Below, one piece after another: positions 1 to 64,000 of a stretch of DNA of 64,000 bases. Location of the stretch: assembly GCA_012797975.1 (NCBI GenBank), contig JAAZOD010000029.1, forward strand, positions 1 to 64,000, given 5' to 3'. A program made the position numbers and the translations under genes. Every line of letters starts with the position of its first letter. Position 1 is the first letter of the stretch. Below the pieces are notes generated by a model. It searched no databases. It was not told where the DNA came from and worked only from the letters and a program-made list of their open reading frames with translations. Origin of the DNA: Pelolinea sp. (GTDB lineage Bacteria; Chloroflexota; Anaerolineae; Anaerolineales; Anaerolineaceae).

Positions 1-139
1 AAAATAGCTCGAAAAGGAGCAAAGAGTATGAAAACGGTCAGGGTGTGATCTGCTGGATACCATTCAGATAGAGGATAAAGTGTTGAAAAATCCTCATCCT
101 CTCCACTTTTTTCCAAATTTCCTCCGTTTTTCAACAGCC

Positions 140-161
140 TCGTAAATGCCTCCATTTACGA
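140..161 (-). terminator. Hairpin spanning the rpoD stop codon
   Basis: Positions 140-148 and 153-161 are perfect inverted repeats of 9 bp with a 4-base loop, and the rpoD stop codon (156-158) lies inside. On the minus strand no U-run follows, so it is more likely an mRNA 3'-end stabiliser or weak terminator than a classical intrinsic terminator. The rest of 1-139 shows no gene that I can support. Confidence 0.4.
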
Positions 162-1676
162 AAGATATTCCCTCAAATCGCGACTGCGAGAGGGGTGGCG
201 CAGTTTTCTCAGTGCTTTTGCTTCGATCTGGCGGATGCGTTCGCGGGTAACATTGAAATAGTTGCTGACCTCTTCCAGCGTGTGGTCTTTTCCGTCCAGT
301 AGACCAAAGCGCAGCTCCAGCACCTGACGTTCCCGTTCGGAAAGCGCGGAAAGGGCAGATTGTACCTGTTCTCGCAGCATTTCCCGGGCAGCAGCATCCA
401 TGGGTTCGATCGCATCCATATCTTCGATGAAATCTCCAAGCTGGCTGCTATCCTCATCTCCAACCGGATATTCCAGAGAAATGGGTTCTTCTGCCGATTT
501 CATGATTTGCTGCACCTTTTGCGAAGCGGTTTTCCATTTGGTCATCAATGGCTTTGGAATTGGCTGATCAGTGTGCAATAGTTCTTTGATGTGATCCGCA
601 TCATGTTTATCCATGAATTCCGATTCCAACGACAGTTCCTCAAACGTTGGGTCGCGGTTGAGACTTTGGGTCAGCTTTCTTTGAATACGCAGCAATTTCG
701 AGATGGATTCAAAGAGGTGGACGGGAATACGGATGGTGCGCGCCTGTTCGGCAATATGGCGGCTGATGGATTGCCTGATCCACCAGGTGGCGTATGTGCT
801 GAATTTATAACCAAGTGTAGGATCAAATTTGGAAACTGCCCTCAACAGACCCAGGTTGCCTTCCTGGATCAAATCAAGCAGAGAGATGCCTCTGCCAAGG
901 TATTTTTTGGCAACGCTCACCACCAGGCGCAGGTTGGCGCGGATAAGCACCTGCGTGGCGTCGTAAGAAAGCGCATGGATCTCGGAAATGTTCTGCTTCA
1001 AGACTTCCTCTTCCGGGAATCGGTTCTGGAAAAAATTGGAACGGGGAATGCGCCTGTTTTCGTTGAAATATTCGAGCAGGTCCTGAGCGACATTGGCTGG
1101 CAATAAATAACAGGCCAGGTAAATGGCATACACTTCTTGGATCAAACCGGTCAGCAACTCCGAAGTGATAGGATCATCGGAAGAATATTTCTGGTTCCAG
1201 TAGGTGTTGAGGTAATCGCGCATATAGGATGGAATATCAATATCCCATTGAGAACGCAGCATTTGTGCTTCTGTTAAGACCAGGCTGAAATCGGGGGCAG
1301 AGAGGCCCGGTTTGGTGGTCGTTACGCTTTCCACATTGTTGTACGAAGTGGAAAGATCTTTACAGATTTGAAAGAAGATCTCCGAGTAAGAAGCGCTGTT
1401 TTCCTTATCCTCTTTTGGAAAAATCTGACTCAGCAGCTTGCGGACGCGGCGGTCGGCTTCAATGCGGGTGGATAAGTGAAATTCGTTGGTGGCGTCCAGG
1501 AGCTCGATTTGACCGATCTCTTTGAGATAGAGGCGTACGGGATCTTCCGAATATTCCAGCGTTGAGGAATTTTCGACCGGTGCTTCCTCTAAAAAATCGT
1601 CGAATGAATCCGGTTCTCCGCCAGAAGGGAGATTTTCGATCATATCCTCATTCTCGTCATCAAGGAAATCAGGCAT
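156..1676 (-). CDS. rpoD: RNA polymerase primary sigma factor RpoD (sigma-70)
   Basis: This is the housekeeping sigma factor that directs RNA polymerase to -35/-10 promoters. The 506 residues show an acidic N-terminus, region 1.2 (about 40-72, with [11 protein letters not shown]), a spacer of about 150 residues, region 2 (about 247-315, with [22 protein letters not shown] and [10 protein letters not shown]), region 3, and region 4 with [13 protein letters not shown] and the helix-turn-helix [19 protein letters not shown]. The ATG at 1676 has GGAAG upstream. It follows dnaG on the same strand, as in the classical primase-sigma macromolecular synthesis operon. The perfect TTGACA-N17-TATAAT-like promoters found in this window fit this factor. 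Confidence 0.97.
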
Positions 1677-1799
1677 AATTACTTACTTCCATTGGCTAGA
1701 TTTACTTTTAGATTCTTGAAAGTCGTGGATAGGATAATAGCTTCCCCTGAAAGATCTTTTACTACATAGGATGGCATATCTGAATTATACATGAAGAAA

Positions 1800-3713
1800 T
1801 CAGTCGCTGATCAGTGGAATCGACTGCGCTTTTTCGACCAATCCACGCGTCTTGATGGCATCCAACAGTTCTTTTTGCAATTCCAAATCGGCTGCCGCCT
1901 CGTTTTCGTCGGTTTGTTGCTGGAGAAGATACAGGCTTTTGATCTTCTCATTTACTTTGATCTTGCGCAGTATGAGCAGCGTTCTGGCAAGGTCTTCCAA
2001 AATGCGATCCTGCGAGGTGCCGGTGTGGATGACCTGTTCCCATTCCGTTTCCAGCCAAACCAGGTCATCCGGAAGGTTTTGAAGGATGAATTCTGCTGCG
2101 TCTTGATCAACCTGCTGCAGTGATTTCATGATGAGGACAAAGACAAGCTGAAGATCGCCTGATTCCACGTCCGAATTGGAGAGTGGAACAAGATCGTTCT
2201 TCTTCAGATAACGATCCACGTCATACACCAATTCGGGTTTTTTCAACAAAAGCAAAATGAAATGCTTTTCAAGATTGTAGATTTTGCTTTTTTCCGAGGA
2301 AGCCAGCGTTTCCAGTGAGCCCGGTTCCGTCTCGATCTTTCGCCGGTTCGAACGCCCGCGGCTTATATATTGAACTTCGGAAATGGAAAACAGCGACTGC
2401 TCGTCAATATGCAATACCCGGGCAAGCTGCTGGCGGTAGGCATCCCGTTCCACAGCGTTAGGGACATCCTTGATCAGCGGAACCACCTTGCTGGCAATTT
2501 CACTCTTGGTTTTCGGATCATCCAGGTTCTTCCCGTTGACAAGCGCATCGATCACATGCGTAATGATGGGTTTTGCCTGATCGATGATCTCCTTCCATTT
2601 TTCCTGGTCCTCCAGGGCGATCTCGTCGGGGTCTTTTCCCTCAGGTAGAGAACAGACGCGGATATCCGCATCAAGGCGCGCTTCGGTGCGGACCAGCCCC
2701 CTGGGGTCAAAGATGAAATCATCCGAGTGATCCATGGCATCGCGAGCAACTTCCAGTCCTTTTAAGGTGGCTTTTTCACCGGCGGAATCAGGATCGAGCG
2801 CCAGGATGATCTTGCGCGTGTAGCGTTTCAACAAGCGCATTTGAACGGGGGTAAGGGCGGTTCCCATGGGGGAAACGGCATTTTGGAACCCCGATTGGTA
2901 GAGCCCGATGACATCAAAATACCCTTCCACGATGACCGCCTGATCGGCTGTACGGATGGGTTTGCGTGCTTTATCCAATCCGTATAACAGAGCACTTTTA
3001 TCAAACAGCAGCGTTTGGGGAGAATTTAAATATTTTGGATTATCCTCGCTTAAAAGGGCTCGCGCGCCAAAACCGCACAAGCGCTGGTTTGCGTCGCGAA
3101 TGGGAAAGGTAACACGGTTGCGAAAGCGATCGTAAAACCCTTCCTGCTCACTGCGTTTTGTGATCAAGCCGCAATCCAACAGTTCTTTCTCGCTGTATCC
3201 TTTATTGCGGAAATATGCCAACCCGTCTTCCCAACCATCCGGAGCATACCCCAATTCAAAGGTTTCAATGGTTTTGCTGGTGAGCTTGCGTTTCTCGGTC
3301 AGATAAGCAAGCGCGGCTTGCCCCTTTTCGGTTTGGGTGAGGTGATGCCTGAAAAAGATGAGCGCTTCTTCCAGAATGCCGCTCAACTTTTCTTCATAAG
3401 CATTTTCTTCCTTCTTTTTGGGTGTCAGTGGTTCCAGCGTAATGCCCGCTTTTTGGGCCAGGTAATGCAACGTTTCTGAAAAATCCCAGCCTTCTTTTTT
3501 CATCAAGAAACGAAAAATATCGCCACCTTCGTTGCATTCCCCAAAGCAGCGCCAGGTGCCGGATTCTGGAAAAACAACAAAAGCCGGCGTGCGGGTGTTG
3601 GAGTGGAATGGGCAAAAACCAATGTAATTCTTGCCCGTACGCCGCAGTTTTACCGTTTCTGAGACAAGATCAACGATATCGATCCTGGATTTGATCTCTT
3701 CAATATTATTCAT
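1800..3713 (-). CDS. dnaG: DNA primase DnaG
   Basis: This enzyme makes the RNA primers for DNA replication. The 637-residue chain has the three expected parts. The N-terminal CHC2 zinc-binding domain has CPFH near residue 36 and CFGEC near 58. The TOPRIM catalytic core has VIVEGYFDVI at about 259 and the acidic ALDPDSAG at about 308. A helical C-terminal region follows, likely for helicase binding. The length is typical. A TATAAT -10 hexamer lies upstream at 3734-3739 without a clear -35. It sits between a small unknown gene and rpoD on the same strand. Confidence 0.96.
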   Translation of the reverse strand: MNNIEEIKSRIDIVDLVSETVKLRRTGKNYIGFCPFHSNTRTPAFVVFPESGTWRCFGECNEGGDIFRFLMKKEGWDFSETLHYLAQKAGITLEPLTPKKKEENAYEEKLSGILEEALIFFRHHLTQTEKGQAALAYLTEKRKLTSKTIETFELGYAPDGWEDGLAYFRNKGYSEKELLDCGLITKRSEQEGFYDRFRNRVTFPIRDANQRLCGFGARALLSEDNPKYLNSPQTLLFDKSALLYGLDKARKPIRTADQAVIVEGYFDVIGLYQSGFQNAVSPMGTALTPVQMRLLKRYTRKIILALDPDSAGEKATLKGLEVARDAMDHSDDFIFDPRGLVRTEARLDADIRVCSLPEGKDPDEIALEDQEKWKEIIDQAKPIITHVIDALVNGKNLDDPKTKSEIASKVVPLIKDVPNAVERDAYRQQLARVLHIDEQSLFSISEVQYISRGRSNRRKIETEPGSLETLASSEKSKIYNLEKHFILLLLKKPELVYDVDRYLKKNDLVPLSNSDVESGDLQLVFVLIMKSLQQVDQDAAEFILQNLPDDLVWLETEWEQVIHTGTSQDRILEDLARTLLILRKIKVNEKIKSLYLLQQQTDENEAAADLELQKELLDAIKTRGLVEKAQSIPLISD

Positions 3714-3825
3714 AAAATCACGCCGCTCTATTAATTATAGAAGCACTTTCTGGCTGTCCTGTTGGTGAGCCACAACGAATGGCGTTCGGCTGCCGGGCAT
3801 GCTCGCGGAGAATTTTTGCCAGCGA

Positions 3826-4107
3826 TCACCCGCTGATGGCTGCCAGAATTTTACTGGCAAGCTCATCCAATGTTCTCTCGTCATCCACTTCTGAATCCAT
3901 GGAGATGCTCACAGTGTTGTTGAAATTGAACATGATATTGCACTGGATGCTGTGATCGCCCATGTTCTTTCGAGCGAGAATGAGGTTGGCAATTTCGCGT
4001 GTTTTCCAAATTTCCATACCCAATCCGGGCAGTATGGTGAGTGTTTTTAAGTACCCTTCCTTGGGATCGTTGAACGGAACATTTTCAACTCTCTCCCATT
4101 GAGACAT
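3826..4107 (-). CDS. Conserved-looking hypothetical protein, 93 aa
   Basis: I do not recognise this family. The 93-residue protein starts MSQWERVENVPF, is neutral to acidic, and has no signal peptide or membrane segment. Its C-terminal half reads like a small alpha/beta domain with a helix DERTLDELASKILAAI at the end. The start codon follows the glyQS stop after 2 bp, so the two are almost certainly co-transcribed and perhaps translationally coupled. That placement between glyQS and dnaG is the only clue to its job. Confidence 0.7.
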   Translation of the reverse strand: MSQWERVENVPFNDPKEGYLKTLTILPGLGMEIWKTREIANLILARKNMGDHSIQCNIMFNFNNTVSISMDSEVDDERTLDELASKILAAISG

Positions 4108-4109
4108 TT

Positions 4110-7100
4110 TTAGAAACCCTCCAATTTTGTGAAATCCATCACGTGATCTGCCAGACTTACAATCTGCTGCAGCAATCCCAGACGATTGTGCTGGAGTTTC
4201 AGATCTTCCTCCATAACCAGCACTTTATCAAAGAATAGATTGACTGCTGGAATGATGGGGGTGAATGTGTTCATCAAATCGTCCACAGAACCATCCTGTC
4301 GTGTCTGGTTGCAGGCATTCTGGGTGGCATGGTATAGCTGTTTTTCTTCTTCGTCCACCAGCAATTTTTCATCGGGGGTGAAACGTTGCGGAATATCGCG
4401 GGTGATGCGCACGCAGCGCGAGAAAGTCTGCAAGATCTCCAGCCAATCTTTGCGGGCCACCCAATTGGTGAGCTGCTGGGCCGCTTGAAATGCACGATAC
4501 GGGGTGTTGCCTTGTGCAACCTCGACCGCTGCCACAATATCATAGTGAAAGCCTTTATCAAGCAGATAGTTGGAAAAGCGAGCTTTGACGAAATCCACGC
4601 AGGCAGTAAGATCGGCGGGTTTTGCTTCCATTGGCAAGTACTTTGCTGCAATGGCCAATCCTTGCCGGATGTCGAAATCTGATTTCCATTCCACCAAATT
4701 TTGAATAATGCCGATGGCAGCCCTTCTCAAACCGAATGGATCTTTGGTTCCGCTGGGGGCCATGTTGGCAGCAAACAACCCGGCCAGCGAGTCCAGGCGA
4801 TCTGCCAGACCGAGGATCAATCCGATCTTGTTGGCGGGAATGCGGTCACCGGCAAAACGAGGAAAATATTGTTCTTCCAAGGCCAGAGCCACCGCTTCCG
4901 GTTCCCCGGACAATTGCGCGTAATATTTGCCAATGGTGCCCTGCAGCGAGGTCATTTCAATGACCATGTTGGTGACCAGATCCAGTTTGCACAGGTGGGC
5001 GGCCCGCTTGGTAGAATCGATTTCCTCTTTGTTCAGATCAAAGAATGGGATCAAATCTGCGACGATCTGCTCGATGCGCTCATTCTTATCGAGCATGGAT
5101 CCCAGGGCAAGATGGAAGGTCAGGGTTCCCAACTTGGTGCGGAACCATTCCAGATCATGCTGGCGATCTTCACGAATGAAGAAAGCTGCATCTTTAAAGC
5201 GAGCTCCAATGACTTCTTCATTTCCTCGCGCCACCATTGAAAGATGCTGGTCGTCTCCGTTGCGAACGGTGATGAAATTGGGCAAGATCGACCCTTCCTT
5301 GGTCAGAAGCGGGAAATAGCGCTGGTGCTTCTTCATCACATCGATCAGCACTTCCTGGGGCAGGTCCAAATGTTCTTTGGAGAAATTGCCAAGCAGAGCA
5401 GTGGGCGCTTCTACCAAGTTGCAGACTTCGTCCACCAATTTCTCGTCCAGCGTGTCCGAAGCATGAATGCTCTGGCATAAATGGCTGACCTGCTGAACGA
5501 TCTCATTTCGGCGTGTTTTGTGGTCAAGGACGATGCCTTGCGATTTCAGGAATTCAAAATATGAAGCAGCATCTTTAATCTCAAAGGTATCCGCATCATG
5601 GAAGCGCAAACCGCGGGTGCTGTTACCAGAAGTGAGATTTGCATAATGCAGCGGAATGACCACCGTCCCGTACATGGTTACCAACCAGCGGATGGGGCGT
5701 GAAAAGGACACGTTCGAAGAGTTCCAGCGCATGGATTTTGTAAAATGAATCCCGGCGATCAAATTTTGCAGAGCTTCCGGCAGTACCGCCAGTGCCGGTT
5801 TCCCTTTATGGAACACCTGCGCGGTAATGTACTTTCCCCCATCCATCTCTGCCACGTGCAGATCTTCCAAATTTACCCCTTTTCCTTTTGCAAATCCTTC
5901 GGCCGCTTTGGTGGGTTTGCCGCTGGCGTCGTACGCTGCCTTGGCTGGTGGGCCTTTTACAATTTCACTGGAATCGGGTTGGCTGGTTGCCAGTTCATGG
6001 ATATACACGACAAGGCGGCGGGGGGTGCCAAATACCTTAACGCTGTCATAATCGAGACGCAAAGATTCCAGCATGGAGACGGTGTTTTGTTCCAACTGCT
6101 GCATCGCATCGGCAAGGTCTTGCGCGGGCAATTCTTCGGTGCCAATTTCCAGAAGCAGCGATTGCGGCTGCGAGGGTTGGTCGGCCATGGCTTCATCGAA
6201 TACAAGCTGTTCTTCCTGAACAGGTTGTGTATCAACATTCTTCTGCAGCCAGGGGAAGCCCAATTCCTCGCGTTGAGCCAGATAGCCCTGCGCGGTTTTA
6301 CGGGAAAGATCGCGCATGCGGGAAAATAATGCTTGTCGTTCTGTCACGCCCACCGCACCGCGCGTATCGAGGATATTGAAAGTATGCGAGCATTTCAGGA
6401 TGTAATCGTGCGCAGGCAGCACCAGCCCGTTCTCGAGGCACTTGCGCGCTTCTTTTTCGTACAGGTCGAACATGGCGCGCAGGTTCTCCACGTCAGCTTT
6501 TTCAAAGTAATAGGTGCTGTGTTCGCGTTCACCCTGATAATTCACATCACCATAGGTGTAGCGATCACTCCATTGAATGGTGCGGAAATTGTAGTTTCCC
6601 TGCAACGCCATGGCGATGCGTTCCAGGCCATAAGTGATCTCCACGGAGACGGGTTCCAGGATGATGCCGCCGGCCTGTTGGAAATAAGTGAATTGCGTGA
6701 TCTCCTGCCCATCCAGCCAGACTTCCCAACCCAGCCCCCAGGCGCCCAGCGCCGGCGATTCCCAATTATCTTCCACGAAACGAATATCATGGCTGCGGGG
6801 ATCGATGCCAAGGGCCTGCAACGATTTCAGGTACAGCTCCTGCGGATTGCCCGGATCAGGTTTTAAAATGACCTGGAATTGGTAATGCTGCTGCAAGCGA
6901 TACGGATTTTCCCCATAACGTCCATCATCCGGACGGATGGAAGGTTCCACATACGCCACATTCCAGGGTTCGGGACCCAACACACGCAAATAGGTGGCAG
7001 GGTTCATGGTACCAGCACCGACTTGGGTATAGTAGGGCTGCCAGATCAAACAGCCATTCTTGGACCAGTAATCTTGCAGTTTTAAAATGATCTCCTGAAA

Positions 7101-7118
7101 TTGCAGCGCTTCGCTCAT
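4110..7118 (-). CDS. glyQS: Glycyl-tRNA synthetase, fused alpha and beta chains
   Basis: It charges tRNA-Gly with glycine. The first 300 or so residues are the alpha (catalytic, class II) chain, starting [18 protein letters not shown] and containing [20 protein letters not shown]. After a linker near 300-325 rich in Gln and Pro, the rest is the beta chain, beginning [12 protein letters not shown] and ending in an anticodon-binding DALR-like domain. In most bacteria these are separate glyQ and glyS genes, and at 1002 residues this is a true one-chain fusion. No frameshift or stop occurs at the junction. An extended -10 (TGGTATAAT, 7161-7166) precedes it. Confidence 0.96.
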
Positions 7119-7160
7119 AATTTCTCCAAAAATGATGACAAATTTTTATCTAATCCACGA

Positions 7161-7166
7161 ATTATA
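7161..7166 (-). promoter_or_regulatory. Extended -10 upstream of glyQS
   Basis: On the minus strand TATAAT is preceded by TGG, giving an extended -10 element about 43 bp before the glyQS start codon. No convincing -35 hexamer is seen. The start itself has GGAG at good spacing. Confidence 0.45.
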
Positions 7167-7182
7167 CCAATCTAGCGGATTT

Positions 7183-7836
7183 TTAGAGATTGCGGGAATA
7201 GATCACAAGCTCCCGATCGAGCCCCAACAGTGTGGACCAGACACTTTTCCTCTGCCAGTCGTTTGAAAATTTCTCCCAGCTCTCTTTCTGCACCCTGCGG
7301 CTCTGCGGCAGATGCACCAGATAGGGATTCGGGTCGAGAACATACAGCATGTCATCTTCGGCGGAAAAATCAATGATATTCACCCAATGTGCTCCGCCGT
7401 TTTTCCAGATCTTCAATGCCGAAATGAATTTGCCGGAAATGATCTTTTCAAGAATGAGAGCGCGATTTGCGCAGTTGTATCGTTCGGCGCTCCACGGGAG
7501 CCCTAATTTTTGCATCCACTGGTTGAAAGCGGAAACCAGGCCCCAGGGAGCGGTGGCACCGCCAACGGAGGGGATGGTCTTCGGCAGACGGTCCCAGATG
7601 CTGAAATGGGTTTGGTAGATGATATTTTCCTTGCGCAGGGAGAGATTGTGAATATTTTCCTGTTTGAGGATGACGTTGATGATCATGGCCAAACTGGTCG
7701 GACCACAATCATTGGAAACGATACCCTTTTCACGAAAACCCTGTGACATGTAGAATTGCCCGAACGAAGATGGAAAGGATTTTTCGATCAGAGGTTCTTC
7801 TTCCGAATGGGTATTGAGGTTCCGTTCATCCATCAT
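7183..7836 (-). CDS. C39-like (papain-fold) cysteine peptidase family protein
   Basis: The 217-residue protein carries the peptidase C39-like signature. A putative nucleophile sits in NDCGPTSLAMIINV (about residue 45-58), a His in GAHWVNI, and an acidic residue in YVLDPNPY. Such domains occur in ABC-exporter bacteriocin peptidases and in stand-alone proteins of uncertain substrate. No signal peptide or membrane segment is visible, so it appears cytoplasmic, and no transporter is adjacent. It is transcribed away from the LysM lipoprotein at 7895. Two start codons lie in tandem (7836, 7833) with only a weak ribosome-binding site. Peptidase activity is inferred from motifs. Confidence 0.75.
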   Translation of the reverse strand: MMDERNLNTHSEEEPLIEKSFPSSFGQFYMSQGFREKGIVSNDCGPTSLAMIINVILKQENIHNLSLRKENIIYQTHFSIWDRLPKTIPSVGGATAPWGLVSAFNQWMQKLGLPWSAERYNCANRALILEKIISGKFISALKIWKNGGAHWVNIIDFSAEDDMLYVLDPNPYLVHLPQSRRVQKESWEKFSNDWQRKSVWSTLLGLDRELVIYSRNL

Positions 7837-7880
7837 GCTAGTCTTTTCTTAACATCATTATAAAAGGTATTATAGGAAAG

Positions 7881-7886
7881 TATAAT
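7881..7886 (+). promoter_or_regulatory. -10 hexamer directly upstream of the LysM lipoprotein
   Basis: TATAAT ends 8 bp before the ATG at 7895, so transcription should start at or next to the start codon. No Shine-Dalgarno site lies at usable spacing, so a leaderless mRNA is possible. No good -35 is seen. Confidence 0.45.
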
Positions 7887-7894
7887 TTTTGATA

Positions 7895-8842
7895 ATGAAA
7901 AAGAGAACAATCCTAACCCTGTTTCTGATACCCTTCATCTGTGCATGTGCTGCGAAAGCGGTGACAGCCAGCAACCAGGAACTGACACCGTACGGGTCCT
8001 TTCCCACTTCAACAGTGCAAAGCGAACCTGCTGGCACGACTTCCACTCCTTTGCCTACCCCTTCTCCAACACCCCAGTATCATACCGTTCAAACGGGGGA
8101 GACCATGTCGAGCATTGCTTACCAGTATGGGGTAGACGTGAATGATGTGATGGCATCCAATCCCGATATCAACCCGAATGCCATGGTAACGGGCATGCAA
8201 TTGCTGATCCCTGCCAGAACAGCCAGCGCTGCAACGGCCGGCGCTGAATCAACGCCCGCCTCTGTTGTGCTATCCGAACCTGTCTGCACAAAAGAAAAAA
8301 GCGGGGGATTATGGTGCTTTGTGATGGCCAGCAATGAAAATACTTCCGCGCTTGAAAACGTGCTGGTCGAGATCACACTGGGAGATGAAAGCGCTTCAAC
8401 ATTGACCGCCCAGGTTGCGGCTGCTCCGCTGAATTTATTACCCGGTAAAGGGCAGCTTCCTCTCGCTGTGTATTTCCCTCCCCCCATTCCTGAGCCATAC
8501 CGCTATAGTGTTACCTTGCAATCAGCCATTGCAGTGGAGGATGAAAGCCGCTATCTCAAGACTGAAATCCAGGAACAGACTGTGACGATCTCCAATGATG
8601 GCCTGTCAGCCCAGATCAACGCCCGCCTATTGGTAAGCGGTAGCGCCGGAGAAAACGTGAGGGTCTGGCTGGCTGTGGTAGCGTTGGACGAGAACGGTAC
8701 CGTGGTTGGAGTGCGGCGCCTGGAAACCATTGCCACATTGGATACACAGGGGGTGGTGATGATGAACGGGTATGTCTATTCCACAGGAACGGTCATTGAT
8801 GCGGTGCAGTTGACCGCTGAAGCCATGCAAGCACAATCATAA
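7895..8842 (+). CDS. LysM-domain lipoprotein
   Basis: This is a secreted, probably peptidoglycan-binding lipoprotein of 315 residues. The N-terminus MKKRTILTLFLIPFICAC is a signal peptide ending in a lipobox-like ICAC. A Thr/Ser/Pro-rich linker follows, then one LysM domain (about 65-110, YHTVQTGETMSSIAYQYGV) ending in GMQLLIPA. The C-terminal 180 residues look like beta-rich extracellular sandwich sequence that I cannot assign. I start at ATG 7895. A TTG two codons upstream is in frame but has no ribosome-binding site. The SDR gene follows after 14 bp. Confidence 0.85.
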   Translation: MKKRTILTLFLIPFICACAAKAVTASNQELTPYGSFPTSTVQSEPAGTTSTPLPTPSPTPQYHTVQTGETMSSIAYQYGVDVNDVMASNPDINPNAMVTGMQLLIPARTASAATAGAESTPASVVLSEPVCTKEKSGGLWCFVMASNENTSALENVLVEITLGDESASTLTAQVAAAPLNLLPGKGQLPLAVYFPPPIPEPYRYSVTLQSAIAVEDESRYLKTEIQEQTVTISNDGLSAQINARLLVSGSAGENVRVWLAVVALDENGTVVGVRRLETIATLDTQGVVMMNGYVYSTGTVIDAVQLTAEAMQAQS

Positions 8843-8856
8843 CGAGGAGCAAAACG

Positions 8857-9678
8857 ATGTTCACGACCGGAAAAACAGTCCTTGTCACCGGTTCCACCGA
8901 TGGGATCGGGAAAGAAACTGCCAGGACCCTTGCCTTGCAAGGAGCGCGGGTGCTGATCCATGGACGCAGCAGGGAGCGTGTGAATGAGACCATCCGCGAA
9001 ATCCAAAGCGAAAATCCGCAGGCAGCCGTGGAAGGATATGTGGCCGATTTCTCCTCTCTGCAGACGGTGAAAGCTTTCGCCGGAGAGATCAAGACAAAAG
9101 AACCCGCACTGCAAATACTGATCAATAATGCCGGCACCTATGCACTTGAGTTTCAGGTATCGCAGGATGGGTATGAACTGACCTTTGCTGTGAACCATCT
9201 GGCCCCCTTCCTGTTGACCCTGTCGTTGCTACCGGTTCTACAGCACAATTCTCCGGCGCGCATCATCACGGTGGTTTCTATTGGGCATACTGTGCGCGAT
9301 TTTGATATTTCCAAGATCCATGACCCGGCTGGTTATAAGGCCTGGACTGCCTACAAAATTTCCAAACTTGCCAACATCCTGATGACCTATGAACTGGCAG
9401 AAAGATTGGCCGGGAGCGGGGTGACAGCCAACTGCTTGCACCCCGGCGCGGTGGATACCAAGATGCTGCACAATGCGTTCCCTGATACCCATGGCATCAG
9501 CATTGCGGAAGGAGCAAAATCCTCCATTTACCTGGCTTCATCGGATGAGGTGGCAGCAATGAGCGGTGCATATTTCGAGGATTGTAAACCGGTGCGGTCA
9601 GCACCCATCACGTATGATAAGGAACTGCGGGAAAGACTCTGGAAGCAATGCGAATTGTGGACTGGTTTTGTGAAATAA
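8857..9678 (+). CDS. Short-chain dehydrogenase/reductase (SDR)
   Basis: This is an NAD(P)-dependent oxidoreductase with a classical 273-residue SDR layout. It has the cofactor loop VTGSTDGIGKETA at residues 9-21, NNAG near residue 90, a catalytic Ser in VVSIGH, and the YxxxK pair in AYKISKLANIL. The overall style is that of the retinol-dehydrogenase/WWOX-like group, but the substrate cannot be read from the sequence. GAGGAG lies 9 bp before the ATG. It is probably co-transcribed with the upstream LysM lipoprotein. Confidence 0.92.
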   Translation: MFTTGKTVLVTGSTDGIGKETARTLALQGARVLIHGRSRERVNETIREIQSENPQAAVEGYVADFSSLQTVKAFAGEIKTKEPALQILINNAGTYALEFQVSQDGYELTFAVNHLAPFLLTLSLLPVLQHNSPARIITVVSIGHTVRDFDISKIHDPAGYKAWTAYKISKLANILMTYELAERLAGSGVTANCLHPGAVDTKMLHNAFPDTHGISIAEGAKSSIYLASSDEVAAMSGAYFEDCKPVRSAPITYDKELRERLWKQCELWTGFVK

Positions 9679-9778
9679 AACGGTGATTTTTATGTGAAAA
9701 AACGGACATGATCCTAGTTTCTCGATTGGCCAATGACCATCTATCTGGGGAGGCATTTGTCAGCAGAGTTTTTCGACA

Positions 9779-9973
9779 TCAAAAATCCAGAAAGAATATT
9801 TCTTCAACCGGTCTCTTCAGCAGGCGTGCGATCTTCATGGCGAGCGCAAGGGTAGGATTGTATCTGTTGTTTTCAATCGCGATGATCGTTTGTCTGGTGA
9901 CGCCGAGAAGCCGGGCCATATCTTCCTGCCGCAAGTTTGCCTGTTTTCGCAATTCCTTGACGTTATTCCTCAT
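9779..9973 (-). CDS. Small XRE-family transcriptional regulator
   Basis: This is a 64-residue protein that is essentially one Cro/CI-type helix-turn-helix domain (MRNNVKELRKQANLRQEDMA, then VTRQTIIAIENNRYNPTLAL). Such minimal regulators often repress their own operon together with a small membrane protein. I prefer ATG 9973, which matches the usual N-terminus of the family and overlaps the upstream gene by 11 bp. ATG 9991 is in frame but has its purine-rich site directly abutting. An inverted repeat at 10237-10256 is the likely operator. Confidence 0.85.
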   Translation of the reverse strand: MRNNVKELRKQANLRQEDMARLLGVTRQTIIAIENNRYNPTLALAMKIARLLKRPVEEIFFLDF

Positions 9974-10220
9974 TTCCGTCTTTTCGATCATCTCCCTGAT
10001 TGTTGGCGAGACGTTTTGTCATTGCAAGTTTGACCGAATAAAAAACGATACTTTGACCGCATAGAATAAGGAACGGAATAAATGGCAAATTGTTATTTTG
10101 AACATAATAACCGATGCAGTAGCCCAGCAAAGAAATTCCCGAAAACACAAAAGATGCCCTTGCTGCGTAGAAATTGATGCTCATTTCCATTTCATCGGCT
10201 TTCCAGTTTCTTTTCTCCAT
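9963..10220 (-). CDS. Small two-helix membrane protein, XRE partner
   Basis: The 85-residue protein has two predicted membrane segments (about residues 23-43 and 48-68), a charged N-terminus and a hydrophilic acidic tail. I do not recognise a named family. The ATG at 10220 has GGAGGG at ideal spacing, and a TTG four codons earlier overlaps that site. It is the first gene of a two-gene unit with the XRE regulator, under a strong promoter. The arrangement is commonly seen for small membrane proteins controlled by YozG-like regulators, whose role is not well defined. Confidence 0.75.
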   Translation of the reverse strand: MEKRNWKADEMEMSINFYAARASFVFSGISLLGYCIGYYVQNNNLPFIPFLILCGQSIVFYSVKLAMTKRLANNQGDDRKDGNEE

Positions 10221-10236
10221 TGTTCCCTCCAAACTA

Positions 10237-10256
10237 ATGTAAAGAGTGTTTTACAT
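10237..10256. promoter_or_regulatory. Inverted-repeat operator for the XRE pair
   Basis: ATGTAAA, six bases, then TTTACAT form a perfect 7-bp inverted repeat just downstream of the -10 and before the ribosome-binding site. A further half site (TTTACAT) lies just upstream of the -35, near 10303-10309. Placement fits autorepression by the 64-residue regulator. Confidence 0.6.
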
Positions 10257-10261
10257 CAATA

Positions 10262-10290
10262 AATATAACGGCTATCGGAGAAAATGTCAA
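10262..10290 (-). promoter_or_regulatory. Sigma-70 promoter of the membrane protein/XRE pair
   Basis: TTGACA (10285-10290), a 17-bp spacer and TATATT (10262-10267) on the minus strand. This is a near-consensus promoter with the operator overlapping its start site. Confidence 0.8.
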
Positions 10291-10323
10291 GTATTCTTTA
10301 CATTTACTGTTGGTATTTCAACA

Positions 10324-10359
10324 ATAAAAAAAGCTGCTAACAAAATCCGTTGTTGGCAG
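10324..10359 (-). terminator. Intrinsic terminator after lexA
   Basis: A 10-bp stem (10334-10343 with 10350-10359, one G-T wobble) and 6-base loop are followed on the minus strand by seven T. A T-run also follows on the plus strand, so it can act both ways. Confidence 0.75.
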
Positions 10360-10411
10360 TTTTTCAAACTTTTAAAAATGTTATGTCTGCTTACGATCTT
10401 TTTGTTTGAAT

Positions 10412-11140
10412 TTATATGGCTATGCTTTGAACCTGCCGGATAACCATCACAACCTTGCCCATGATGCGCAAGCTGGCAGGATTATTGACATAGATCGGAC
10501 CCATAGAAGGATTGGCTGGCTGCAGGCGGATGCGATTCTGTTCCTTGTAGAAATATTTGAGGGTTGTCTCATCTTTATCGTCCAGCCAGACTGCGACCAT
10601 TTCTCCGTTTTGTGCCTGATTGGTGCGTTTCATGATGACCACATCTCCATCATTGATCATGGCATCGATCATGGAATCACCCTGTACTTCCAGGGCGAAC
10701 AGATCTTCGATCTTTTCTTTGGCGGGCAGCAGACTGCGCGCGATCTCGATGCTGCTTTCAGGATCAAAATAATTGAGGTCGGAAGCGGGCATGGGAATGG
10801 GTGCGCTGGCAACGATACGGCCCATGACCGGGATCTGCAACAGATCATCCAGCGCTGCACCTGCTTTTTGTACTGCCCCTGTTACCTTGGCGGCCAGGGA
10901 GGGTTCGCTTTCGATTTCTTTCTTGATGCAGATGCTGCGGGAGATATGATTTTCGCGGGAAATATATCCCAACTCTTCCAACTGGTTGAGATAATAATCA
11001 ACCAGGGAGGTGGATTTTACATTAATACTTTCGCCGATCTCTCGAATGGAAGGGGAATAGCCATTCGCATTCTGAAAATCGATCAGAAAACGCATAATCC
11101 TTTTATGCCTATTTCCAAGCCCTTCTGATTTGCGTGCCAT
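10412..11140 (-). CDS. lexA: LexA repressor
   Basis: This is the SOS repressor, which cleaves itself when RecA is activated. The 242-residue protein has an N-terminal winged helix (SPSIREIGESINVKSTSLVDYYLNQL, around 30-60), a longer than usual linker, and a C-terminal S24 domain. The catalytic Ser is in GDSMIDAM (about 156) and the Lys in TTLKYF (about 192). The cleavage region reads VASAPIP, so the usual Ala-Gly bond appears to be Ala-Ser. GAGGAG precedes the ATG. A perfect SOS box in its own promoter shows autoregulation. Confidence 0.95.
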   Translation of the reverse strand: MARKSEGLGNRHKRIMRFLIDFQNANGYSPSIREIGESINVKSTSLVDYYLNQLEELGYISRENHISRSICIKKEIESEPSLAAKVTGAVQKAGAALDDLLQIPVMGRIVASAPIPMPASDLNYFDPESSIEIARSLLPAKEKIEDLFALEVQGDSMIDAMINDGDVVIMKRTNQAQNGEMVAVWLDDKDETTLKYFYKEQNRIRLQPANPSMGPIYVNNPASLRIMGKVVMVIRQVQSIAI

Positions 11141-11178
11141 ATCGCGCTCCTCATGAATAATTGGACAAATGTACTAAT

Positions 11179-11207
11179 AATATACCGGAACATACGTTCT
11201 GTGTCAA
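11179..11207 (-). promoter_or_regulatory. lexA promoter
   Basis: TTGACA (11202-11207), 17-bp spacer and TATATT (11179-11184). The LexA box occupies the spacer, so bound LexA would block polymerase directly. Confidence 0.88.
11188..11199. promoter_or_regulatory. LexA binding site (SOS box) of lexA
   Basis: GAACATACGTTC matches the Gram-positive/Chloroflexota-type consensus GAAC-N4-GTTC perfectly and lies between the -35 and -10 of lexA. Confidence 0.9.
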
Positions 11208-11239
11208 GGGGGATAACCCTATACGCAGAGAGGCTTCGG

Positions 11240-11263
11240 AAAAGCAAAAACAGCGTTTTGCGG
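11240..11263 (-). terminator. Weak terminator after prmA
   Basis: A 6-bp A/T-rich stem (11244-11249 with 11256-11261) is followed by TTTT on the minus strand, 15 bp after the prmA stop. It is a plausible end of the heat-shock operon but weak. Confidence 0.4.
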
Positions 11264-11275
11264 TTTAATCAAGAA

Positions 11276-12175
11276 TTATTCTTTACGGAATGCCAACCCC
11301 GACCAATCCCCCTGGGTGACCTGCTCCAACAGAGCGAACCCTTTCGCGCGGGCTTTTTCTGTGATCTCGTCAACCTGGTCATTCAAGATGCCTGAAAGGA
11401 GCAAAGAACCGTGGTCACAGACCAAATCGCCCATTCCCAGATCGAACAACTCTTCCAGGATTTTCAGAAGAATGTTGGCAACCACCAATGGTGCCTGGGT
11501 GGCGGAAAATTGACCAGCAAGGATTTCATGCACCGATGCTTTTCCGGTTTCGATCTTGTCATGAATGTTGTTCAGGGTGACGTTTTCTTGTGTGGATTGC
11601 AGGGCCGCATCGCTGATGTCCACTGCGATGGAATGGCTGGCGCCCAAGAGAATGCCTGCAATGGAAAGGATGCCGGATCCGCAACCCACGTCGATCATCT
11701 CCATCCCCGGCTGCACATATTTTTCCAGCAGCTCCAGACTGAGCTGGGTGGTGGGATGAGTGCCCGTGCCAAAGGCCATGCCCGGATTAATGCGGATGGG
11801 AAGGCGGGATTGCCCGCTCTTTTCTTTGAACCAGGCCGGCATGATGATCAGCCGCTTGCCGATCTCCACCGGTCTGTAAAATTTTTTCCAGGCCGCCATC
11901 CAATCTTCATCATGGATCTCGCGATAGGTGGGTGCTGGAACTGGCAGGATCTTGTCCAGATAGAAAATGGCTTTTTCGATCTCCTGCCTGTTGTGCTCCA
12001 GCATGTCATCTTCCAACAGATATGCGAAGACCCGCACTTGGTTCTTCTTACGATTTTCGAGATCGCGCTCGATCACCACTCCCTGGTGGGCGTAGCGGTT
12101 CAATATTTCGGCAACAACTTCGGCTTGTTCTCCCGGCAAGATGAATGAAACCTCCAACCAGGTTTGTTTATCCAC
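11276..12175 (-). CDS. prmA: Ribosomal protein L11 methyltransferase
   Basis: It uses S-adenosylmethionine to methylate lysines of ribosomal protein L11. The 299-residue protein has the PrmA layout: an N-terminal substrate-recognition domain, a linker, and a Rossmann methyltransferase core with [14 protein letters not shown] and the family [14 protein letters not shown] segment. It starts with GTG inside the dnaJ stop region (8-bp overlap), so it is the last gene of the hrcA-grpE-dnaK-dnaJ operon and likely translationally coupled to dnaJ. The dnaJ-prmA pairing is common in Gram-positive-like heat-shock operons. Confidence 0.93.
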
Positions 12176-13292
12176 CCAGAACCTCTTTCAGCTTATCCAT
12201 AAAACTTTTTTCCTGAGGATGTACTTCGCTATCCAGGGTTTCGGCTAATTTCTCAAAGAGTTCCCGCTGTTCTTTGGAAACCCGTTTGGGGATCTCAACG
12301 TTGATGACAACCAGCAGGTCACCGGTATTGCTGGAGTGCACATACGGGAAGCCTTTTCCGTGCAAGCGGAATATCCTGCCTGATTGTGTTCCGGCGGGAA
12401 TGGAGAGCTTTGTTTCACCCTGCATGGTGGGCGCCATGATATCGGCTCCCAGGGCTGCCTGGGAAACATTAATATTCAAATCGACCAGAATATCATTCTC
12501 CTTCCTTCTGAAGTATTGATGCGGCCGGACACCGACCTTGATATAGAGGTTGCCGCGCGGGCCTCCGTTGTTGCCGGGTTGCCCTTCGCCCGCCAGGCGA
12601 ATTTGAGTGCCATCGTCCACACCAGCCGGGATTGGAACAGTTTTATGAATGGTGCGTGTTTCATAACCATGCCCGCGGCAGGAGTGGCAGGGCTGTTCAA
12701 TGACTTTGCCAGCACCACCGCAGGTGGGGCAGGTGGTAACCTGCACCATGGAACCAAGAAAGGTGTTGCGCACCTGACGGACCTCCCCATGCCCTCCGCA
12801 GGTTGCACAGGTTTTGGTGCTGGTGCCGGGTTCTGATCCGGTACCTTTGCAAACCTGGCATATCTCTTCGCGGGTAATCGAAATGTCCTTTTCTGCTCCA
12901 AAAAAAGCTTCTTCAAAGGTCAATGTCAGCGAGGTGACAAGATCTTCGCCACGCCGTGGCGAAGAATTACGCCTTCGGGAACTGCCACCCATCCCCCCGA
13001 ACCCAAAGAACTGCTCAAAGATCTCAAAAGGATCAATATTTGTGGCATCCCATTGCGATCCGTTTCCGCTCACACCCGCGAAGCCGTAACGATCATACGC
13101 GGCGCGTTTGTCGGGATCACCCAAGACAGCAAAAGCTTCGTTGATCTCTTTGAATTTTTCCTCCGCATCCGGTTCATGATTTACATCCGGGTGATATTGG
13201 CGGGCCAACTTGCGGAATGCGGATTTAATATCCTCTGCTGAGGCATCCTTGGAAACCCCTAAAATCTCGTAGTAATCTCTTTTGTCTGTCAT
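12168..13292 (-). CDS. dnaJ: Chaperone DnaJ (Hsp40)
   Basis: This is a co-chaperone that delivers substrates to DnaK and stimulates its ATPase. The 374 residues contain a J domain with the HPD motif ([10 protein letters not shown]), a Gly/Phe-rich stretch (FGFGGMGG), four CxxCxGxG zinc motifs ([32 protein letters not shown]) and the C-terminal substrate domain. It is a full-length type I DnaJ. A strong terminator-like hairpin separates it from dnaK, so its level may be lower than that of DnaK. Confidence 0.97.
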
Positions 13293-13316
13293 TGCATGAT
13301 CCGTGTGTTATGAACG

Positions 13317-13351
13317 AAAAAGCGTTTTGGGGTCTTGGGCCCCAAAACGCT
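13317..13351 (-). terminator. Terminator-like hairpin between dnaK and dnaJ
   Basis: A perfect 12-bp stem (13321-13332 with 13340-13351) and 7-base loop are followed on the minus strand by TTTTT. By form it is an intrinsic terminator inside the operon, giving partial termination or an mRNA end that protects the dnaK message. Confidence 0.8.
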
Positions 13352-13375
13352 ATCTATTGTACTTGAAATTAACAG

Positions 13376-15304
13376 TTAGACATTCTTGAATTCGCCATCA
13401 ACAACGTCTTCACCATCATCCGGTTTGCTCTGGTTCTGGCCGTTGTCCGTAGAGGAAGGACCTTGACCGGTTTGGTCGCCGCCTGAGCCACCTGCTGCAC
13501 CAGGTTGCTGGTACATGCTGGCTCCGATCTTCTGCAGAATTTGCCCCAGTGAATCGGTCTGTTTGCGGATCTCTTCGATGTTATCTCCTTCCATGGATTT
13601 GCGCAGGGAATTGATGGCATCTTCGGCTTCCTTCTTTGCGTCTGCCGAGACCTTGTCTCCGCCATCCCGGAGGGTCTTTTCGGTTGTGTAAATGGTATTG
13701 TCGGCAATGTTGCGGGCTTCGATCATCTCTTTGCGCCGGTTATCCTGATCGGCAAAAGATTCCGCTTCTTTCTTCATGCGTTCGATCTCTTCTTTCGACA
13801 AACCGGAAGAAGCGGTAATGGTGATCTTTTGACTGCGCCCGGTGGCTTTATCTTGAGCGGTCACATTCAAAATACCGTTGGCATCAATATCGAAGGTAAC
13901 CTCAATTTGAGGAATACCGCGCGGTGCCGCCGGGATACCGTCAAGAATGAACTGTCCAAGCGATTTGTTATCAGCAGCCATGGGTCGTTCACCCTGGGTG
14001 ACATGGATCTGTACCTGGGTCTGGCTGTCTGAAGCCGTGGAAAAGACCTGGCTCTTGCGGGTTGGAATGGTGGTGTTGCGTTCGATCAATGGGGTCGCCA
14101 CGCCGCCCAACGTTTCAACGGAAAGTGTCAACGGGGTTACATCCAGAAGCAGGATATCCTTGACATCCCCGCCCAATACGCCGGCTTGAATGGCTGCACC
14201 GATGGCAACCACCTCATCAGGATTGACGCCCTTGTGGGATTCCTTGCCAAATTTCTGGCGCACGATCTCGCGCACTGCAGGCATTCTGGACATACCGCCG
14301 ACCAGCACCACTTCGTTGATATCGCTCGGCTTTAGTGATGCGTCGTTCAGAGCTTTCTCCACTGGTGGGATGGTCTTTTCGACCAGTTCATTGGTTAATT
14401 GCTCCAGTTTGGCGCGGCTGAGCCGGATGAGCATGTGTTTGGGACCATTGGCATCCGCCGTGATGTAGGGCAGGTTGATCTCGGTTTCCATGACCGTAGA
14501 AAGCTCAATCTTGGCTTTTTCTGCCGCTTCTTTCAAGCGTTGCAACGCCTGGCGATCATTATGCAGGTCGATCCCCTGGTCACGTTTGAACTCATCGATC
14601 AAATAATCCATGACGAGCTGGTCGAAGTCATCGCCGCCCAGGAATGTATCACCGTTCGTGGAACGTACCTGGAAGACTCCTTCACCAACATCCAGAATGG
14701 AAATATCGAATGTGCCACCGCCCAGATCATACACGGCGATCACTTCGTTCTTTTTCTTATCAAGCCCATACGCCAGTGAGGAAGCGGTCGGCTCGTTGAT
14801 GATGCGCAATACATCCAGGCCGGCGATCTTGCCAGCATCTTTGGTGGCATTGCGTTGAGCATCGTTGAAATAAGCCGGAACAGTGATGACTGCCTGGGTG
14901 ACGGTTTCACCCAGATAGGTTTCGGCATCTTTTTTCAGTTTGGCAAGGATCATGGCGGAAATTTCCGGTGGTGAATATTCCTTGCCGCCCATCATAACGC
15001 GCACATCCCCGTTGGGGGCTTTGGTCACTTTATACGGTACTCTTTTAATCGTCCGCTGCACTTCGGGGTCGTCGAATTTGCGACCCATGAAGCGTTTGAT
15101 GGAAAAGATCGTGTTTTCGGGGTTGACCACGGCCTGATTGCGGGCTGCTCGACCCACGATCCTTTCGCCATTTTTGTTGATCGCCACAACCGATGGGCAC
15201 AATCGTTCCCCTTCTGCGGTCGGGATAACGATCGGTTCTCCACCTGACATGACAGCAACCACTGAGTTGGTAGTTCCTAAATCAATTCCTATAATTTTTC
15301 CCAT
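13376..15304 (-). CDS. dnaK: Chaperone DnaK (Hsp70)
   Basis: This is an ATP-driven chaperone that binds unfolded polypeptides. The 642 residues begin [14 protein letters not shown], the phosphate-1 motif, and continue with [27 protein letters not shown] and [11 protein letters not shown] of the nucleotide-binding domain, then the substrate domain and a disordered tail rich in Gly and Gln ending in an acidic patch. I chose ATG 15304, with AGGAGG at good spacing, over an in-frame codon seven residues earlier. It lies 10 bp after grpE. Confidence 0.98.
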
Positions 15305-15314
15305 TCTATGCCTC

Positions 15315-15938
15315 CTATTTTGCAACTCTTACAAGCGCGGGTCGGATAATGCGGTTTTCAATCCTGTATCCAGGTTTGACCACTTCAATGACTTGCCCGC
15401 TCTCATAAGCAGGGTTTTCTTCGTGTGAAATCGCTTCGTGAAGATGTGGATCAAAATCTACCTTTTCTGCGTTGATTTGTTCGATTCCTTCCGCCTCCAA
15501 AATTTTCTGCATTTTCTTCAAAATTAACGCGATCCCTTCCATCCATTGTTTTGCCTCCTGCCCTGTGGGCGCGTTCTTTAGAGCAAGGCCCAGATCATCA
15601 TACAGAACAAGGTATTTTTTGATGATCTCAACGGTGATATTTTGTTTTTCCTGATCACGATCGCGCAATACACGTTTGCGATAATTGTCAAAATCGGCCC
15701 GTTCACGCTGCCAGCCATCGGAATACGTGGCGACCTTTTCTTTAAGCTCGTCGATTTCCCTGAGTTGTTCTTCCATGCTCTTCAACGGGATGGTGACCAT
15801 CTCCTCTTGCGCTTCTTTTTCAGAAGTGTTGTCTTTCGGAGATTCTTCCTTTTCTTCCTTTGCAGCATCCACCTGTTGTGCAGGCACTCTTTTTTCAGGT
15901 TCTTGCTTGATCTCTTCTTGTTTGTCTTTTTCTTCCAT
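15315..15938 (-). CDS. grpE: Nucleotide exchange factor GrpE
   Basis: It releases ADP from DnaK. The 207-residue protein has a long acidic and Lys-rich N-terminal tail (1-65), a long coiled-coil helix, and the GrpE C-terminal signature ([20 protein letters not shown], then [19 protein letters not shown]). It is located between hrcA and dnaK in the conserved order. The length is usual for the family. Confidence 0.95.
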
Positions 15939-15959
15939 AATTACGATCCTTGTTAGAAA

Positions 15960-16988
15960 TTACCATTGCTCGGCGACGAAGTCACTTAAAAGACTGGAAA
16001 GAAAACGGACAATCGAAATCGAATGCCCATAAGACATGCGGATGGGCCCGAACACACCTAATGTGCCGGTGGCCACACCGGGCAGGCCATACTTTGCCAG
16101 AATGATGGACATTTGTTTTAGCTCATCCCAGGTGCCTTCTCCTCCGATCAAAACCTGCACCCCATTGGTCTGATCTTTGAAACCGGAGCGGGAAATAAGG
16201 TCCTGCAGCAGGGTGCGTTCCTCGATCAGTTTCAACGCCCGGCGGGCTTCGTCCGATTCCACAAATTCAGGTTCAGCCAGCACATTGGTCAGGCCGTCCA
16301 AAATGACCTCGCCGGAGGTCAGGTTCTCCGTTTGCTCCATTTCAAGCATCAGCCAATCCGCGATCGATTTTTCCAGTTCGGTAAGCGGATTGGTGAGCGC
16401 ATGAACCTCAATGCGGTTCTTTCCACACAGAAGAGTGCTCAGTGAATTGGAAATGCGCGAGAGGTCTTCTTGGTTCACCGCTTCATCCGTGGTGAACACA
16501 TTCTGATGGATTTCGCCGCCTTCCAATACCAGTACACATAAGATCTGCGTATTGTGCGTGGCGATCAGCTCCAGGTGTTTAAAACGCACCTGCTCAGGAT
16601 GCGGCGAGGTGACCAGCGAGGCTGCTTTTGATTGGTTTGCCAGGATGGAAGCTGCCAGATGCATCCAGTTGGAAATATCATTGCGCGATTGGTAGAACTG
16701 GTGGCTGATGGTTCTGCGCGCATCTTCGGGGAGGGTGGTGTTCCTCATTAAATTACCGACAAAATAACGGTATCCCTCTTCGGTTGGCACCCTGCCGGCC
16801 GAGGTATGCGGTTGGCGCAAAAAACCTGTTTCAGTCAGAAATGCCATTTCATTGCGCACCGTTGCTGAGCTGAGATCAAGGTTGTAATCGGTCACCAGGC
16901 GGTTCGAAGCCACCGGTTCGGCTGACCGGATATGTTCATGGATGATCAAAGACAGTATCTTTTGTTGGCGACCCGTTAATCGTTCCAT
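15960..16988 (-). CDS. hrcA: Heat-inducible transcription repressor HrcA
   Basis: This repressor binds CIRCE and needs GroEL to stay active. The 342 residues start with a winged helix (RQQKILSLIIHEHIRSAEPV, then SSATVRNEMAFLTETGFL) and continue with the GAF-like HrcA domain, ending in the signature IRMSYGHSISIVRFLSSLLSDF. It is first in the operon hrcA-grpE-dnaK-dnaJ-prmA and directly follows a perfect CIRCE site, so it controls itself. Confidence 0.96.
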   Translation of the reverse strand: MERLTGRQQKILSLIIHEHIRSAEPVASNRLVTDYNLDLSSATVRNEMAFLTETGFLRQPHTSAGRVPTEEGYRYFVGNLMRNTTLPEDARRTISHQFYQSRNDISNWMHLAASILANQSKAASLVTSPHPEQVRFKHLELIATHNTQILCVLVLEGGEIHQNVFTTDEAVNQEDLSRISNSLSTLLCGKNRIEVHALTNPLTELEKSIADWLMLEMEQTENLTSGEVILDGLTNVLAEPEFVESDEARRALKLIEERTLLQDLISRSGFKDQTNGVQVLIGGEGTWDELKQMSIILAKYGLPGVATGTLGVFGPIRMSYGHSISIVRFLSSLLSDFVAEQW

Positions 16989-17001
16989 TTTTCTCTCGTT
17001 T

Positions 17002-17028
17002 TTAGCACTCTCATTGTTAGAGTGCTAA
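17002..17028. promoter_or_regulatory. CIRCE operator
   Basis: TTAGCACTC, nine bases, GAGTGCTAA: a perfect match to the HrcA-binding CIRCE element, located just after the transcription start of hrcA. Confidence 0.97.
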
Positions 17029-17041
17029 AAAGACGTTAATC

Positions 17042-17070
17042 ATCATACCATGCTGATTTTTATGAGTCAA
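17042..17070 (-). promoter_or_regulatory. hrcA operon promoter
   Basis: TTGACT (17065-17070), 17-bp spacer and TATGAT (17042-17047). Predicted start near 17035, so HrcA on CIRCE would block the initiating polymerase. Confidence 0.88.
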
Positions 17071-17134
17071 GAATTCTACCTCTTTCGACCATTTTTCTTA
17101 TGAATTATTAACACAGGGTTCGGTATTAATTTCG

Positions 17135-17162
17135 TTGACGCATACTCAATATGCAATAAAAT
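17135..17162 (+). promoter_or_regulatory. kamA promoter with inverted repeat in the spacer
   Basis: TTGACG (17135-17140), 16-bp spacer and TAAAAT (17157-17162). The spacer contains GCATA-CTCAA-TATGC, an inverted repeat (17140-17154) that could be an operator. Confidence 0.65.
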
Positions 17163-17199
17163 GGTGATATACCAATAGCTGATTAAGGAGCTTAAAAAA

Positions 17200-18546
17200 A
17201 TGAAAGATTTTGGATTTCCCTCGAAAAGAGCGCAAATCTATAAAGAAATTCCCGATGAGAAGTGGAATGACTGGCATTGGCAGTTGAGCCACCGACTGAA
17301 TACGGTGGAAGATTTTGAAAAGCTCTTTCCGCTCACCGAGAGCGAAAAGAAAGCATTGCAATCGGATCGACTTTTCCGCGTGGACATCACGCCCTATTTT
17401 GCGTCCTTGATTGATCCTGCTGATCCTGACGACCCGATCCGCCGTCAAGTAGTGCCTACCGCAGCAGAGATTGTCCCCTTTACCGGGATGATGGAAGATT
17501 CGCTGGCAGAAGACATGCATTCCCCTGTGGCAGGTCTGGTGCACCGCTACCCCGATCGTGTTTTGATGCTAATCACTACCCAATGTGCATCATACTGCCG
17601 GTACTGCACGCGCGGCAGGATCGTCGGCGATCCGAATGCCACGTTTTCGCGAGAAGAATTCGAACGGCAGATCGATTATCTCAAGAGAACCCCACAGGTG
17701 CGCGATGTATTGATCTCCGGCGGTGACCCGCTGGTGCTGGCGCCCAAATTGCTGGAAGAACTGCTTGCCCGCATTCGCGATATCCCGCATGTGGAGGTCA
17801 TCCGCATCGGCTCGCGTGTGCCGGTTTTCATGCCCATGCGCATCACCGAAGAGCTGACAGCTATGCTGAAGCAGTTCCACCCGCTTTGGTTGAATATCCA
17901 CGTGAACCATCCCAACGAGATCACGGCCGAATTGGCTGAGGCCTGCGATAAATTGGCCGGCGCAGGCATTCCCCTGGGCAATCAATCTGTGCTGTTGCGC
18001 GGAGTGAATGACTGTGTGAATATCCAACGAAGATTGGTGCAGTCGCTGGTGCGCATTCGTGTGCGCCCTTATTATCTGTACCAATGCGACTTGGTGGAGG
18101 GTGCCGGGCATTTCAGAACGCCAATTGCCAAAGGAATCGAGATCATTGAGGGGTTACGCGGACACACCTCCGGCTTTGCGGTTCCGACCTATGTGGTCGA
18201 TGCTCCCGGAGGAGGAGGCAAGATTCCGGTAATGCCCAATTATGTGATCAGTGCCTCCGACCACAAGGTGGTCTTGCGCAACTATGAAGGTTTTATCACA
18301 ACCTATGAAGAACCCATCGGGTACCAACCTCATGATGCTGACCATTGTGCTTTCTGCCAGCAAAAGAGCATGGAACCCGGCCAATCGGGGGTATTGGGAT
18401 TGCTGGAAGGTGAACAAATGACCATCAAGCCGGAAGGTTTTGACCGTCTGCACATGCGCGGTGGTGAACAACACCGTTTGCGCGATCATGTGGAGAAGTG
18501 GAAACCATTGGGCATTGGAGACGAAAAACAAGATAAGGAAGGGTAA
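17200..18546 (+). CDS. kamA: Radical SAM lysine 2,3-aminomutase (KamA) family protein
   Basis: It is predicted to move the amino group of L-lysine from C2 to C3, giving beta-lysine, using a 4Fe-4S cluster, SAM and pyridoxal phosphate. The 448 residues include the cluster motif CASYCRYC (Cys near 129, 133, 136), the GGDPL loop, and the PLP segment GGGGKIPVMPNYV with Lys near 340. The C-terminal part has an extra CAFC motif that may bind metal. Related enzymes act on glutamate or on the EF-P lysine, and the long chain favours a free amino acid. The aldo/keto reductase follows 4 bp downstream. Confidence 0.88.
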   Translation: MKDFGFPSKRAQIYKEIPDEKWNDWHWQLSHRLNTVEDFEKLFPLTESEKKALQSDRLFRVDITPYFASLIDPADPDDPIRRQVVPTAAEIVPFTGMMEDSLAEDMHSPVAGLVHRYPDRVLMLITTQCASYCRYCTRGRIVGDPNATFSREEFERQIDYLKRTPQVRDVLISGGDPLVLAPKLLEELLARIRDIPHVEVIRIGSRVPVFMPMRITEELTAMLKQFHPLWLNIHVNHPNEITAELAEACDKLAGAGIPLGNQSVLLRGVNDCVNIQRRLVQSLVRIRVRPYYLYQCDLVEGAGHFRTPIAKGIEIIEGLRGHTSGFAVPTYVVDAPGGGGKIPVMPNYVISASDHKVVLRNYEGFITTYEEPIGYQPHDADHCAFCQQKSMEPGQSGVLGLLEGEQMTIKPEGFDRLHMRGGEQHRLRDHVEKWKPLGIGDEKQDKEG

Positions 18547-18550
18547 AAAA

Positions 18551-19510
18551 ATGCATTATCGAAGATTAGGAAAAGCTGGGATCAAGATCAGCGAGATCTC
18601 TTTGGGATCCTGGATTACGTTTGGCGACCAGGTGGCAGAAAAAACCGCCGTGGAACTGGTGCACGATGCCTACGAGAAGGGGATCAACTTCTTTGATTGT
18701 GCTGATATCTATGCCAACGGGAAAGCCGAGATCATGCTGGGAAATGCCATCCAAGGGATAGAACGACCGACCCTGATCATTTCAAGCAAGGTTTTCTGGC
18801 CCACCTTTGAAGGGGTGAATGGGAAAGGGCTTTCGCGGAAGCATATTATAGAATCCATTGATCGATCATTGAAACGGTTGCAACTTGATTATATCGACCT
18901 GTATTTCTGTCACCGTTATGATCCTGATACCTCCATTGAAGAAGTTGTGCAGACCATGGATATGCTGGTGCGCAGCGGGAAGATCTTATATTGGGGAACC
19001 TCCGAATGGAAAGCTGCTAACATCGTTCAAGCCATCGAATATGCCAGCCGCGCGAACCTGATCGGGCCGGTCGTGGAACAACCGCAATATAATTTGTTTC
19101 AACGAACCAATGTGGAAGAGAACCTTGAACCATTGACCCGCCAGTACGGGCTGGGGTTGACCACTTTCAGCCCTCTGAAAAATGGCATTCTGACCGGAAA
19201 ATACAATAATGGCATCCCTGAAGGCAGCCGGGCCTCGATTGAAAACATGGGCTGGCTGCGTGATCAGGTGACCGTGGAGACGATTGCCAAGGTGCGCGAA
19301 TTTGTAGCACTGGCTGAAGAATTGGGCGTGACATCCGCTCAACTTTCCATTGCCTGGGTGCTGCGCCGCAAGGAGGTCAGTTCGGTGATCACCGGTGCCA
19401 GCAAAGTGGAGCAATTGGATGATAATCTTGCTGCAGCCGCTTTGGTGGAAAGGTTGGATGAGTTGATCCTCGATCGCATCGATGCGATCTTCACCGGAAC
19501 TCAAGAGTGA
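18551..19510 (+). CDS. Aldo/keto reductase (K+ channel beta-subunit-like)
   Basis: This is an NADPH-dependent carbonyl reductase of 319 residues with the TIM-barrel signatures MHYRRLGKAGIKISEISLG and a catalytic tetrad: Asp and Tyr in FFDCADIYANG, Lys in LIISSKVFWP, His in LYFCHRYDP. The closest style is the KCNAB/YghZ group. The real start is ATG 18551, with AAGGAAGGG overlapping the kamA stop codon. It is therefore in an operon with kamA, although a link to lysine breakdown is only inferred. A terminator follows. Confidence 0.93.
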   Translation: MHYRRLGKAGIKISEISLGSWITFGDQVAEKTAVELVHDAYEKGINFFDCADIYANGKAEIMLGNAIQGIERPTLIISSKVFWPTFEGVNGKGLSRKHIIESIDRSLKRLQLDYIDLYFCHRYDPDTSIEEVVQTMDMLVRSGKILYWGTSEWKAANIVQAIEYASRANLIGPVVEQPQYNLFQRTNVEENLEPLTRQYGLGLTTFSPLKNGILTGKYNNGIPEGSRASIENMGWLRDQVTVETIAKVREFVALAEELGVTSAQLSIAWVLRRKEVSSVITGASKVEQLDDNLAAAALVERLDELILDRIDAIFTGTQE

Positions 19511-19514
19511 GCGA

Positions 19515-19550
19515 ACAGGAGCTCGTCAAAACGAGCTCCTGTTTTTATTT
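19515..19550. terminator. Bidirectional terminator between the aldo/keto reductase and pheT
   Basis: A perfect 12-bp stem (19515-19526 with 19531-19542) and 4-base loop are followed by TTTTATTTTTT on the plus strand. It overlaps the end of pheT on the other strand. Confidence 0.9.
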
Positions 19551-22079
19551 TTTACGCACAGTTGCGTGGATCTGATCTTCCAGCGCTTTGATGATCCTGT
19601 CTCTGGTTTTTTCAACGGCCTTGTCGGTCAGGGTCTTGTCAAAGGATTGGAAGGTGAGGTTATATGCCAGACTTTTATTTCCGCTGCCGATCTGTTCACC
19701 TTTGAACACATCAAACAGGGTGATGTCAGTCAACAATGCCCCGCCAGCGCTGCGGATGACAGTCTCGACCTCCCGCGAAGGCATATCCTCGGGAACGATC
19801 ATGGCGAGATCTTCCAAAACCGGAGGATACGCGGAAACCGGTTCGCTGCGGAAGACAGCGGGCAGAGATTTCAACAGCAGTTCCATATTGATATCTGCGA
19901 TCAAAACCGGGTTTTCAAGGAATGCGTATTTCTCCGCCACGGCAGGGTGAACCTCGCCCAAAATTCCGAACTCGATTTCATCGCAACGCATTGAGGAACA
20001 TTTACCGGGGTGAAATAGGAAGTGTTCAACTGGAGCAAAAACCGCGTTTTCAACATGCAGTGCATCCAGCAGCACTTCCATGTATCCCTTCAGGTCAAAG
20101 AAATCCAGACCACGATTTTTTTTCTGATCCCAATGTTTCTTTTCATGAAGCCCGGCCAGCCCGATGCAGAGATGGTATTCTTCCCTGGGTAGGGCATCGT
20201 TCTTTTCGGGCAGAAATACCGGTCCGACCTCGAAGAAACCCAACCGCTCCGCGTGGCGAATGTTTTTTTCCAAATTGGCTAACATCGGAGGGATTAATGT
20301 GGTGCGCAGCACGCGTTTATCCTGCGAAATGGGGTTGAGCAGTTCCACATATTCTCTGGCCGCTTTCGCCGATTGTTCTGGGAACATGCGCGCTTCTTCT
20401 TCGGGAGAGGTAAGGCGGTAATTGATGGTTTCCTGAAGTCCAACGCTTACTAAAACATTCTTGACCAGACGCTCGAAGTCATCCTGTTGATTGGCTCGTT
20501 GTGGCGGCAACTCATCGGCAATGCGGCTGGAAGGGATGCGATCGTAACCATACAGACGGGTGATTTCTTCCATCAGGTCCGCTTTTCCAATGATCCCTTC
20601 TCCGATATCCATGCGGTGGGGAGGGCAGTGCACGGTCACATGAGCGTTCTCAATGTGGCATTTGAATTCCAGCCGTGTCAGCAGATCGGCAACTTCTTGC
20701 AGGGTTAAGGAAATGCCGATCAGGTGCTTGATCTCTTCAGGGGCAATTTCAATGAGCGGGTCAACATGCGGTTTGGGATAGGCATCCACCAATCCCATGG
20801 CGATCTGCCCGCCGCTCCATTCCGCAATTCGACTCAGACATAACTCAACCCCCAGCTTGGCGAGGGCTGGATGGATATTGCGCGAGAAGCGGTAACCGGC
20901 TTCGCTCTGCAATTTCTGTGCGCTGACCGTGCGCCGGGTATGGATGAAGTTCCAGCTAGCACCCTCCAGCAGGATGGTGCGGGTGGAATCGGTGATCTCG
21001 CTTTCAAGCCCGCCCATCACTCCAGCTAGCGCGAGCGGTCCTGCCGTATCGGTGACCAGGATAGTGAAATCATCCAACGTGCGCTCCGCTTCATCAAGCG
21101 TGGTCAGATGCTCTCCTTTTTTGGCAGCGCGGGTGATGATGGTGGGGGCTTTGCCGCCAGCGCGTTTTTTCAAAACATCGTAATCAAAGGCGTGCAGCGG
21201 TTCACCGATTTCAAGCATGACATAATTGGTGGCATCTACCGTGCTGTTGATGGGACGCATACCGGCCAAACGCAGTCTTCGCTGCACCCAGTAAGGGCTG
21301 GGCCGGGCGGTGGCATTGCGCACCATACCAAAAACGAAACGGGGGTTCAAATTGGGGTCGGTGATCTCGATCGCCACCTCTCCGCTAATTTTTGGTCCAT
21401 CTCCTTGAAGTTTGGGTTGTGGATGGCGCAGGGGTTTGTTTAATGCTGCAGCGATTTCCCGCGCTGCACCCAGCATACAGGCATCGCGCACCATATTGGG
21501 GAGAATGGATACTTCGATCACCGCATCTCCCATATAATCGACCAGCGGCATTCCAACTGGAGCATCGTCATCCAAAATGATCACGCCCTCATGTTCATCA
21601 GAGATTCCCAATTCCTTTTCGGAACAGATCATGGAGGAGGATTCGACCCCGCGGATCTTCATGCGTTTCAATGTGGTGAGTATTTTTCCGGGCTGGTGTC
21701 CATCGTAAAGCGTGGTGCCTTCCTTGGCGTAGGCAACTTTGAGGGGTTTGGCGAGCGGCCCTTTGCCTTTGTAATCAAACAGGTTGGGTGCTCCGGTGAG
21801 CACTACCTGCTCTGTCTGACCATCACTGAGTTTGCAGAGCACCAGACGGTCAGCGTTGGGATGCGGCATGACTTCGCTGACCTCGGCGACCACCACTTTC
21901 TCTTTATCCCAGGTCAGTCCGCTGTATTGATGTTCTAAATGCTCCCCTTCCGGCATTGCAAGTCCGATGAGCTGGATATTCTCCACCTCCAGGCCGATCA
22001 TGGTCATGGCGTGGGCAAGCTCTTCCAGCGAACCATCGATATCGACAAATTCTTTTAACCAAGATAATACCAGTTTCAT
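19545..22079 (-). CDS. pheT: Phenylalanyl-tRNA synthetase beta chain
   Basis: It forms the alpha2-beta2 enzyme with PheS. The 844 residues start MKLVLSWLKEFVDIDG, followed by a tRNA-binding OB domain (about 45-165), the B3/B4 editing domain that hydrolyses Tyr-tRNA, the B5 domain, the catalytic-like core, and a C-terminal ferredoxin-fold anticodon-binding domain (PPVLEDLAMIVPEDMPSREV). The length is standard. It follows pheS after 13 bp and is controlled by the T-box leader upstream of pheS. Confidence 0.97.
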   Translation of the reverse strand: MKLVLSWLKEFVDIDGSLEELAHAMTMIGLEVENIQLIGLAMPEGEHLEHQYSGLTWDKEKVVVAEVSEVMPHPNADRLVLCKLSDGQTEQVVLTGAPNLFDYKGKGPLAKPLKVAYAKEGTTLYDGHQPGKILTTLKRMKIRGVESSSMICSEKELGISDEHEGVIILDDDAPVGMPLVDYMGDAVIEVSILPNMVRDACMLGAAREIAAALNKPLRHPQPKLQGDGPKISGEVAIEITDPNLNPRFVFGMVRNATARPSPYWVQRRLRLAGMRPINSTVDATNYVMLEIGEPLHAFDYDVLKKRAGGKAPTIITRAAKKGEHLTTLDEAERTLDDFTILVTDTAGPLALAGVMGGLESEITDSTRTILLEGASWNFIHTRRTVSAQKLQSEAGYRFSRNIHPALAKLGVELCLSRIAEWSGGQIAMGLVDAYPKPHVDPLIEIAPEEIKHLIGISLTLQEVADLLTRLEFKCHIENAHVTVHCPPHRMDIGEGIIGKADLMEEITRLYGYDRIPSSRIADELPPQRANQQDDFERLVKNVLVSVGLQETINYRLTSPEEEARMFPEQSAKAAREYVELLNPISQDKRVLRTTLIPPMLANLEKNIRHAERLGFFEVGPVFLPEKNDALPREEYHLCIGLAGLHEKKHWDQKKNRGLDFFDLKGYMEVLLDALHVENAVFAPVEHFLFHPGKCSSMRCDEIEFGILGEVHPAVAEKYAFLENPVLIADINMELLLKSLPAVFRSEPVSAYPPVLEDLAMIVPEDMPSREVETVIRSAGGALLTDITLFDVFKGEQIGSGNKSLAYNLTFQSFDKTLTDKAVEKTRDRIIKALEDQIHATVRKK

Positions 22080-22092
22080 TTTTCTATCCTTT

Positions 22093-23136
22093 TTAGAACT
22101 GTTTCAAGAAGCGAATGTCATTTGCCCAGAAATTACGAATGTCATCCACGCCATGACGCAGCATGGAAATACGCTCCGTTCCAAGGCCGGCCGCAAAGCC
22201 GGAGAATTTTTCTGGATCATAACCGCCATTTTTCAAGACTGTCGGATGCACCATGCCACAACCCAGGATCTCAAGCCAGCCAGTCCCCGAACAAACCCCG
22301 CATCCTTTTCCATTGCAGGAGATGCACTTCATGTCCATTTCGGCACTGGGTTCGGTGAAGGGGAAGTAGGATGGGCGCAGCCGTGTTTCCACACCGCTAC
22401 CGAACATGCGCCTGATGAATTCTTCCAATGTCCCGCGCAGATCGCCAAAGGTGATATTTCTGCCAACTGCCAGCAGTTCGATCTGGTTGAACTGGATCTC
22501 ATGGCTGGCGTCCATTTGCTCATAGCGGTAGACCATGCCGGGCAAGACAATGCGCACCGGGTCCGGCGCATATTCATGCATGGCATGGATCTGCCCTGGG
22601 GAGGTATGGGTACGCAGAATGACCCCTTCCTTTTTCGTATAAAAGGTGTCCCAAAGATCACGGGCTGGGTGATAGGCCGGGATATTGAGCAGCTCGAAGT
22701 TGTACTCATCCGATTCCACTTCTCGTGAACGGTATACCTGAAAACCCATTTCTGCGAGAATGCGGTAGATCTCTTGCAGGGTTTGGGTGGCGATGTGCAA
22801 TCTGCCGCGTTCGGGTTGGCGGCCGGGCAGGGTAACATCCAATTTTTGTTGCTTGATGTTGTTTGCCAGAGCGGCCTGCTGAATGCGTTCATGCGTCAAT
22901 TCCAAGCGCTTTTCAAGTTCTGTTTTTACCTGATTTGCTTTTTGGCCCAACACAGGTCGCAGAGCGGTTTCCATGGAAGGAATTTCTTTGAAAACCTGCA
23001 TGACCTCGGAAGAACGGCCTAGATAGGTGAATTTCCAACGCTCCAGATCATCTGCACTGTTCACAGAGTGCAGTGCATCTTGAGCTTTTTGTTGAATTTG
23101 TTGCAGTACAGCAATTAAATCCTTTTTTTCTTCCAT
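22093..23136 (-). CDS. pheS: Phenylalanyl-tRNA synthetase alpha chain
   Basis: This is the catalytic subunit that activates phenylalanine. The 347 residues have an N-terminal coiled coil that binds tRNA (to about 95), class II motif 2 (ILRTHTSPGQIHAM, VYRYEQMDASHEIQFNQIE) and motif 3 (FAAGLGTERISMLRHGVDDI). A Cys-rich insert, CISCNGKGCGVCSG, lies before the WLEILGCGMVHP segment and may bind zinc. I start at ATG 23136, which has GGAG at good spacing. An upstream in-frame GTG overlaps that site. It is the first gene of the T-box operon. Confidence 0.97.
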   Translation of the reverse strand: MEEKKDLIAVLQQIQQKAQDALHSVNSADDLERWKFTYLGRSSEVMQVFKEIPSMETALRPVLGQKANQVKTELEKRLELTHERIQQAALANNIKQQKLDVTLPGRQPERGRLHIATQTLQEIYRILAEMGFQVYRSREVESDEYNFELLNIPAYHPARDLWDTFYTKKEGVILRTHTSPGQIHAMHEYAPDPVRIVLPGMVYRYEQMDASHEIQFNQIELLAVGRNITFGDLRGTLEEFIRRMFGSGVETRLRPSYFPFTEPSAEMDMKCISCNGKGCGVCSGTGWLEILGCGMVHPTVLKNGGYDPEKFSGFAAGLGTERISMLRHGVDDIRNFWANDIRFLKQF

Positions 23137-23149
23137 AATCACTCCATCT

Positions 23150-23425
23150 TAAAAAAATAAACCCCGCCCACAGGGACGGGGAAGTCCGCGGTACCACCCT
23201 CATTGGCTGAAAATTCAGCCCACTCTGTTACCGGTCGAATGGAACAGGACCGGCTGTGCCTGTATCGCTGCACCTGCGGTTTGGACTACCGGCTTGCTTT
23301 CACCCAAACTGCTCGGGAGAGAACTTCAACCTTTTTCTGCCCGACCCGAGTTTCAATCATGCTCCGGTCTCCCTGTTGGTTTCGAAAGGTTTACTTTTCT
23401 CCGTCACCGCGTTTTATGAATTTTG
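23150..23425 (-). ncRNA. T-box leader (phenylalanine) of pheST
   Basis: This leader reads uncharged tRNA. On the minus strand it has the canonical T-box AATGAGGGTGGTACCGCG (23187-23204), a Stem I region starting GACGGAGAAAAGTA, and a candidate specifier codon TTC (Phe, 23321-23323) in the GAAGTTC context. It ends in a G/C-rich terminator hairpin (23162-23181) followed by a T-run at 23150-23160. When uncharged tRNA-Phe binds, the T-box bulge should pair with its CCA end and an antiterminator forms. Together with the pyrH terminator it fills the gene-free stretch 23137-23517. Confidence 0.95.
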
Positions 23426-23426
23426 A

Positions 23427-23456
23427 ATATTATCTATGGATTAAGGAAAAAGTCAA
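23427..23456 (-). promoter_or_regulatory. pheST promoter
   Basis: TTGACT at 23451-23456 on the minus strand. The -10 is either GATAAT (23429-23434, spacer 16) or TAATAT (23427-23432, spacer 18). It lies just upstream of the T-box leader. Confidence 0.7.
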
Positions 23457-23465
23457 GCAAACAAG

Positions 23466-23497
23466 CAAGCAAGGGTCAATATATTGACCCTTGCTTG
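23466..23497 (-). terminator. Hairpin after pyrH
   Basis: A perfect 16+16 bp palindrome lies 20 bp downstream of the pyrH stop. The following minus-strand sequence is only moderately T-rich, so it may terminate or simply stabilise the message. Confidence 0.6.
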
Positions 23498-23517
23498 TGT
23501 TCTGTGTAATCATTCGA

Positions 23518-24246
<729 letters not shown>

Positions 24247-24248
24247 CT

Positions 24249-24279
24249 AAAAAAAAGCCAACCGAGTGGTTGGCTTTTT
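24249..24279. terminator. Terminator between tsf and pyrH
   Basis: A 10-bp stem (24254-24263 with 24268-24277) and 4-base loop have T-runs on both strands (eight T on the minus strand). pyrH would be expressed by readthrough or its own promoter. Confidence 0.88.
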
Positions 24280-24282
24280 AAT

Positions 24283-24900
24283 TTAATTTTCTTCTTCGCT
24301 TTCGCTGGATTCGCCCAGTGTAAAACGGGCAAAGCGCCGGATGATGATATTTTCTCCGGTTTTGGCAACAGTCTGGTTCAAAAGGTCCTGGATCACCAAA
24401 GTATCGTCGCGGATATATTGCTGCCGCAGCAGAACGTTTTCGTCCTTGTACTTTTTCAAATACCCTTCCACAATCTTTGCTATTATTGTATCAGGTTTCC
24501 CTTCCTGTTTGGCCTTCGCAGCCGCCTTGGCTTCCAAGTCCTTGATGGTATCTTCGGGAATATCGGCGTCGCTGATATAGAGGGGTGCCGCGCCTGCGAT
24601 TTGCAGAGCGATTTCATGCGCAAAGGTGCGAAAATCTTCAGAGCGTGCAACAAAATCGGTTTCGCAGTTCACTTCAACCATCACGCCAACCCTTCCGTCA
24701 CCGTGAGAATACAATTCCACAATTCCTTCCGAAGCGACACGGTCGGCGCGTTTGCTGGCAGTGGCCAAGCCTTTTTCGCGCAGTGCAACTTTGGCTTTTT
24801 CGAAATCGCCGTTATTATCCTGGAGCGCTTTTCGGCAATCCAGAATTCCAGCGCCGCTCTCCTCTCGGAGTTGCTTGATCATTTCAGTGGTAATTTCCAT
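24283..24900 (-). CDS. tsf: Translation elongation factor Ts
   Basis: This is the guanine-nucleotide exchange factor for EF-Tu. The 205-residue protein has the N-terminal UBA domain with LREESGAGILDCRKALQDNN and the core signature VEVNCETDFVAR. It is shorter than the E. coli protein (about 280 residues), having a single reduced core subdomain, as in several non-proteobacterial lineages. It follows rpsB after 24 bp. Confidence 0.95.
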   Translation of the reverse strand: MEITTEMIKQLREESGAGILDCRKALQDNNGDFEKAKVALREKGLATASKRADRVASEGIVELYSHGDGRVGVMVEVNCETDFVARSEDFRTFAHEIALQIAGAAPLYISDADIPEDTIKDLEAKAAAKAKQEGKPDTIIAKIVEGYLKKYKDENVLLRQQYIRDDTLVIQDLLNQTVAKTGENIIIRRFARFTLGESSESEEEN

Positions 24901-24924
24901 TTTTATAAATCCTTTTCTTCAACC

Positions 24925-25812
24925 CTATTTCTCTTCTTCTTCCCCATCATCATCGAAATAATCATCGTTTTCTTCATCTTTATTGGGAGTGAGTTTGGCA
25001 AGTGTCGAAGCGCCCAGCAAGTTCTCATCCGAAACTTCTTCTTCCAGAGAAACCTGACGGCGAGCGGCTTCTGCGCTTGGTGCGCCTTCCATGACCGCGG
25101 CTTCTTCCAGTTCATCTTCTTCCTTGCGCATGTCTTTGCCTTCCAATACTGCATCGGCGATCTTGCCGACCAGCAGTTTGATGGCGCGGATGGCATCGTC
25201 ATTGGCGGGGATGAGATAATCGACACCGCTTGGATCGCAGTTGGTATCTACCAGCGAAACCACCGGAATGCCTTTGAGGTTGGCTTCGTGCACTGCGGTG
25301 TTCTCACGCATCACATCCACAACAAACAGCATATCGGGCAGGTCTTTCATGTGGCGGATACCGCCCAGGTTCTTCAACAAGCGTTTGATGCGGCGGTCGA
25401 TCATCAAGATTTCTTTTTTGACCAGTTTGTCGAATTGGCCGGTTTGACGTTTATTTTCGAGGTTATCAAGCTCAAGAATTCGTTGATAGATGGTCGTCCA
25501 GTTGGTCAACGTTCCGGGCAGCCAGCGTTGGGTTACGTAAGGCATTCCACAGCGTTCGGCTTCTTCCTGGATGGTTTCCTGCGCCTGGCGTTTTGTGCCA
25601 ACAAAAAGGATTGTGCCGCCAGCTGCGACGTTATCGCGGATCACATCATAAGCCTTGTCGAGATATTTTACGGTCTGCTGCAGATCGATGATATGGATGC
25701 CGTTGCGTTCGGTGAAGATATACGGCTTCATTAAAGGATGCCATTTGTTCGTTCTGTGGCCAAAGTGAACACCACTTTCCAACAGACTTTTCATAGAGAT
25801 ATTTGCACTCAT
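24925..25812 (-). CDS. rpsB: Small ribosomal subunit protein uS2
   Basis: This is a structural ribosomal protein. The 295 residues begin [20 protein letters not shown] and contain [20 protein letters not shown] and [25 protein letters not shown]. The C-terminal 60 residues form an acidic low-complexity tail ([17 protein letters not shown]) that is longer than usual. I chose ATG 25812, with AAAGGAG upstream, because the longer frame has no homologous sequence before it. A folded leader lies directly before the ribosome-binding site. Confidence 0.96.
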
Positions 25813-25820
25813 TGGGTAAA

Positions 25821-25880
25821 CTCCTTTGCGTTTTTCCTCCGCTCTATTGGTAGACCACTGATTTCTCTCAGCACGCAAAG
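25821..25880 (-). ncRNA. Candidate structured leader of rpsB
   Basis: On the minus strand CTTTGCGT (25873-25880) pairs with ACGCAAAG (25824-25831), whose last base enters the GGAG ribosome-binding site. Inside are two small hairpins, CTGA/TCAG (25858-25871) and TGG/CCA (25848-25857). The layout, with a closing stem touching the Shine-Dalgarno site, resembles ribosomal-protein autoregulatory leaders. Binding by S2 is inference. Confidence 0.45.
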
Positions 25881-26006
25881 TCTAACGAAGAGCGTGTGTA
25901 TTTTTTATCGTCCGAGGACGACCGCAACAGTATACCATAGAATTGATTATCCCAGGCATCCGGTTCACGCTTTATAATTAGGAATCTATTGAACAAGGGA
26001 TCCGAA

Positions 26007-26777
26007 ATGCATTTTCTAGTAACCAACGATGATGGCGTGACAGCCCCTGGTCTGCTGGCACTCACCCAGGAAATCCGCAAGCTCGGAAAAGTAACCGTTG
26101 TGGCACCCGATAAGAATTGGTCGGCGTCTGGGCATGTGAAAACCATGAATCGCCCTTTGCGGGTAAAAGAAGTGCTGCTGGAGGATGGCAGCCGGGCATT
26201 CGCATCGGATGGGGCACCTTCCGACTGCGTGGCTCTGCCTCTATTGGGACTGTTGGGAGAGAAGGTTGATTTTGTGGTATCCGGGATCAATCCGAATGCC
26301 AACCTGGGTCATGATGTCACCTATTCCGGCACGGTGACCGCGGCCATGGAGGGTACCATCAGCAATATCCCCAGCATTGCCATTTCATTGGATGCTCCCG
26401 AATATCATAATGGCCCATTGGATTATCGTGCAGCCGCACAGGTGGCACGTGTGGTGGCGGAAAAAGTGATCGAAAATAGAATGCCGAGCAATGTACTGCT
26501 CAACGTTAATGTGCCATATTTACCTTTTGAGGAAATCAAAGGTTTTCGTGTCACCCGCCAGGGATTGCGTGTGTATCGCGATGAATTGGTGCGCAGGGAA
26601 GACCCTCGTGGACATCCCTACTACTGGATCGGGGGGGATGCACCACTGGGCGTACCGGAAGAGGGCACGGACGTTGGCGCGCTCAGTTCGGGCTTTGTTT
26701 CTATAACCCCCATTTCGATGGATCTTACGGCGTACGATTGTCTGAAACATTTCGAAAGCTGGAATATCGGGAAATAA
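26007..26777 (+). CDS. surE: 5'/3'-nucleotidase SurE
   Basis: This is a metal-dependent nucleoside monophosphate phosphatase of the stationary-phase survival family. The 256 residues start MHFLVTNDDGVTAPG with the catalytic Asp pair, followed by VVAPDKNWSASGH and VVSGINPNANLGHDVTYSGTV. Length and motifs are complete. I use ATG 26007, and a TTG six codons upstream is in frame but not needed. A TATAAT hexamer lies at 25973-25978. The CAP-LysM gene follows after 17 bp. Confidence 0.95.
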   Translation: MHFLVTNDDGVTAPGLLALTQEIRKLGKVTVVAPDKNWSASGHVKTMNRPLRVKEVLLEDGSRAFASDGAPSDCVALPLLGLLGEKVDFVVSGINPNANLGHDVTYSGTVTAAMEGTISNIPSIAISLDAPEYHNGPLDYRAAAQVARVVAEKVIENRMPSNVLLNVNVPYLPFEEIKGFRVTRQGLRVYRDELVRREDPRGHPYYWIGGDAPLGVPEEGTDVGALSSGFVSITPISMDLTAYDCLKHFESWNIGK

Positions 26778-26794
26778 TACTTCACCGGGACAAA

Positions 26795-27766
26795 ATGAAA
26801 AGAAAATGGGTTGCACTCAGTATCGTGATATTGCTCGGCTGTTGCGCAATGCCCAAACCTGTTCAAGCAGCACCTCAGCGGGCGCCGACGGCGTATGAAC
26901 TGATCGATGCGGTCAATGCTTTTCGAATATCCAAGGGATTGGCTCCTTATGCTATAGATCCCATTCTCATGATCGCGGCCCAAACCCATGCCGAATATTT
27001 GGCATCACAGACCGGCCAGTATTCCGGGCATGTTGGCGAGGGAGGAACCGATGCGGACGCGCGTGCTGCTGCGCTCGGGTATCCACAGGTGCCCGGACTG
27101 GACATCAACGAAAACTGGGCCAGTTTGCCCGCTTCAGAGGACCTGGATACTCTACTATTCACTGTGTGGGGGGATGACCAACACACGCACACCATGTTAC
27201 ATCAAATGGGACAGCATGTGGGTGCGGGAGTGGCGGTTTCTGGGGACAATGTGATTTATGTGCTGGATGTGGCTGCCTTTTGGGGTGATGCCGGGCTAAC
27301 CCAACAACCCACCTCCGATGCCTACCCGGGTCTTACCAGCGGGGTTTCTGTTTCACAGTACATGGCACCTGTGGAGGCAGCGGAACCCGATGCGGCTGGC
27401 AAGGTCATTCATCAAGTCTTGCAGGGCCAAACGTTATGGAGCATAGCTACAGCCTATGGGGTGAAAATCGACCAGATCCGCCAGTTGAACGGGTTGACCT
27501 CGGAAAGCATGATCTATACAGGGCAGAAATTGCTGATCAAAATTATCCCCACCCCTTCGCAGGTGCCTACCACGACGGTTGGGATCTTTCCTGTCTCCAG
27601 CAGCGCTTCACCGCCAGCACAAACCATAACCATTCCCGCTGTGCCAACGTCTCAACAGGTCAAGGGAGGACAACCATCGATCGACGATCAATGGTTGATC
27701 ATTGCGATATTGGCGGTGGCGATTTTGGGTTTCATCCTGATCTTTTTAGGACAGCGTTCTTCATGA
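26795..27766 (+). CDS. CAP-domain (SCP/PR-1) protein with LysM and membrane anchor
   Basis: This is a secreted surface protein of 323 residues. It has a signal sequence (MKRKWVALSIVILLGCCAM, where LLGC could also serve as a lipobox), then a CAP domain (about 30-175). Putative site residues are His in SGHVGEGG, Glu in NENWA and His in HTHTMLHQMG. A LysM domain (about 206-250, HQVLQGQTLWSIATAYGV), a Ser/Thr/Pro-rich linker and a C-terminal transmembrane helix (IIAILAVAILGFILIFLG) follow. CAP proteins often bind lipids or act as peptidases, and here the function is unknown. It is followed by a paralogue. Confidence 0.88.
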   Translation: MKRKWVALSIVILLGCCAMPKPVQAAPQRAPTAYELIDAVNAFRISKGLAPYAIDPILMIAAQTHAEYLASQTGQYSGHVGEGGTDADARAAALGYPQVPGLDINENWASLPASEDLDTLLFTVWGDDQHTHTMLHQMGQHVGAGVAVSGDNVIYVLDVAAFWGDAGLTQQPTSDAYPGLTSGVSVSQYMAPVEAAEPDAAGKVIHQVLQGQTLWSIATAYGVKIDQIRQLNGLTSESMIYTGQKLLIKIIPTPSQVPTTTVGIFPVSSSASPPAQTITIPAVPTSQQVKGGQPSIDDQWLIIAILAVAILGFILIFLGQRSS

Positions 27767-27778
27767 AAAGAGGAAGAA

Positions 27779-28759
27779 ATGTTGTGTATAATGCCACATA
27801 TGAAGAAAATTCGGATCATCCTTGCTCTGATCGCATGGAGCTGTTTTCTCATCCCTCATACTGCAACCAAAGCAAATGCAAGCAGTGCCTACGATCTGAT
27901 CGTGGCGGTGAACTCATTTCGCTATGAGAATGGATTGAAGGAGCTGCCCACCAATGTCTATTTGATGGCGGCTGCGCAAAATCAAGCAACTTATTTGGCA
28001 AGTACCTATGGAGCAACTCCACCCGGCGAATCGGAAGGGCATCTCGGTGAAGGGGGCAGCGATGCCACCGATCGTGCGGTTCAGGTTGGATATGTGGTGA
28101 TCACTGGTGTGCAGATCCGCGAGAACTGGGCAGGGGTGGATGCCAGCACCGCGCTGGATGCTCTCCTGAAAAGCACCTGGGGCGATGCGGATAATACCGG
28201 CCTAATGTTAAATGAATATGCCACGCAGATCGGGGCGGGGGTGGCCCTGATTGATAACATGGTCTATTATGTGCTGAATATCGCGGTGGATTATTCGGTT
28301 TCACCAACCAGCTCGACGGTAACGGTGAAAACCACGGAAACACCCGGCGTGGTGCCGGTGGCGGTTTCAACACCCAACGCAGATGGGTCCATCATTCACA
28401 TTGTAGAAAAAGGGCAAGCGCTTTGGAGCATTGCCATCACGTACGGCGTAACCGTTGATCAAATACGAATCTTGAATAACTTATCGGCGAACGCTGCCAT
28501 TTATGAAGGGGATCACTTGATTATTCGGCCTGCCTACACTGCCACACCCACCCCAATTCCCACCAATACGCCCATGCCTCCTACACGCACTCCCATTCCT
28601 CCCCAAACTCCGCAGGCGTTGAAAACACAAAGCAATGGATCTTTACTGGATACCGTGAATGGTTCTGGAGGAAGAGAGATCCTGGGCATTGCTTTGATGG
28701 TGATCTGCGGGGCTTGCCTGGCCTATTTGATCTATACTATGTTACGCAAGAAAGGGTAA
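27779..28759 (+). CDS. CAP-domain/LysM paralogue, one CAP histidine missing
   Basis: This second copy of the same architecture has a signal peptide (from MKKIRIILALIAW), a CAP domain with GHLGEGGSD and RENWAG, LysM (HIVEKGQALWSIAITYGV), a Pro/Thr-rich linker and a C-terminal membrane helix (GIALMVICGACLAYLIY). In the segment corresponding to HTHTMLH of the first copy it reads ADNTGLMLN, so the second CAP His is lost. ATG 27779 has a good AGAGGA site. ATG 27800 is an alternative with TATAAT ending 7 bp before it. It ends at a strong hairpin shared with cysE. Confidence 0.85.
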   Translation: MLCIMPHMKKIRIILALIAWSCFLIPHTATKANASSAYDLIVAVNSFRYENGLKELPTNVYLMAAAQNQATYLASTYGATPPGESEGHLGEGGSDATDRAVQVGYVVITGVQIRENWAGVDASTALDALLKSTWGDADNTGLMLNEYATQIGAGVALIDNMVYYVLNIAVDYSVSPTSSTVTVKTTETPGVVPVAVSTPNADGSIIHIVEKGQALWSIAITYGVTVDQIRILNNLSANAAIYEGDHLIIRPAYTATPTPIPTNTPMPPTRTPIPPQTPQALKTQSNGSLLDTVNGSGGREILGIALMVICGACLAYLIYTMLRKKG

Positions 28760-28790
28760 ACAAACACCCTTTCCTGCGTTGTTTCTTAAT
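28744..28790. terminator. Terminator between the CAP paralogue and cysE
   Basis: Stem ACGCA + GAAAGGGT with ACCCTTTC + TGCGT (28744-28757 with 28766-28779, one mismatch) is followed by TGTTTCTT on the plus strand. It separates two convergent genes. Confidence 0.75.
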
Positions 28791-29428
28791 TACCGCTGTA
28801 TCTCTTTTTCCACTTTTTCCAGTCGTTGTGCGAGATCGAAAAGTTGTTGCGTTACTATGTCTGGGAGCTGGTTATGAGCCAGATCAGGAATATGCATGCC
28901 ATCATGCTCTTTATGGACGATACGCCCGGGCACACCGACCACGACGGAATCGGGTGGAACATCTTTGACCACCACGGCGTTGGCTCCAATACGGCTGCAA
29001 TTGCCAACGGTGATGGCCCCCAGGATCTGTGCCCCGGCTCCGATGACAACCTCACTGCCAATGGTGGGATGGCGCTTTCCCTTTTTTAAACTGACGCCGC
29101 CCAAGGTCACATCATGGTACATGGTTACATTCTTTCCGATGATGGAAGTTTCACCGATCACCACACCCATGCCATGGTCGATAAACACCCCGCTATCGAT
29201 CTGGGCTGCAGGGTGGATCTCAATGCCGGTAAAGAAGCGGCTTAGCTGGGCGCTCCAACGCGCTAAAAGTTTTAGCTTGTGCTTCCAGAGCCAATGGGCA
29301 ATCCGGTGATTCCAAACTGCATGCACACCGGCATAGCACAAAACCACTTCCAGCCAGTTTCGGGCTGCCGGGTCCCGTTCCAAAGCCACGCGTACATCAT
29401 TTTTTATTTCTTTTAATATTCTAGCCAT
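28790..29428 (-). CDS. cysE: Serine O-acetyltransferase
   Basis: It acetylates L-serine with acetyl-CoA, the first step of cysteine synthesis. The 212-residue protein has a helical N-terminal domain and a left-handed beta-helix of hexapeptide repeats ([52 protein letters not shown]) with the catalytic His of HGMGVVIGE. The ATG at 29428 is 2 bp past the cysK stop, and an in-frame TTG overlaps it. It forms an operon with cysK under the leader described at 30361-30546. Confidence 0.95.
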
Positions 29429-29430
29429 AC

Positions 29431-30360
29431 TCAACTATCCTGGGAATATAAATCAGTGCTGAGATACCGTTCGCCAAAAGAAGGGACGATGACCACGATC
29501 AGTTTGTCTTTATTTTCTGCGCGGCTGGCAACCTGCAGGGCTGCATAGATCGCGGCACCAGATGAATAACCTACCAGCAATCCTTCCTGGCGGGCGGTTT
29601 GCCGGGAGGTCGCGCGTGCTTGTTCTCCGCTGACCGTAATGATTTCATCGATGATCTTTGTGTTCAGGATCTTGGGGACGAAACCGGCTCCGATGCCTTG
29701 TATGGGATGTCTGCCAGAAGCGTTCCCGGAGAGCACAGCGGATTCTTTGGGTTCCACTGCGACCACTTGGAAATCTTTCTTTTTGCTTTTCAACACTTCA
29801 CCAACCCCGGTGAGTGTTCCCCCTGTGCCAACTCCCGCCACCAGGATATCCACTTTGCCGTCCGAATCCCGCCAAATCTCCTCCGCAGTTGTTTCGCGGT
29901 GAACCTGCGGATTGGCAGGATTCTCAAACTGATTGGGAATGTAGTAACGCGCGTCTTCCGCGGCCATTTCGATGGCTTTTTGGACCGCTCCTTTCATCCC
30001 TTTTTCTGCAGGGGTGAGAACGATCTCCGCTCCGTATGCTTGCAGGATCTTTTTTCTCTCCGCCGACACGCTTTCGGGCATCACCAGCAGGCAGCGGTAA
30101 CCGCGGGCGGCGGCCACGAATGCCAGCCCAATGCCAGTATTTCCACTGGTGGGTTCAAGGATGATGGTATCTTTGTGGATTTTCCCCTCTTTTTCAGCCG
30201 CCTGGAGCATGGCCAATCCAATACGATCTTTTACACTGTGCGAAGGATTGAAGTATTCCAGCTTGGCTGCAATTTTTGCAGGGTTGGAAGCGTTGATTTT
30301 GTTTAGCCATACCATCGGTGTATTTCCAATCAATTCTGTTATGTCGTTTGCTATTTTCAT
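29431..30360 (-). CDS. cysK: Cysteine synthase (O-acetylserine sulfhydrylase)
   Basis: This PLP enzyme makes cysteine from O-acetylserine and sulfide. The 309 residues begin [20 protein letters not shown], with the PLP Lys in [11 protein letters not shown], the [11 protein letters not shown] substrate loop and the [12 protein letters not shown] phosphate loop. All key motifs are intact. I chose ATG 30360, with GGAG at proper spacing. Regulation appears to be by cysteine-dependent transcription attenuation in the long leader. It pairs with CysE in the cysteine synthase complex. Confidence 0.96.
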
Positions 30361-30381
30361 GATTTCTCCATATCTGTATTT

Positions 30382-30447
30382 AAAAGAAAAAGCCATCGAT
30401 CGTCGACCAAAAAGATACGGGGCTCACACCGCTGCGACCGGATGGCT
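30382..30447 (-). terminator. Terminator of the cysK leader
   Basis: Seven perfect pairs (30391-30397 with 30441-30447) are extended by about four more pairs after a small bulge, with a large loop and TTTTTCTTTT following. This is the regulated terminator of the attenuator. Confidence 0.65.
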
Positions 30448-30476
30448 GATTTTGAATCATATGGCGCAGGGCAAGT

Positions 30477-30518
30477 CTACGTTGAGCCCCGCGGATTACA
30501 CAAGCAATAGGTAGTCAT
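30477..30518 (-). CDS. Cysteine leader peptide, 13 aa
   Basis: The frame ATG to TAG encodes MTTYCLCNPRGST. Codons 5 and 7 are Cys (TGC, TGT). Codons 10-12 (CGG GGC TCA) are exactly the 5' arm of the antiterminator, and the stop codon lies 3 nt further on. That register is what a translation-coupled attenuator requires. There is no strong Shine-Dalgarno site before the ATG, which is the main weakness. Confidence 0.65.
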   Translation of the reverse strand: MTTYCLCNPRGST

Positions 30519-30552
30519 AGTATTTTCAATTTCTATAAAGTTAATCATAAAA

Positions 30553-30581
30553 ATAGTATTCTGATTTTAAGGTCTTGTCAA
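30553..30581 (-). promoter_or_regulatory. cysK-cysE promoter
   Basis: TTGACA (30576-30581), a 17-bp spacer and TACTAT (30553-30558) on the minus strand. Start predicted near 30546, giving the long leader. Confidence 0.85.
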
Positions 30582-30594
30582 GCAGTAAAAAGCC

Positions 30595-30622
30595 GGAAAC
30601 CATTTATTTAATAAAGCGTATA
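30595..30622 (+). promoter_or_regulatory. ECF (SigW-like) promoter of the LiaF-like/PspC operon
   Basis: GGAAAC (30595-30600), 16-bp spacer and CGTATA (30617-30622). This matches the Bacillus SigW-type consensus TGAAAC-N16-CGTA in all but one base. No convincing sigma-70 promoter is present here. Confidence 0.7.
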
Positions 30623-30649
30623 TATATAGAAAACCAAACGGAGGAAACC

Positions 30650-31438
30650 ATGCGCAATCGTATTTTCTGGGGTCTTGTCCTTATTCTCATCGGTTTGATC
30701 TTTTTGCTCTCTTATCAATTCGGATTTTCAGCGTGGAATCTGATCTGGCCATTCACCCTGATTGTTTTTGGCTGCTGGGTACTGTTGATCCCGGTGCTCT
30801 CAAAAGGCGCCGAGGTCGTTACCGAAGAGATTGATATCCCTTTGGAAGGCGCCAAACAGGCAACCATCAAGATGGAACATGGAGCCGGAACGATCCATCT
30901 CATCGCTGCGGACCTTCCTTCCACGTTGCTGAAAGGCAGTTTTGTCGGGGGAGTGCGTTCGAAGGTTGCCACGGTTGAGGAGAAATGCCACATCAAACTG
31001 GAAAGCAAGGTAGAATTTATTAACTTTCTGCCGCGTTTTCAAAAAGAACAAAAATTGAAATGGGACCTTTCCGTAAACCGTACGATCCCTTTAAAAATGA
31101 AGATGGAAACGGGAGCAAGCGATAACCATTTGGATTTGCGTGGGTCACAGTTGAAAGAGCTGCATCTTGAAACAGGTGCCTCCTCTACCGAGATTTATTT
31201 ACCGGAAAAAGCCGGAGAAACAAAGGTTCACATTGAGTCCGGTGCTTCATCCATCCGCGTCCATGTTCCTGAAAAAGTTGCAGCAAGAATTAAAGTAGGA
31301 GGGTTGGTCGGAAAGAACATTAACACGAATCGATTCAAAAAAGATGGCGATAACTACCAGTCTGCAGGATATGCCGAAGCGGCAAACCGCGCGGATATTG
31401 AGATCGATTCGGGAGTTGGTTCGATTGAAATTCAATAG
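30650..31438 (+). CDS. LiaF/toastrack-like membrane protein
   Basis: This is a 262-residue envelope protein. It has two N-terminal membrane helices (MRNRIFWGLVLILIGLIFLL and about 25-50), then a beta-rich domain of repeating strands (METGASDNHLDLRGSQLKEL, LETGASSTEIYLPEKAGETK, IESGASSIRVHVPEKVAARI) typical of toastrack domains found in LiaF-type cell-wall stress proteins. I start at ATG 30650 (GGAGG upstream). The longer frame lacks a ribosome-binding site. It is co-transcribed with a PspC gene, and in known systems such pairs sense or damp membrane stress. Confidence 0.85.
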   Translation: MRNRIFWGLVLILIGLIFLLSYQFGFSAWNLIWPFTLIVFGCWVLLIPVLSKGAEVVTEEIDIPLEGAKQATIKMEHGAGTIHLIAADLPSTLLKGSFVGGVRSKVATVEEKCHIKLESKVEFINFLPRFQKEQKLKWDLSVNRTIPLKMKMETGASDNHLDLRGSQLKELHLETGASSTEIYLPEKAGETKVHIESGASSIRVHVPEKVAARIKVGGLVGKNINTNRFKKDGDNYQSAGYAEAANRADIEIDSGVGSIEIQ

Positions 31439-31461
31439 CTCAGAAATATCTGGAGGTAACC

Positions 31462-31908
31462 ATGAAAGAAAGATTGTATCGCAGTTCACAGAACAAGATC
31501 ATCGGGGGAGTTTGCGGTGGTTTGGCTGAATATTTCCAAATCAATCCCATTTTTGTACGAATTTTCATGATCTTGTGGGTTATTGTTGGAGAATGGGGAA
31601 TATTTGTGTATTTTCTGCTCTGGTTGATCATTCCACCCCAGCAATATGAAGGAGGTGGATTCCAGCTCAACGATCTGGGCGCCCGTTTTCGCTTGGTCGG
31701 GGATGATTTGCGCGATCTTTTCCAGAATCCTTCTGCACAATTGCTTACCTATGGCGGTATTGCATTGATTGGGGTTGGCGCATCAACCCTGGCAAAAGCC
31801 CTGGGTTGGGATTGGGGAAATTACTGGAATTCGACATTGGTTTGGGCGTGTCTGTTGATCGTTGGCGGTATCTTTGTACTCGTTAAAACATACACGAAGA
31901 AGAAATAA
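31462..31908 (+). CDS. PspC-domain membrane protein
   Basis: The 148-residue protein begins with a full PspC domain (MKERLYRSSQNKIIGGVCGG, LAEYFQINPIFVRIFMILW), followed by a membrane helix ending LLWLIIPPQ, a short amphipathic middle and two further hydrophobic helices near the C-terminus. PspC proteins detect or regulate membrane stress. GGAGG precedes the ATG. It lies 23 bp after the LiaF-like gene under the same ECF-type promoter. Confidence 0.93.
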   Translation: MKERLYRSSQNKIIGGVCGGLAEYFQINPIFVRIFMILWVIVGEWGIFVYFLLWLIIPPQQYEGGGFQLNDLGARFRLVGDDLRDLFQNPSAQLLTYGGIALIGVGASTLAKALGWDWGNYWNSTLVWACLLIVGGIFVLVKTYTKKK

Positions 31909-32017
31909 AAAAGAAGACCTTCCCAACCGATTGAGGGGGGCAACCGGCTGGAAAGGCAACCTCATAATAACATGATACTTTCTACCGTGCAAGCATTCTG
32001 AAAAATTTTAAAAAACG

Positions 32018-32042
32018 GGAACTTTTTTCACTGGATAACGTT
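32018..32042 (+). promoter_or_regulatory. Second ECF-type promoter, upstream of the SIMPL lipoprotein
   Basis: GGAAC (32018-32022), 16-bp spacer and CGTT (32039-32042), in the same register as the element at 30595. A weak sigma-70 alternative (TATAAA at 32043-32048) overlaps it. Confidence 0.55.
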
Positions 32043-32068
32043 TATAAAGTACAAATCACGGAGGTAAG

Positions 32069-32806
32069 ATGAAAAAACAATCTATTCTTGCAGGTTTGAC
32101 TGTGCTGTTAATGGTCTTCGCAACCGCTTGCAGTGGAAACCAGGCGGCAATTTCCGGTGACAATTCAACGCAAAAGAGCATCACGGTAACCGGAACCGGT
32201 GTGATAAAAGTTGTACCTGACATCGCGTATATCAATGTTGGGATTACGACCCAAGATGTGAATGTGACCGATGCGATTGCGCAAAATTCCAGTCAAGCTC
32301 AGGCGATCAAAGATGAGCTGATCGATTTTGGAATTGCTGAAGAAGATATCCAAACATCCAGCTTCAGCGTGTACCCGCAATCAAATTATGATTATCAAGG
32401 GAACATCACCAGCACCACCTTTGTGGTCAATAACAACGTTTATGTTACGGTTCGCGATCTCAGCACCATGGGCGAGCTGCTCGGAAAAGTAACATCAAGC
32501 GGCGCAAATTCGATTTATGGAATCAGCTTTGATGTGCAGAACAAAAGCGAAGCGTTGACCCAATCACGAGAATTGGCTATCGATTTTGCCCGTCAGCAGG
32601 CAGAAGAAGTGGCTGCTGCCTCTGGAGTGAAATTGGGCGAAATTCTTATGATATCGGTAAGCTCCAATGATGTCCCCTACATCGTTTCTGATTCTTATGG
32701 AATGGGTGGCGGTGGCGGATATCCGACATCAGCTACGAAGATCCCGATCTCAGCGGGCAACTATGTCATCTCTTCCAGCGTGACCATTCAATACGCACTC
32801 GATTGA
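32069..32806 (+). CDS. SIMPL-domain (DUF541) lipoprotein
   Basis: This is a surface lipoprotein of 245 residues. The signal sequence MKKQSILAGLTVLLMVFATAC has the lipobox ATAC. The SIMPL/DUF541 domain starts at KSITVTGTGVIKVVPDIAYINVG and covers the rest. Family members form beta/alpha shells at the cell surface and are linked to stress resistance, with molecular function unclear. GGAGG precedes the ATG. Its promoter resembles that of the neighbouring LiaF-like operon. Confidence 0.92.
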   Translation: MKKQSILAGLTVLLMVFATACSGNQAAISGDNSTQKSITVTGTGVIKVVPDIAYINVGITTQDVNVTDAIAQNSSQAQAIKDELIDFGIAEEDIQTSSFSVYPQSNYDYQGNITSTTFVVNNNVYVTVRDLSTMGELLGKVTSSGANSIYGISFDVQNKSEALTQSRELAIDFARQQAEEVAAASGVKLGEILMISVSSNDVPYIVSDSYGMGGGGGYPTSATKIPISAGNYVISSSVTIQYALD

Positions 32807-32811
32807 TCGAC

Positions 32812-32847
32812 AAAAAAGGAGCTGCTTCTCAATGCAGCTCCTTTTGT
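32812..32847. terminator. Bidirectional terminator between the SIMPL gene and cdsA
   Basis: A 12-bp stem (32814-32825 with 32834-32845) and 8-base loop, flanked by A and T runs, lie between two convergent genes. Confidence 0.85.
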
Positions 32848-32858
32848 TTTCCATATTT

Positions 32859-33665
32859 CTAGATCCAAAAATAGGTGATTACAAAATAAGCGGCTGCACC
32901 ACCCAGCAGCCAGGTATCGACCCGATCGAGAACCCCGCCATGCCCGGGGATGACCTTTCCAGAATCTTTTTTATTAAAAGACCGTTTTATGAGGCTTTCC
33001 AGTAAATCTCCCAAGGGGCTTACAATTCCCAAGATCACACCCAAGATCGCGGCCCTTCCTACGGTAATATTGGCTGCCCCATAAGTGAAAATGAGGGAGA
33101 AGAGCAGTGCATACAAAACGGTGAACAGAATTCCGCCGGCATACCCTTCCATGGATTTATTAGGGCTTACCTTGGGAGCCATCTTGTGTTTTCCAAAGCG
33201 GCTGCCGATGAGGAATGCTCCGATATCACCGCACCCGATGGCGGGAATTGCCAGCAGCACCCACATTTTTCCATCAGGCAGAAAACGCAGTGAAATGAGA
33301 TAAGTCCCAAAGTAAGCAATGAAGATCAAACCGATCAGCTCCAGCCCCATCGTTATCAGACTATTCGCATCATCCTCTTCGTAACGGCTAAGACTGATGA
33401 TAATGCTGATAAAGAAGGAAAGCGCAAATACCGGTTCAAAATATCTGCCTGCGAACACATAGCGGAAGACCGCGCAAATCATCGTTGCAGCAATCAAGAA
33501 ATATTTATGGGGAGTGTACTTACTCCCTCTAAAAAAGTTCCAATATTCCCATGCGGCAAACCCCAAGATAGCGGATGCCCCCAATGTATAAATCCAACCA
33601 CCTGCAATCACCAACCCAACACAAATGGGAGTGATGATCGCAATGCCAAGAATGCGTTTAGCCAT
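32859..33665 (-). CDS. cdsA: Phosphatidate cytidylyltransferase
   Basis: It makes CDP-diacylglycerol for phospholipid synthesis. The 268-residue protein is strongly hydrophobic with about eight membrane helices and ends with the family signature SPLGDLLESLIKRSFNKKDS, GKVIPGHGGVLDRVDT. I use ATG 33665, which overlaps the uppS stop by 8 bp. The longer frame would overlap uppS much further without homologous sequence. Confidence 0.95.
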   Translation of the reverse strand: MAKRILGIAIITPICVGLVIAGGWIYTLGASAILGFAAWEYWNFFRGSKYTPHKYFLIAATMICAVFRYVFAGRYFEPVFALSFFISIIISLSRYEEDDANSLITMGLELIGLIFIAYFGTYLISLRFLPDGKMWVLLAIPAIGCGDIGAFLIGSRFGKHKMAPKVSPNKSMEGYAGGILFTVLYALLFSLIFTYGAANITVGRAAILGVILGIVSPLGDLLESLIKRSFNKKDSGKVIPGHGGVLDRVDTWLLGGAAAYFVITYFWI

Positions 33666-34404
33666 TGTATGCTTCCTCTTCCTCTTTTTTTGTTCTTCCC
33701 CCGAATCTTCTGGAACGGGTGCCGTAATCAAGTATGGCTTCTTTGAGTTTATTTTTATTGAAATCAGGCCAATAGGTCTTTGTGAACAACCACTCGGAAT
33801 AGGCGCTTTGCCAAATAAGAAAATTTGAGATCCTTAACTCACCCGAGGTCCTGATCACCAGGTCGGGATCGGGCATTCCGGCCGTATACAGATGGTCGCT
33901 AATGGTCTTGTCAGTGATTGCATCTGCAGGGAGCCCTTGCTGCACGATTTCCTGCACGGCATGCACGATCTCATCGCGGCCGCCATAATTGATGGCAAGC
34001 GTGAAGATCAATCGGTCATTGTTTTTGGTGGTTTCAATACAAGCTTGCAACTTGGCCAGCAATGCATCACTTAATTCTTTTTTGCTTCCGATGTGACGTA
34101 CCTGGACACCCTCTTTGAGCAATTCAGGTGTCTCTTTGTCGAGGAAATCCATAAAGATGTTCATCAACCCATTTACTTCATCCGCCGGCCGTTTCCAGTT
34201 TTCCGTGGAGAATGCATATACCGTGAGATATCTCACTCCGAGATCGGTACAGGCTCTTACAATGTTGCGCAGGCGCTCTGCGCCGGCGCGATGCCCGGCC
34301 ATTCTGGGGAGCAGGCGCGCTTTTGCCCAACGTCCATTCCCATCCATGATGATGGCAATATGCTGGGGTATTTTCTCAAATGGCTGATCTTTTGGTTTTC
34401 CCAT
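33658..34404 (-). CDS. uppS: Isoprenyl (undecaprenyl) diphosphate synthase
   Basis: It builds the lipid carrier for cell-wall synthesis by cis-condensing isopentenyl units. The 248 residues include the IAIIMDGNGRWAKARLL motif with the catalytic Asp, YAFSTENWKRP, and LVIRTSGELRISNFLIWQSAYSE. It is complete and located between frr and cdsA in the conserved order. Confidence 0.96.
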   Translation of the reverse strand: MGKPKDQPFEKIPQHIAIIMDGNGRWAKARLLPRMAGHRAGAERLRNIVRACTDLGVRYLTVYAFSTENWKRPADEVNGLMNIFMDFLDKETPELLKEGVQVRHIGSKKELSDALLAKLQACIETTKNNDRLIFTLAINYGGRDEIVHAVQEIVQQGLPADAITDKTISDHLYTAGMPDPDLVIRTSGELRISNFLIWQSAYSEWLFTKTYWPDFNKNKLKEAILDYGTRSRRFGGRTKKEEEEAYNG

Positions 34405-34413
34405 GCAGGCTGA

Positions 34414-34971
34414 TTAAACCTCCATGATTTCTTTTTCTTTACGCTCACCAATTGAATCCACCTCTTCAATCATTTTATCGGTGAGTTTTTGAATTTCTTC
34501 CTCTCCACGTTTCAGATCGTCTTCCGAAATCAATTTTTCTTTTTCAAAATCGCGTAAATCTTTGATGGAATCTCTGCGGACGTTGCGGATGGCAATGCGC
34601 GAATCTTCGCAGCGATTCCCAACCAACTTGGTCAATTCAACACGGCGTTGTTCATTCAAGGGGGGAATGTTCAAGCGGATGACCTTCCCGTCATTGAGGG
34701 GGGTCAACCCGAGGTCAGAGGCAAGGATCGCTTTTTCAATGTCTTTGATAGATGTGGCATCGAAAGGTTTAATCAAGAGCTGTCGTGGTTCCGGAACGCT
34801 GATGGTTGCCAGTTGCATCAGCGGAACAGGCGATCCATAATATTCGATCGATAATTTTTCGATCAAAGCCGGACTGGCGCGTCCGGTGCGAATTCCCGCC
34901 AAATCTTCTTCCAATGCCTGCAGGGCACTTTTCATCCGTTTTTCTGCATCCTGTACAGCTTCGTTTATCAT
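34414..34971 (-). CDS. frr: Ribosome recycling factor
   Basis: It splits post-termination ribosomes together with EF-G. The 185-residue protein has the family core [39 protein letters not shown] and the helical bundle ending RKEKEIMEV. The ATG at 34971 follows AAGGAGG, and the longer frame upstream is unlikely. It is the first gene of frr-uppS-cdsA and is divergent from the SOS-controlled gene. Confidence 0.96.
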
Positions 34972-35072
34972 CGCATCCTCCTTGTATGAAACATGGATGG
35001 TCCATTTCAATGTTTAAGGATACCTCAAAAAAAGTAAAAATTCCATAAAAAGTGACTGTCTAGGAGATCCCC

Positions 35073-35100
35073 TTGACAGGAAGAACAAACGTTCTATAAT
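35073..35100 (+). promoter_or_regulatory. SOS-regulated promoter of the 75-aa gene
   Basis: TTGACA (35073-35078), 16-bp spacer and a perfect TATAAT (35095-35100). The LexA box fills the end of the spacer and abuts the -10. Same architecture as the lexA promoter. Confidence 0.9.
35083..35094. promoter_or_regulatory. LexA binding site (SOS box)
   Basis: GAACAAACGTTC fits GAAC-N4-GTTC exactly and sits between -35 and -10. It is the only other perfect SOS box I noticed in the window. Confidence 0.88.
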
Positions 35101-35111
35101 TAAAAGTGATT

Positions 35112-35339
35112 ATGGAAAACGGATTATTGTGGTTCGATGATCGAAAAGATGTTTCTACCGAACAGAAGATCCAAAATGCTGTTCTCTTCTATCAGCAAAA
35201 ATATGGCACGAAACCCGACCGTTGCACAATCAATTCAGACACCCCCTGCAGCAAGACGGACAGTGCTTTGGCCGGTTTGCGGATCGAAGTGCGCCGCTAT
35301 ATTTTACCCAACCATTTCTTGCTGGAAAAAGATCATTAA
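35112..35339 (+). CDS. LexA-controlled small protein of unknown function, 75 aa
   Basis: I do not recognise this family. The 75-residue protein starts MENGLLWFDDRKDVSTEQKI and ends PNHFLLEKDH, with two Cys (DRCTIN, TPCSK), no signal peptide and no membrane segment. A consensus promoter with a SOS box ends 11 bp before the ATG, so the gene should be induced by DNA damage. The mRNA should begin 3-6 nt before the ATG or at an in-frame GTG (35106), so it is effectively leaderless. Its stop codon overlaps that of the ParB-like gene on the other strand. A role in DNA repair or cell-cycle arrest is only inferred. Confidence 0.85.
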   Translation: MENGLLWFDDRKDVSTEQKIQNAVLFYQQKYGTKPDRCTINSDTPCSKTDSALAGLRIEVRRYILPNHFLLEKDH

Positions 35340-36241
35340 TGGCCCTTCTTGAGCCATTTTTTTGCTTTGGCGAGGGATAATTTCACAAAGTTGGGATGAA
35401 ATTTCATCAGAAAATCACCGGCCGCTTCTTCAAAACTGAAATCTTTATGATATTCCGCTTTGAGAAATGCCAGATGTTCGATGATCCAAAAATACAGGTC
35501 TGCTTCGGTGCGTTCGGGGAATTGGTCGAGTATTTTCTGCTCGCGGATGATCTTGACCAGCGGCAGATAAATGTTCTCATACCAGCTGCATACTGCTTTT
35601 TCATAACTGATCGCATGCTGTAGAAATTCGCCGGTATAGTAGCGATGGGCGTCGATATGCTCCTGCAGCCTGTCAAATAACCCCGGAATGCTCATCTCAA
35701 TCTTCACATCAGGATACAAATTCTTGATGTTCGTCTTTTCGTAAAAATGGTTCTGTTCTTCCTTCAGGATCAGTTGATTGAAATCGAAGTTGCGGTCAAT
35801 TTCATAAGGTACCTCGATTTTTACCACATGGGCGTCAATCCATTTTTGACCACGCTGTTTTGCAACCGATACCCGATGATTTCCATCGATTACAAAATAA
35901 TATTTCCCGATCTGATACACCTCGACCGGAGGGAGGATCTCATCCCGCAGATAGGCACGATCGATCTTTTCCCAGCGTGAACGGGTGTGCTTTTGGCGCG
36001 GGAGAAAAGCGTTATCAAAATCTGCGTAGCGGTTCACGCTGCCAATAATGGCATCGATTTCAATTTCCTGAATCCCCGCATCGTATTGACCTTGAATGGA
36101 GATGTGCTTGAGGATTTCATTGAAGGCGAGCAGTTGAGTCTTATCCAAGCGCAGCCAATTTTCAATGGAACGGATAAAACCATGAAAATAAGCGTCGTCA
36201 AAATCCATTTTGGATCGTTCTTTAAAAGAATCAAAACTCAT
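35336..36241 (-). CDS. ParB-like nuclease-domain protein (DUF4032-type)
   Basis: The 301-residue cytoplasmic protein has a ParB/sulfiredoxin-like segment near residues 75-150, with YFVIDGNHRVSVAKQRGQ as the core, and a helical C-terminal half (KIEMSIPGLFDRLQEHIDAH onward) resembling DUF4032 proteins. The function is unknown, and nucleotide binding or hydrolysis is possible by fold. Its ATG directly follows the stop of the phosphoesterase gene. The stop codon overlaps that of the SOS gene. Confidence 0.75.
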   Translation of the reverse strand: MSFDSFKERSKMDFDDAYFHGFIRSIENWLRLDKTQLLAFNEILKHISIQGQYDAGIQEIEIDAIIGSVNRYADFDNAFLPRQKHTRSRWEKIDRAYLRDEILPPVEVYQIGKYYFVIDGNHRVSVAKQRGQKWIDAHVVKIEVPYEIDRNFDFNQLILKEEQNHFYEKTNIKNLYPDVKIEMSIPGLFDRLQEHIDAHRYYTGEFLQHAISYEKAVCSWYENIYLPLVKIIREQKILDQFPERTEADLYFWIIEHLAFLKAEYHKDFSFEEAAGDFLMKFHPNFVKLSLAKAKKWLKKGH

Positions 36242-36907
36242 TTATTCCTCTGCGAATGGTACGGGTTTTCTCTCGAGTGAAATCGGGTGCGTGCGATATC
36301 CATACGTGTTCACAACCTGTGTGGTTCCGTATTGGATGATCATGGGGGTGTTCTTCCCAAAATCATACACGTGCCCGTGGAAATGGTAGAGAGGTTTGAA
36401 AACCTTTAATAACCATAGAAATGCTTTGATGCCTTGATGTGCTTCATCTTTTCCTTCCTGAATACCCCACGGGGAGGCATGGGTGACGAAAATATCCAAG
36501 TACCGCCCGGAAAGTGCAAAGTTCGCCATCAAGGCGGGCACAAGCCGAAAAACAAACTGCCACATGCCTGCTTGCGAATACTGGTAGGGCCCATTGTTAT
36601 AAAGATGGCATCCCTGAACGCCCGCCAGCAGGAATCCGCTGGCATCCTTTATGGAACGGACGTGCAGATCGATGCAGCCCCAGGGGTGATCATGAACCAC
36701 ACCGCTTTCGCTTTCGTAAAATTTTGCATGATTTCCACGCACAAAGTAAAGAGGAACATTATACGTGCTGACCATATTTTCCAAGAAATCGTATGGAAGG
36801 TCTCCGCAACTGAGGATGAAACGAATATCTCCCAATGATTTTTTATTTGCGGGCTCATACAACTGCTCCGACACTTTATCGCTGATGACCAAAATCCTAT
36901 GATCCAT
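36242..36907 (-). CDS. Calcineurin-like metallophosphoesterase
   Basis: The 221-residue predicted metal-dependent phosphoesterase has the motifs in order: ILVISDKVS (Asp), ILSCGDLP, YFVRGNHAKF, FVTHASPWG and HFHGHVYDFG. In the last one the usual GHxH reads GHVY, so one metal ligand may be replaced. Substrate unknown. I start at ATG 36907, overlapping acpS by 11 bp, and the stop abuts the ParB-like start. Confidence 0.87.
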   Translation of the reverse strand: MDHRILVISDKVSEQLYEPANKKSLGDIRFILSCGDLPYDFLENMVSTYNVPLYFVRGNHAKFYESESGVVHDHPWGCIDLHVRSIKDASGFLLAGVQGCHLYNNGPYQYSQAGMWQFVFRLVPALMANFALSGRYLDIFVTHASPWGIQEGKDEAHQGIKAFLWLLKVFKPLYHFHGHVYDFGKNTPMIIQYGTTQVVNTYGYRTHPISLERKPVPFAEE

Positions 36908-37292
36908 TCTGTTTCCTTCGGGGATCTGAACCCACTGCCACGGCAAACGCTACTGCACTTTCTCTGGAGTGGGAAATGCTCACCGACCATGTTTCCAATC
37001 CGAGCTCATGGCTGATCTGCTGGGCTCTGGCGTGCAAAATCAGCAAGGGCTCTCCGCTTTCCTGTTGCAGAATTTCGATATCCTGCCACCCCACTTCACC
37101 GATGCCGCACCCCAACGCTTTGGCCACTGCCTCTTTCGCAGCAAACCTGCCTGCGGCAGAGGCGCTGGAATTTTGAATCAGCGATAATTCGCGAACGGTG
37201 AAAACCCTGATGAAAAAGCGCTTGCGAATTTCCGGCTTCTGCTCTTCAAACCGTGCAATCTCGATCAGATCAACCCCGCTGCGTATGATCAT
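36897..37292 (-). CDS. acpS: Holo-[acyl-carrier-protein] synthase
   Basis: It transfers phosphopantetheine from CoA to acyl carrier protein. The 131 residues start MIIRSGVDLIEIARFE with the magnesium-binding Asp, followed by AAGRFAAKEAVAKALGCGIG and WSVSISHSRESAVAFAVA. Complete length. The ATG overlaps the upstream M16 stop as ATGA. Confidence 0.93.
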   Translation of the reverse strand: MIIRSGVDLIEIARFEEQKPEIRKRFFIRVFTVRELSLIQNSSASAAGRFAAKEAVAKALGCGIGEVGWQDIEILQQESGEPLLILHARAQQISHELGLETWSVSISHSRESAVAFAVAVGSDPRRKQNGS

Positions 37293-38581
37293 GGTTCGTT
37301 TTTCGCTCCTGCACTAATGATAACCAATTTCCCGGGATCTAAATATCTTCTGGAAACCTCCAAAATCTGCTCGGGGGTGATCCTGCGCAGGCGGTCGGCA
37401 TAGGTTTGAAAGTAATCCAAACCCAGTTCAAAACGCTCGATGGAAAGCAGCGCATTGGCGATGCCCGCATTGGATTCCAGCGACATGGGCAGTCGGCCGA
37501 TCAGATGCGATTTTGAATCTTCCAGTTCTTCTTGCTGCAGAGGTTCCTGCAAATAACGTTTGATCTCGTCCACGATCAGATCGATGGTTTTCTCAACATT
37601 TGCAGGGTTTACACCAGCGTTGAATTCCCAGCTTCCGGTTTCGGGTAGTGCATTGAGACTGCTGAACGCATAATAAGCCAGGCCGGCTTTGTTCCTGACA
37701 GATCTGCCAATGCGACCGTACAATCCAAACTGGCCCAGCACATGATTGCCGAGATACGCTGCGTAGAAATCAGACGCTGTTCGCGATGGGCCAAAAGTGC
37801 CCATTTGGATATCACTCTGGCTTTTTCCCTCGATGGGAATGTGGATGCGGGTCCGGGATTGCACCAGTTGGAAGGGTGCAGGGGATGGCTTGGACGGCTT
37901 TCCCATCGGGGTCCATTGTTCAAACTGGGTCCTGATCAACTCCTCCATTTTTTCAAAGGGAAGCGCCCCTGAAATAGCGATCGTCGCATGCTGCGGACGG
38001 TAGCTGGAATGATGGTGGATGAGATCCTGCCGCTGGATTTGGGCGATGGTGTCGGTAAATCCATCCACCGGCAGAGCATACGGGTGACCCTTGAACAGCA
38101 CCTTGTCGAATTCCAGCGCTGCACGTTCCGTTGTATCCTGGTCACGGATGATGAGAGAGGTGAGCAGTTGATTGCGCAGACGAGCGATATATTCCTCTGG
38201 AAAGGCCGGTTTGGTCAAAGAATCAACGATCAAGGAAAGCAGCATGGGAAAATCTTTTACCAACGCACGCCCTTGAAACCAGGTATTCATGGTTCCAGCA
38301 CTGAAACTCAAACTGGCTCCCACCGATTCCAGCTTGTCATTGATCTCTTGAAAAGAAAGATGTTCATTCCCGCGCATCAGCATGGATGCCGTGAAATTGG
38401 CTGTTCCAAGCTTTTCCGGTTGGTCCCAGGCCGAACCGCCATCCAGCATACCAATGATGGTGAGTGACTTGCTTTCCATGTTGCTGTAAGCCAGAACGGT
38501 AATGCCGTTTTGAAGCTGGAAGCGCCGGATGGTTTGGGCGTTGGGCAAGTGATTTTGGAGTTCCGAATTCTTATTTCGCAT
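37289..38581 (-). CDS. M16 peptidase family protein, non-catalytic partner
   Basis: This is a 430-residue M16-fold protein lacking the zinc motif HxxEH. The corresponding region reads DGGSAWDQPEKLGTANFTAS. Such proteins pair with an active M16 subunit, as in the two-chain bacterial M16B peptidases. A later R/Y-type segment (GRIGRSVRNKAGLAYYAFSS) that closes over the substrate is present. The ATG at 38581 overlaps the stop of the active subunit by 11 bp, consistent with coupled production. Confidence 0.9.
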   Translation of the reverse strand: MRNKNSELQNHLPNAQTIRRFQLQNGITVLAYSNMESKSLTIIGMLDGGSAWDQPEKLGTANFTASMLMRGNEHLSFQEINDKLESVGASLSFSAGTMNTWFQGRALVKDFPMLLSLIVDSLTKPAFPEEYIARLRNQLLTSLIIRDQDTTERAALEFDKVLFKGHPYALPVDGFTDTIAQIQRQDLIHHHSSYRPQHATIAISGALPFEKMEELIRTQFEQWTPMGKPSKPSPAPFQLVQSRTRIHIPIEGKSQSDIQMGTFGPSRTASDFYAAYLGNHVLGQFGLYGRIGRSVRNKAGLAYYAFSSLNALPETGSWEFNAGVNPANVEKTIDLIVDEIKRYLQEPLQQEELEDSKSHLIGRLPMSLESNAGIANALLSIERFELGLDYFQTYADRLRRITPEQILEVSRRYLDPGKLVIISAGAKNEP

Positions 38582-39869
38582 TGTGCTCCTCTTGCGGGGT
38601 TGGGTAGAAAATGCCAACAGTCCTATTGTGTGCAGAAAAATGCTTTTGGGCAAAGGTTTGAACTTCTGTGCTGGTTATCGAACGCAAACTTTGAAGATAG
38701 TTCCGGTACCAATCGTAATTGGCAAAAATGTTGCTGTAGCCCATCCAAAATGCCTGATTGGTGATATTCTCACTGCCATACGCGAACATGGCTTCCGCCT
38801 GCTGAATGGCGCGATCAATTTCTTGCTTCGATATGGGCTCATTTTGGATCCGGCTGATCTCATCATCGAATGTGTGCAGCGCTTGCTGTGGGTCAGCAGT
38901 TGGATTCAGAGTGAGGACAAAAGTGTGCAGGAATGGATCGATCGTAGCTTGAACGTCCCCATTCACGCTGACAGCAATATCCTTTTCAACCAGCGCCTGG
39001 TATAAACGGCTGGTACGGTTTGAAATGCTTCCCCCGCCGAACATGACCAGCGGAGAGGGCCCGGCCAGCAAACTATCCAGCACGGTCAAAATGAAGAATT
39101 CACGGCTATCTGCCTGTGGGGCATGATAGGCGATCTGGATATATAAGGCATCCCCCGGTCCTTTGATCTCCAGTTGTTTTTCTTGCTGCTGGAGTGGTTC
39201 CTGCAGTATTGGTTCTGAATCCCCAGAATGAACCGGAATATCAGAAAAATAATGCTCGATCTTTTTTGTTAAGTCCGCTGTGTTGAAATCTCCCGCAATG
39301 CTCAGGATGGCGTTGGCAGGGTGATAATGGCTGCGGTAATAGGTAAATAACTGGTCGCGGGTCATGTTTTGCAAATCTTCCAGTGTGCCAATCACATCAT
39401 GGGCATACGGATGCAGTTGGAATGCTTGTGCTTGAATGGCAGAATTGAGATGGAAGAGAGGTTCATTCTCATTTCCTTCCAGTTCCGAAATGACCACCGT
39501 CCTTTCTGCGTTGACCTCACCCTCATCAAAGGTACTGTTTTGCATGCGATCTGCTTCCAGAGCGAGCACCAGATCAACCTCGCTGGCGGGGAGAGTTTCG
39601 TAATAGGTGGTCCAATCGAGATAAGTCATGGCGTTCCACATTCCCCCCACGCGTGAAATGGTTTGGTCCAGTTGTTCGCCCGGATATTTTTTGGTCCCCT
39701 TGAATTGAAGATGCTCCACCCAATGGGAGATGCCGCGAATTCCCGGCTTTTCGTTGCGCGATCCCACCCGATACCAGACCCACTGGCTGATAATGGGGGT
39801 GGTATGGATCTCTTTGAGAAGCACTTTTAACCCATTGGCGAGCTGAAAGGTGACGATATCATTGTGCAT
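38571..39869 (-). CDS. M16 zinc peptidase, catalytic subunit
   Basis: The 432-residue peptidase has the inverted zinc motif HWVEH near residue 48 in RGISHWVEHLQFKGTKKYPG, and a downstream Glu in the NAERTVVISELEGNENEP region. It is cytoplasmic, as no signal peptide is seen. With the non-catalytic neighbour it should form a heterodimeric M16B-type oligopeptidase. It is the first gene of a five-gene overlapping operon that also holds acpS, a phosphoesterase and a ParB-like gene. Confidence 0.92.
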   Translation of the reverse strand: MHNDIVTFQLANGLKVLLKEIHTTPIISQWVWYRVGSRNEKPGIRGISHWVEHLQFKGTKKYPGEQLDQTISRVGGMWNAMTYLDWTTYYETLPASEVDLVLALEADRMQNSTFDEGEVNAERTVVISELEGNENEPLFHLNSAIQAQAFQLHPYAHDVIGTLEDLQNMTRDQLFTYYRSHYHPANAILSIAGDFNTADLTKKIEHYFSDIPVHSGDSEPILQEPLQQQEKQLEIKGPGDALYIQIAYHAPQADSREFFILTVLDSLLAGPSPLVMFGGGSISNRTSRLYQALVEKDIAVSVNGDVQATIDPFLHTFVLTLNPTADPQQALHTFDDEISRIQNEPISKQEIDRAIQQAEAMFAYGSENITNQAFWMGYSNIFANYDWYRNYLQSLRSITSTEVQTFAQKHFSAHNRTVGIFYPTPQEEHNAK

Positions 39870-39966
39870 AATCCATTTCCTTAATCTTGATGGTCTAGTT
39901 TAAAATAAAAAGATGAGTGCAACTTTTTTATGAGTAAATGTTAATACATTTTATGCTGAGGTGTAT

Positions 39967-41289
39967 ATGAATCCAAAAGTCGTTGCGATCGTTGGAGCCG
40001 GCCCTGCCGGATTGTTTGCTGCAAAGACGCTGGCAGAAAAAGATGTTCGGGTGGCTCTTTTCAACCGCGATATACGCCCCGGGGGATTGGCAGAGTATGG
40101 TATTTATCCAGAAAAGCATGTGCTTAAAAATGGGTTGCGGCGCCAATTCACGAGCTTTTTGGAACATAAAAATATTGCTTATTTTGGAAATATAGAAGTG
40201 GGAGAGGGCAAAGATCTTTCACTACCACAACTGGAAAACATGGGTTTTCAAGGCATCCTGGTAACGGCTGGTGCGCAAAAGATCAAAGAACTGAAAGTGG
40301 AGGGGGAATCGCTGCCGCGCGTATATCATGCTTGGGAGATTGTCTCCAAGTACAATAACCTGCCGCCCTATTCACAAATAGAGTTCCCAATTGGCGAAAA
40401 AGTGGTGATCGTGGGGGTCGGCAACGTGATGGCCGATGTGGCGCGCTATTTGATCCAAAAAGGCGGGGTGAAGGAGATCACGGCCGTTGCGCGCAGAGGA
40501 CCGGCGGAGATCAAATTCCATGAAACTGAATTTGCCCATATCGCTCAGAATTTGGATCTCTCCGATTTTGAGGCGGAAATGGAGCGGGTAACGCCACTGA
40601 TGTTGAAATTAGGCCAGGATCCCAATGAAACCTGGGCTTTCATTGAAAAGGCCTGTGAAAACTGCGAGGAAAAAACGGGGGATACCAATTTCAGATTGCG
40701 ATTTCTGAAATCCCCCGTTCGCTTTTGGGGTGATGAGCACCGGGGGTTGCAGGGCGTGGAATGCATTGAAAATTCACTGGTTGAAGAAAACCATGTCATG
40801 AAGACCATCCCTACTGCACTCCATACGATTTTTGATGCCGACACTGCCATCCTGGCGGTCGGATCGAGTGTGGATGATGGAATAGGATTGCCGGTTTCCA
40901 AGGATCAATTTACCATCAGCCCATATCCTGATTACCCGCAAGATGGAATTTCCTATGAATTGATGGATCCAGATAGCGGCGCCAATATTTCCGGCGTTTT
41001 CGTAGCAGGTTGGTCGCGGCTGGCCAGTTATGGGTTGGTAGGGATCAGCGGCAAAGATGGCTCAAGAGGTGCGCAGGCCTTGTTTGAATTTATCCAGGAC
41101 GGGGATGGCGAAAAACCCGATTGGGAGCTGCTGCAAAGTCAAATTCGTAATCTAAAAAAGGAAATCGTGGATAAAAAGATGATAGGCCAGCTCTATAAGG
41201 CCGAAGCAGAAATTGCCGCGAAAAACGGACTTGCCGAGTACAAATTCCCCACCAATCAAGAGATGTTAACGGCGATCGGTCTCGTCTGA
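39967..41289 (+). CDS. FAD-dependent NAD(P)H oxidoreductase (adrenodoxin/GltD-like)
   Basis: This is a 440-residue flavoprotein. It has the FAD site VAIVGAGPAGLFAAKTLAEK at residues 5-24, RPGGLAEYGIYPEKH typical of the glutamate synthase small chain and ferredoxin-NADP reductase group, and a second nucleotide site VVIVGVGNVMADVARYL. The C-terminal 60 residues are Lys-rich and helical. A likely role is electron transfer between NAD(P)H and ferredoxin. I use ATG 39967 (GAGG upstream). An in-frame GTG lies two codons earlier. Confidence 0.87.
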   Translation: MNPKVVAIVGAGPAGLFAAKTLAEKDVRVALFNRDIRPGGLAEYGIYPEKHVLKNGLRRQFTSFLEHKNIAYFGNIEVGEGKDLSLPQLENMGFQGILVTAGAQKIKELKVEGESLPRVYHAWEIVSKYNNLPPYSQIEFPIGEKVVIVGVGNVMADVARYLIQKGGVKEITAVARRGPAEIKFHETEFAHIAQNLDLSDFEAEMERVTPLMLKLGQDPNETWAFIEKACENCEEKTGDTNFRLRFLKSPVRFWGDEHRGLQGVECIENSLVEENHVMKTIPTALHTIFDADTAILAVGSSVDDGIGLPVSKDQFTISPYPDYPQDGISYELMDPDSGANISGVFVAGWSRLASYGLVGISGKDGSRGAQALFEFIQDGDGEKPDWELLQSQIRNLKKEIVDKKMIGQLYKAEAEIAAKNGLAEYKFPTNQEMLTAIGLV

Positions 41290-41781
41290 ATGAGGAAGGC
41301 GGGGGAACAATCTGATTTTTGGAAACGGTATCATCAAGAAAAAGCCCAGGGCGATAACGTATTCCCCGATTTCAATCCCCAGCACCTGCCACTTTCCCAG
41401 ATAGGGCAGCGATTCAGGATAGGGATGGCTGCCGAAGCCAAAGAAATCCGCTACCGCCGAAAAAATAGCGATCACCAAGCCGGTGCTGATAAAACGTGCG
41501 CCCATCTCAGCGGCAATGCTGGGATGTTCTCCGCGCCAGAGGCTGTGCATGGTAAGATATCCTCCCAAGCAGAGAATGCCCAATCCAACGATGCTGACAG
41601 AGATCTGAATGAAACCGATTACGGGGCTGCGATCCAATTGAAAGAGATCAGGTCGAAGACCCAGCAAGAAAATAAGAAAGCCCATGAAGGTCAAAAAAAG
41701 ATATTGACGGACGCGCTTGCTAAATCCTTCGCCGTTGACCTGGGATTGTTTTTCACTAGGAGTGGATTCAATTTGCGGCAT
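41266..41781 (-). CDS. Four-helix integral membrane protein, unknown
   Basis: The 171-residue protein has a hydrophilic N-terminus and four membrane helices (about 28-45, 55-78, 92-112, 130-150), ending in a basic tail. I recognise no family. Its 3' end overlaps the 3' end of the convergent oxidoreductase gene by 24 bp. Codon use looks normal and no frameshift is seen. Confidence 0.7.
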   Translation of the reverse strand: MPQIESTPSEKQSQVNGEGFSKRVRQYLFLTFMGFLIFLLGLRPDLFQLDRSPVIGFIQISVSIVGLGILCLGGYLTMHSLWRGEHPSIAAEMGARFISTGLVIAIFSAVADFFGFGSHPYPESLPYLGKWQVLGIEIGEYVIALGFFLMIPFPKIRLFPRLPHSDETDRR

Positions 41782-41818
41782 ATTTAATCCAACGTAGGTT
41801 AATTATAGTCGCGATTTA

Positions 41819-41848
41819 AAGAGCGCGTTTCAAACGCGCTCTTGATGT
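41819..41848 (-). terminator. Terminator after the S1-domain gene
   Basis: A perfect 12-bp inverted repeat (41819-41830 with 41832-41843, tight loop) lies 30 bp after the stop, with TTTAAAT following on the minus strand. Confidence 0.7.
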
Positions 41849-41872
41849 TCATGAAAATCCATCCGAGAAACA

Positions 41873-43165
41873 TCACTCTTCTTTGGGTGCAGCATCCTCT
41901 GTTTTTGGTTCTTCTTCCTTGCCGCTGCTCACCTGGATATCGCTGCTTTCCAACTCTTGTTTGAGCAACTTCATATCCATGTCGGCATACGCAGCGGATT
42001 CAACGCGTCGCAAGCTCAGCCCAATACGGTGAGATTCCGGCTCAATCTTAATGATCCGCAAGGTGACCTTTTCACCTTCGTGCAGCACTTCCTTTGGATG
42101 CGTGATGTGTGTTTCACTGATCTCAGAGATATGCACCAGTCCTTCAATGTCGCCGGGTATCTTGGCGAATGCGCCAAACTTGGTCAGGTTGGTTATGGTG
42201 GCTTCCACCAACATACCGACCTTGAGATTCTCCACGTTCTTCAACCACGGATCGTCTTCAAGCTGGCGAATGGAAAGGCCAATTCGTTTCTTGTCCTCAT
42301 CGATATTGATGACTTTGACTTTGACGGTCTGTCCAACTTTGAACTTCTCAGATGGATCCGTGACCTCATCCCATGAAAGTTCGGAAACGTGCACAAGCCC
42401 ATCTGCACCGTTGACGTTCACGAAGACGCCAAAATTGGCTACGCTGGTGATCTTTCCGGAAAGGACGCTGCCCACTTCGAGATCGCCAATGACCTTTTCT
42501 CGGATTGCATCGCGGGTTTCACCGCAGGCCAATCGTTCGGAAAGGATCAAACGATGTCGTTCGCGATCCACTTCGATGACACTGACTTCGATATCCGCGC
42601 CGATCATTTTCCCGTAACGTTCTTCGGGAGTGTTGCCGGTGGCTTCTTTCAACCTTTCATAACTTAGTTGAGAGGAAGGAATGAACCCGCGCAGTTTTTC
42701 AAAGGCAACCAGCAAACCGCCTTTGTTGTAACCGGCGACCTTGCCTTTATAGGTTTGTTTATTTTTAAAGACTTCTTCCGCTTTATCCCAACTCGATTCT
42801 TCCACAGCACGCACATACGAGAGCAAAAGATTGCCATTGGAATCTTCAACAGTAATAACATAGACGGGAATTTCCTGCCCGACTTCAAGGTTGGCAAATT
42901 CTTCTGGGGGAATGAGCTCAAATTCTTTTCCGCTGATAAGACCTTCGGATTTGGCTCCGACACCGATCAGGATTTGACCCGGAGCAATGCTTGCAATGGT
43001 TCCTGTCCGGATCTCCCCGGCCTTAGGCAAATCGATGCCGAGCCCCTCCTTCTCCAGCAACGAAGCCATGTTCAGGTTTTTTTCATCGCTGTTGTTTGAA
43101 TTGTTCGCCCCGGTAGGGGTCTTTGCATCGTTTTGTACCATAATATTATCAATCACTCCATCCAT
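41873..43165 (-). CDS. rpsA: S1 RNA-binding domain protein (ribosomal protein bS1-like)
   Basis: The 430 residues contain four S1 OB-fold repeats (about 48-118, 133-203, 218-288, 303-373), for example GSVLSGKITSVANFGVFVNV and GADGLVHVSELSWDEV, followed by an acidic tail. Four repeats is the Gram-positive-like version, as the proteobacterial protein has six. It likely helps mRNA binding to the ribosome. The start is uncertain: ATG 43165 and ATG 43141 are both in frame without a strong Shine-Dalgarno site. A good promoter ends about 18 bp before the first. Confidence 0.88.
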   Translation of the reverse strand: MDGVIDNIMVQNDAKTPTGANNSNNSDEKNLNMASLLEKEGLGIDLPKAGEIRTGTIASIAPGQILIGVGAKSEGLISGKEFELIPPEEFANLEVGQEIPVYVITVEDSNGNLLLSYVRAVEESSWDKAEEVFKNKQTYKGKVAGYNKGGLLVAFEKLRGFIPSSQLSYERLKEATGNTPEERYGKMIGADIEVSVIEVDRERHRLILSERLACGETRDAIREKVIGDLEVGSVLSGKITSVANFGVFVNVNGADGLVHVSELSWDEVTDPSEKFKVGQTVKVKVINIDEDKKRIGLSIRQLEDDPWLKNVENLKVGMLVEATITNLTKFGAFAKIPGDIEGLVHISEISETHITHPKEVLHEGEKVTLRIIKIEPESHRIGLSLRRVESAAYADMDMKLLKQELESSDIQVSSGKEEEPKTEDAAPKEE

Positions 43166-43183
43166 GCGATAATGAATAGCAAG

Positions 43184-43212
43184 ATTATAAGGGGTATTGG
43201 TTTCGTTGGCAA
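43184..43212 (-). promoter_or_regulatory. Promoter of the S1-domain gene
   Basis: TTGCCA (43207-43212), 17-bp spacer and TATAAT (43184-43189) on the minus strand. Confidence 0.75.
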
Positions 43213-43243
43213 CCCCTGACCGCTGAGAAGAGATTTTAAAGAG

Positions 43244-46200
43244 TTATCTGCGTCTGCGGTGTTTCTTCTTCTCTCTGTTTTGGTTCGCGCTTTGCTTTTG
43301 TTCGGTTCCGACCTGTGTCGTTTCTGCTTGAGTGCGCTGTACAGGCTGCAGGCGGAAGATCTGGCTCATAACACCCAGCCGAATATTTGCCAGCAATTCA
43401 CCGAACATATCCGTTGATTTGCTTTTGTATTGCACGAGTGGATCACGCTGCGCGTACGATTCCAGTCCGATTGAAACACGCAATGCTTCCATCTGTGTTA
43501 AATGTTCGATCCACAAAGAGTTGATATTGTTCAGCAGAATGTGACGCTGCAGCATTTTCTTTATCTCTTCCCCGAATACTGGCTTCAACTGATTCTGGAT
43601 TTCCGGGTTGAGCTCCAGGATCGGCTGCTGCAACAGCCCTTCGGCTCTCTGAGCGGGAAGCATGTCCTTCACTTTTTCAAGAAGGGCAGGATTCAACTGC
43701 TGCAAACTATTCTTCGATTGTGCCATGCGGTTCAACTCGTATGTGCCGAAGATGAGTTGCTGTGATTCGCTGACTTTTTCCAGGTGGGAGAGGATATCGC
43801 CAATGACCTCATCCGATTTTTTGCCATCCAGAAAATGAGCTGCGTAGAAAACATAGTTGAGCAGATTCACATTTTTGATCACACGCTGGTGATTCTGCGG
43901 ATTGATCGCCACGCGCTTTCCGGCGGTGATGTCGGCCAGGGCGGCGGCTATCTGTTGTTCTGTCACGTTCTGTGATCCGAGTTTCTTGGCTGTTTCTTGG
44001 ATATTGCGCCCAAGCTCGGATTGTTCGCTTTGCAGAGTATTGACCCTTTCTGCGAAACGTTTTTCAATTTCAGAAAGGCAGAAATCTTTGACCGCATCCC
44101 AATCACCAGGGGTCACCTGCAATGCGTTCAGGTTGATGATATCGCCCAGGCGTTTATTGATGGTAAATGCCGTGCGGTTCAGGTAGAGGACAAACAAGTT
44201 TGCTTTTACCTGTTCTTTCAACGCCTTGATGGCGTTCCGATCGCCCTCAACCAACTGCTGGATCTCGGTTTGTGTAAGCTGTAAGCGCGAATGTGCATAA
44301 TTTTGGAGCTGCAGCAGAAAATCTCGTTCATTGAATTCCTCCGGAGCACTTCCGGAGATCCCATCCAAATACGCATCCAAATTTTCGTATCGCTCGGCGA
44401 GTTGATTCTCAAAATTTTGAGCAGTGTGTTCGATCAGTTCAGCGCTGTTTTCCTCTACAAACGCTTCTTCCGCTTCGAGGATGCTGGTTGTGAATTGCCT
44501 TAAGAAGGCGGCTTTGTCATCAACACTGTGGATGCTGCCCATCTTCTCCAATAGATCCTGCGAGATCAGATGGTAGGAATAGGATGGGATATTAAATCCC
44601 ATTTCCTGATTGATGAGGGGAGGTTGTACTTCGTCCAGAAATGCGATCAATTTCCACGGAGAATGTGATTCTTCCATGCTGAGTGGAACTCTTCTCTGGA
44701 GCTCACTTTGCACCATTCCCCAGACATCTTCGGTGAGATCATCTTTGGTGATGGCCTTATCGCGTTCTCCATAGATGCGCGCACGCTGGTCATTCAAGAC
44801 GTCATCATATTCCAGCAGGTGCTTGCGCACATCAAAGTTATAACCTTCCACCCTTTCTTGGGCTTGTTCCACCAATTTGCCGATCATGCGGTGCTCGATG
44901 GGAACCGATTTATCAAGCTTGAAGAAGTTCATCATGTTCTCAACCCGTTCACCGCCAAATAGCCGCATCAGGTCATCTTCCAAAGAAAGGTAGAACCTTG
45001 AAGAGCCGGGGTCACCCTGGCGGGCAGCGCGCCCGCGTAACTGATTATCGATACGGCGAGCTTCATGTCGTTCGGAGCCGATCACGTGCAGGCCGCCGAT
45101 CTCCCGTACCTTTGGTAAATTGACCATGTAATCCAGAAATGCCTTGATGCTCTCGCTTTTATCCGCATATTGATCGGAAGTGAGCTTGCGAATGGCTCCT
45201 TCCATATCCTTCAGGGTCATCTCATAAGGATCCACGCCATTGGCTTTCAATACCTGCACCACATCGGTGAGGATCTGTTCATCCAACTCGCCGCCCAGTT
45301 TAATATCCACACCGCGTCCTGCCATATTGGTGGCAATGGTCACCGCTCCAAAGGCGCCGGCCCCCGCAATGATCTGCGATTCTTCGTCGTGCTTCAACGC
45401 ATTCAGAACCCTATGGGATATGCCCGAGTTCAAGATATGCTGCAACCGGGGAATATCCGATTCGGAGAGTTTCAATTCTTGAAGAAGAATTCGGATGCTG
45501 TCAGGATTTTCCAGCGCCAGCAACTCGATACTTGCTTTTTGCGCCAGATTTCTTATCAGGGATGGGTTTAGCTTGTCGAGCGGCTCGTTCAGGCCTTCCA
45601 GCTCTGGAATGGCACGTTCTGCGTCGTTGATCCCGAATTTTTCTCGCCACAGCGCTTTTAAGATCAAGATCTGCATCAGCAGGCGGAGCGGTTCTTTTCT
45701 AAGGCGTGCGGAAAGCTCTTCGGAATGAATGATGGAAGTGGTGCCTACCAGTTGTGGTCGCCCGATGGCATTGAAACGGGTGATTTCAATACAAATGGCG
45801 CGCAATTTGGCTTCGCGATTCTGATACACCGCATCCGGGTAATCTTTTCTTTTCCAGAAAATTTCTTTCTGTTCCGGATCACCCTTGGCAGCATAGCAGG
45901 TGTAGACATACCCCTCACCATCTTTCTTCTGATACGTGTTCAGATCGCTGTTGGATAAACCGGCCGAATAATCGAGGTTGGTCGGGATGGGCACCACATC
46001 CAACTTATAAATCTCATAGAACTCTTCCGCTTCGGTATAAGCGGTGCCGGTCATTCCGGCCAATTTTTCATACATGCGGAAGTAGTTCTGCAGAGTGATG
46101 GTGGCCTGGGTGATATTCTCGGCATTGACCTTCACACCTTCCTTGGCTTCGATGGCCTGGTGCAGCCCTTCTGACCAGCGGCGCCCTGGCATCAAGCGTC

Positions 46201-47260
46201 CGGTGAATTCATCCACGATGATGATCTCACCATTCTGGATGATATAGTCCTTGTTCTTGGTGAACAACAAGCGGGCTTTGAGTGCCTGTTCCAGGTAACC
46301 CGTCAGCCGTGCCTGTTCGGGTGTGATATCTTCCGGCCGGTCGGGATCACGCAAGGTCGTGTTCAAGAGCTCTTCTGCGTGGATTTCGCCCACCTCGGTT
46401 AGCGAAACGCTGTGGTCTTTTTCACTGAATTCAAAGTCTTCTTCATTTAATTGACGTACCACACGCGCCATCTTCTCGTACCAGGCAATATCTTCCGAGG
46501 CGGAACCGGAGATGATAAGAGGGGTTCTGGCTTCATCGATGAGGATATTGTCGATTTCATCCACAATGGCAAAATGGTGACCGCGTTGCACACGATCCTC
46601 GATTCGGCTGACCAGATTATCGCGCAGATAGTCAAAACCGAATTCATTATTGGTGCCGTAGGTGATATCGGCCTGATAGGCCTCGCGACGGGGAACCATT
46701 CTTAATTGATCATCTTCTTCTTTGCTTGATCTCTTCTCCAGATCGACCAGAAAAGCCATGCGACCATTTTCGGTGCGGCTTGCCATTTGCAGAACGCCTA
46801 CCGTGAGCCCCAGCGCTGCGTAAATGGGAGCCATCCAGCGCGCATCACGCCGGGCAAGGTAGTCGTTGACCGTGACCAGATGAACACCTTTTCCGTCCAG
46901 GGCGTTCAAGTAAAGCGGCAATGTGGCGACCAGGGTTTTTCCTTCACCGGTGCGCATCTCTGCGATGTTGCCCTGGTGCATAATGGTGCCGCCGATGAGT
47001 TGAACGTCATAGTGGCGCAGTCCAAGCGTGCGTTTGCTGGCTTCACGTACTGCCGCGAACGCTTCAGGCAGAATGTCGGAGAGGTTTTTTCCATCCTTCA
47101 ACTGTTGTTTGAAAAAAACTGTTTTTTGAGCCAGCTCTTCAGCCGAAAATTTCTCATAGACTTTTTCCAGTTCATTGATCTCGGAAAGAAGAGGAACAAG
47201 CTTTTTGAAATCTTTTATCGAAGATGTTTTATCGATTGATTTGAAATTCTTTTTTGCCAT
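43244..47260 (-). CDS. secA: Preprotein translocase ATPase SecA, extra-long form
   Basis: This is the motor that drives proteins through SecYEG. The 1338 residues are far longer than the usual 800-950. Core motifs are intact: Walker A MRTGEGKTLVATLP, VNDYLARRDARWM, VDEIDNILIDEARTPLIISG, VTIATNMAGRGVDI and RGRAARQGDPGSSRFYLSLED. Extra material includes about 85 residues in the second nucleotide-binding fold (around 45420-45690) and roughly 250 residues in the helical scaffold region (around 43600-44650), before the conserved SLWIEHLTQMEALR. The C-terminus is basic (KKKHRRRR) with no Cys-rich zinc tail. Confidence 0.95.
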   Translation of the reverse strand: MAKKNFKSIDKTSSIKDFKKLVPLLSEINELEKVYEKFSAEELAQKTVFFKQQLKDGKNLSDILPEAFAAVREASKRTLGLRHYDVQLIGGTIMHQGNIAEMRTGEGKTLVATLPLYLNALDGKGVHLVTVNDYLARRDARWMAPIYAALGLTVGVLQMASRTENGRMAFLVDLEKRSSKEEDDQLRMVPRREAYQADITYGTNNEFGFDYLRDNLVSRIEDRVQRGHHFAIVDEIDNILIDEARTPLIISGSASEDIAWYEKMARVVRQLNEEDFEFSEKDHSVSLTEVGEIHAEELLNTTLRDPDRPEDITPEQARLTGYLEQALKARLLFTKNKDYIIQNGEIIIVDEFTGRLMPGRRWSEGLHQAIEAKEGVKVNAENITQATITLQNYFRMYEKLAGMTGTAYTEAEEFYEIYKLDVVPIPTNLDYSAGLSNSDLNTYQKKDGEGYVYTCYAAKGDPEQKEIFWKRKDYPDAVYQNREAKLRAICIEITRFNAIGRPQLVGTTSIIHSEELSARLRKEPLRLLMQILILKALWREKFGINDAERAIPELEGLNEPLDKLNPSLIRNLAQKASIELLALENPDSIRILLQELKLSESDIPRLQHILNSGISHRVLNALKHDEESQIIAGAGAFGAVTIATNMAGRGVDIKLGGELDEQILTDVVQVLKANGVDPYEMTLKDMEGAIRKLTSDQYADKSESIKAFLDYMVNLPKVREIGGLHVIGSERHEARRIDNQLRGRAARQGDPGSSRFYLSLEDDLMRLFGGERVENMMNFFKLDKSVPIEHRMIGKLVEQAQERVEGYNFDVRKHLLEYDDVLNDQRARIYGERDKAITKDDLTEDVWGMVQSELQRRVPLSMEESHSPWKLIAFLDEVQPPLINQEMGFNIPSYSYHLISQDLLEKMGSIHSVDDKAAFLRQFTTSILEAEEAFVEENSAELIEHTAQNFENQLAERYENLDAYLDGISGSAPEEFNERDFLLQLQNYAHSRLQLTQTEIQQLVEGDRNAIKALKEQVKANLFVLYLNRTAFTINKRLGDIINLNALQVTPGDWDAVKDFCLSEIEKRFAERVNTLQSEQSELGRNIQETAKKLGSQNVTEQQIAAALADITAGKRVAINPQNHQRVIKNVNLLNYVFYAAHFLDGKKSDEVIGDILSHLEKVSESQQLIFGTYELNRMAQSKNSLQQLNPALLEKVKDMLPAQRAEGLLQQPILELNPEIQNQLKPVFGEEIKKMLQRHILLNNINSLWIEHLTQMEALRVSIGLESYAQRDPLVQYKSKSTDMFGELLANIRLGVMSQIFRLQPVQRTQAETTQVGTEQKQSANQNREKKKHRRRR

Positions 47261-47281
47261 TGTTTTCCCTTTGCGACAGCG

Positions 47282-47287
47282 ATTATA
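47282..47287 (-). promoter_or_regulatory. Extended -10 of secA
   Basis: TGCTATAAT on the minus strand, 21 bp before the secA ATG, which has AAAGGGA as ribosome-binding site. No good -35. Confidence 0.55.
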
Positions 47288-47302
47288 GCATGTATGGCAG
47301 TA

Positions 47303-47340
47303 TTAAAAAAACAATGGGCCGATAACCGACCCATTGTTTT
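47303..47340 (-). terminator. Terminator after lpd
   Basis: An 8-bp stem (47311-47318 with 47330-47337), extended by two inner pairs, is followed by seven T on the minus strand. It separates lpd from secA. Confidence 0.85.
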
Positions 47341-47369
47341 CAAAACAAAATGTTAAAAAGATCGTTGAA

Positions 47370-48767
47370 CTAGATATGAATGGCATGCCCAAGGGCATCT
47401 TCCGCCGCTTCCATGATGGCTTCGCTGAGGGTGGGATGGGTATGGATATTGGATGCAAGCTCTTCAACGGTCAGTTCCGATTGCTGCGCCAGACTTAATT
47501 CAGGCAACAATTCTGAAACCTCCGGGCCAATCATGTGAGCGCCCAGGATCTCCCCGTACTTTGCATCCACGATCACTTTCACAAAACCTGTGCTTTCGCC
47601 AAGGCCAAGCGCTTTTCCATTGGCCTGAAAAGGAAATTTCCCTTTTTTGATCTGCTTGCCTGCTTCCAGTGCTTCCTTTTCAGACAAGCCGAAAGAAGCA
47701 ACCTGCGGGTAGCTGTAGGTTGCGCTGGGGATCATGGTGAAATCAATGGGTTTTCTCTTGATGCCCTTGATCGTTTCGGCACAATGAATGCCCATGGCAG
47801 AAGCTGCGTGCGCCAATAGCAATTTACCGGTGACATCACCGATCGCCCAGATTCCCGGAACATTGGTGGCCATATTGGCATCCGTATTAATAAAGCCGCG
47901 CTTATCCAGCGTAACCCCCACTCCCTCCAAGCCGAGATTTTCGGTGTTGGCCTTAAAACCGATAGCTACCAGGGTTTGTTCCGCTTCGAGAACTTTCTTT
48001 TCTGCCCCGGCAGTCACGGTCACCGCCACACCTTTGGCGGTGTGTTCGATGGCTTCAACACGATGACCGGTGTAAATTTCAATCCCGCGCTTTTGGAATG
48101 CTTTCTGTAATTCTTTGCTTAATTCTTCGTCTTCGAGCGGTAAAACATTCGGCAGCATTTCAACAATGCTGACTTTGGTTCCGAAAGAACTCCAAATAGT
48201 GGCAAATTCAGCGCCGATCGCTCCGGCGCCGATGATGATGGCTGAAGCGGGTAATTTCTCCTGCAAAATGGCGTCCTCATAGGTCAACACTTTTTTCCCA
48301 TCATGATTCCACCCTGAAGCCATGAAAGGATGCGCGCCTGTGGCAAGGATGACATTGGCTGTTTTCAAATCCTCTTTCTTGCCATCATTAAGAGAAACCG
48401 AAACAAGGTCTTTGGATTTCAGGAAGGCCGCGCCTTCATAGACATCGACCTTGTTTTTCTTCATTAAAAAGCTGACGCCACGGGTCAGGCGATCTGAAAC
48501 CTGTCGGCTGCGTTTTACAGCGATGCTGTAATCGATGGTTATGTTCTCACCGCTGATCCCATATTCTTTTGCATCTTCGCGCAGGGTGCGGGCAATTTCC
48601 GCGTTTTTCAATAGCGCTTTGGAAGGGATGCAACCCACATTCAAACAAACTCCACCCAACCATCGTTTCTCCACGATGGCGGTTTTCAGACCAAGTTGTG
48701 CAGCTCGTATGGCAGCCACATATCCACCAGGGCCGGCACCGATAACAACAACATCGTATTCTTTCAT
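47370..48767 (-). CDS. lpd: Dihydrolipoyl dehydrogenase
   Basis: This FAD enzyme reoxidises lipoamide in 2-oxoacid dehydrogenase or glycine cleavage complexes. The 465 residues have VVIGAGPGGYVAAIRAAQLG, the redox disulfide in GGVCLNVGCIPSK, the NAD site IIIGAGAIGAEFATIWSSFG, and the C-terminal HTHPTLSEAIMEA with the catalytic His-Glu. No other complex subunit is nearby, so the partner complex cannot be told. It has its own terminator. Confidence 0.95.
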   Translation of the reverse strand: MKEYDVVVIGAGPGGYVAAIRAAQLGLKTAIVEKRWLGGVCLNVGCIPSKALLKNAEIARTLREDAKEYGISGENITIDYSIAVKRSRQVSDRLTRGVSFLMKKNKVDVYEGAAFLKSKDLVSVSLNDGKKEDLKTANVILATGAHPFMASGWNHDGKKVLTYEDAILQEKLPASAIIIGAGAIGAEFATIWSSFGTKVSIVEMLPNVLPLEDEELSKELQKAFQKRGIEIYTGHRVEAIEHTAKGVAVTVTAGAEKKVLEAEQTLVAIGFKANTENLGLEGVGVTLDKRGFINTDANMATNVPGIWAIGDVTGKLLLAHAASAMGIHCAETIKGIKRKPIDFTMIPSATYSYPQVASFGLSEKEALEAGKQIKKGKFPFQANGKALGLGESTGFVKVIVDAKYGEILGAHMIGPEVSELLPELSLAQQSELTVEELASNIHTHPTLSEAIMEAAEDALGHAIHI

Positions 48768-48874
48768 ATTATGTGCTCTCCATCTTCAAACAATGCTCTA
48801 ATCATTCCCATTTTCCTTAGCGATTATACTGTCTTTCACCCAGCTAAACGCTGAAATTATGTGACTTCTTGAGG

Positions 48875-48903
48875 TTGACGGAAAATACGGGAAGGTTTAC
48901 GAT
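48875..48903 (+). promoter_or_regulatory. V-ATPase operon promoter
   Basis: TTGACG (48875-48880), 17-bp spacer and TACGAT (48898-48903). A second TATAAT (48928-48933) lies 6 bp before the first ATG and could give a leaderless start. Confidence 0.6.
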
Positions 48904-48939
48904 AGCGAGTCAATTTTGGGTGAGGTTTATAATCAAAAT

Positions 48940-49335
48940 ATGAAGAAAGACGCGGCCAGTGTGAATAAAACCCAGGCAGATCCGGCAGTGCTGCTCGAAA
49001 AGATAATGCAGGCAGAGGTGAAGTCTGCAGAGCAAATTTCTGGCATTAAAAAGGAAGCGGATCGCAGGATTGCGGCAGTTCAAGTTGAAGCTGCAAATTC
49101 CAGGAAAGATGCCTATGCCAGCGGACGAAGGGCAAGGGCCCGCCTGATTGAAAATGGCATTGCCAAAGCGAATGAAGCGGCGGCGGAGAAGTTGCAATTC
49201 TCTGAATCAGAATCTGTGAAAATCGTGGAAAAAGGGAAACGATTTGTGTCCGAAGCAGTAGCCATCAGTCTTGATTTTGTACTTGGGAAACGCCTGAAGG
49301 AGAACCCCCATGATTCGGAAAATGGCAAGAATTGA
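48940..49335 (+). CDS. V-type ATPase peripheral stalk subunit G/H
   Basis: The 131-residue, highly charged helical protein (SAEQISGIKKEADRRIAAVQ) is typical of the stalk subunit called H in archaea or G in Thermus, which pairs with subunit E as a coiled coil. Residues 25-90 form the coiled coil. It is the first gene of the nine-gene V-ATPase operon. I start at ATG 48940. A TTG eight codons upstream is in frame. It overlaps the next gene by 26 bp. Confidence 0.82.
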   Translation: MKKDAASVNKTQADPAVLLEKIMQAEVKSAEQISGIKKEADRRIAAVQVEAANSRKDAYASGRRARARLIENGIAKANEAAAEKLQFSESESVKIVEKGKRFVSEAVAISLDFVLGKRLKENPHDSENGKN

Positions 49336-51217
49336 AATCATCGGATTAAAAAAAGATCTCTCGCAGACCATTCACCATTTGCACGATCTGGGAATCATGC
49401 AGATTGAAGACATCCGCTCTCTTTCCAACGTTCTTATTCAACCACTCAACCCAACCTACGAAATGGTGCAGAAACGGGAAAGAATCGAATTGATCAATGC
49501 CCGGATCAACGGCTTGGTCGATCTTTTTAAAAAATACTTCGCCGGCTCGCTGAAAAACCTGGAAGATTCTTCTTCGCTGGAAGAGATTGGTGCAAGAGTG
49601 GAGCAGGTGACCACAACCGTCCAGCAATTTACGCAAAATCGCACAAACCTGGAAGATGATCTGGTCTCCCTTTCAAAGTACCAGAATATGTTGACATTAA
49701 TGGTGCCGCTGCTTCCAGAATCAGCCCAAAAACCCGGCAATGCCACCATTGGTGCCCTGCTGCATGCCACCCAAACCCATTCCATGAATTTGTTGATCAA
49801 CCAATTGCGCAGTATGACCCATGCCAAATTGGAAGTGGCGATTGTCAAGGTAAATGAATCGACCAATGCCTTGATCGGGGTTTTGCCGCGCGAATATGTG
49901 GTTGCGGTGGAGGAACTTTTAGCGAAAGAAAAAATTACACAGTTCGTGCTGCCTGAAGAATACTCGTTCTTGAAACCTCCAGAAGCCCAGGCATTGATCG
50001 AAAAAAAGATCGAAGAGGATCATAAGGAATTGGATATTCTGGAGGATCATCTTCGCGAGCTGGCCAGTACCTGGGGGCCCTACCTGCATAGCTGGCAGAT
50101 CGTATGTTTGAATATGTTGGATGAATATGAGATCTATGCACGCATCGGGGAAACCGAATACACTTTCACCGTCTACGGATGGTTACCTCTGGATGAGTTG
50201 CCAAAGCTTAAAGATTCTTTGCATGAAAAAGTCGGAAAAGATTTGGTTATCAACCAATTGGAAATTCCTGAGGAATTGAGTCAAAAGATACCGGTTGCTC
50301 TGGATAACCCGAAGGGCATTCAATCTTTTGAGAATCTGGTGAAGATGCGCGCGGTTCCTGCCTATTCTGATATTGACCCCAGCCGATTAATGGCTGTTTT
50401 TATGCCCATTTTCTTCGGGATGATGGTGGGTGATGTGGCATATGGATTGATCCTGCTTTTGCTATCTCTCTTTTTATCAAGAAAGATCAAGGGAGGGATT
50501 TTTGCCGACCTGATTCAAACCATCAAAATTGGATCCATCTGGTCAATCGTTTTTGGATTCCTGTTCGGCGAATTTATGGGCACTCTGGGGGGAAAGATCG
50601 GCTTGAAACCTATCTTGCTGGATCGCACCGCTCCAAACAGCACCATGACATTGCTGTATATGACCATTGGCGTTGGTGTTGTTCATATTTTGCTCGGTTT
50701 GATCTTGGGCATTGCAAATGCCATAAAACATAAGAGCAAAAAGCATTTATTTGAAAAAGGCGGCATGTTCCTTGGGCTGATCGGTTTGCTGATTGTGGTA
50801 GCCACCCTCTTAAAGGTTGTTCCCTCAGCAAGCAAGTGGGCGGGCTATTCCCTGTTAGGAGCAGGGGTCATTTTATTGGGAATATCCTACGGGAAGACCG
50901 GCGTTATCCTGAGCCCCATTGAATTCATCGGGTTGCTGGGAAATATCCTTTCGTATTTGCGTATCGCTGCCCTTGGTTTGGCTTCTGTGTTTTTAGCGAA
51001 AGTGGCAAATGATATGGTTGGCATGATCGGAAATGCGGTCGCGGGAATTCTGGTGGCGGTCTTGATCCATTCTCTTAATATTATTATGGCTGCCTTCAGT
51101 CCAACCATCCAGAGTTTACGTCTGCAATATGTGGAATTTTTCAGACGTTTTTATGAAGGCGGAAAAAACGAATTCTGCCCCTTTAAAAAACGTGTTTTGA
51201 CTCAAACCAATGGATAA
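49310..51217 (+). CDS. V-type ATPase subunit I
   Basis: This membrane stator subunit forms the ion half-channels next to the rotor ring. Of its 635 residues, the first 330 form a long helical cytoplasmic arm (with coiled coils) and the last 300 contain about seven to eight membrane helices, including MPIFFGMMVGDVAYGLILLL and EFIGLLGNILSYLRIAALGL with the key Arg. The ATG at 49310 has GGAG 8 bp upstream. Confidence 0.93.
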   Translation: MIRKMARIEIIGLKKDLSQTIHHLHDLGIMQIEDIRSLSNVLIQPLNPTYEMVQKRERIELINARINGLVDLFKKYFAGSLKNLEDSSSLEEIGARVEQVTTTVQQFTQNRTNLEDDLVSLSKYQNMLTLMVPLLPESAQKPGNATIGALLHATQTHSMNLLINQLRSMTHAKLEVAIVKVNESTNALIGVLPREYVVAVEELLAKEKITQFVLPEEYSFLKPPEAQALIEKKIEEDHKELDILEDHLRELASTWGPYLHSWQIVCLNMLDEYEIYARIGETEYTFTVYGWLPLDELPKLKDSLHEKVGKDLVINQLEIPEELSQKIPVALDNPKGIQSFENLVKMRAVPAYSDIDPSRLMAVFMPIFFGMMVGDVAYGLILLLLSLFLSRKIKGGIFADLIQTIKIGSIWSIVFGFLFGEFMGTLGGKIGLKPILLDRTAPNSTMTLLYMTIGVGVVHILLGLILGIANAIKHKSKKHLFEKGGMFLGLIGLLIVVATLLKVVPSASKWAGYSLLGAGVILLGISYGKTGVILSPIEFIGLLGNILSYLRIAALGLASVFLAKVANDMVGMIGNAVAGILVAVLIHSLNIIMAAFSPTIQSLRLQYVEFFRRFYEGGKNEFCPFKKRVLTQTNG

Positions 51218-51235
51218 AAGATAAAAGGAGATCAA

Positions 51236-51448
51236 ATGGAAAAAGGAATTATTGCTTTAGCTGCTGCATTGGCCATTGGACTTACCGCATTGGCAACTGG
51301 AATGGCTCAACGCGCGATCGGTTCTGCCGGTGTTGGCGCTGTGGCAGAAAAACCGGAACTGCTGGGATCAATCATCATTCTGGTTGCAATTCCCGAAACC
51401 ATGGTCATTCTTGGTTTCGCAGTCGCAGCCATTATCCTGATGGGGTAA
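51236..51448 (+). CDS. V-type ATPase rotor ring subunit K (c-type, 70 aa)
   Basis: This proteolipid of two membrane helices carries ions through the ring. The conserved carboxylate is Glu54 in AIPETMVILGF. Gln25 in helix 1 lies exactly 15 residues before Pro40, the spacing of the Na+-binding Gln in F-type Na+ c rings, and Thr55 follows the Glu. This suggests Na+ rather than H+ coupling, but that is inference. The short single-hairpin form differs from the duplicated four-helix K of Enterococcus. AAAGGAG precedes the ATG. Confidence 0.92.
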   Translation: MEKGIIALAAALAIGLTALATGMAQRAIGSAGVGAVAEKPELLGSIIILVAIPETMVILGFAVAAIILMG

Positions 51449-52078
51449 ATGGAGAAAGTTTTCATGGAAATCGACGCCATTCTGGATGGTATTCGCTCTA
51501 TTACCGAAAACCAGATCGCTGAAATTAAACAGCAAACCGATCAAAAGGTTCAGGAGATCCTGTCTCAAGCAAAGAAAGAAACGGATGCAATCCGTAAAAA
51601 TCTTGAGAAGGAAGGGCATGTCCGCTTGAATCGGGAGGTTGCCATTATTCAACAGCAGGCAGAGATGCAGTATTTGCAGAATGTCTCCGATGGGCGGCAG
51701 AAACTGATCCAGGAATCACTTGAACAGGTTGAAAGCGTCTTAAAAACAATTCGCATACAGAAAAACTATGGTGATCTTTTAATCCATCTGGCGAAAGAAG
51801 CCATTGAAGATTTGCTGCCGTCTCTGGGTACTGCACAGGAAATTGTTCTTTACGCTGACCCCCGGGATAGGGAACTGTTACAGGGGTTGAAAGTGGATGG
51901 ACAAACCAAACTTCGCATTGAATATGACCTGGATTGCTGGGGCGGGTGCAATGTTTCCAGTTTCGATGGCAAAGTGGTCGTTTACAACACGCTCAATGAT
52001 CGTTTTCAAAAGGCCACCCCGATATTGCAGCAATGGCTGTCGCTCTATTTCAGCGAAAAAACAACTCGGGTGAAATGA
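51449..52078 (+). CDS. V-type ATPase subunit E
   Basis: This peripheral-stalk subunit has 209 residues, with a long N-terminal coiled coil (ENQIAEIKQQTDQKVQEILS to about residue 95) and a globular C-terminal domain that binds the A3B3 head. The start codon immediately follows the subunit K stop. It pairs with the G/H subunit from the first gene. Confidence 0.88.
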   Translation: MEKVFMEIDAILDGIRSITENQIAEIKQQTDQKVQEILSQAKKETDAIRKNLEKEGHVRLNREVAIIQQQAEMQYLQNVSDGRQKLIQESLEQVESVLKTIRIQKNYGDLLIHLAKEAIEDLLPSLGTAQEIVLYADPRDRELLQGLKVDGQTKLRIEYDLDCWGGCNVSSFDGKVVVYNTLNDRFQKATPILQQWLSLYFSEKTTRVK

Positions 52079-53139
52079 TGTCGACTTTTGATTATGGGAA
52101 TACACGGCTGCGCGCGCGTTTTCCCCAATTACTAATGAAAGAAATGCTTGAAGAGATGACCCGTGCAGAAAACCTGGATGGATTTCTTTCGTTATTAATT
52201 AAAAGTTCCTATAAGGCATCCATAGAAAAGGCACTCACGTACTCGGGGGGAATCCAGGCGGTTCATGCAATTGTGGAATTAGAAGTGGAGAAACTTTATA
52301 AAGACTATCGTACTTTTTATACTGATTCCACCTGGGACCAAATCGAACTGCTCTTTGCATACAATGATCTGAAGAATCTTCATACGATTGTAAGGGGAAT
52401 TTTGGGAGGTGTATCGTATCGAGAGATTCAAGAATTGCTTGATCGTTCAGGGACGATCGCGATACGAACCCTTCAGGAGCTGGCCCGCTGCAAGAATGTG
52501 AATGAACTGGTCATGAAAATGACCGCTTTCCACCTGCCGTTTGCAGATGCTTTGCTGAAGAACCAAACTGCGCTGTTTTCCATGCAAGGTGTGCAGATCG
52601 AGCTGCTGCTTGAAAAAGAGTTCTATGAAAATTATCTCCGATCCAAGAAAAACATTCTCCATCGCAGTAAATTGCTCAAAGAATATTTTGACATGAACGC
52701 AGATCGTGAAAATATCATTTGCGTGCTGCGCATGATTCACTATCGTGACATGATCATCCACAACGAGTTGAATATGAAAGACTGTATTTTGAATGCCGGA
52801 ACGGTCAGCCAAAATATGCTTTTTTCTGCGGCGAATGAGCCCGATATTGTGCGGGCCATCCATCACTTTGAGGGCTCTCGTTATTTTCCCAGTTTGCAGG
52901 AAGGTTTTCGTGCATATCAAAAAACAGGATTGCTGGCGGAATTCGAAGAGCGTCTGCGAAAGCTGCTCTTGGAATGGGAATCACGATATGCCTTTCGCGA
53001 TCCAATTGATATTGGGGTCCCCATCAGCTATCTGGTTCGGAAGCAAAACGAAATGCAAAATCTATGGTGGATTGCTAAGGGAATACAGCTGGGGTTCGAT
53101 TCGGTGGATATCATTGAACATCTGGAGATTTTGCAATGA
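52075..53139 (+). CDS. V-type ATPase subunit C (d-type)
   Basis: The 354-residue, funnel-shaped all-helical subunit links the central shaft to the rotor ring. The family pattern of three repeated helical units is visible, with RENIICVLRMIHYRDMIIH in the second third. I start at ATG 52075, which overlaps the subunit E stop (ATGA). A longer frame would overlap E by over 40 bp. Confidence 0.88.
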   Translation: MMSTFDYGNTRLRARFPQLLMKEMLEEMTRAENLDGFLSLLIKSSYKASIEKALTYSGGIQAVHAIVELEVEKLYKDYRTFYTDSTWDQIELLFAYNDLKNLHTIVRGILGGVSYREIQELLDRSGTIAIRTLQELARCKNVNELVMKMTAFHLPFADALLKNQTALFSMQGVQIELLLEKEFYENYLRSKKNILHRSKLLKEYFDMNADRENIICVLRMIHYRDMIIHNELNMKDCILNAGTVSQNMLFSAANEPDIVRAIHHFEGSRYFPSLQEGFRAYQKTGLLAEFEERLRKLLLEWESRYAFRDPIDIGVPISYLVRKQNEMQNLWWIAKGIQLGFDSVDIIEHLEILQ

Positions 53140-53483
53140 ATAAGCTGGCTGTGATCACGATCCCCAGTATGGCGAACGGATATCGTCTGGCCGGGTTGGA
53201 AGCATACGGTATAACGAATGCTGGTGAACTGGCCGCCTTATTGAAAACTTTCATTGAAAAAAACGAGCCGATGTTGCTGGCTATCAACGACGACCTGTTC
53301 GTACTTTTAGATCAAAAAACACTGAATTCTCTCTATGCTTGCAAGAATCTCGCTCTGGTAACCATTCCGGGAAAAACAGGAAAAATGACCAAAAAGGCTA
53401 ATCACGAATATCTTGTTAATATGATCCGGCATGCAAGCGGTGCTCAGACCCATTTGGAAGGTGATGGAAATGGAAGCGATTAA
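53136..53483 (+). CDS. V-type ATPase subunit F
   Basis: The 115-residue central-shaft subunit has a small Rossmann-like fold (MNKLAVITIPSMANGYRLAG, LEAYGI) and a C-terminal helix. Start overlaps the C subunit stop as ATGA. It is slightly longer than typical (100-105), mostly at the C-terminus. Confidence 0.88.
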   Translation: MNKLAVITIPSMANGYRLAGLEAYGITNAGELAALLKTFIEKNEPMLLAINDDLFVLLDQKTLNSLYACKNLALVTIPGKTGKMTKKANHEYLVNMIRHASGAQTHLEGDGNGSD

Positions 53484-55278
53484 CAAAGAAACAAGCAAAA
53501 TCAACCGGATTTCGGGTCCGGTCGTGGGTGTGAGCGGATTGGAAGGAATTCGCTTGCATGATATGGTGCTGGTGGGAGAAGCAAAGCTGGTTGGCGAAGT
53601 GATCCGAATGGCCGGTCAACAGGCCACCGTTCAGGTATATGAGGAAACTTCCGGATTGAAAATTGGGGAGCCAATTACCGGAACAGGGCATCCATTGATC
53701 GCCCATCTGGGTCCGGGATTGATGGGTCAAATATTTGATGGACTACAGCGCCCCCTGAACAAATTGGCGGATATCGAAGGTGATTTCTTGCAAAAAGGGG
53801 TTACCGAAGATTCGCTTCCACAGGATAAAAAATGGAAGTTCACTGCGCTGGTGAAAGAGGGCGATCTGGTGAAACCCGGAAATTTATTGGGAGAAATTCC
53901 GGAGACACAGAGCATTATCCATAAAATCATGGTTCCATTTCCGATGAATGGTAGGGTGGTGGAAGTACACGAAGGGGAGCTAACCCTGACCCAATCAGTA
54001 GTCGTTCTTGAAGATGAAAGAGGGAAAACCTTCGGCGTGAATATGGAGCATGTATGGCCGGTGCGAAATCCGCGCCCGTATAAACGACGTCTTGATCTGG
54101 CTGAACCCCTGGTGACCGGCAAAAGAGTGATCGACACTTTTTTTCCCATCCCCAAAGGTGGCTCTGCCATTATCCCCGGCGGCTTCGGTACAGGAAAAAC
54201 CGTCATCCAGCAGTCGCTGGCGCGTTGGGCGGATGTGGACGTGGTAGTGTATGTGGGCTGCGGGGAACGCGGCAACGAAATGGCCGAAGTGTTGATGCAG
54301 CTTCCAGAATTGGAGGATCGTGTAAAAGGCATTCCGCTGATCAACCGGACGGTTTTGATCGCCAACACTTCCAATATGCCGGTGGCAGCCCGCGAGGCCA
54401 GTATTTATTTAGGGATCACGATCGCGGAATACTACCGCGACATGGGATACGATGTGCTCATGCTGGCAGATTCCACATCACGTTGGGGTGAGGCGTTGCG
54501 GGAAGTATCGGGACGCCTGGAAGAGATCCCGGGCGAAGAGGGTTATCCGGCTTATCTTTCTTCGCGGCTGGCTGAATTCTATGAACGGGCAGGCCATGTG
54601 GATTGCCTTGGGAACGGGGGAGAGAAGCTCTATGCCGGGCACCGCGAAGGCTCTGTTTCTTTGGTAGGCGCGGTTTCCCCACCCGGCGGCGATTTTTCAG
54701 ATCCCATCACCCAGAGTTCCATGCGCATTGCAGGGGTTTTCTGGGCGCTGGATTATGAATTGTCGCGCAAACGGCACTTCCCGGCTATCAATTGGATTAA
54801 AAGTTTCTCGTTGATCGACCTTTCACGCTGGTTTGGTGATACAGTCGAAGATGATTTTCCACAATTGATCCAAGAGGCGAAAGCATTGCTGGGCAAAGAG
54901 AATGAACTGCTCCAGGTGGTACAGTTGATCGGGCAGGACGCTCTTTCGGATATGGAAAGAGAAATCTTGGCGATCTCAAAATTATTGCGTGAGGATTTTC
55001 TGCAGCAGTCTTCCATCCAAGATGTCGATACCTATTGCAGTTTGGAAAAATCCTATTGGATGCTGAAGGTCATCCTTACCTATCACCAAAGGGCGCAATC
55101 TGCTTTGGGGATGGGGATCGACCTTTCCGAAATAACTTCCCAGAGTGTTCTGCAGCGTATTGCCCGTATGAAAGAAATACCTTTGGAAAAATCCGCTGCG
55201 GAATTGAAGCGATTGGTCGGAAAGATCAACGATGCCTTTGATGGACTTATTTCAAACTGGGAGGCAGAGAATGCCTGA
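53470..55278 (+). CDS. V-type ATPase catalytic subunit A
   Basis: This is the ATP-hydrolysing or ATP-forming subunit. The 602 residues include the V-type specific insertion (about 105-190) and the P-loop [10 protein letters not shown] (usual form GPFGAGKTV), with catalytic Glu in [12 protein letters not shown] and [19 protein letters not shown] 53470 overlaps subunit F by 14 bp. ATG 53464 is an alternative. Gene order here is H-I-K-E-C-F-A-B-D, as in Thermus-type operons. Confidence 0.95.
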
Positions 55279-56689
55279 ACGATTGATGACAACCAAGTTG
55301 GCTATCAAGGAATATCGCACGCTCTCGCAAATCAAAGGGCCGCTGATTTTCGTGGAGCGGGTAGCTGATGTGGCATACGATGAAATGGTGCAGATCATTG
55401 ACCCGGATGGAAAGGTGCGGGTGGGGCGCGTGTTGGAGATTTCTGGGAACATGGCGGTTATTCAAATGTTTCTGGGCACGGAAGGGCTGGATATCTCGCG
55501 CACGGGCGTTCGCTTCTCCGGTGATGTGGTGCGGTTGAAGGTTTCTCTTTCCATGCTGGGGCGCATTCTGAACGGTATGGGCGAGCCCATTGATGGGGGA
55601 CCTGCCATTGTTCCGGAAAAAATGGAAGATATCAACGGTTCACCCATTAACCCGGCGGTCAGAAATGAGCCGAAAGAATTCATCCAGACCGGCATTTCCA
55701 CGATCGACGGCTTGAATTCCTTGGCTCGCGGTCAAAAATTACCTATCTTCTCCGGTTCGGGACTGCCGGGCAATGAACTGGCCGCTCAAATTGCCTCGCA
55801 AGCCAGGGTGTTGACCGAAAGAAAAGACAGTGACGAACCCTTTGCGGTGGTCTTTGCCGCGATCGGCATCACCCACCGCGAATCTTCTTTTTTCATTGAG
55901 CATTTCCGTTCCAGCGGTGCCCTCGACCGTACCATTGTATTTCTGAATCATGCCGACGACCCAACCATTGAACGCATCATGACCCCTCGGGCGGCGCTTA
56001 CCACGGCTGAATATCTGGCGTTCACCCATAATTTGCATGTGCTCGTCATTCTTACGGATATGACCAATTATTGTGAGGCGCTGCGGGAACTTTCAGTGGC
56101 GCGCGAAGAATTGCCGGGTCGACGGGGATACCCCGGGTATATGTATTCGGATCTTGCCAGCTTATACGAAAGAGCTGGCCGCATCAAGGGGAAGCAGGGT
56201 TCGGTCACCCAATTGATCCTACTTTCCATGCCCGATGACGATATTACCCATCCCATTCCCGATTTGACTGGCTATATTACCGAAGGACAGATCGTACTGG
56301 GACGGATCCTCCATCAAAAAGGTGTCTTCCCGCCGGTGGATGTGCTTCCCTCCCTGTCACGTTTGATGAAAGAGGCCATTGGCGAAGGGCATACACGAGA
56401 AGACCACCAATCGGTGGCGGACCAAATTTATTCATTCTATGCTGAAGGGCGTGAACTTGAAAAGCTGGTTGCCATCATCGGCGAAGCATCGCTGACGGAA
56501 CAGGACCAGCGCATTTTGAATTTTTCCAAGAATTTTGAGCAGCGATTTGTCAATCAAGGAAACGAGAACCGCAGCATTGAACAGACTCTCAATTTGGCGT
56601 GGGAACTTCTTTCAGAGTTTCCCAAAGAATCACTCAAACGTATCCCCGAGATCCTGATTGAGAAATATTACAAAGGGAAGCAAGCATGA
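55271..56689 (+). CDS. V-type ATPase regulatory subunit B
   Basis: This non-catalytic nucleotide-binding subunit alternates with A in the head. The 472 residues contain [20 protein letters not shown] in place of a P-loop, [16 protein letters not shown], and [19 protein letters not shown]. The ATG at 55271 overlaps A by 8 bp. ATG 55286 is an alternative start. Confidence 0.95.
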
Positions 56690-57345
56690 TTGATGTGTCC
56701 AGCATCACCGTTACGCGCAGTCAGCTTCTGGCTACCAAACAGCAACTGGAATTGACCCGCCAGGGTTATGAACTGCTGGATAAAAAACGTATTGCACTGA
56801 TGCAAAAAATTGCAGAATTGGAAATAAAGGTTCTGGAAGAAGCAAAACAACTGCAAATTTCTACCACCAAAGCACAAATGGCGCTGGCGAGGGCTGAGGC
56901 ATTCGTAGGCGAAGGCAGGGTTAAATCTGCATCCTTGGGGGCGAAGAGCGAATATGCCATTGAACTGGAGGAAGAGATTCTTATGGGCGTGCGGGTTCCT
57001 AAGATCCAAAAAAGAGAAAATTCAGAAGAAGAATCCAGGCGCCCGTATGTAATTACTTCAACGTCCAGCATGATCGAAGAGGCAGGGGATGCGTTCCGAA
57101 AGAATGTGGATAGTATTCTACAGCTCGCGGAAGGTGAAGTACAGTTGACGGCGCTGCTGGAAGAAATGGCACATACCACCCGCCGCCTAAAGGCGTTGGA
57201 ATTGATCGTGATCCCGCGTTTGCAAGGAGAGTATTCGTATATTCGCGATGAACTGGATGAACGGGAACGAGCCGATCATTTCCGATTGAAACAAGCCAAA
57301 GATATTATTGAAAATAGGAACTTCGGACACCACCTGCACCACTAA
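56686..57345 (+). CDS. V-type ATPase subunit D
   Basis: The 219-residue central rotor shaft is almost entirely coiled coil. The N-terminal ([20 protein letters not shown]) and C-terminal ([20 protein letters not shown]) helices pair in the shaft. It is the last gene of the operon. Its stop codon overlaps that of folP on the other strand by 4 bp, and no terminator is seen between them. Confidence 0.92.
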
Positions 57346-58205
57346 TGGCGTACAATGGCATCGCTCATCCTTGCCACCCGCGCCATCGCTTTCACATCAT
57401 GGACGCGGATGATATCCGCTCCGTTATTGATCCCCAAAGCGACCGCCGCAGCCGTGCCTTCTAGGCGTTCTTCAGGGGGCAGGTCAAGCGTATATCCGAT
57501 GAAAGATTTTCTTGAAACACCCAGGAGGATCGGGTAACCCAGCTTGCGCAGTTCCTGCAGGTGATGAATGATGCTGAGATTTTGTTCCACCGTTTTCCCA
57601 AAACCGATACCCGGGTCAAGGATGATGGCTTGATCCTGCACGCCGGCTGTATGGGCAATGGCAATGCTCTCTTGCAGATCACTGCAAATTTCGTTCATCA
57701 AGTCCTGGTACGTTGTACCAATATAACGACCGCCCAGTGTTTCGGATTGCTGGAAAAATTTGTTGTGGCTGCGGTTGTGCATCAACACAAGCGGGACCGC
57801 ATGGCTGGCTGCAACCTGTGCCAGTTGCGCGTCTTTTTTCAATCCCCAAATATCGTTGATCATATTTGCCCCTGCCTTCAGACACTCCTCGGCGACTGTG
57901 GCTTTGTAGGTATCGATGGAGATGAGTGCATTGAGGTGCAGCGCAGTGATGCTCTGAAGCGCGGGCAATAAGCGCTCCAACTCTACCTGCGCATCCACTG
58001 GCTCTGCGCCGGGGCGGGTGCTTTCGGCACCCAAATCGAGAATATCAGCCCCTTCCCTGACAAACTGCACCGCCTGCCGGGTGGCTGCTTCTACGACGTT
58101 TTCTTTCTTCATCAACCCATCGCCCGAAAAGCTGTCAGGAGTGAGGTTGATGATGCCCATGACAAAGGTGCGCGTGCCGAAGGGTAAGATCGGTTGGATT
58201 TGCAT
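57342..58205 (-). CDS. folP: Dihydropteroate synthase
   Basis: It joins p-aminobenzoate to the pterin in folate synthesis and is the sulfonamide target family. The 287 residues include VMGIINLTPDSFSGDG, DLGAESTRPGAEPV, SIDTYKATVAEECLKAG, DPGIGFGKTVEQNL and GVSRKSFI. I use ATG 58205. The longer frame would run into folK. It lies 4 bp after folK. Confidence 0.95.
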   Translation of the reverse strand: MQIQPILPFGTRTFVMGIINLTPDSFSGDGLMKKENVVEAATRQAVQFVREGADILDLGAESTRPGAEPVDAQVELERLLPALQSITALHLNALISIDTYKATVAEECLKAGANMINDIWGLKKDAQLAQVAASHAVPLVLMHNRSHNKFFQQSETLGGRYIGTTYQDLMNEICSDLQESIAIAHTAGVQDQAIILDPGIGFGKTVEQNLSIIHHLQELRKLGYPILLGVSRKSFIGYTLDLPPEERLEGTAAAVALGINNGADIIRVHDVKAMARVARMSDAIVRH

Positions 58206-58209
58206 GGCT

Positions 58210-58707
58210 TTACTCCTTTTGTAAGCTCTTACGGTAAAGCACAACACCGCTGGTATCCACTTCCGCAATGAGATCGTGGATTGTGCGCTGCAGGCGGGGA
58301 TGTACCAGGAATGGGGCAATTTCATCTAATGGAACCATCACGAACGCCCTTTCAGTAATGCGGGGGTGGGGGATGGTCAAGCGTTCATCATCAAGAACCA
58401 GATCATCAAAGAAAAGAATGTCGATGTCGATGATGCGTGGTCCATAACGAAAGGTGGGGGTGCGCCCCATGTCTGTTTCAATGAGCTTAACTTCCGCCAG
58501 AAGATCAAAGGGATCCAATTCTGTAGTGGCTTTCAATACTTGATTCAGGAAAGCCGGCTGATCTGTGAAGCCCCAGGGCTGTGTTTCGTATACACTTGAC
58601 TGCAGTTCCACCTGGCACATTTCTTGAAGAGCACGCGCGGCGTGCTGTAAACCTGCCAGTCGGTCACCTATATTGGAACCGGTTCCAAGAAACACCTTGT
58701 GTTTCAT
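58210..58707 (-). CDS. folK: Hydroxymethyldihydropterin pyrophosphokinase
   Basis: It transfers pyrophosphate to the pterin, one step before FolP. The 165 residues begin MKHKVFLGTGSNIGDRLAGL and contain YGPRIIDIDILFFDDLVLDD and LTIPHPRITERAFVMVPLDE. The ATG overlaps the hom stop as ATGA, so it is the fourth gene of a rplS-murI-hom-folK-folP run. Confidence 0.96.
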   Translation of the reverse strand: MKHKVFLGTGSNIGDRLAGLQHAARALQEMCQVELQSSVYETQPWGFTDQPAFLNQVLKATTELDPFDLLAEVKLIETDMGRTPTFRYGPRIIDIDILFFDDLVLDDERLTIPHPRITERAFVMVPLDEIAPFLVHPRLQRTIHDLIAEVDTSGVVLYRKSLQKE

Positions 58708-59735
58708 ACATCCTTTTCGTGACTGTAGATATTCAAGATATCCGCCAACATGCCATAAGCGGTTGTATCGGGACTGGGATTGGATTCCAGAATACCCAGC
58801 CCGGGTAGCACATCGGATTTGAATAAGATGTAGGAGCTGGTGCCTTCCACACTGAAGAAGGGACTTTTGGGCCCGATCATTTGCGGTGCCACTGAAAGAA
58901 CCCAACCGCTGGTGGTCCGTTCTGCTGTACAGATCAATTTCCAGCGTTTTCCAGTTTCGTGGGCTTTGTGCATATCAGCCTCGGTAATGGAACGGATTCC
59001 GCTGCGCTTGATCTGTTGGGGAATGACAGGGTTGTGCAATAGCACCGTGGAGAGGGCTGCCACCTTTACGGCGGCATCCCATCCATCAACGTCACCACTG
59101 GGGTCGGTTTCCGCAATGCCAATGGATTGGGCGTAATGGACTGCCTGTTCGAAACTTTCCCCTTTTTCCATGCGACACAGAATCAGGTTGGTGCAGGAAT
59201 TCAAGATACCTTCAAAACCGTTGATCTGCATGGCTGGCAGCGCTTCGCGAATTACCGAGAAGATGGGTGCACCATCCATGACGGTGGATTCAAAAAGGAA
59301 TTTCTTTCCCATTTTATTGGCAAGGGTGGTTAGTTTTTCAAAGGCGTGCACCACCGGCCCCTTGTTGGCGGTGACGATGTGCATACCATTTTCTAAAGCG
59401 CTGGTCAAAAAACTGACGGCTGGTTGTCCGGTTTCATAGTTGACGGGGGTGTTTTCAATGAAGACATCTGCTTTGCTCTTGGCGATCATCTCCAGCGTGT
59501 TCTGGTAAGAGACGCTGTTGGGAAATCGATCGGCTGAAAATACACCGCTGACCAAGTCTTGCAGGTTAAAACCGTCTTTCATTCCCAAACAACCGTGGCT
59601 GCCGGTGCTGATACCGCTGATGCGCAGATCAAGCCCATAGGTGTTTTCGACCTCAGCATGTTTGCGATGTACCAGACGGATGAAAGCTTTCCCTACATTT
59701 CCATAACCGGCCACAATGATAGCGATTGACTTCAT
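58704..59735 (-). CDS. hom: Homoserine dehydrogenase (short form)
   Basis: It reduces aspartate semialdehyde to homoserine for threonine and methionine synthesis. The 343 residues have the NAD(P) loop IVAGYGNVGKAFIRL, IVTANKGPVVHAFEKL, and the substrate segment GDVDGWDAAVKVAALS. It lacks the C-terminal ACT domain that mediates threonine inhibition in many homologues, so feedback control may differ. It starts 18 bp after murI. Confidence 0.9.
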   Translation of the reverse strand: MKSIAIIVAGYGNVGKAFIRLVHRKHAEVENTYGLDLRISGISTGSHGCLGMKDGFNLQDLVSGVFSADRFPNSVSYQNTLEMIAKSKADVFIENTPVNYETGQPAVSFLTSALENGMHIVTANKGPVVHAFEKLTTLANKMGKKFLFESTVMDGAPIFSVIREALPAMQINGFEGILNSCTNLILCRMEKGESFEQAVHYAQSIGIAETDPSGDVDGWDAAVKVAALSTVLLHNPVIPQQIKRSGIRSITEADMHKAHETGKRWKLICTAERTTSGWVLSVAPQMIGPKSPFFSVEGTSSYILFKSDVLPGLGILESNPSPDTTAYGMLADILNIYSHEKDV

Positions 59736-59753
59736 GAGTTCCTCTTCTGATTA

Positions 59754-60614
59754 TTAAATTCTTGGAATGGCTGATAAAGTTGTCTTCAGTTTCCCATCTT
59801 GCCAGCAGACAGAATTTACCGCTGCGTCAAGGCCGATCAATCGCTTGATCTGGCTTTGGAGAACGGCCGCATCTCCGCTGGTAGTAAACTGCATGGGGGC
59901 ATGAGAAGGAACCGCAAGACGACCTCCAAATTTATCCGAAAGCAGAGATTTCACCCTACGGGCCACGGCCGGCGCCGGATCGATCACCTGGATACGCTTG
60001 CCAGTGATCTGGCGTATTTCATCAAGGATGAACGGATAATGAGTGCAGCCCAGGACGACGGTGTCTACATGCTGTTCGATCATGGGTTGGAGGGCGTGGG
60101 CTAGTATGGCATGAGTCCTTTCGCCCTTCAGATTGCCGGCTTCGATCTCTTCCACCAAACCGGGGCAGGTATCTTGGAATATCTGCAGGCCTTCTCCATA
60201 TTTGTGGACAAGCGATTGATACAGCTCTCCTTGAAACGTGGCGGGAGTGGCCAGCACGCCCACGGCTTTGGTGTGGGTTTGTTCGGAAGCCGGTTTCACC
60301 GCAGGTTCCATGCCCACGATAGTAAGAAGAGGGAATTGCTGGCGCAAGTATTTCAACGCAGCGGCGGAAGCGGTATTACAAGCCACCACCAGCAAATCGA
60401 TCTGTTGGCTTAATAAAAAGGAAGTTATTTGATGAGAAAAGGCGCGGATCTCTTGCATCTGTCGCTGTCCATACGGTACATGCGCCTGATCGGCAAAAAA
60501 AACGATCTCAAGATGGGGCAGTAGTTCATGAATGGCACGCAGGACAGAAAGCCCACCCACTCCCGAATCAAAGATGCCAATTTTCAATGGCTTTTCCTGT
60601 GCATGGATCATCAT
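59754..60614 (-). CDS. murI: Glutamate racemase
   Basis: It makes D-glutamate for peptidoglycan. The 286 residues contain IGIFDSGVGGLSVLRAI, VVACNTASAAAL and VVLGCTHYPFIL with the two catalytic Cys. ATG 60614 (or 60611) is not preceded by a Shine-Dalgarno site. Instead TATAAT ends 7 bp before it, so a leaderless transcript is possible in addition to readthrough from rplS. Confidence 0.94.
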   Translation of the reverse strand: MMIHAQEKPLKIGIFDSGVGGLSVLRAIHELLPHLEIVFFADQAHVPYGQRQMQEIRAFSHQITSFLLSQQIDLLVVACNTASAAALKYLRQQFPLLTIVGMEPAVKPASEQTHTKAVGVLATPATFQGELYQSLVHKYGEGLQIFQDTCPGLVEEIEAGNLKGERTHAILAHALQPMIEQHVDTVVLGCTHYPFILDEIRQITGKRIQVIDPAPAVARRVKSLLSDKFGGRLAVPSHAPMQFTTSGDAAVLQSQIKRLIGLDAAVNSVCWQDGKLKTTLSAIPRI

Positions 60615-60621
60615 GGAGGTG

Positions 60622-60627
60622 ATTATA
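60622..60627 (-). promoter_or_regulatory. -10 hexamer directly upstream of murI
   Basis: TATAAT on the minus strand ends 7 bp before the ATG, immediately after the rplS terminator. No -35 match is seen. Confidence 0.45.
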
Positions 60628-60631
60628 AATG

Positions 60632-60662
60632 AAAAAGGTGCAGATCGCGTACACTGCACCTT
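60632..60662 (-). terminator. Terminator after rplS
   Basis: A 9-bp stem (60635-60643 with 60654-60662) and 10-base loop, followed by TTTTT on the minus strand, 20 bp after the rplS stop. Confidence 0.8.
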
Positions 60663-60682
60663 GGTTGTTCTGAAGCAAGAAA

Positions 60683-61030
60683 TTACGAGAATTTTTGTTT
60701 GAGGCGTGCACTTTTACCGGTGCGTTCTCGCAGGTAATATAAACGTGCCTTGCGTACTTTATTGTGGCGTTCGACGACCACTTTATCGATCTTTGGCGAG
60801 CGGAACAGGAAAGTTCTTTCGACGCCGATGCCATTGCTGGCAACGCGGCGCACAGTGAAGGTGCTGGATTGCCCATTCAATGAAACGAAGAGCACGGTAC
60901 CTTTGAATTCCTGAATTCTTTCGCGATCGCCTTCTTTGATCTTGACATGTACACTAACCACATCACCCGGTGCAAGTTCGGGAATGTTTGGATTTTTTTC
61001 TGTTTCTGCTGCTTTCAATAATTCACTCAT
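60683..61030 (-). CDS. rplS: Large ribosomal subunit protein bL19
   Basis: The 115-residue structural ribosomal protein lies at the subunit interface. Signatures are PELAPGDVVSVHVKIKEGDR, VASNGIGVERTFLFRSPKID and KVRKARLYYLRERTGKSARL. A good promoter lies 59 bp upstream. The region between it and the next gene (61031-61354, 324 bp) holds only that promoter and a weak A/T-rich hairpin. I see nothing else in it. Confidence 0.97.
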   Translation of the reverse strand: MSELLKAAETEKNPNIPELAPGDVVSVHVKIKEGDRERIQEFKGTVLFVSLNGQSSTFTVRRVASNGIGVERTFLFRSPKIDKVVVERHNKVRKARLYYLRERTGKSARLKQKFS

Positions 61031-61088
61031 GGTCTTTCTTTCCTAATCAATTAATGAATAATTGCTTTTTTCACCCAGACGGCGTTGA

Positions 61089-61118
61089 ATTCTACCATAG
61101 AAACCGGTGTGCGTGCAA
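61089..61118 (-). promoter_or_regulatory. rplS promoter
   Basis: TTGCAC (61113-61118), 18-bp spacer and TAGAAT (61089-61094) with an extended -10 TGG, on the minus strand. Confidence 0.65.
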
Positions 61119-61354
61119 GAGAAATCCTGGCCCAGTCTGAAGGGAAACAGGAGTGCGGGTGAAAATGGCAAATGGGTATTTTACCAGAAAAGGGACAAAG
61201 AGTGGCACGTTTGGGAGTGATCGTATTGTAAGTCAACGATTGCGTAGACTGCCGGAGCTGCTTTTTTGGTTTGGGGCCAATCACTTTGCGGAAGAGAAAA
61301 ACCTTTTCTGATACAATCAATTCATATAATTCTGACAATCCAAAAAGGTGAGAC

Positions 61355-61930
61355 ATGAAAAAATTAGTGTTTGTTTTAATGGTTCTGTTTTTATGCGGGT
61401 GTGCATCGAAGACGGGCAATACGGAGATCAGTGCCCTGCAAACCCAGGTGGCGGATCTCTCTGCTGCCAATCAAACTGCACAGGAAGAGATTTCTTCCAG
61501 CGCTGTGGCAGCGCAGGAAGACGAAGACGCCTTTGTGCTTGAGCTCACCGGAAAACTGACCGAAAAAGGGTGGCAGGTGAGCAACTTATCTGGAAACACA
61601 TTCGGCATCACCACACCCGATGATGGCATTTACCTTGTGGAATATGATTATCAGACAGAGAAGGTCAGCCGGGTGGTGATTTACTCCCTGTGGACAGGCG
61701 TGGGAACCAGCAATTTGGAGCCGGAAGTGTTATCCATTGTAAACCAGGCCAATGATGAACAATTCCTGGCAAAAGTTTCCGTGGATTCTGAGGGTGATTT
61801 CTGGCTCGAGACGGTGCTTCCCTTCAGCACTCAATTGGATGTGAATTTCTTTTGCGACTACGTTCAATGGTTTGAAGAGAACGAATCCGTTCTTTTGCTG
61901 ACCTATTTCCAGGATTATCTGCAGAAATAA
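61355..61930 (+). CDS. Small lipoprotein of unknown function
   Basis: The 191-residue protein starts MKKLVFVLMVLFLCGCASK, a clear lipoprotein signal with lipobox LCGC. Residues 27-55 are a short coiled coil (ALQTQVADLSAANQTAQEEI), and the remaining 130 residues look like a compact acidic alpha/beta domain with many aromatic residues. I recognise no family. AAGGTGAG precedes the ATG. It is convergent with uvrC, 23 bp apart. Confidence 0.85.
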   Translation: MKKLVFVLMVLFLCGCASKTGNTEISALQTQVADLSAANQTAQEEISSSAVAAQEDEDAFVLELTGKLTEKGWQVSNLSGNTFGITTPDDGIYLVEYDYQTEKVSRVVIYSLWTGVGTSNLEPEVLSIVNQANDEQFLAKVSVDSEGDFWLETVLPFSTQLDVNFFCDYVQWFEENESVLLLTYFQDYLQK

Positions 61931-61953
61931 TCGTTTTCTATTAAAGCACTGTT

Positions 61954-63816
61954 CTATTGAAGAGAGCGCAGGATCTGTTCGGCCAGTGAGCGGTTTATCC
62001 CTGACAGTTTGAGGATATCCTCTACCGAAGCCTGGCGAAGAACTTCAACCGAGCCGAATTCAGTGAGCAGTGCTTTTTTTCTGGCAGGCCCGATCCCGGG
62101 TATTTCATCCAGTACCGAGCGCAGGCTGTTCTTGCTGCGCTGGTTGCGGTGAGCAGTGATCGCAAAGCGGTGAGCTTCATCGCGGATGCGTTGCATCATG
62201 AACAATCCCTGAGAATTGCGGGGCAAAGCCAGCGGTTCTGCCTGATCAGGCAAGATCACCAGTTCTTCACTCTTGGCAAGCCCTACGGCTTTGATGGTGT
62301 CCTGCAAGCCGAACTGCTCCAGCACTTTCAATGCTCTACCCAGTTGGCCTTTTCCGCCATCTACGATGAGTAGATCAGGCAGCATGGAAAAGGATGGTTC
62401 CGCTTTCTTGCCCACCTCATTGCTTTCTTGATAGGCCTGCCAGCGGCGGAAGCGACGGGTAAGTACCTCTTCCATGCTGGCAAAATCATCCGGCTGGGTG
62501 ACCGTCTTGATATTGAAGCGGCGGTAATGTTTTTTATTGGGGACGCCCTGTTCAAAGACCACCATGCTGCCAACCGATGCGGTGCCCTGCGTGTTGGAAA
62601 TGTCATAACATTCCATGCGGTTAGGTGGATTGCTCATGCCAAAGGCAGATTGTAGTTCTGCCAGTGCAATGCTTTGCTTATTCGTATCCATTTCCCATTG
62701 CGATTTCAAGGAACGCAGTGTTTCTGTGGCATTTTCGGTTGCCATTTCCACCAGTTGCTTGGGCACTCCCTTGTTGGGTACCATGATCTGGATCTTTTCA
62801 CCCTTCTTCTTCTGATTCAGCCAGTTCTGGATGATCATGGCCTCTTCAATGTCCTCTGGTAGCAGTACTTCAGACGGGATATGGGTGGATTGCGAATAAA
62901 ACTGCATCAAGAATTGGGCGATCACCTCGCTATTTTTTTCGTCATCCGCTCCTTCCAGAATGAAATAATCACGGCCGATCAATTTGCCCCCGCGCACGAA
63001 GAAGATTTGTACGCAAGCTTCGCCATTGGAACGTGCCAGGGCGATCACGTCGCTATCCATGCTTTGGGTGGAGATGACCTTCTGTTTTTCTACTACCCGC
63101 TCGATGGCTTGAATCTGGTCGCGCAGAGCTGCGGCTTTTTCAAACTGCAGCGTTTCAGACATCTCGCGCATGGTCTGATGCAAACGGTCGAGAATGGGGT
63201 CGGTTTGCCCTTCCAAGAATTTCCCCAGATCGAGGATCATCTGGTCGTAATCAGCTTCGTTGATCTTGCCAATGCAGGGTGCACTGCAGAGTTTAATATC
63301 GTAATACAGGCAGGCACGCGTGTCGTTTCCGGTGATCACCCGATCGCAGGTGCGGTATTGAAAGATCTTGCGCAGCAGATCCAGTGTTTGATGAACTGCC
63401 CAAACGCTGGTGTAGGGGCCGTAATATTTACCGCCATCATTCTCCACATTGCGTGTTACGGTGACTTTGGGGAAAGGTTCATTCCAGTGCGCTTTGATGT
63501 ACGGATAGCGTTTATCGTCTTTTAGACGCACGTTATACTGCGGGCGATGTTTCTTGATCAGATTCATTTCCAGGATGAGCGCTTCGAGCTCTGACCCGAC
63601 CACGATCCAATCGATATCGACAATATCGCGCACCAGATGCTGGGTTTTCAAAGAATGTTCGGTGGAGGATTGAAAATAGGAACGAACACGGTTGCGCAAG
63701 TTGATCGCTTTGCCCACGTAGATAATTTTCCCGCCGCTATCCTTCATTAAATAGCAGCCCGGTTTGGTGGGCAGCGTATCCAAAATACTGTCGATATGTT
63801 CCTTGACGGATGCCAT
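61954..63816 (-). CDS. uvrC: UvrABC excinuclease subunit C
   Basis: This nuclease makes both cuts in nucleotide excision repair. The 620 residues have the GIY-YIG domain (KPGCYLMKDSGGKIIYVGKA, at about 17-90), a Cys-rich region, the UVR motif that binds UvrB (near 205-240), the RNase H-like endonuclease with LLIVDGGKGQLGRAL, and a C-terminal double helix-hairpin-helix (IPGIGPARKKALLTEFG). No SOS box is present. The start has no Shine-Dalgarno site but an extended -10 lies 6 bp upstream. Confidence 0.97.
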   Translation of the reverse strand: MASVKEHIDSILDTLPTKPGCYLMKDSGGKIIYVGKAINLRNRVRSYFQSSTEHSLKTQHLVRDIVDIDWIVVGSELEALILEMNLIKKHRPQYNVRLKDDKRYPYIKAHWNEPFPKVTVTRNVENDGGKYYGPYTSVWAVHQTLDLLRKIFQYRTCDRVITGNDTRACLYYDIKLCSAPCIGKINEADYDQMILDLGKFLEGQTDPILDRLHQTMREMSETLQFEKAAALRDQIQAIERVVEKQKVISTQSMDSDVIALARSNGEACVQIFFVRGGKLIGRDYFILEGADDEKNSEVIAQFLMQFYSQSTHIPSEVLLPEDIEEAMIIQNWLNQKKKGEKIQIMVPNKGVPKQLVEMATENATETLRSLKSQWEMDTNKQSIALAELQSAFGMSNPPNRMECYDISNTQGTASVGSMVVFEQGVPNKKHYRRFNIKTVTQPDDFASMEEVLTRRFRRWQAYQESNEVGKKAEPSFSMLPDLLIVDGGKGQLGRALKVLEQFGLQDTIKAVGLAKSEELVILPDQAEPLALPRNSQGLFMMQRIRDEAHRFAITAHRNQRSKNSLRSVLDEIPGIGPARKKALLTEFGSVEVLRQASVEDILKLSGINRSLAEQILRSLQ

Positions 63817-63822
63817 ATCCCA

Positions 63823-63828
63823 ATTTTA
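63823..63828 (-). promoter_or_regulatory. Extended -10 directly upstream of uvrC
   Basis: TGTTAAAAT on the minus strand ends 6 bp before the uvrC ATG. No ribosome-binding site lies between, so a leaderless mRNA is possible. Confidence 0.45.
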
Positions 63829-63885
63829 ACATGCAGATTTGATGGTACAGTATATCCATACACAATTCTGACCTTTGGAGGAAAA

Positions 63886-64000
63886 ATGCAGGCGTATTTC
63901 TCCTGCTCCATTACCGGCGGCAGGAATGAACAACAGATCTACCAGCAGATCGTCCAGCATTTGCTGGCTCACGGTTTGATTGTGCCCACCGCTCATCTGG
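63886..64000 (+). CDS. 2'-deoxynucleoside 5'-phosphate N-hydrolase-like (DNPH1/Rcl), partial
   Basis: Only the first 38 residues are in the window, and the gene runs off the right end. MQAYFSCSITGGRNEQQIYQ with the following QQIVQHLLAHGLIVPTAHL matches the N-terminus of the DNPH1/nucleoside 2-deoxyribosyltransferase family, in which a GSIRGGR-like loop binds the phosphate. Members cleave deoxynucleoside monophosphates to base and deoxyribose phosphate, a nucleotide-pool cleaning function. GGAGG precedes the ATG. It is divergent from uvrC. Confidence 0.75.
   Translation, partial: MQAYFSCSITGGRNEQQIYQQIVQHLLAHGLIVPTAHL

Follow-up and report, generated by a model that had tools for sequence, protein, structure and literature searches.

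The window analysed here, a 64,000-nucleotide stretch of contig JAAZOD010000029.1 from Pelolinea sp. (Anaerolineaceae, Chloroflexota), carries on its minus strand a gene of the cysteine synthase type followed by a gene for a serine acetyltransferase-like protein. We take these to be cysK and cysE, the first name from a PF00291 match and knowledge of the family, the second from a match to hexapeptide repeats (PF00132), the operon and, again, knowledge of the family. Ahead of them lies a short leader (Table 1), in which an earlier note, made from the letters alone and giving no strand, had seen an attenuator of the trp/his type for cysteine. All the elements that it named are present, on the minus strand, among them the consensus promoter (TTGACA-17-TACTAT, 30581-30553) and a 13-codon open reading frame (ORF), MTTYCLCNPRGST, with cysteine at codons 5 and 7. 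A further in-frame ATG lies upstream of this ORF, at 30548 and 4 nt past the -10 box, and the start of the window's ORF has no clear Shine-Dalgarno (SD) sequence.

The intergenic region that holds the leader is common to a divergent cluster of weakly LiaF-like, PspC-domain and SIMPL-domain genes, envelope-stress-like in character. Elsewhere in the window are two adjacent proteins, apparently tandem paralogues, and a pheS gene that is preceded by a T-box leader and followed by a pheT-like ORF.

Table 1. Features of the cysK-cysE leader and of its surroundings in the window.
Feature	Position	Strand	Remarks
-35 box TTGACA	30576..30581	-	promoter scan
-10 box TACTAT	30553..30558	-	promoter scan; 17-nt spacer from -35
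Leader ORF MTTYCLCNPRGST	30477..30518	-	13 codons; ATG 30518, stop TAG
Regulatory codons UGC-UUG-UGU	30498..30506	-	Cys5-Leu6-Cys7; same form in relatives
Region 1, 5' arm of outer antiterminator helix, GCGGGGCUCA	30483..30492	-	last base of codon 9 and codons 10-12
Region 2, 5' arm of inner antiterminator helix	30463..30473	-	begins 4 nt past the last base of the stop codon
Terminator 5' arm AGCCAUC-C-GGUCG	30435..30447	-	fold
Region 3, 3' arm of inner antiterminator helix	30427..30439	-	30435-30439 doubles as inner half of terminator 5' arm
Region 3', 3' arm of outer antiterminator helix, UGAGCCCCGU	30417..30426	-	folds and alignment
Region 4, terminator 3' arm, CGAUCGAUGGCU	30391..30402	-	fold
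U-tract UUUUCUUUU	30382..30390	-	directly 3' of terminator 3' arm
cysK (presumed), cysteine synthase type, PF00291	29431..30360	-	SD GGAG at 30369-30366
cysE-like serine acetyltransferase (presumed), PF00132	28790..29434	-	4-nt overlap with cysK as listed
LiaF-like, PspC-domain and SIMPL-domain genes	30650..32806	+	divergent from cysK
Two proteins with CAP and LysM domains each	26738..28759	+	adjacent
T-box leader RF00230	23169..23416	-	109.3 bits; ahead of pheS
pheS	22093..23142	-	
pheT-like ORF	19545..22079	-	844 aa; after pheS

We name the RNA segments in order, region 1 being the end of the ORF and region 2 the stretch after it, with regions 3, 3' and 4 following. The stem previously described as 9 bp long, between codons 10-12 of the ORF (CGGGGCUCA) and UGAGCCCCG, reaches 10 bp (30492-30483 with 30426-30417). 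It had been said to exclude the terminator, whose 5' arm lies in its loop; the enclosure stands, but the stem and the terminator have no bases in common. The direct competitor of the terminator is an inner helix that had gone unremarked (UGCCCUGCGCC, 30473-30463 with 30439-30427); GGUCG (30439-30435) in its 3' arm is at the same time the inner half of the terminator 5' arm. The stem first described is one half of a two-helix antiterminator.

Statistics on the window's sequence were rejected as a basis for the element, as neither promoter, terminator nor folds rise above chance. One promoter-like site was found in the 1-kb region against 1.3 expected, a scan of the same region for short-loop terminators gave no terminator-like site, and the window's terminator, with its long loop, has an unremarkable fold (z = -1.18; whole leader, z = -0.71). 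We judge the element to be real because it is conserved in relatives; the window sequence alone is not beyond chance.

A close cysK was present in 55 of 101 genomes, the window's own included, and 57 of the 60 cysK matches were read upstream (the window and 56 others), the three omitted being second copies at 46-50% identity. A Cys-x-Cys leader ORF precedes cysK in 51 of these 57 regions, and the layout of the window, UGC-NNN-UGU and then GCGGG, is common to 44 of them (the window, L001, included). The 13 set aside comprise six in which no clear motif was found at first reading (L021, L027, L029, L036, L050 and L056; L029 was later a weak match, at 24 bits) and seven variants that also carry UGC-NNN-UGU, namely L012, L020 and L032, with three Cys codons and other arms, and L024, L045, L035 and L040. 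Conservation of the Cys codons, a check proposed beforehand, is complete in the aligned set: UGC-NNN-UGU occurs in 44 of 44 leaders, with the third base of both codons fixed and with an in-frame start and stop around the triplets in every case. UGU is the minor Cys codon both in the window's long ORFs (UGC:UGU = 98:47) and in these loci (80:49). Best sites within 140 nt upstream of the Cys codons score at least 9 of 12 as promoters in 43 of the 44 leaders, the window included, and 12 of 12 in 28, in a survey that had no shuffled control and for which chance gives about 1.3 sites per kb on both strands. The in-frame start is accompanied by an SD-like site in 24 leaders, and in 15 of the 44 an in-frame ATG lies within 10 nt of the -10 box, a possible leaderless start.

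The peptide motif C-x-C-x-x-R-G is conserved together with the codons, and a hydrophobic residue is common between the two cysteines, features that would suit an arrest peptide whose own sequence stalls the ribosome when cysteine or a thiol is sensed, and not codon hunger. We regard this as improbable, given that different residues take the middle position (Met, Leu, Ile, Val, Ala, Ser, Arg, Thr or Phe) and that the R-G part is accounted for by base pairing: six nt past UGC-NNN-UGU the Arg codon is CGG in all the leaders but L037, which deviates by one base (43 of 44), whereas Arg is most often encoded by CGC in the window. The synonymous invariance of both Cys codons is more than codon sensing alone requires. 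A structural reason for the fixed order of UGC and then UGU, sought by folds and by changes in silico in the 44 leaders, gave no clear rule: the U of UGU pairs with region 2 (probability > 0.5) in 21 of 44 complete leaders, in 20 of 44 the C of UGC has a partner upstream of the codons, but no common partner sequence was seen, and third-position changes shift the energy by less than 1 kcal/mol on average, and by more than 0.5 kcal/mol in 17 to 38 of the 44 complete leaders.

Covarying stems, the second check proposed beforehand, were assessed by a swap test, in which the arms of a helix are exchanged between species and the duplexes compared over 5000 permutations. For the 44 leaders the exchange made the duplexes poorer, with z of -6.6 for 1:3', -5.1 for 1:2, -8.5 for 2:3 and -17.6 for 3:4, and none of the 5000 permutations was as good for any of these four; the controls 1:4 and 2:4 gave 0.1 and -0.2, and 3':4, intended as a further control, gave a weak signal (-2.5). 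With one leader per genus (30 leaders) the four values, in the same order, were -5.8, -4.0, -6.2 and -15.0 (1:4, 0.2; 2:4, -1.2). At 78 further loci, found by a covariance model that contains helix 1:3' and none of the other helices, they were -15.5, -11.3, -11.9 and -15.4 (1:4, 1.9; 2:4, 0.9). These 78 are what remains of 87 matches after the removal of seven already among the 44, one place fetched twice and one weak second match in L194.

Pair counts for the outer helix were taken from alignment A1, which, like the covariance model R1 used below, carries L026 anchored one base short. Pairing holds in 87.6% of its cells, where slid versions reach 39-51%, and there are 18 two-sided changes where shuffles average 7.0, with 1 of 500 shuffles as high. 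Less weight attaches to the number of pairs with a two-sided change (4; reached in 50 of 500 shuffles) and to that of pair types (14; 28 of 500); in total, three of the five measures lie clearly above the shuffles. Its last two pairs are unpaired in 14 and 16 of the 44 leaders. Region 1 co-varies with region 3', as in GCGGAGAUA/UAUCUCCGC and GCGGGAUGA/UCAUCCCGC. Both the swap tests and these pair counts support the stems, and a putative antiterminator and terminator, mutually exclusive with one another, are on this comparative evidence kept by covariation.

A U-tract directly follows the 3:4 stem in 40 of 44 leaders, the window included, against 8 of 44 when region 4 is shuffled, and in 60 of the 78 further loci (28 with two) against 12 of 78, the shuffled controls being one mononucleotide shuffle per locus with a region end slightly different from that of the 44-leader count. 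Two nested U-tracts are present in 24 of the 44; in L010, L015 and L026, for example, an outer stem, with a second U-tract after it, encloses an inner stem and its U-tract. By the rule used here a 3:4 terminator is missing from four of the 44 leaders (L022, L031, L046 and L047). Two of these belong to the genus g12 (L022 and L031), where region 3 pairs with the cysK SD sequence and no 3:4 U-tract was found, and a shift from transcriptional to translational control is possible there, to judge from the folds. Were such translational attenuation general, the leader would mainly hide or free the cysK SD sequence and would not act by ending transcription. The g12 pairing is in its favour; against it, the U-tracts seen in 40 of 44 leaders, the window's among them, lie far above the shuffled controls, and even in L031 the folds keep the SD sequence paired when the ribosome stands at the Cys codon, which leaves no clear switch, and we consider it quite unlikely. 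A different layout is seen in family f2 (L012, L020 and L032), whose leader ORF has three Cys codons (CMCICLGQG); the folds of two of the three (L012 and L020) show a single long stem that joins the ORF to CCGUCUCCUGG, which shares bases with the 5' arm of a terminator-like hairpin ahead of a T-run; the layout may be a simpler two-state form of the switch.

The distribution of the element was examined with R1, which models its core and was searched with no gene information. R1 gives a single match in the window's genome; within the class Anaerolineae it matches 81 of 396 genomes (E <= 0.01), and in a phylum-wide draw 35 of 400 (E <= 0.001), all 35 of them in Anaerolineae, the share of the 400 from outside the class not being given. 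Of 87 re-scored matches, two of them redundant, 86 have a cysteine or sulfur gene within 1.9 kb downstream, and the remaining one is cut by a contig end. The genes are of the cysK/cysM type (56), rhodanese-type sulfurtransferases (12), nitrite/sulfite reductases (8), DUF4395 proteins (4), O-acetylhomoserine sulfhydrylases (4), a YeiH-like protein (1) and a PAPS reductase (1), scored against nine representatives chosen from these same loci; an interposed gene of another family would not show. In a count independent of this one, which takes in loci found with a DNA pattern, 129 loci have an ORF that begins within 800 nt of the motif, and at 120 of them the longest such ORF belongs to the sulfur clusters; at one DNA-pattern locus, L137, a CysE-like gene comes first. 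As the R1 search is blind to genes, the association with sulfur genes is separate evidence for a function that concerns cysteine. The codons in the matches are UGC-UGU in 82 of 86 distinct rows and UGU-UGU in four, bases that the model itself favours. Five of 54 DNA-pattern matches fall outside the Chloroflexi (Nonomuraea, Lachnospiraceae, Leisingera, Roseobacter and Acidobacteriia); their longest downstream ORF is outside the sulfur clusters and we dismissed them as chance. The leader, most likely a trp-type cysteine attenuator, would thus serve a regulon.

Nascent folds were computed for all 44 leaders, ended just past region 3' and with an assumed ribosome footprint masked. With the ribosome at the first Cys codon the antiterminator is intact, with at least five pairs of 2:3 in 44 of 44 leaders and a mean of -36.6 kcal/mol; at the second codon 2:3 again has at least five pairs in 44 of 44 (mean -24.7 kcal/mol) and the outer helix is halved, to a mean of 4.1 pairs from 8.6. 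At the stop codon the outer helix is lost in all 44 (mean -11.1 kcal/mol), and 23 leaders, the window among them with 8.5 pairs, still hold at least five pairs of the 2:3 class. A stall is thus predicted to free the antiterminator and a ribosome at the stop to cover it, the inner helix being weakened there and not lost. Without a ribosome the antiterminator forms in 43 of 44 nascent folds and 1:2 rarely wins (mean 0.6 pairs), from which an untranslated leader is predicted to read through. Equilibrium folds of complete leaders, made for the 36 of 44 that have a U-tract by the rule applied there (the window is not among them), favour the terminator in every ribosome state, with a mean of 24.8 pairs of 3:4 in the free leader, 24.4 with the ribosome at the first Cys codon, 25.3 at the second and 26.7 at the stop. 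A purely thermodynamic switch is contradicted by this result, and the switch must therefore be kinetic, decided before region 4 is available, as in trp.

An antiterminator that forms without a ribosome, a core whose invariance exceeds the need for an amino acid and a downstream gene set that suits a sulfur ligand could be expected of a metabolite riboswitch, in which the UGC-NNN-UGU...GCGGG...CCCGC core would bind cysteine or a sulfur metabolite as an aptamer and the ORF would be incidental. The invariant UGC and UGU are, however, in frame with a start and a stop in 44 of 44 leaders and encode exactly the amino acid of the pathway, the codon between them and the loops are variable, and neither the window's leader nor nine relatives match Rfam at the gathering score (the window giving only unrelated sub-threshold matches), and we consider this reading to have little chance of being correct. 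Still less probable is direct recognition of tRNA-Cys by the UGC triplet of a T-box or a similar element. UGC does encode cysteine, and the genome does use a T-box elsewhere in the window, but RF00230 has no match at the leader even at a permissive threshold and none at the gathering score in the nine relatives, no T-box antiterminator sequence was seen by eye, and the frame of the leader ORF is kept.

We therefore return to a ribosome-mediated transcription attenuator that senses the supply of Cys-tRNA and controls cysK-cysE, to which, from the sequence comparisons, we give a probability of roughly 0.9; the conserved Cys codons, covarying helices and sulfur regulon all support the trp/his-type reading of the earlier note. 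Comparison establishes the codons, helices, U-tracts, promoters and downstream sulfur genes, and from them we infer stalling, a response to cysteine and a kinetic order as follows. A constitutive promoter would start the leader and a ribosome would translate the 13-codon ORF. When Cys-tRNA is short, the ribosome would stall at UGC or UGU, leaving regions 2 and 3 free and, if at the first Cys codon, regions 1 and 3' too, and the two-helix antiterminator (1:3' enclosing 2:3) would form before region 4 is made, allowing the polymerase to read through. When Cys-tRNA is plentiful, the ribosome would reach the stop codon and cover region 1 and much of region 2, so that region 3 would pair with region 4 and transcription would end at the U-tract. 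Region 1 may pair with region 2 while region 3 is still to be made, as a pause or protector hairpin. A more speculative and rather doubtful proposal is that the fixed UGC-NNN-UGU order is itself functional, as a two-step measure of cysteine: a stall at the fast Watson-Crick codon would leave both antiterminator helices free and a stall at the slower wobble codon would block half of the outer helix, the response would be graded and not on/off, and one bacterial class would run its cysteine regulon on a single RNA device without a dedicated repressor.

Cysteine attenuators are already known elsewhere. One of them, uORFC-8-2, is likewise predicted to be an attenuator of the ribosome-mediated kind and combines a pair of Cys codons with an intrinsic terminator; it is reported only from leaders of cysS in Rhodobacterales, and its Cys codons are in tandem, with UGC dominant and some UGU (PMC8632094). 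The Anaerolineae form has Cys-x-Cys, UGC followed by UGU, and several cysteine and sulfur genes, so that gene, clade and the layout of the codons all set it apart from uORFC-8-2 as described. Actinobacterial cys-operon leaders are described as carrying their Cys codons in runs close to the stop and as lacking a conserved terminator hairpin (PMC1262725), and mycobacterial poly-Cys leaderless ORFs (Canestrari 2020) are cited as translation attenuation (PMC13236596). Those leaders lie ahead of cys operons or cbs, and the Anaerolineae ones resemble them in carrying Cys codons within a short upstream ORF; some may also share the leaderless start of the mycobacterial ORFs (ATG within 10 nt of the -10 box in 15 of 44), but they do not have a Cys run near the stop combined with the lack of a conserved terminator hairpin. 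A statement from 2010 has leader-peptide systems shown, to its authors' knowledge, only in Proteobacteria and Actinobacteria before their own Firmicutes cases (PMC2965389). Among the matches listed from the openly licensed literature there was no report of a Cys leader attenuator in Chloroflexota, which to that extent does not contradict the earlier remark that the arrangement was unknown there.

In the literature found, the earlier trp-type cysteine attenuator with a terminator was proposed for one gene in one order (cysS in Rhodobacterales); here one recognisable leader family, with near-consensus promoters, stands ahead of several kinds of cysteine and sulfur gene in a little-studied class. 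The element can be tested in cultured species too (Bellilinea, Longilinea and Ornatilinea) and offers natural variants: the ORF may be led by an SD sequence or possibly be leaderless, the terminator may be single or nested, and one genus is possibly under translational control. The fixed order of its codons could show in what way UGC and UGU differ as sites of stalling.

Ribosome-mediated transcription attenuators of the trp/his type are a class known from enteric bacteria. The leaders described here share with that class a short ORF with codons for the product of the pathway, mutually exclusive RNA regions and an intrinsic terminator, its U-tract lying before the first gene. With T-box leaders they would share the reading of tRNA charging and action on terminators, whereas in the proposed model the reader is the ribosome and not the RNA. 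Unlike the trp/his type, they concern cysteine, with two Cys codons fixed as UGC-NNN-UGU, they have two nested U-tracts in 24 of 44 leaders, and they add an outer antiterminator helix that uses the leader ORF's own codons.
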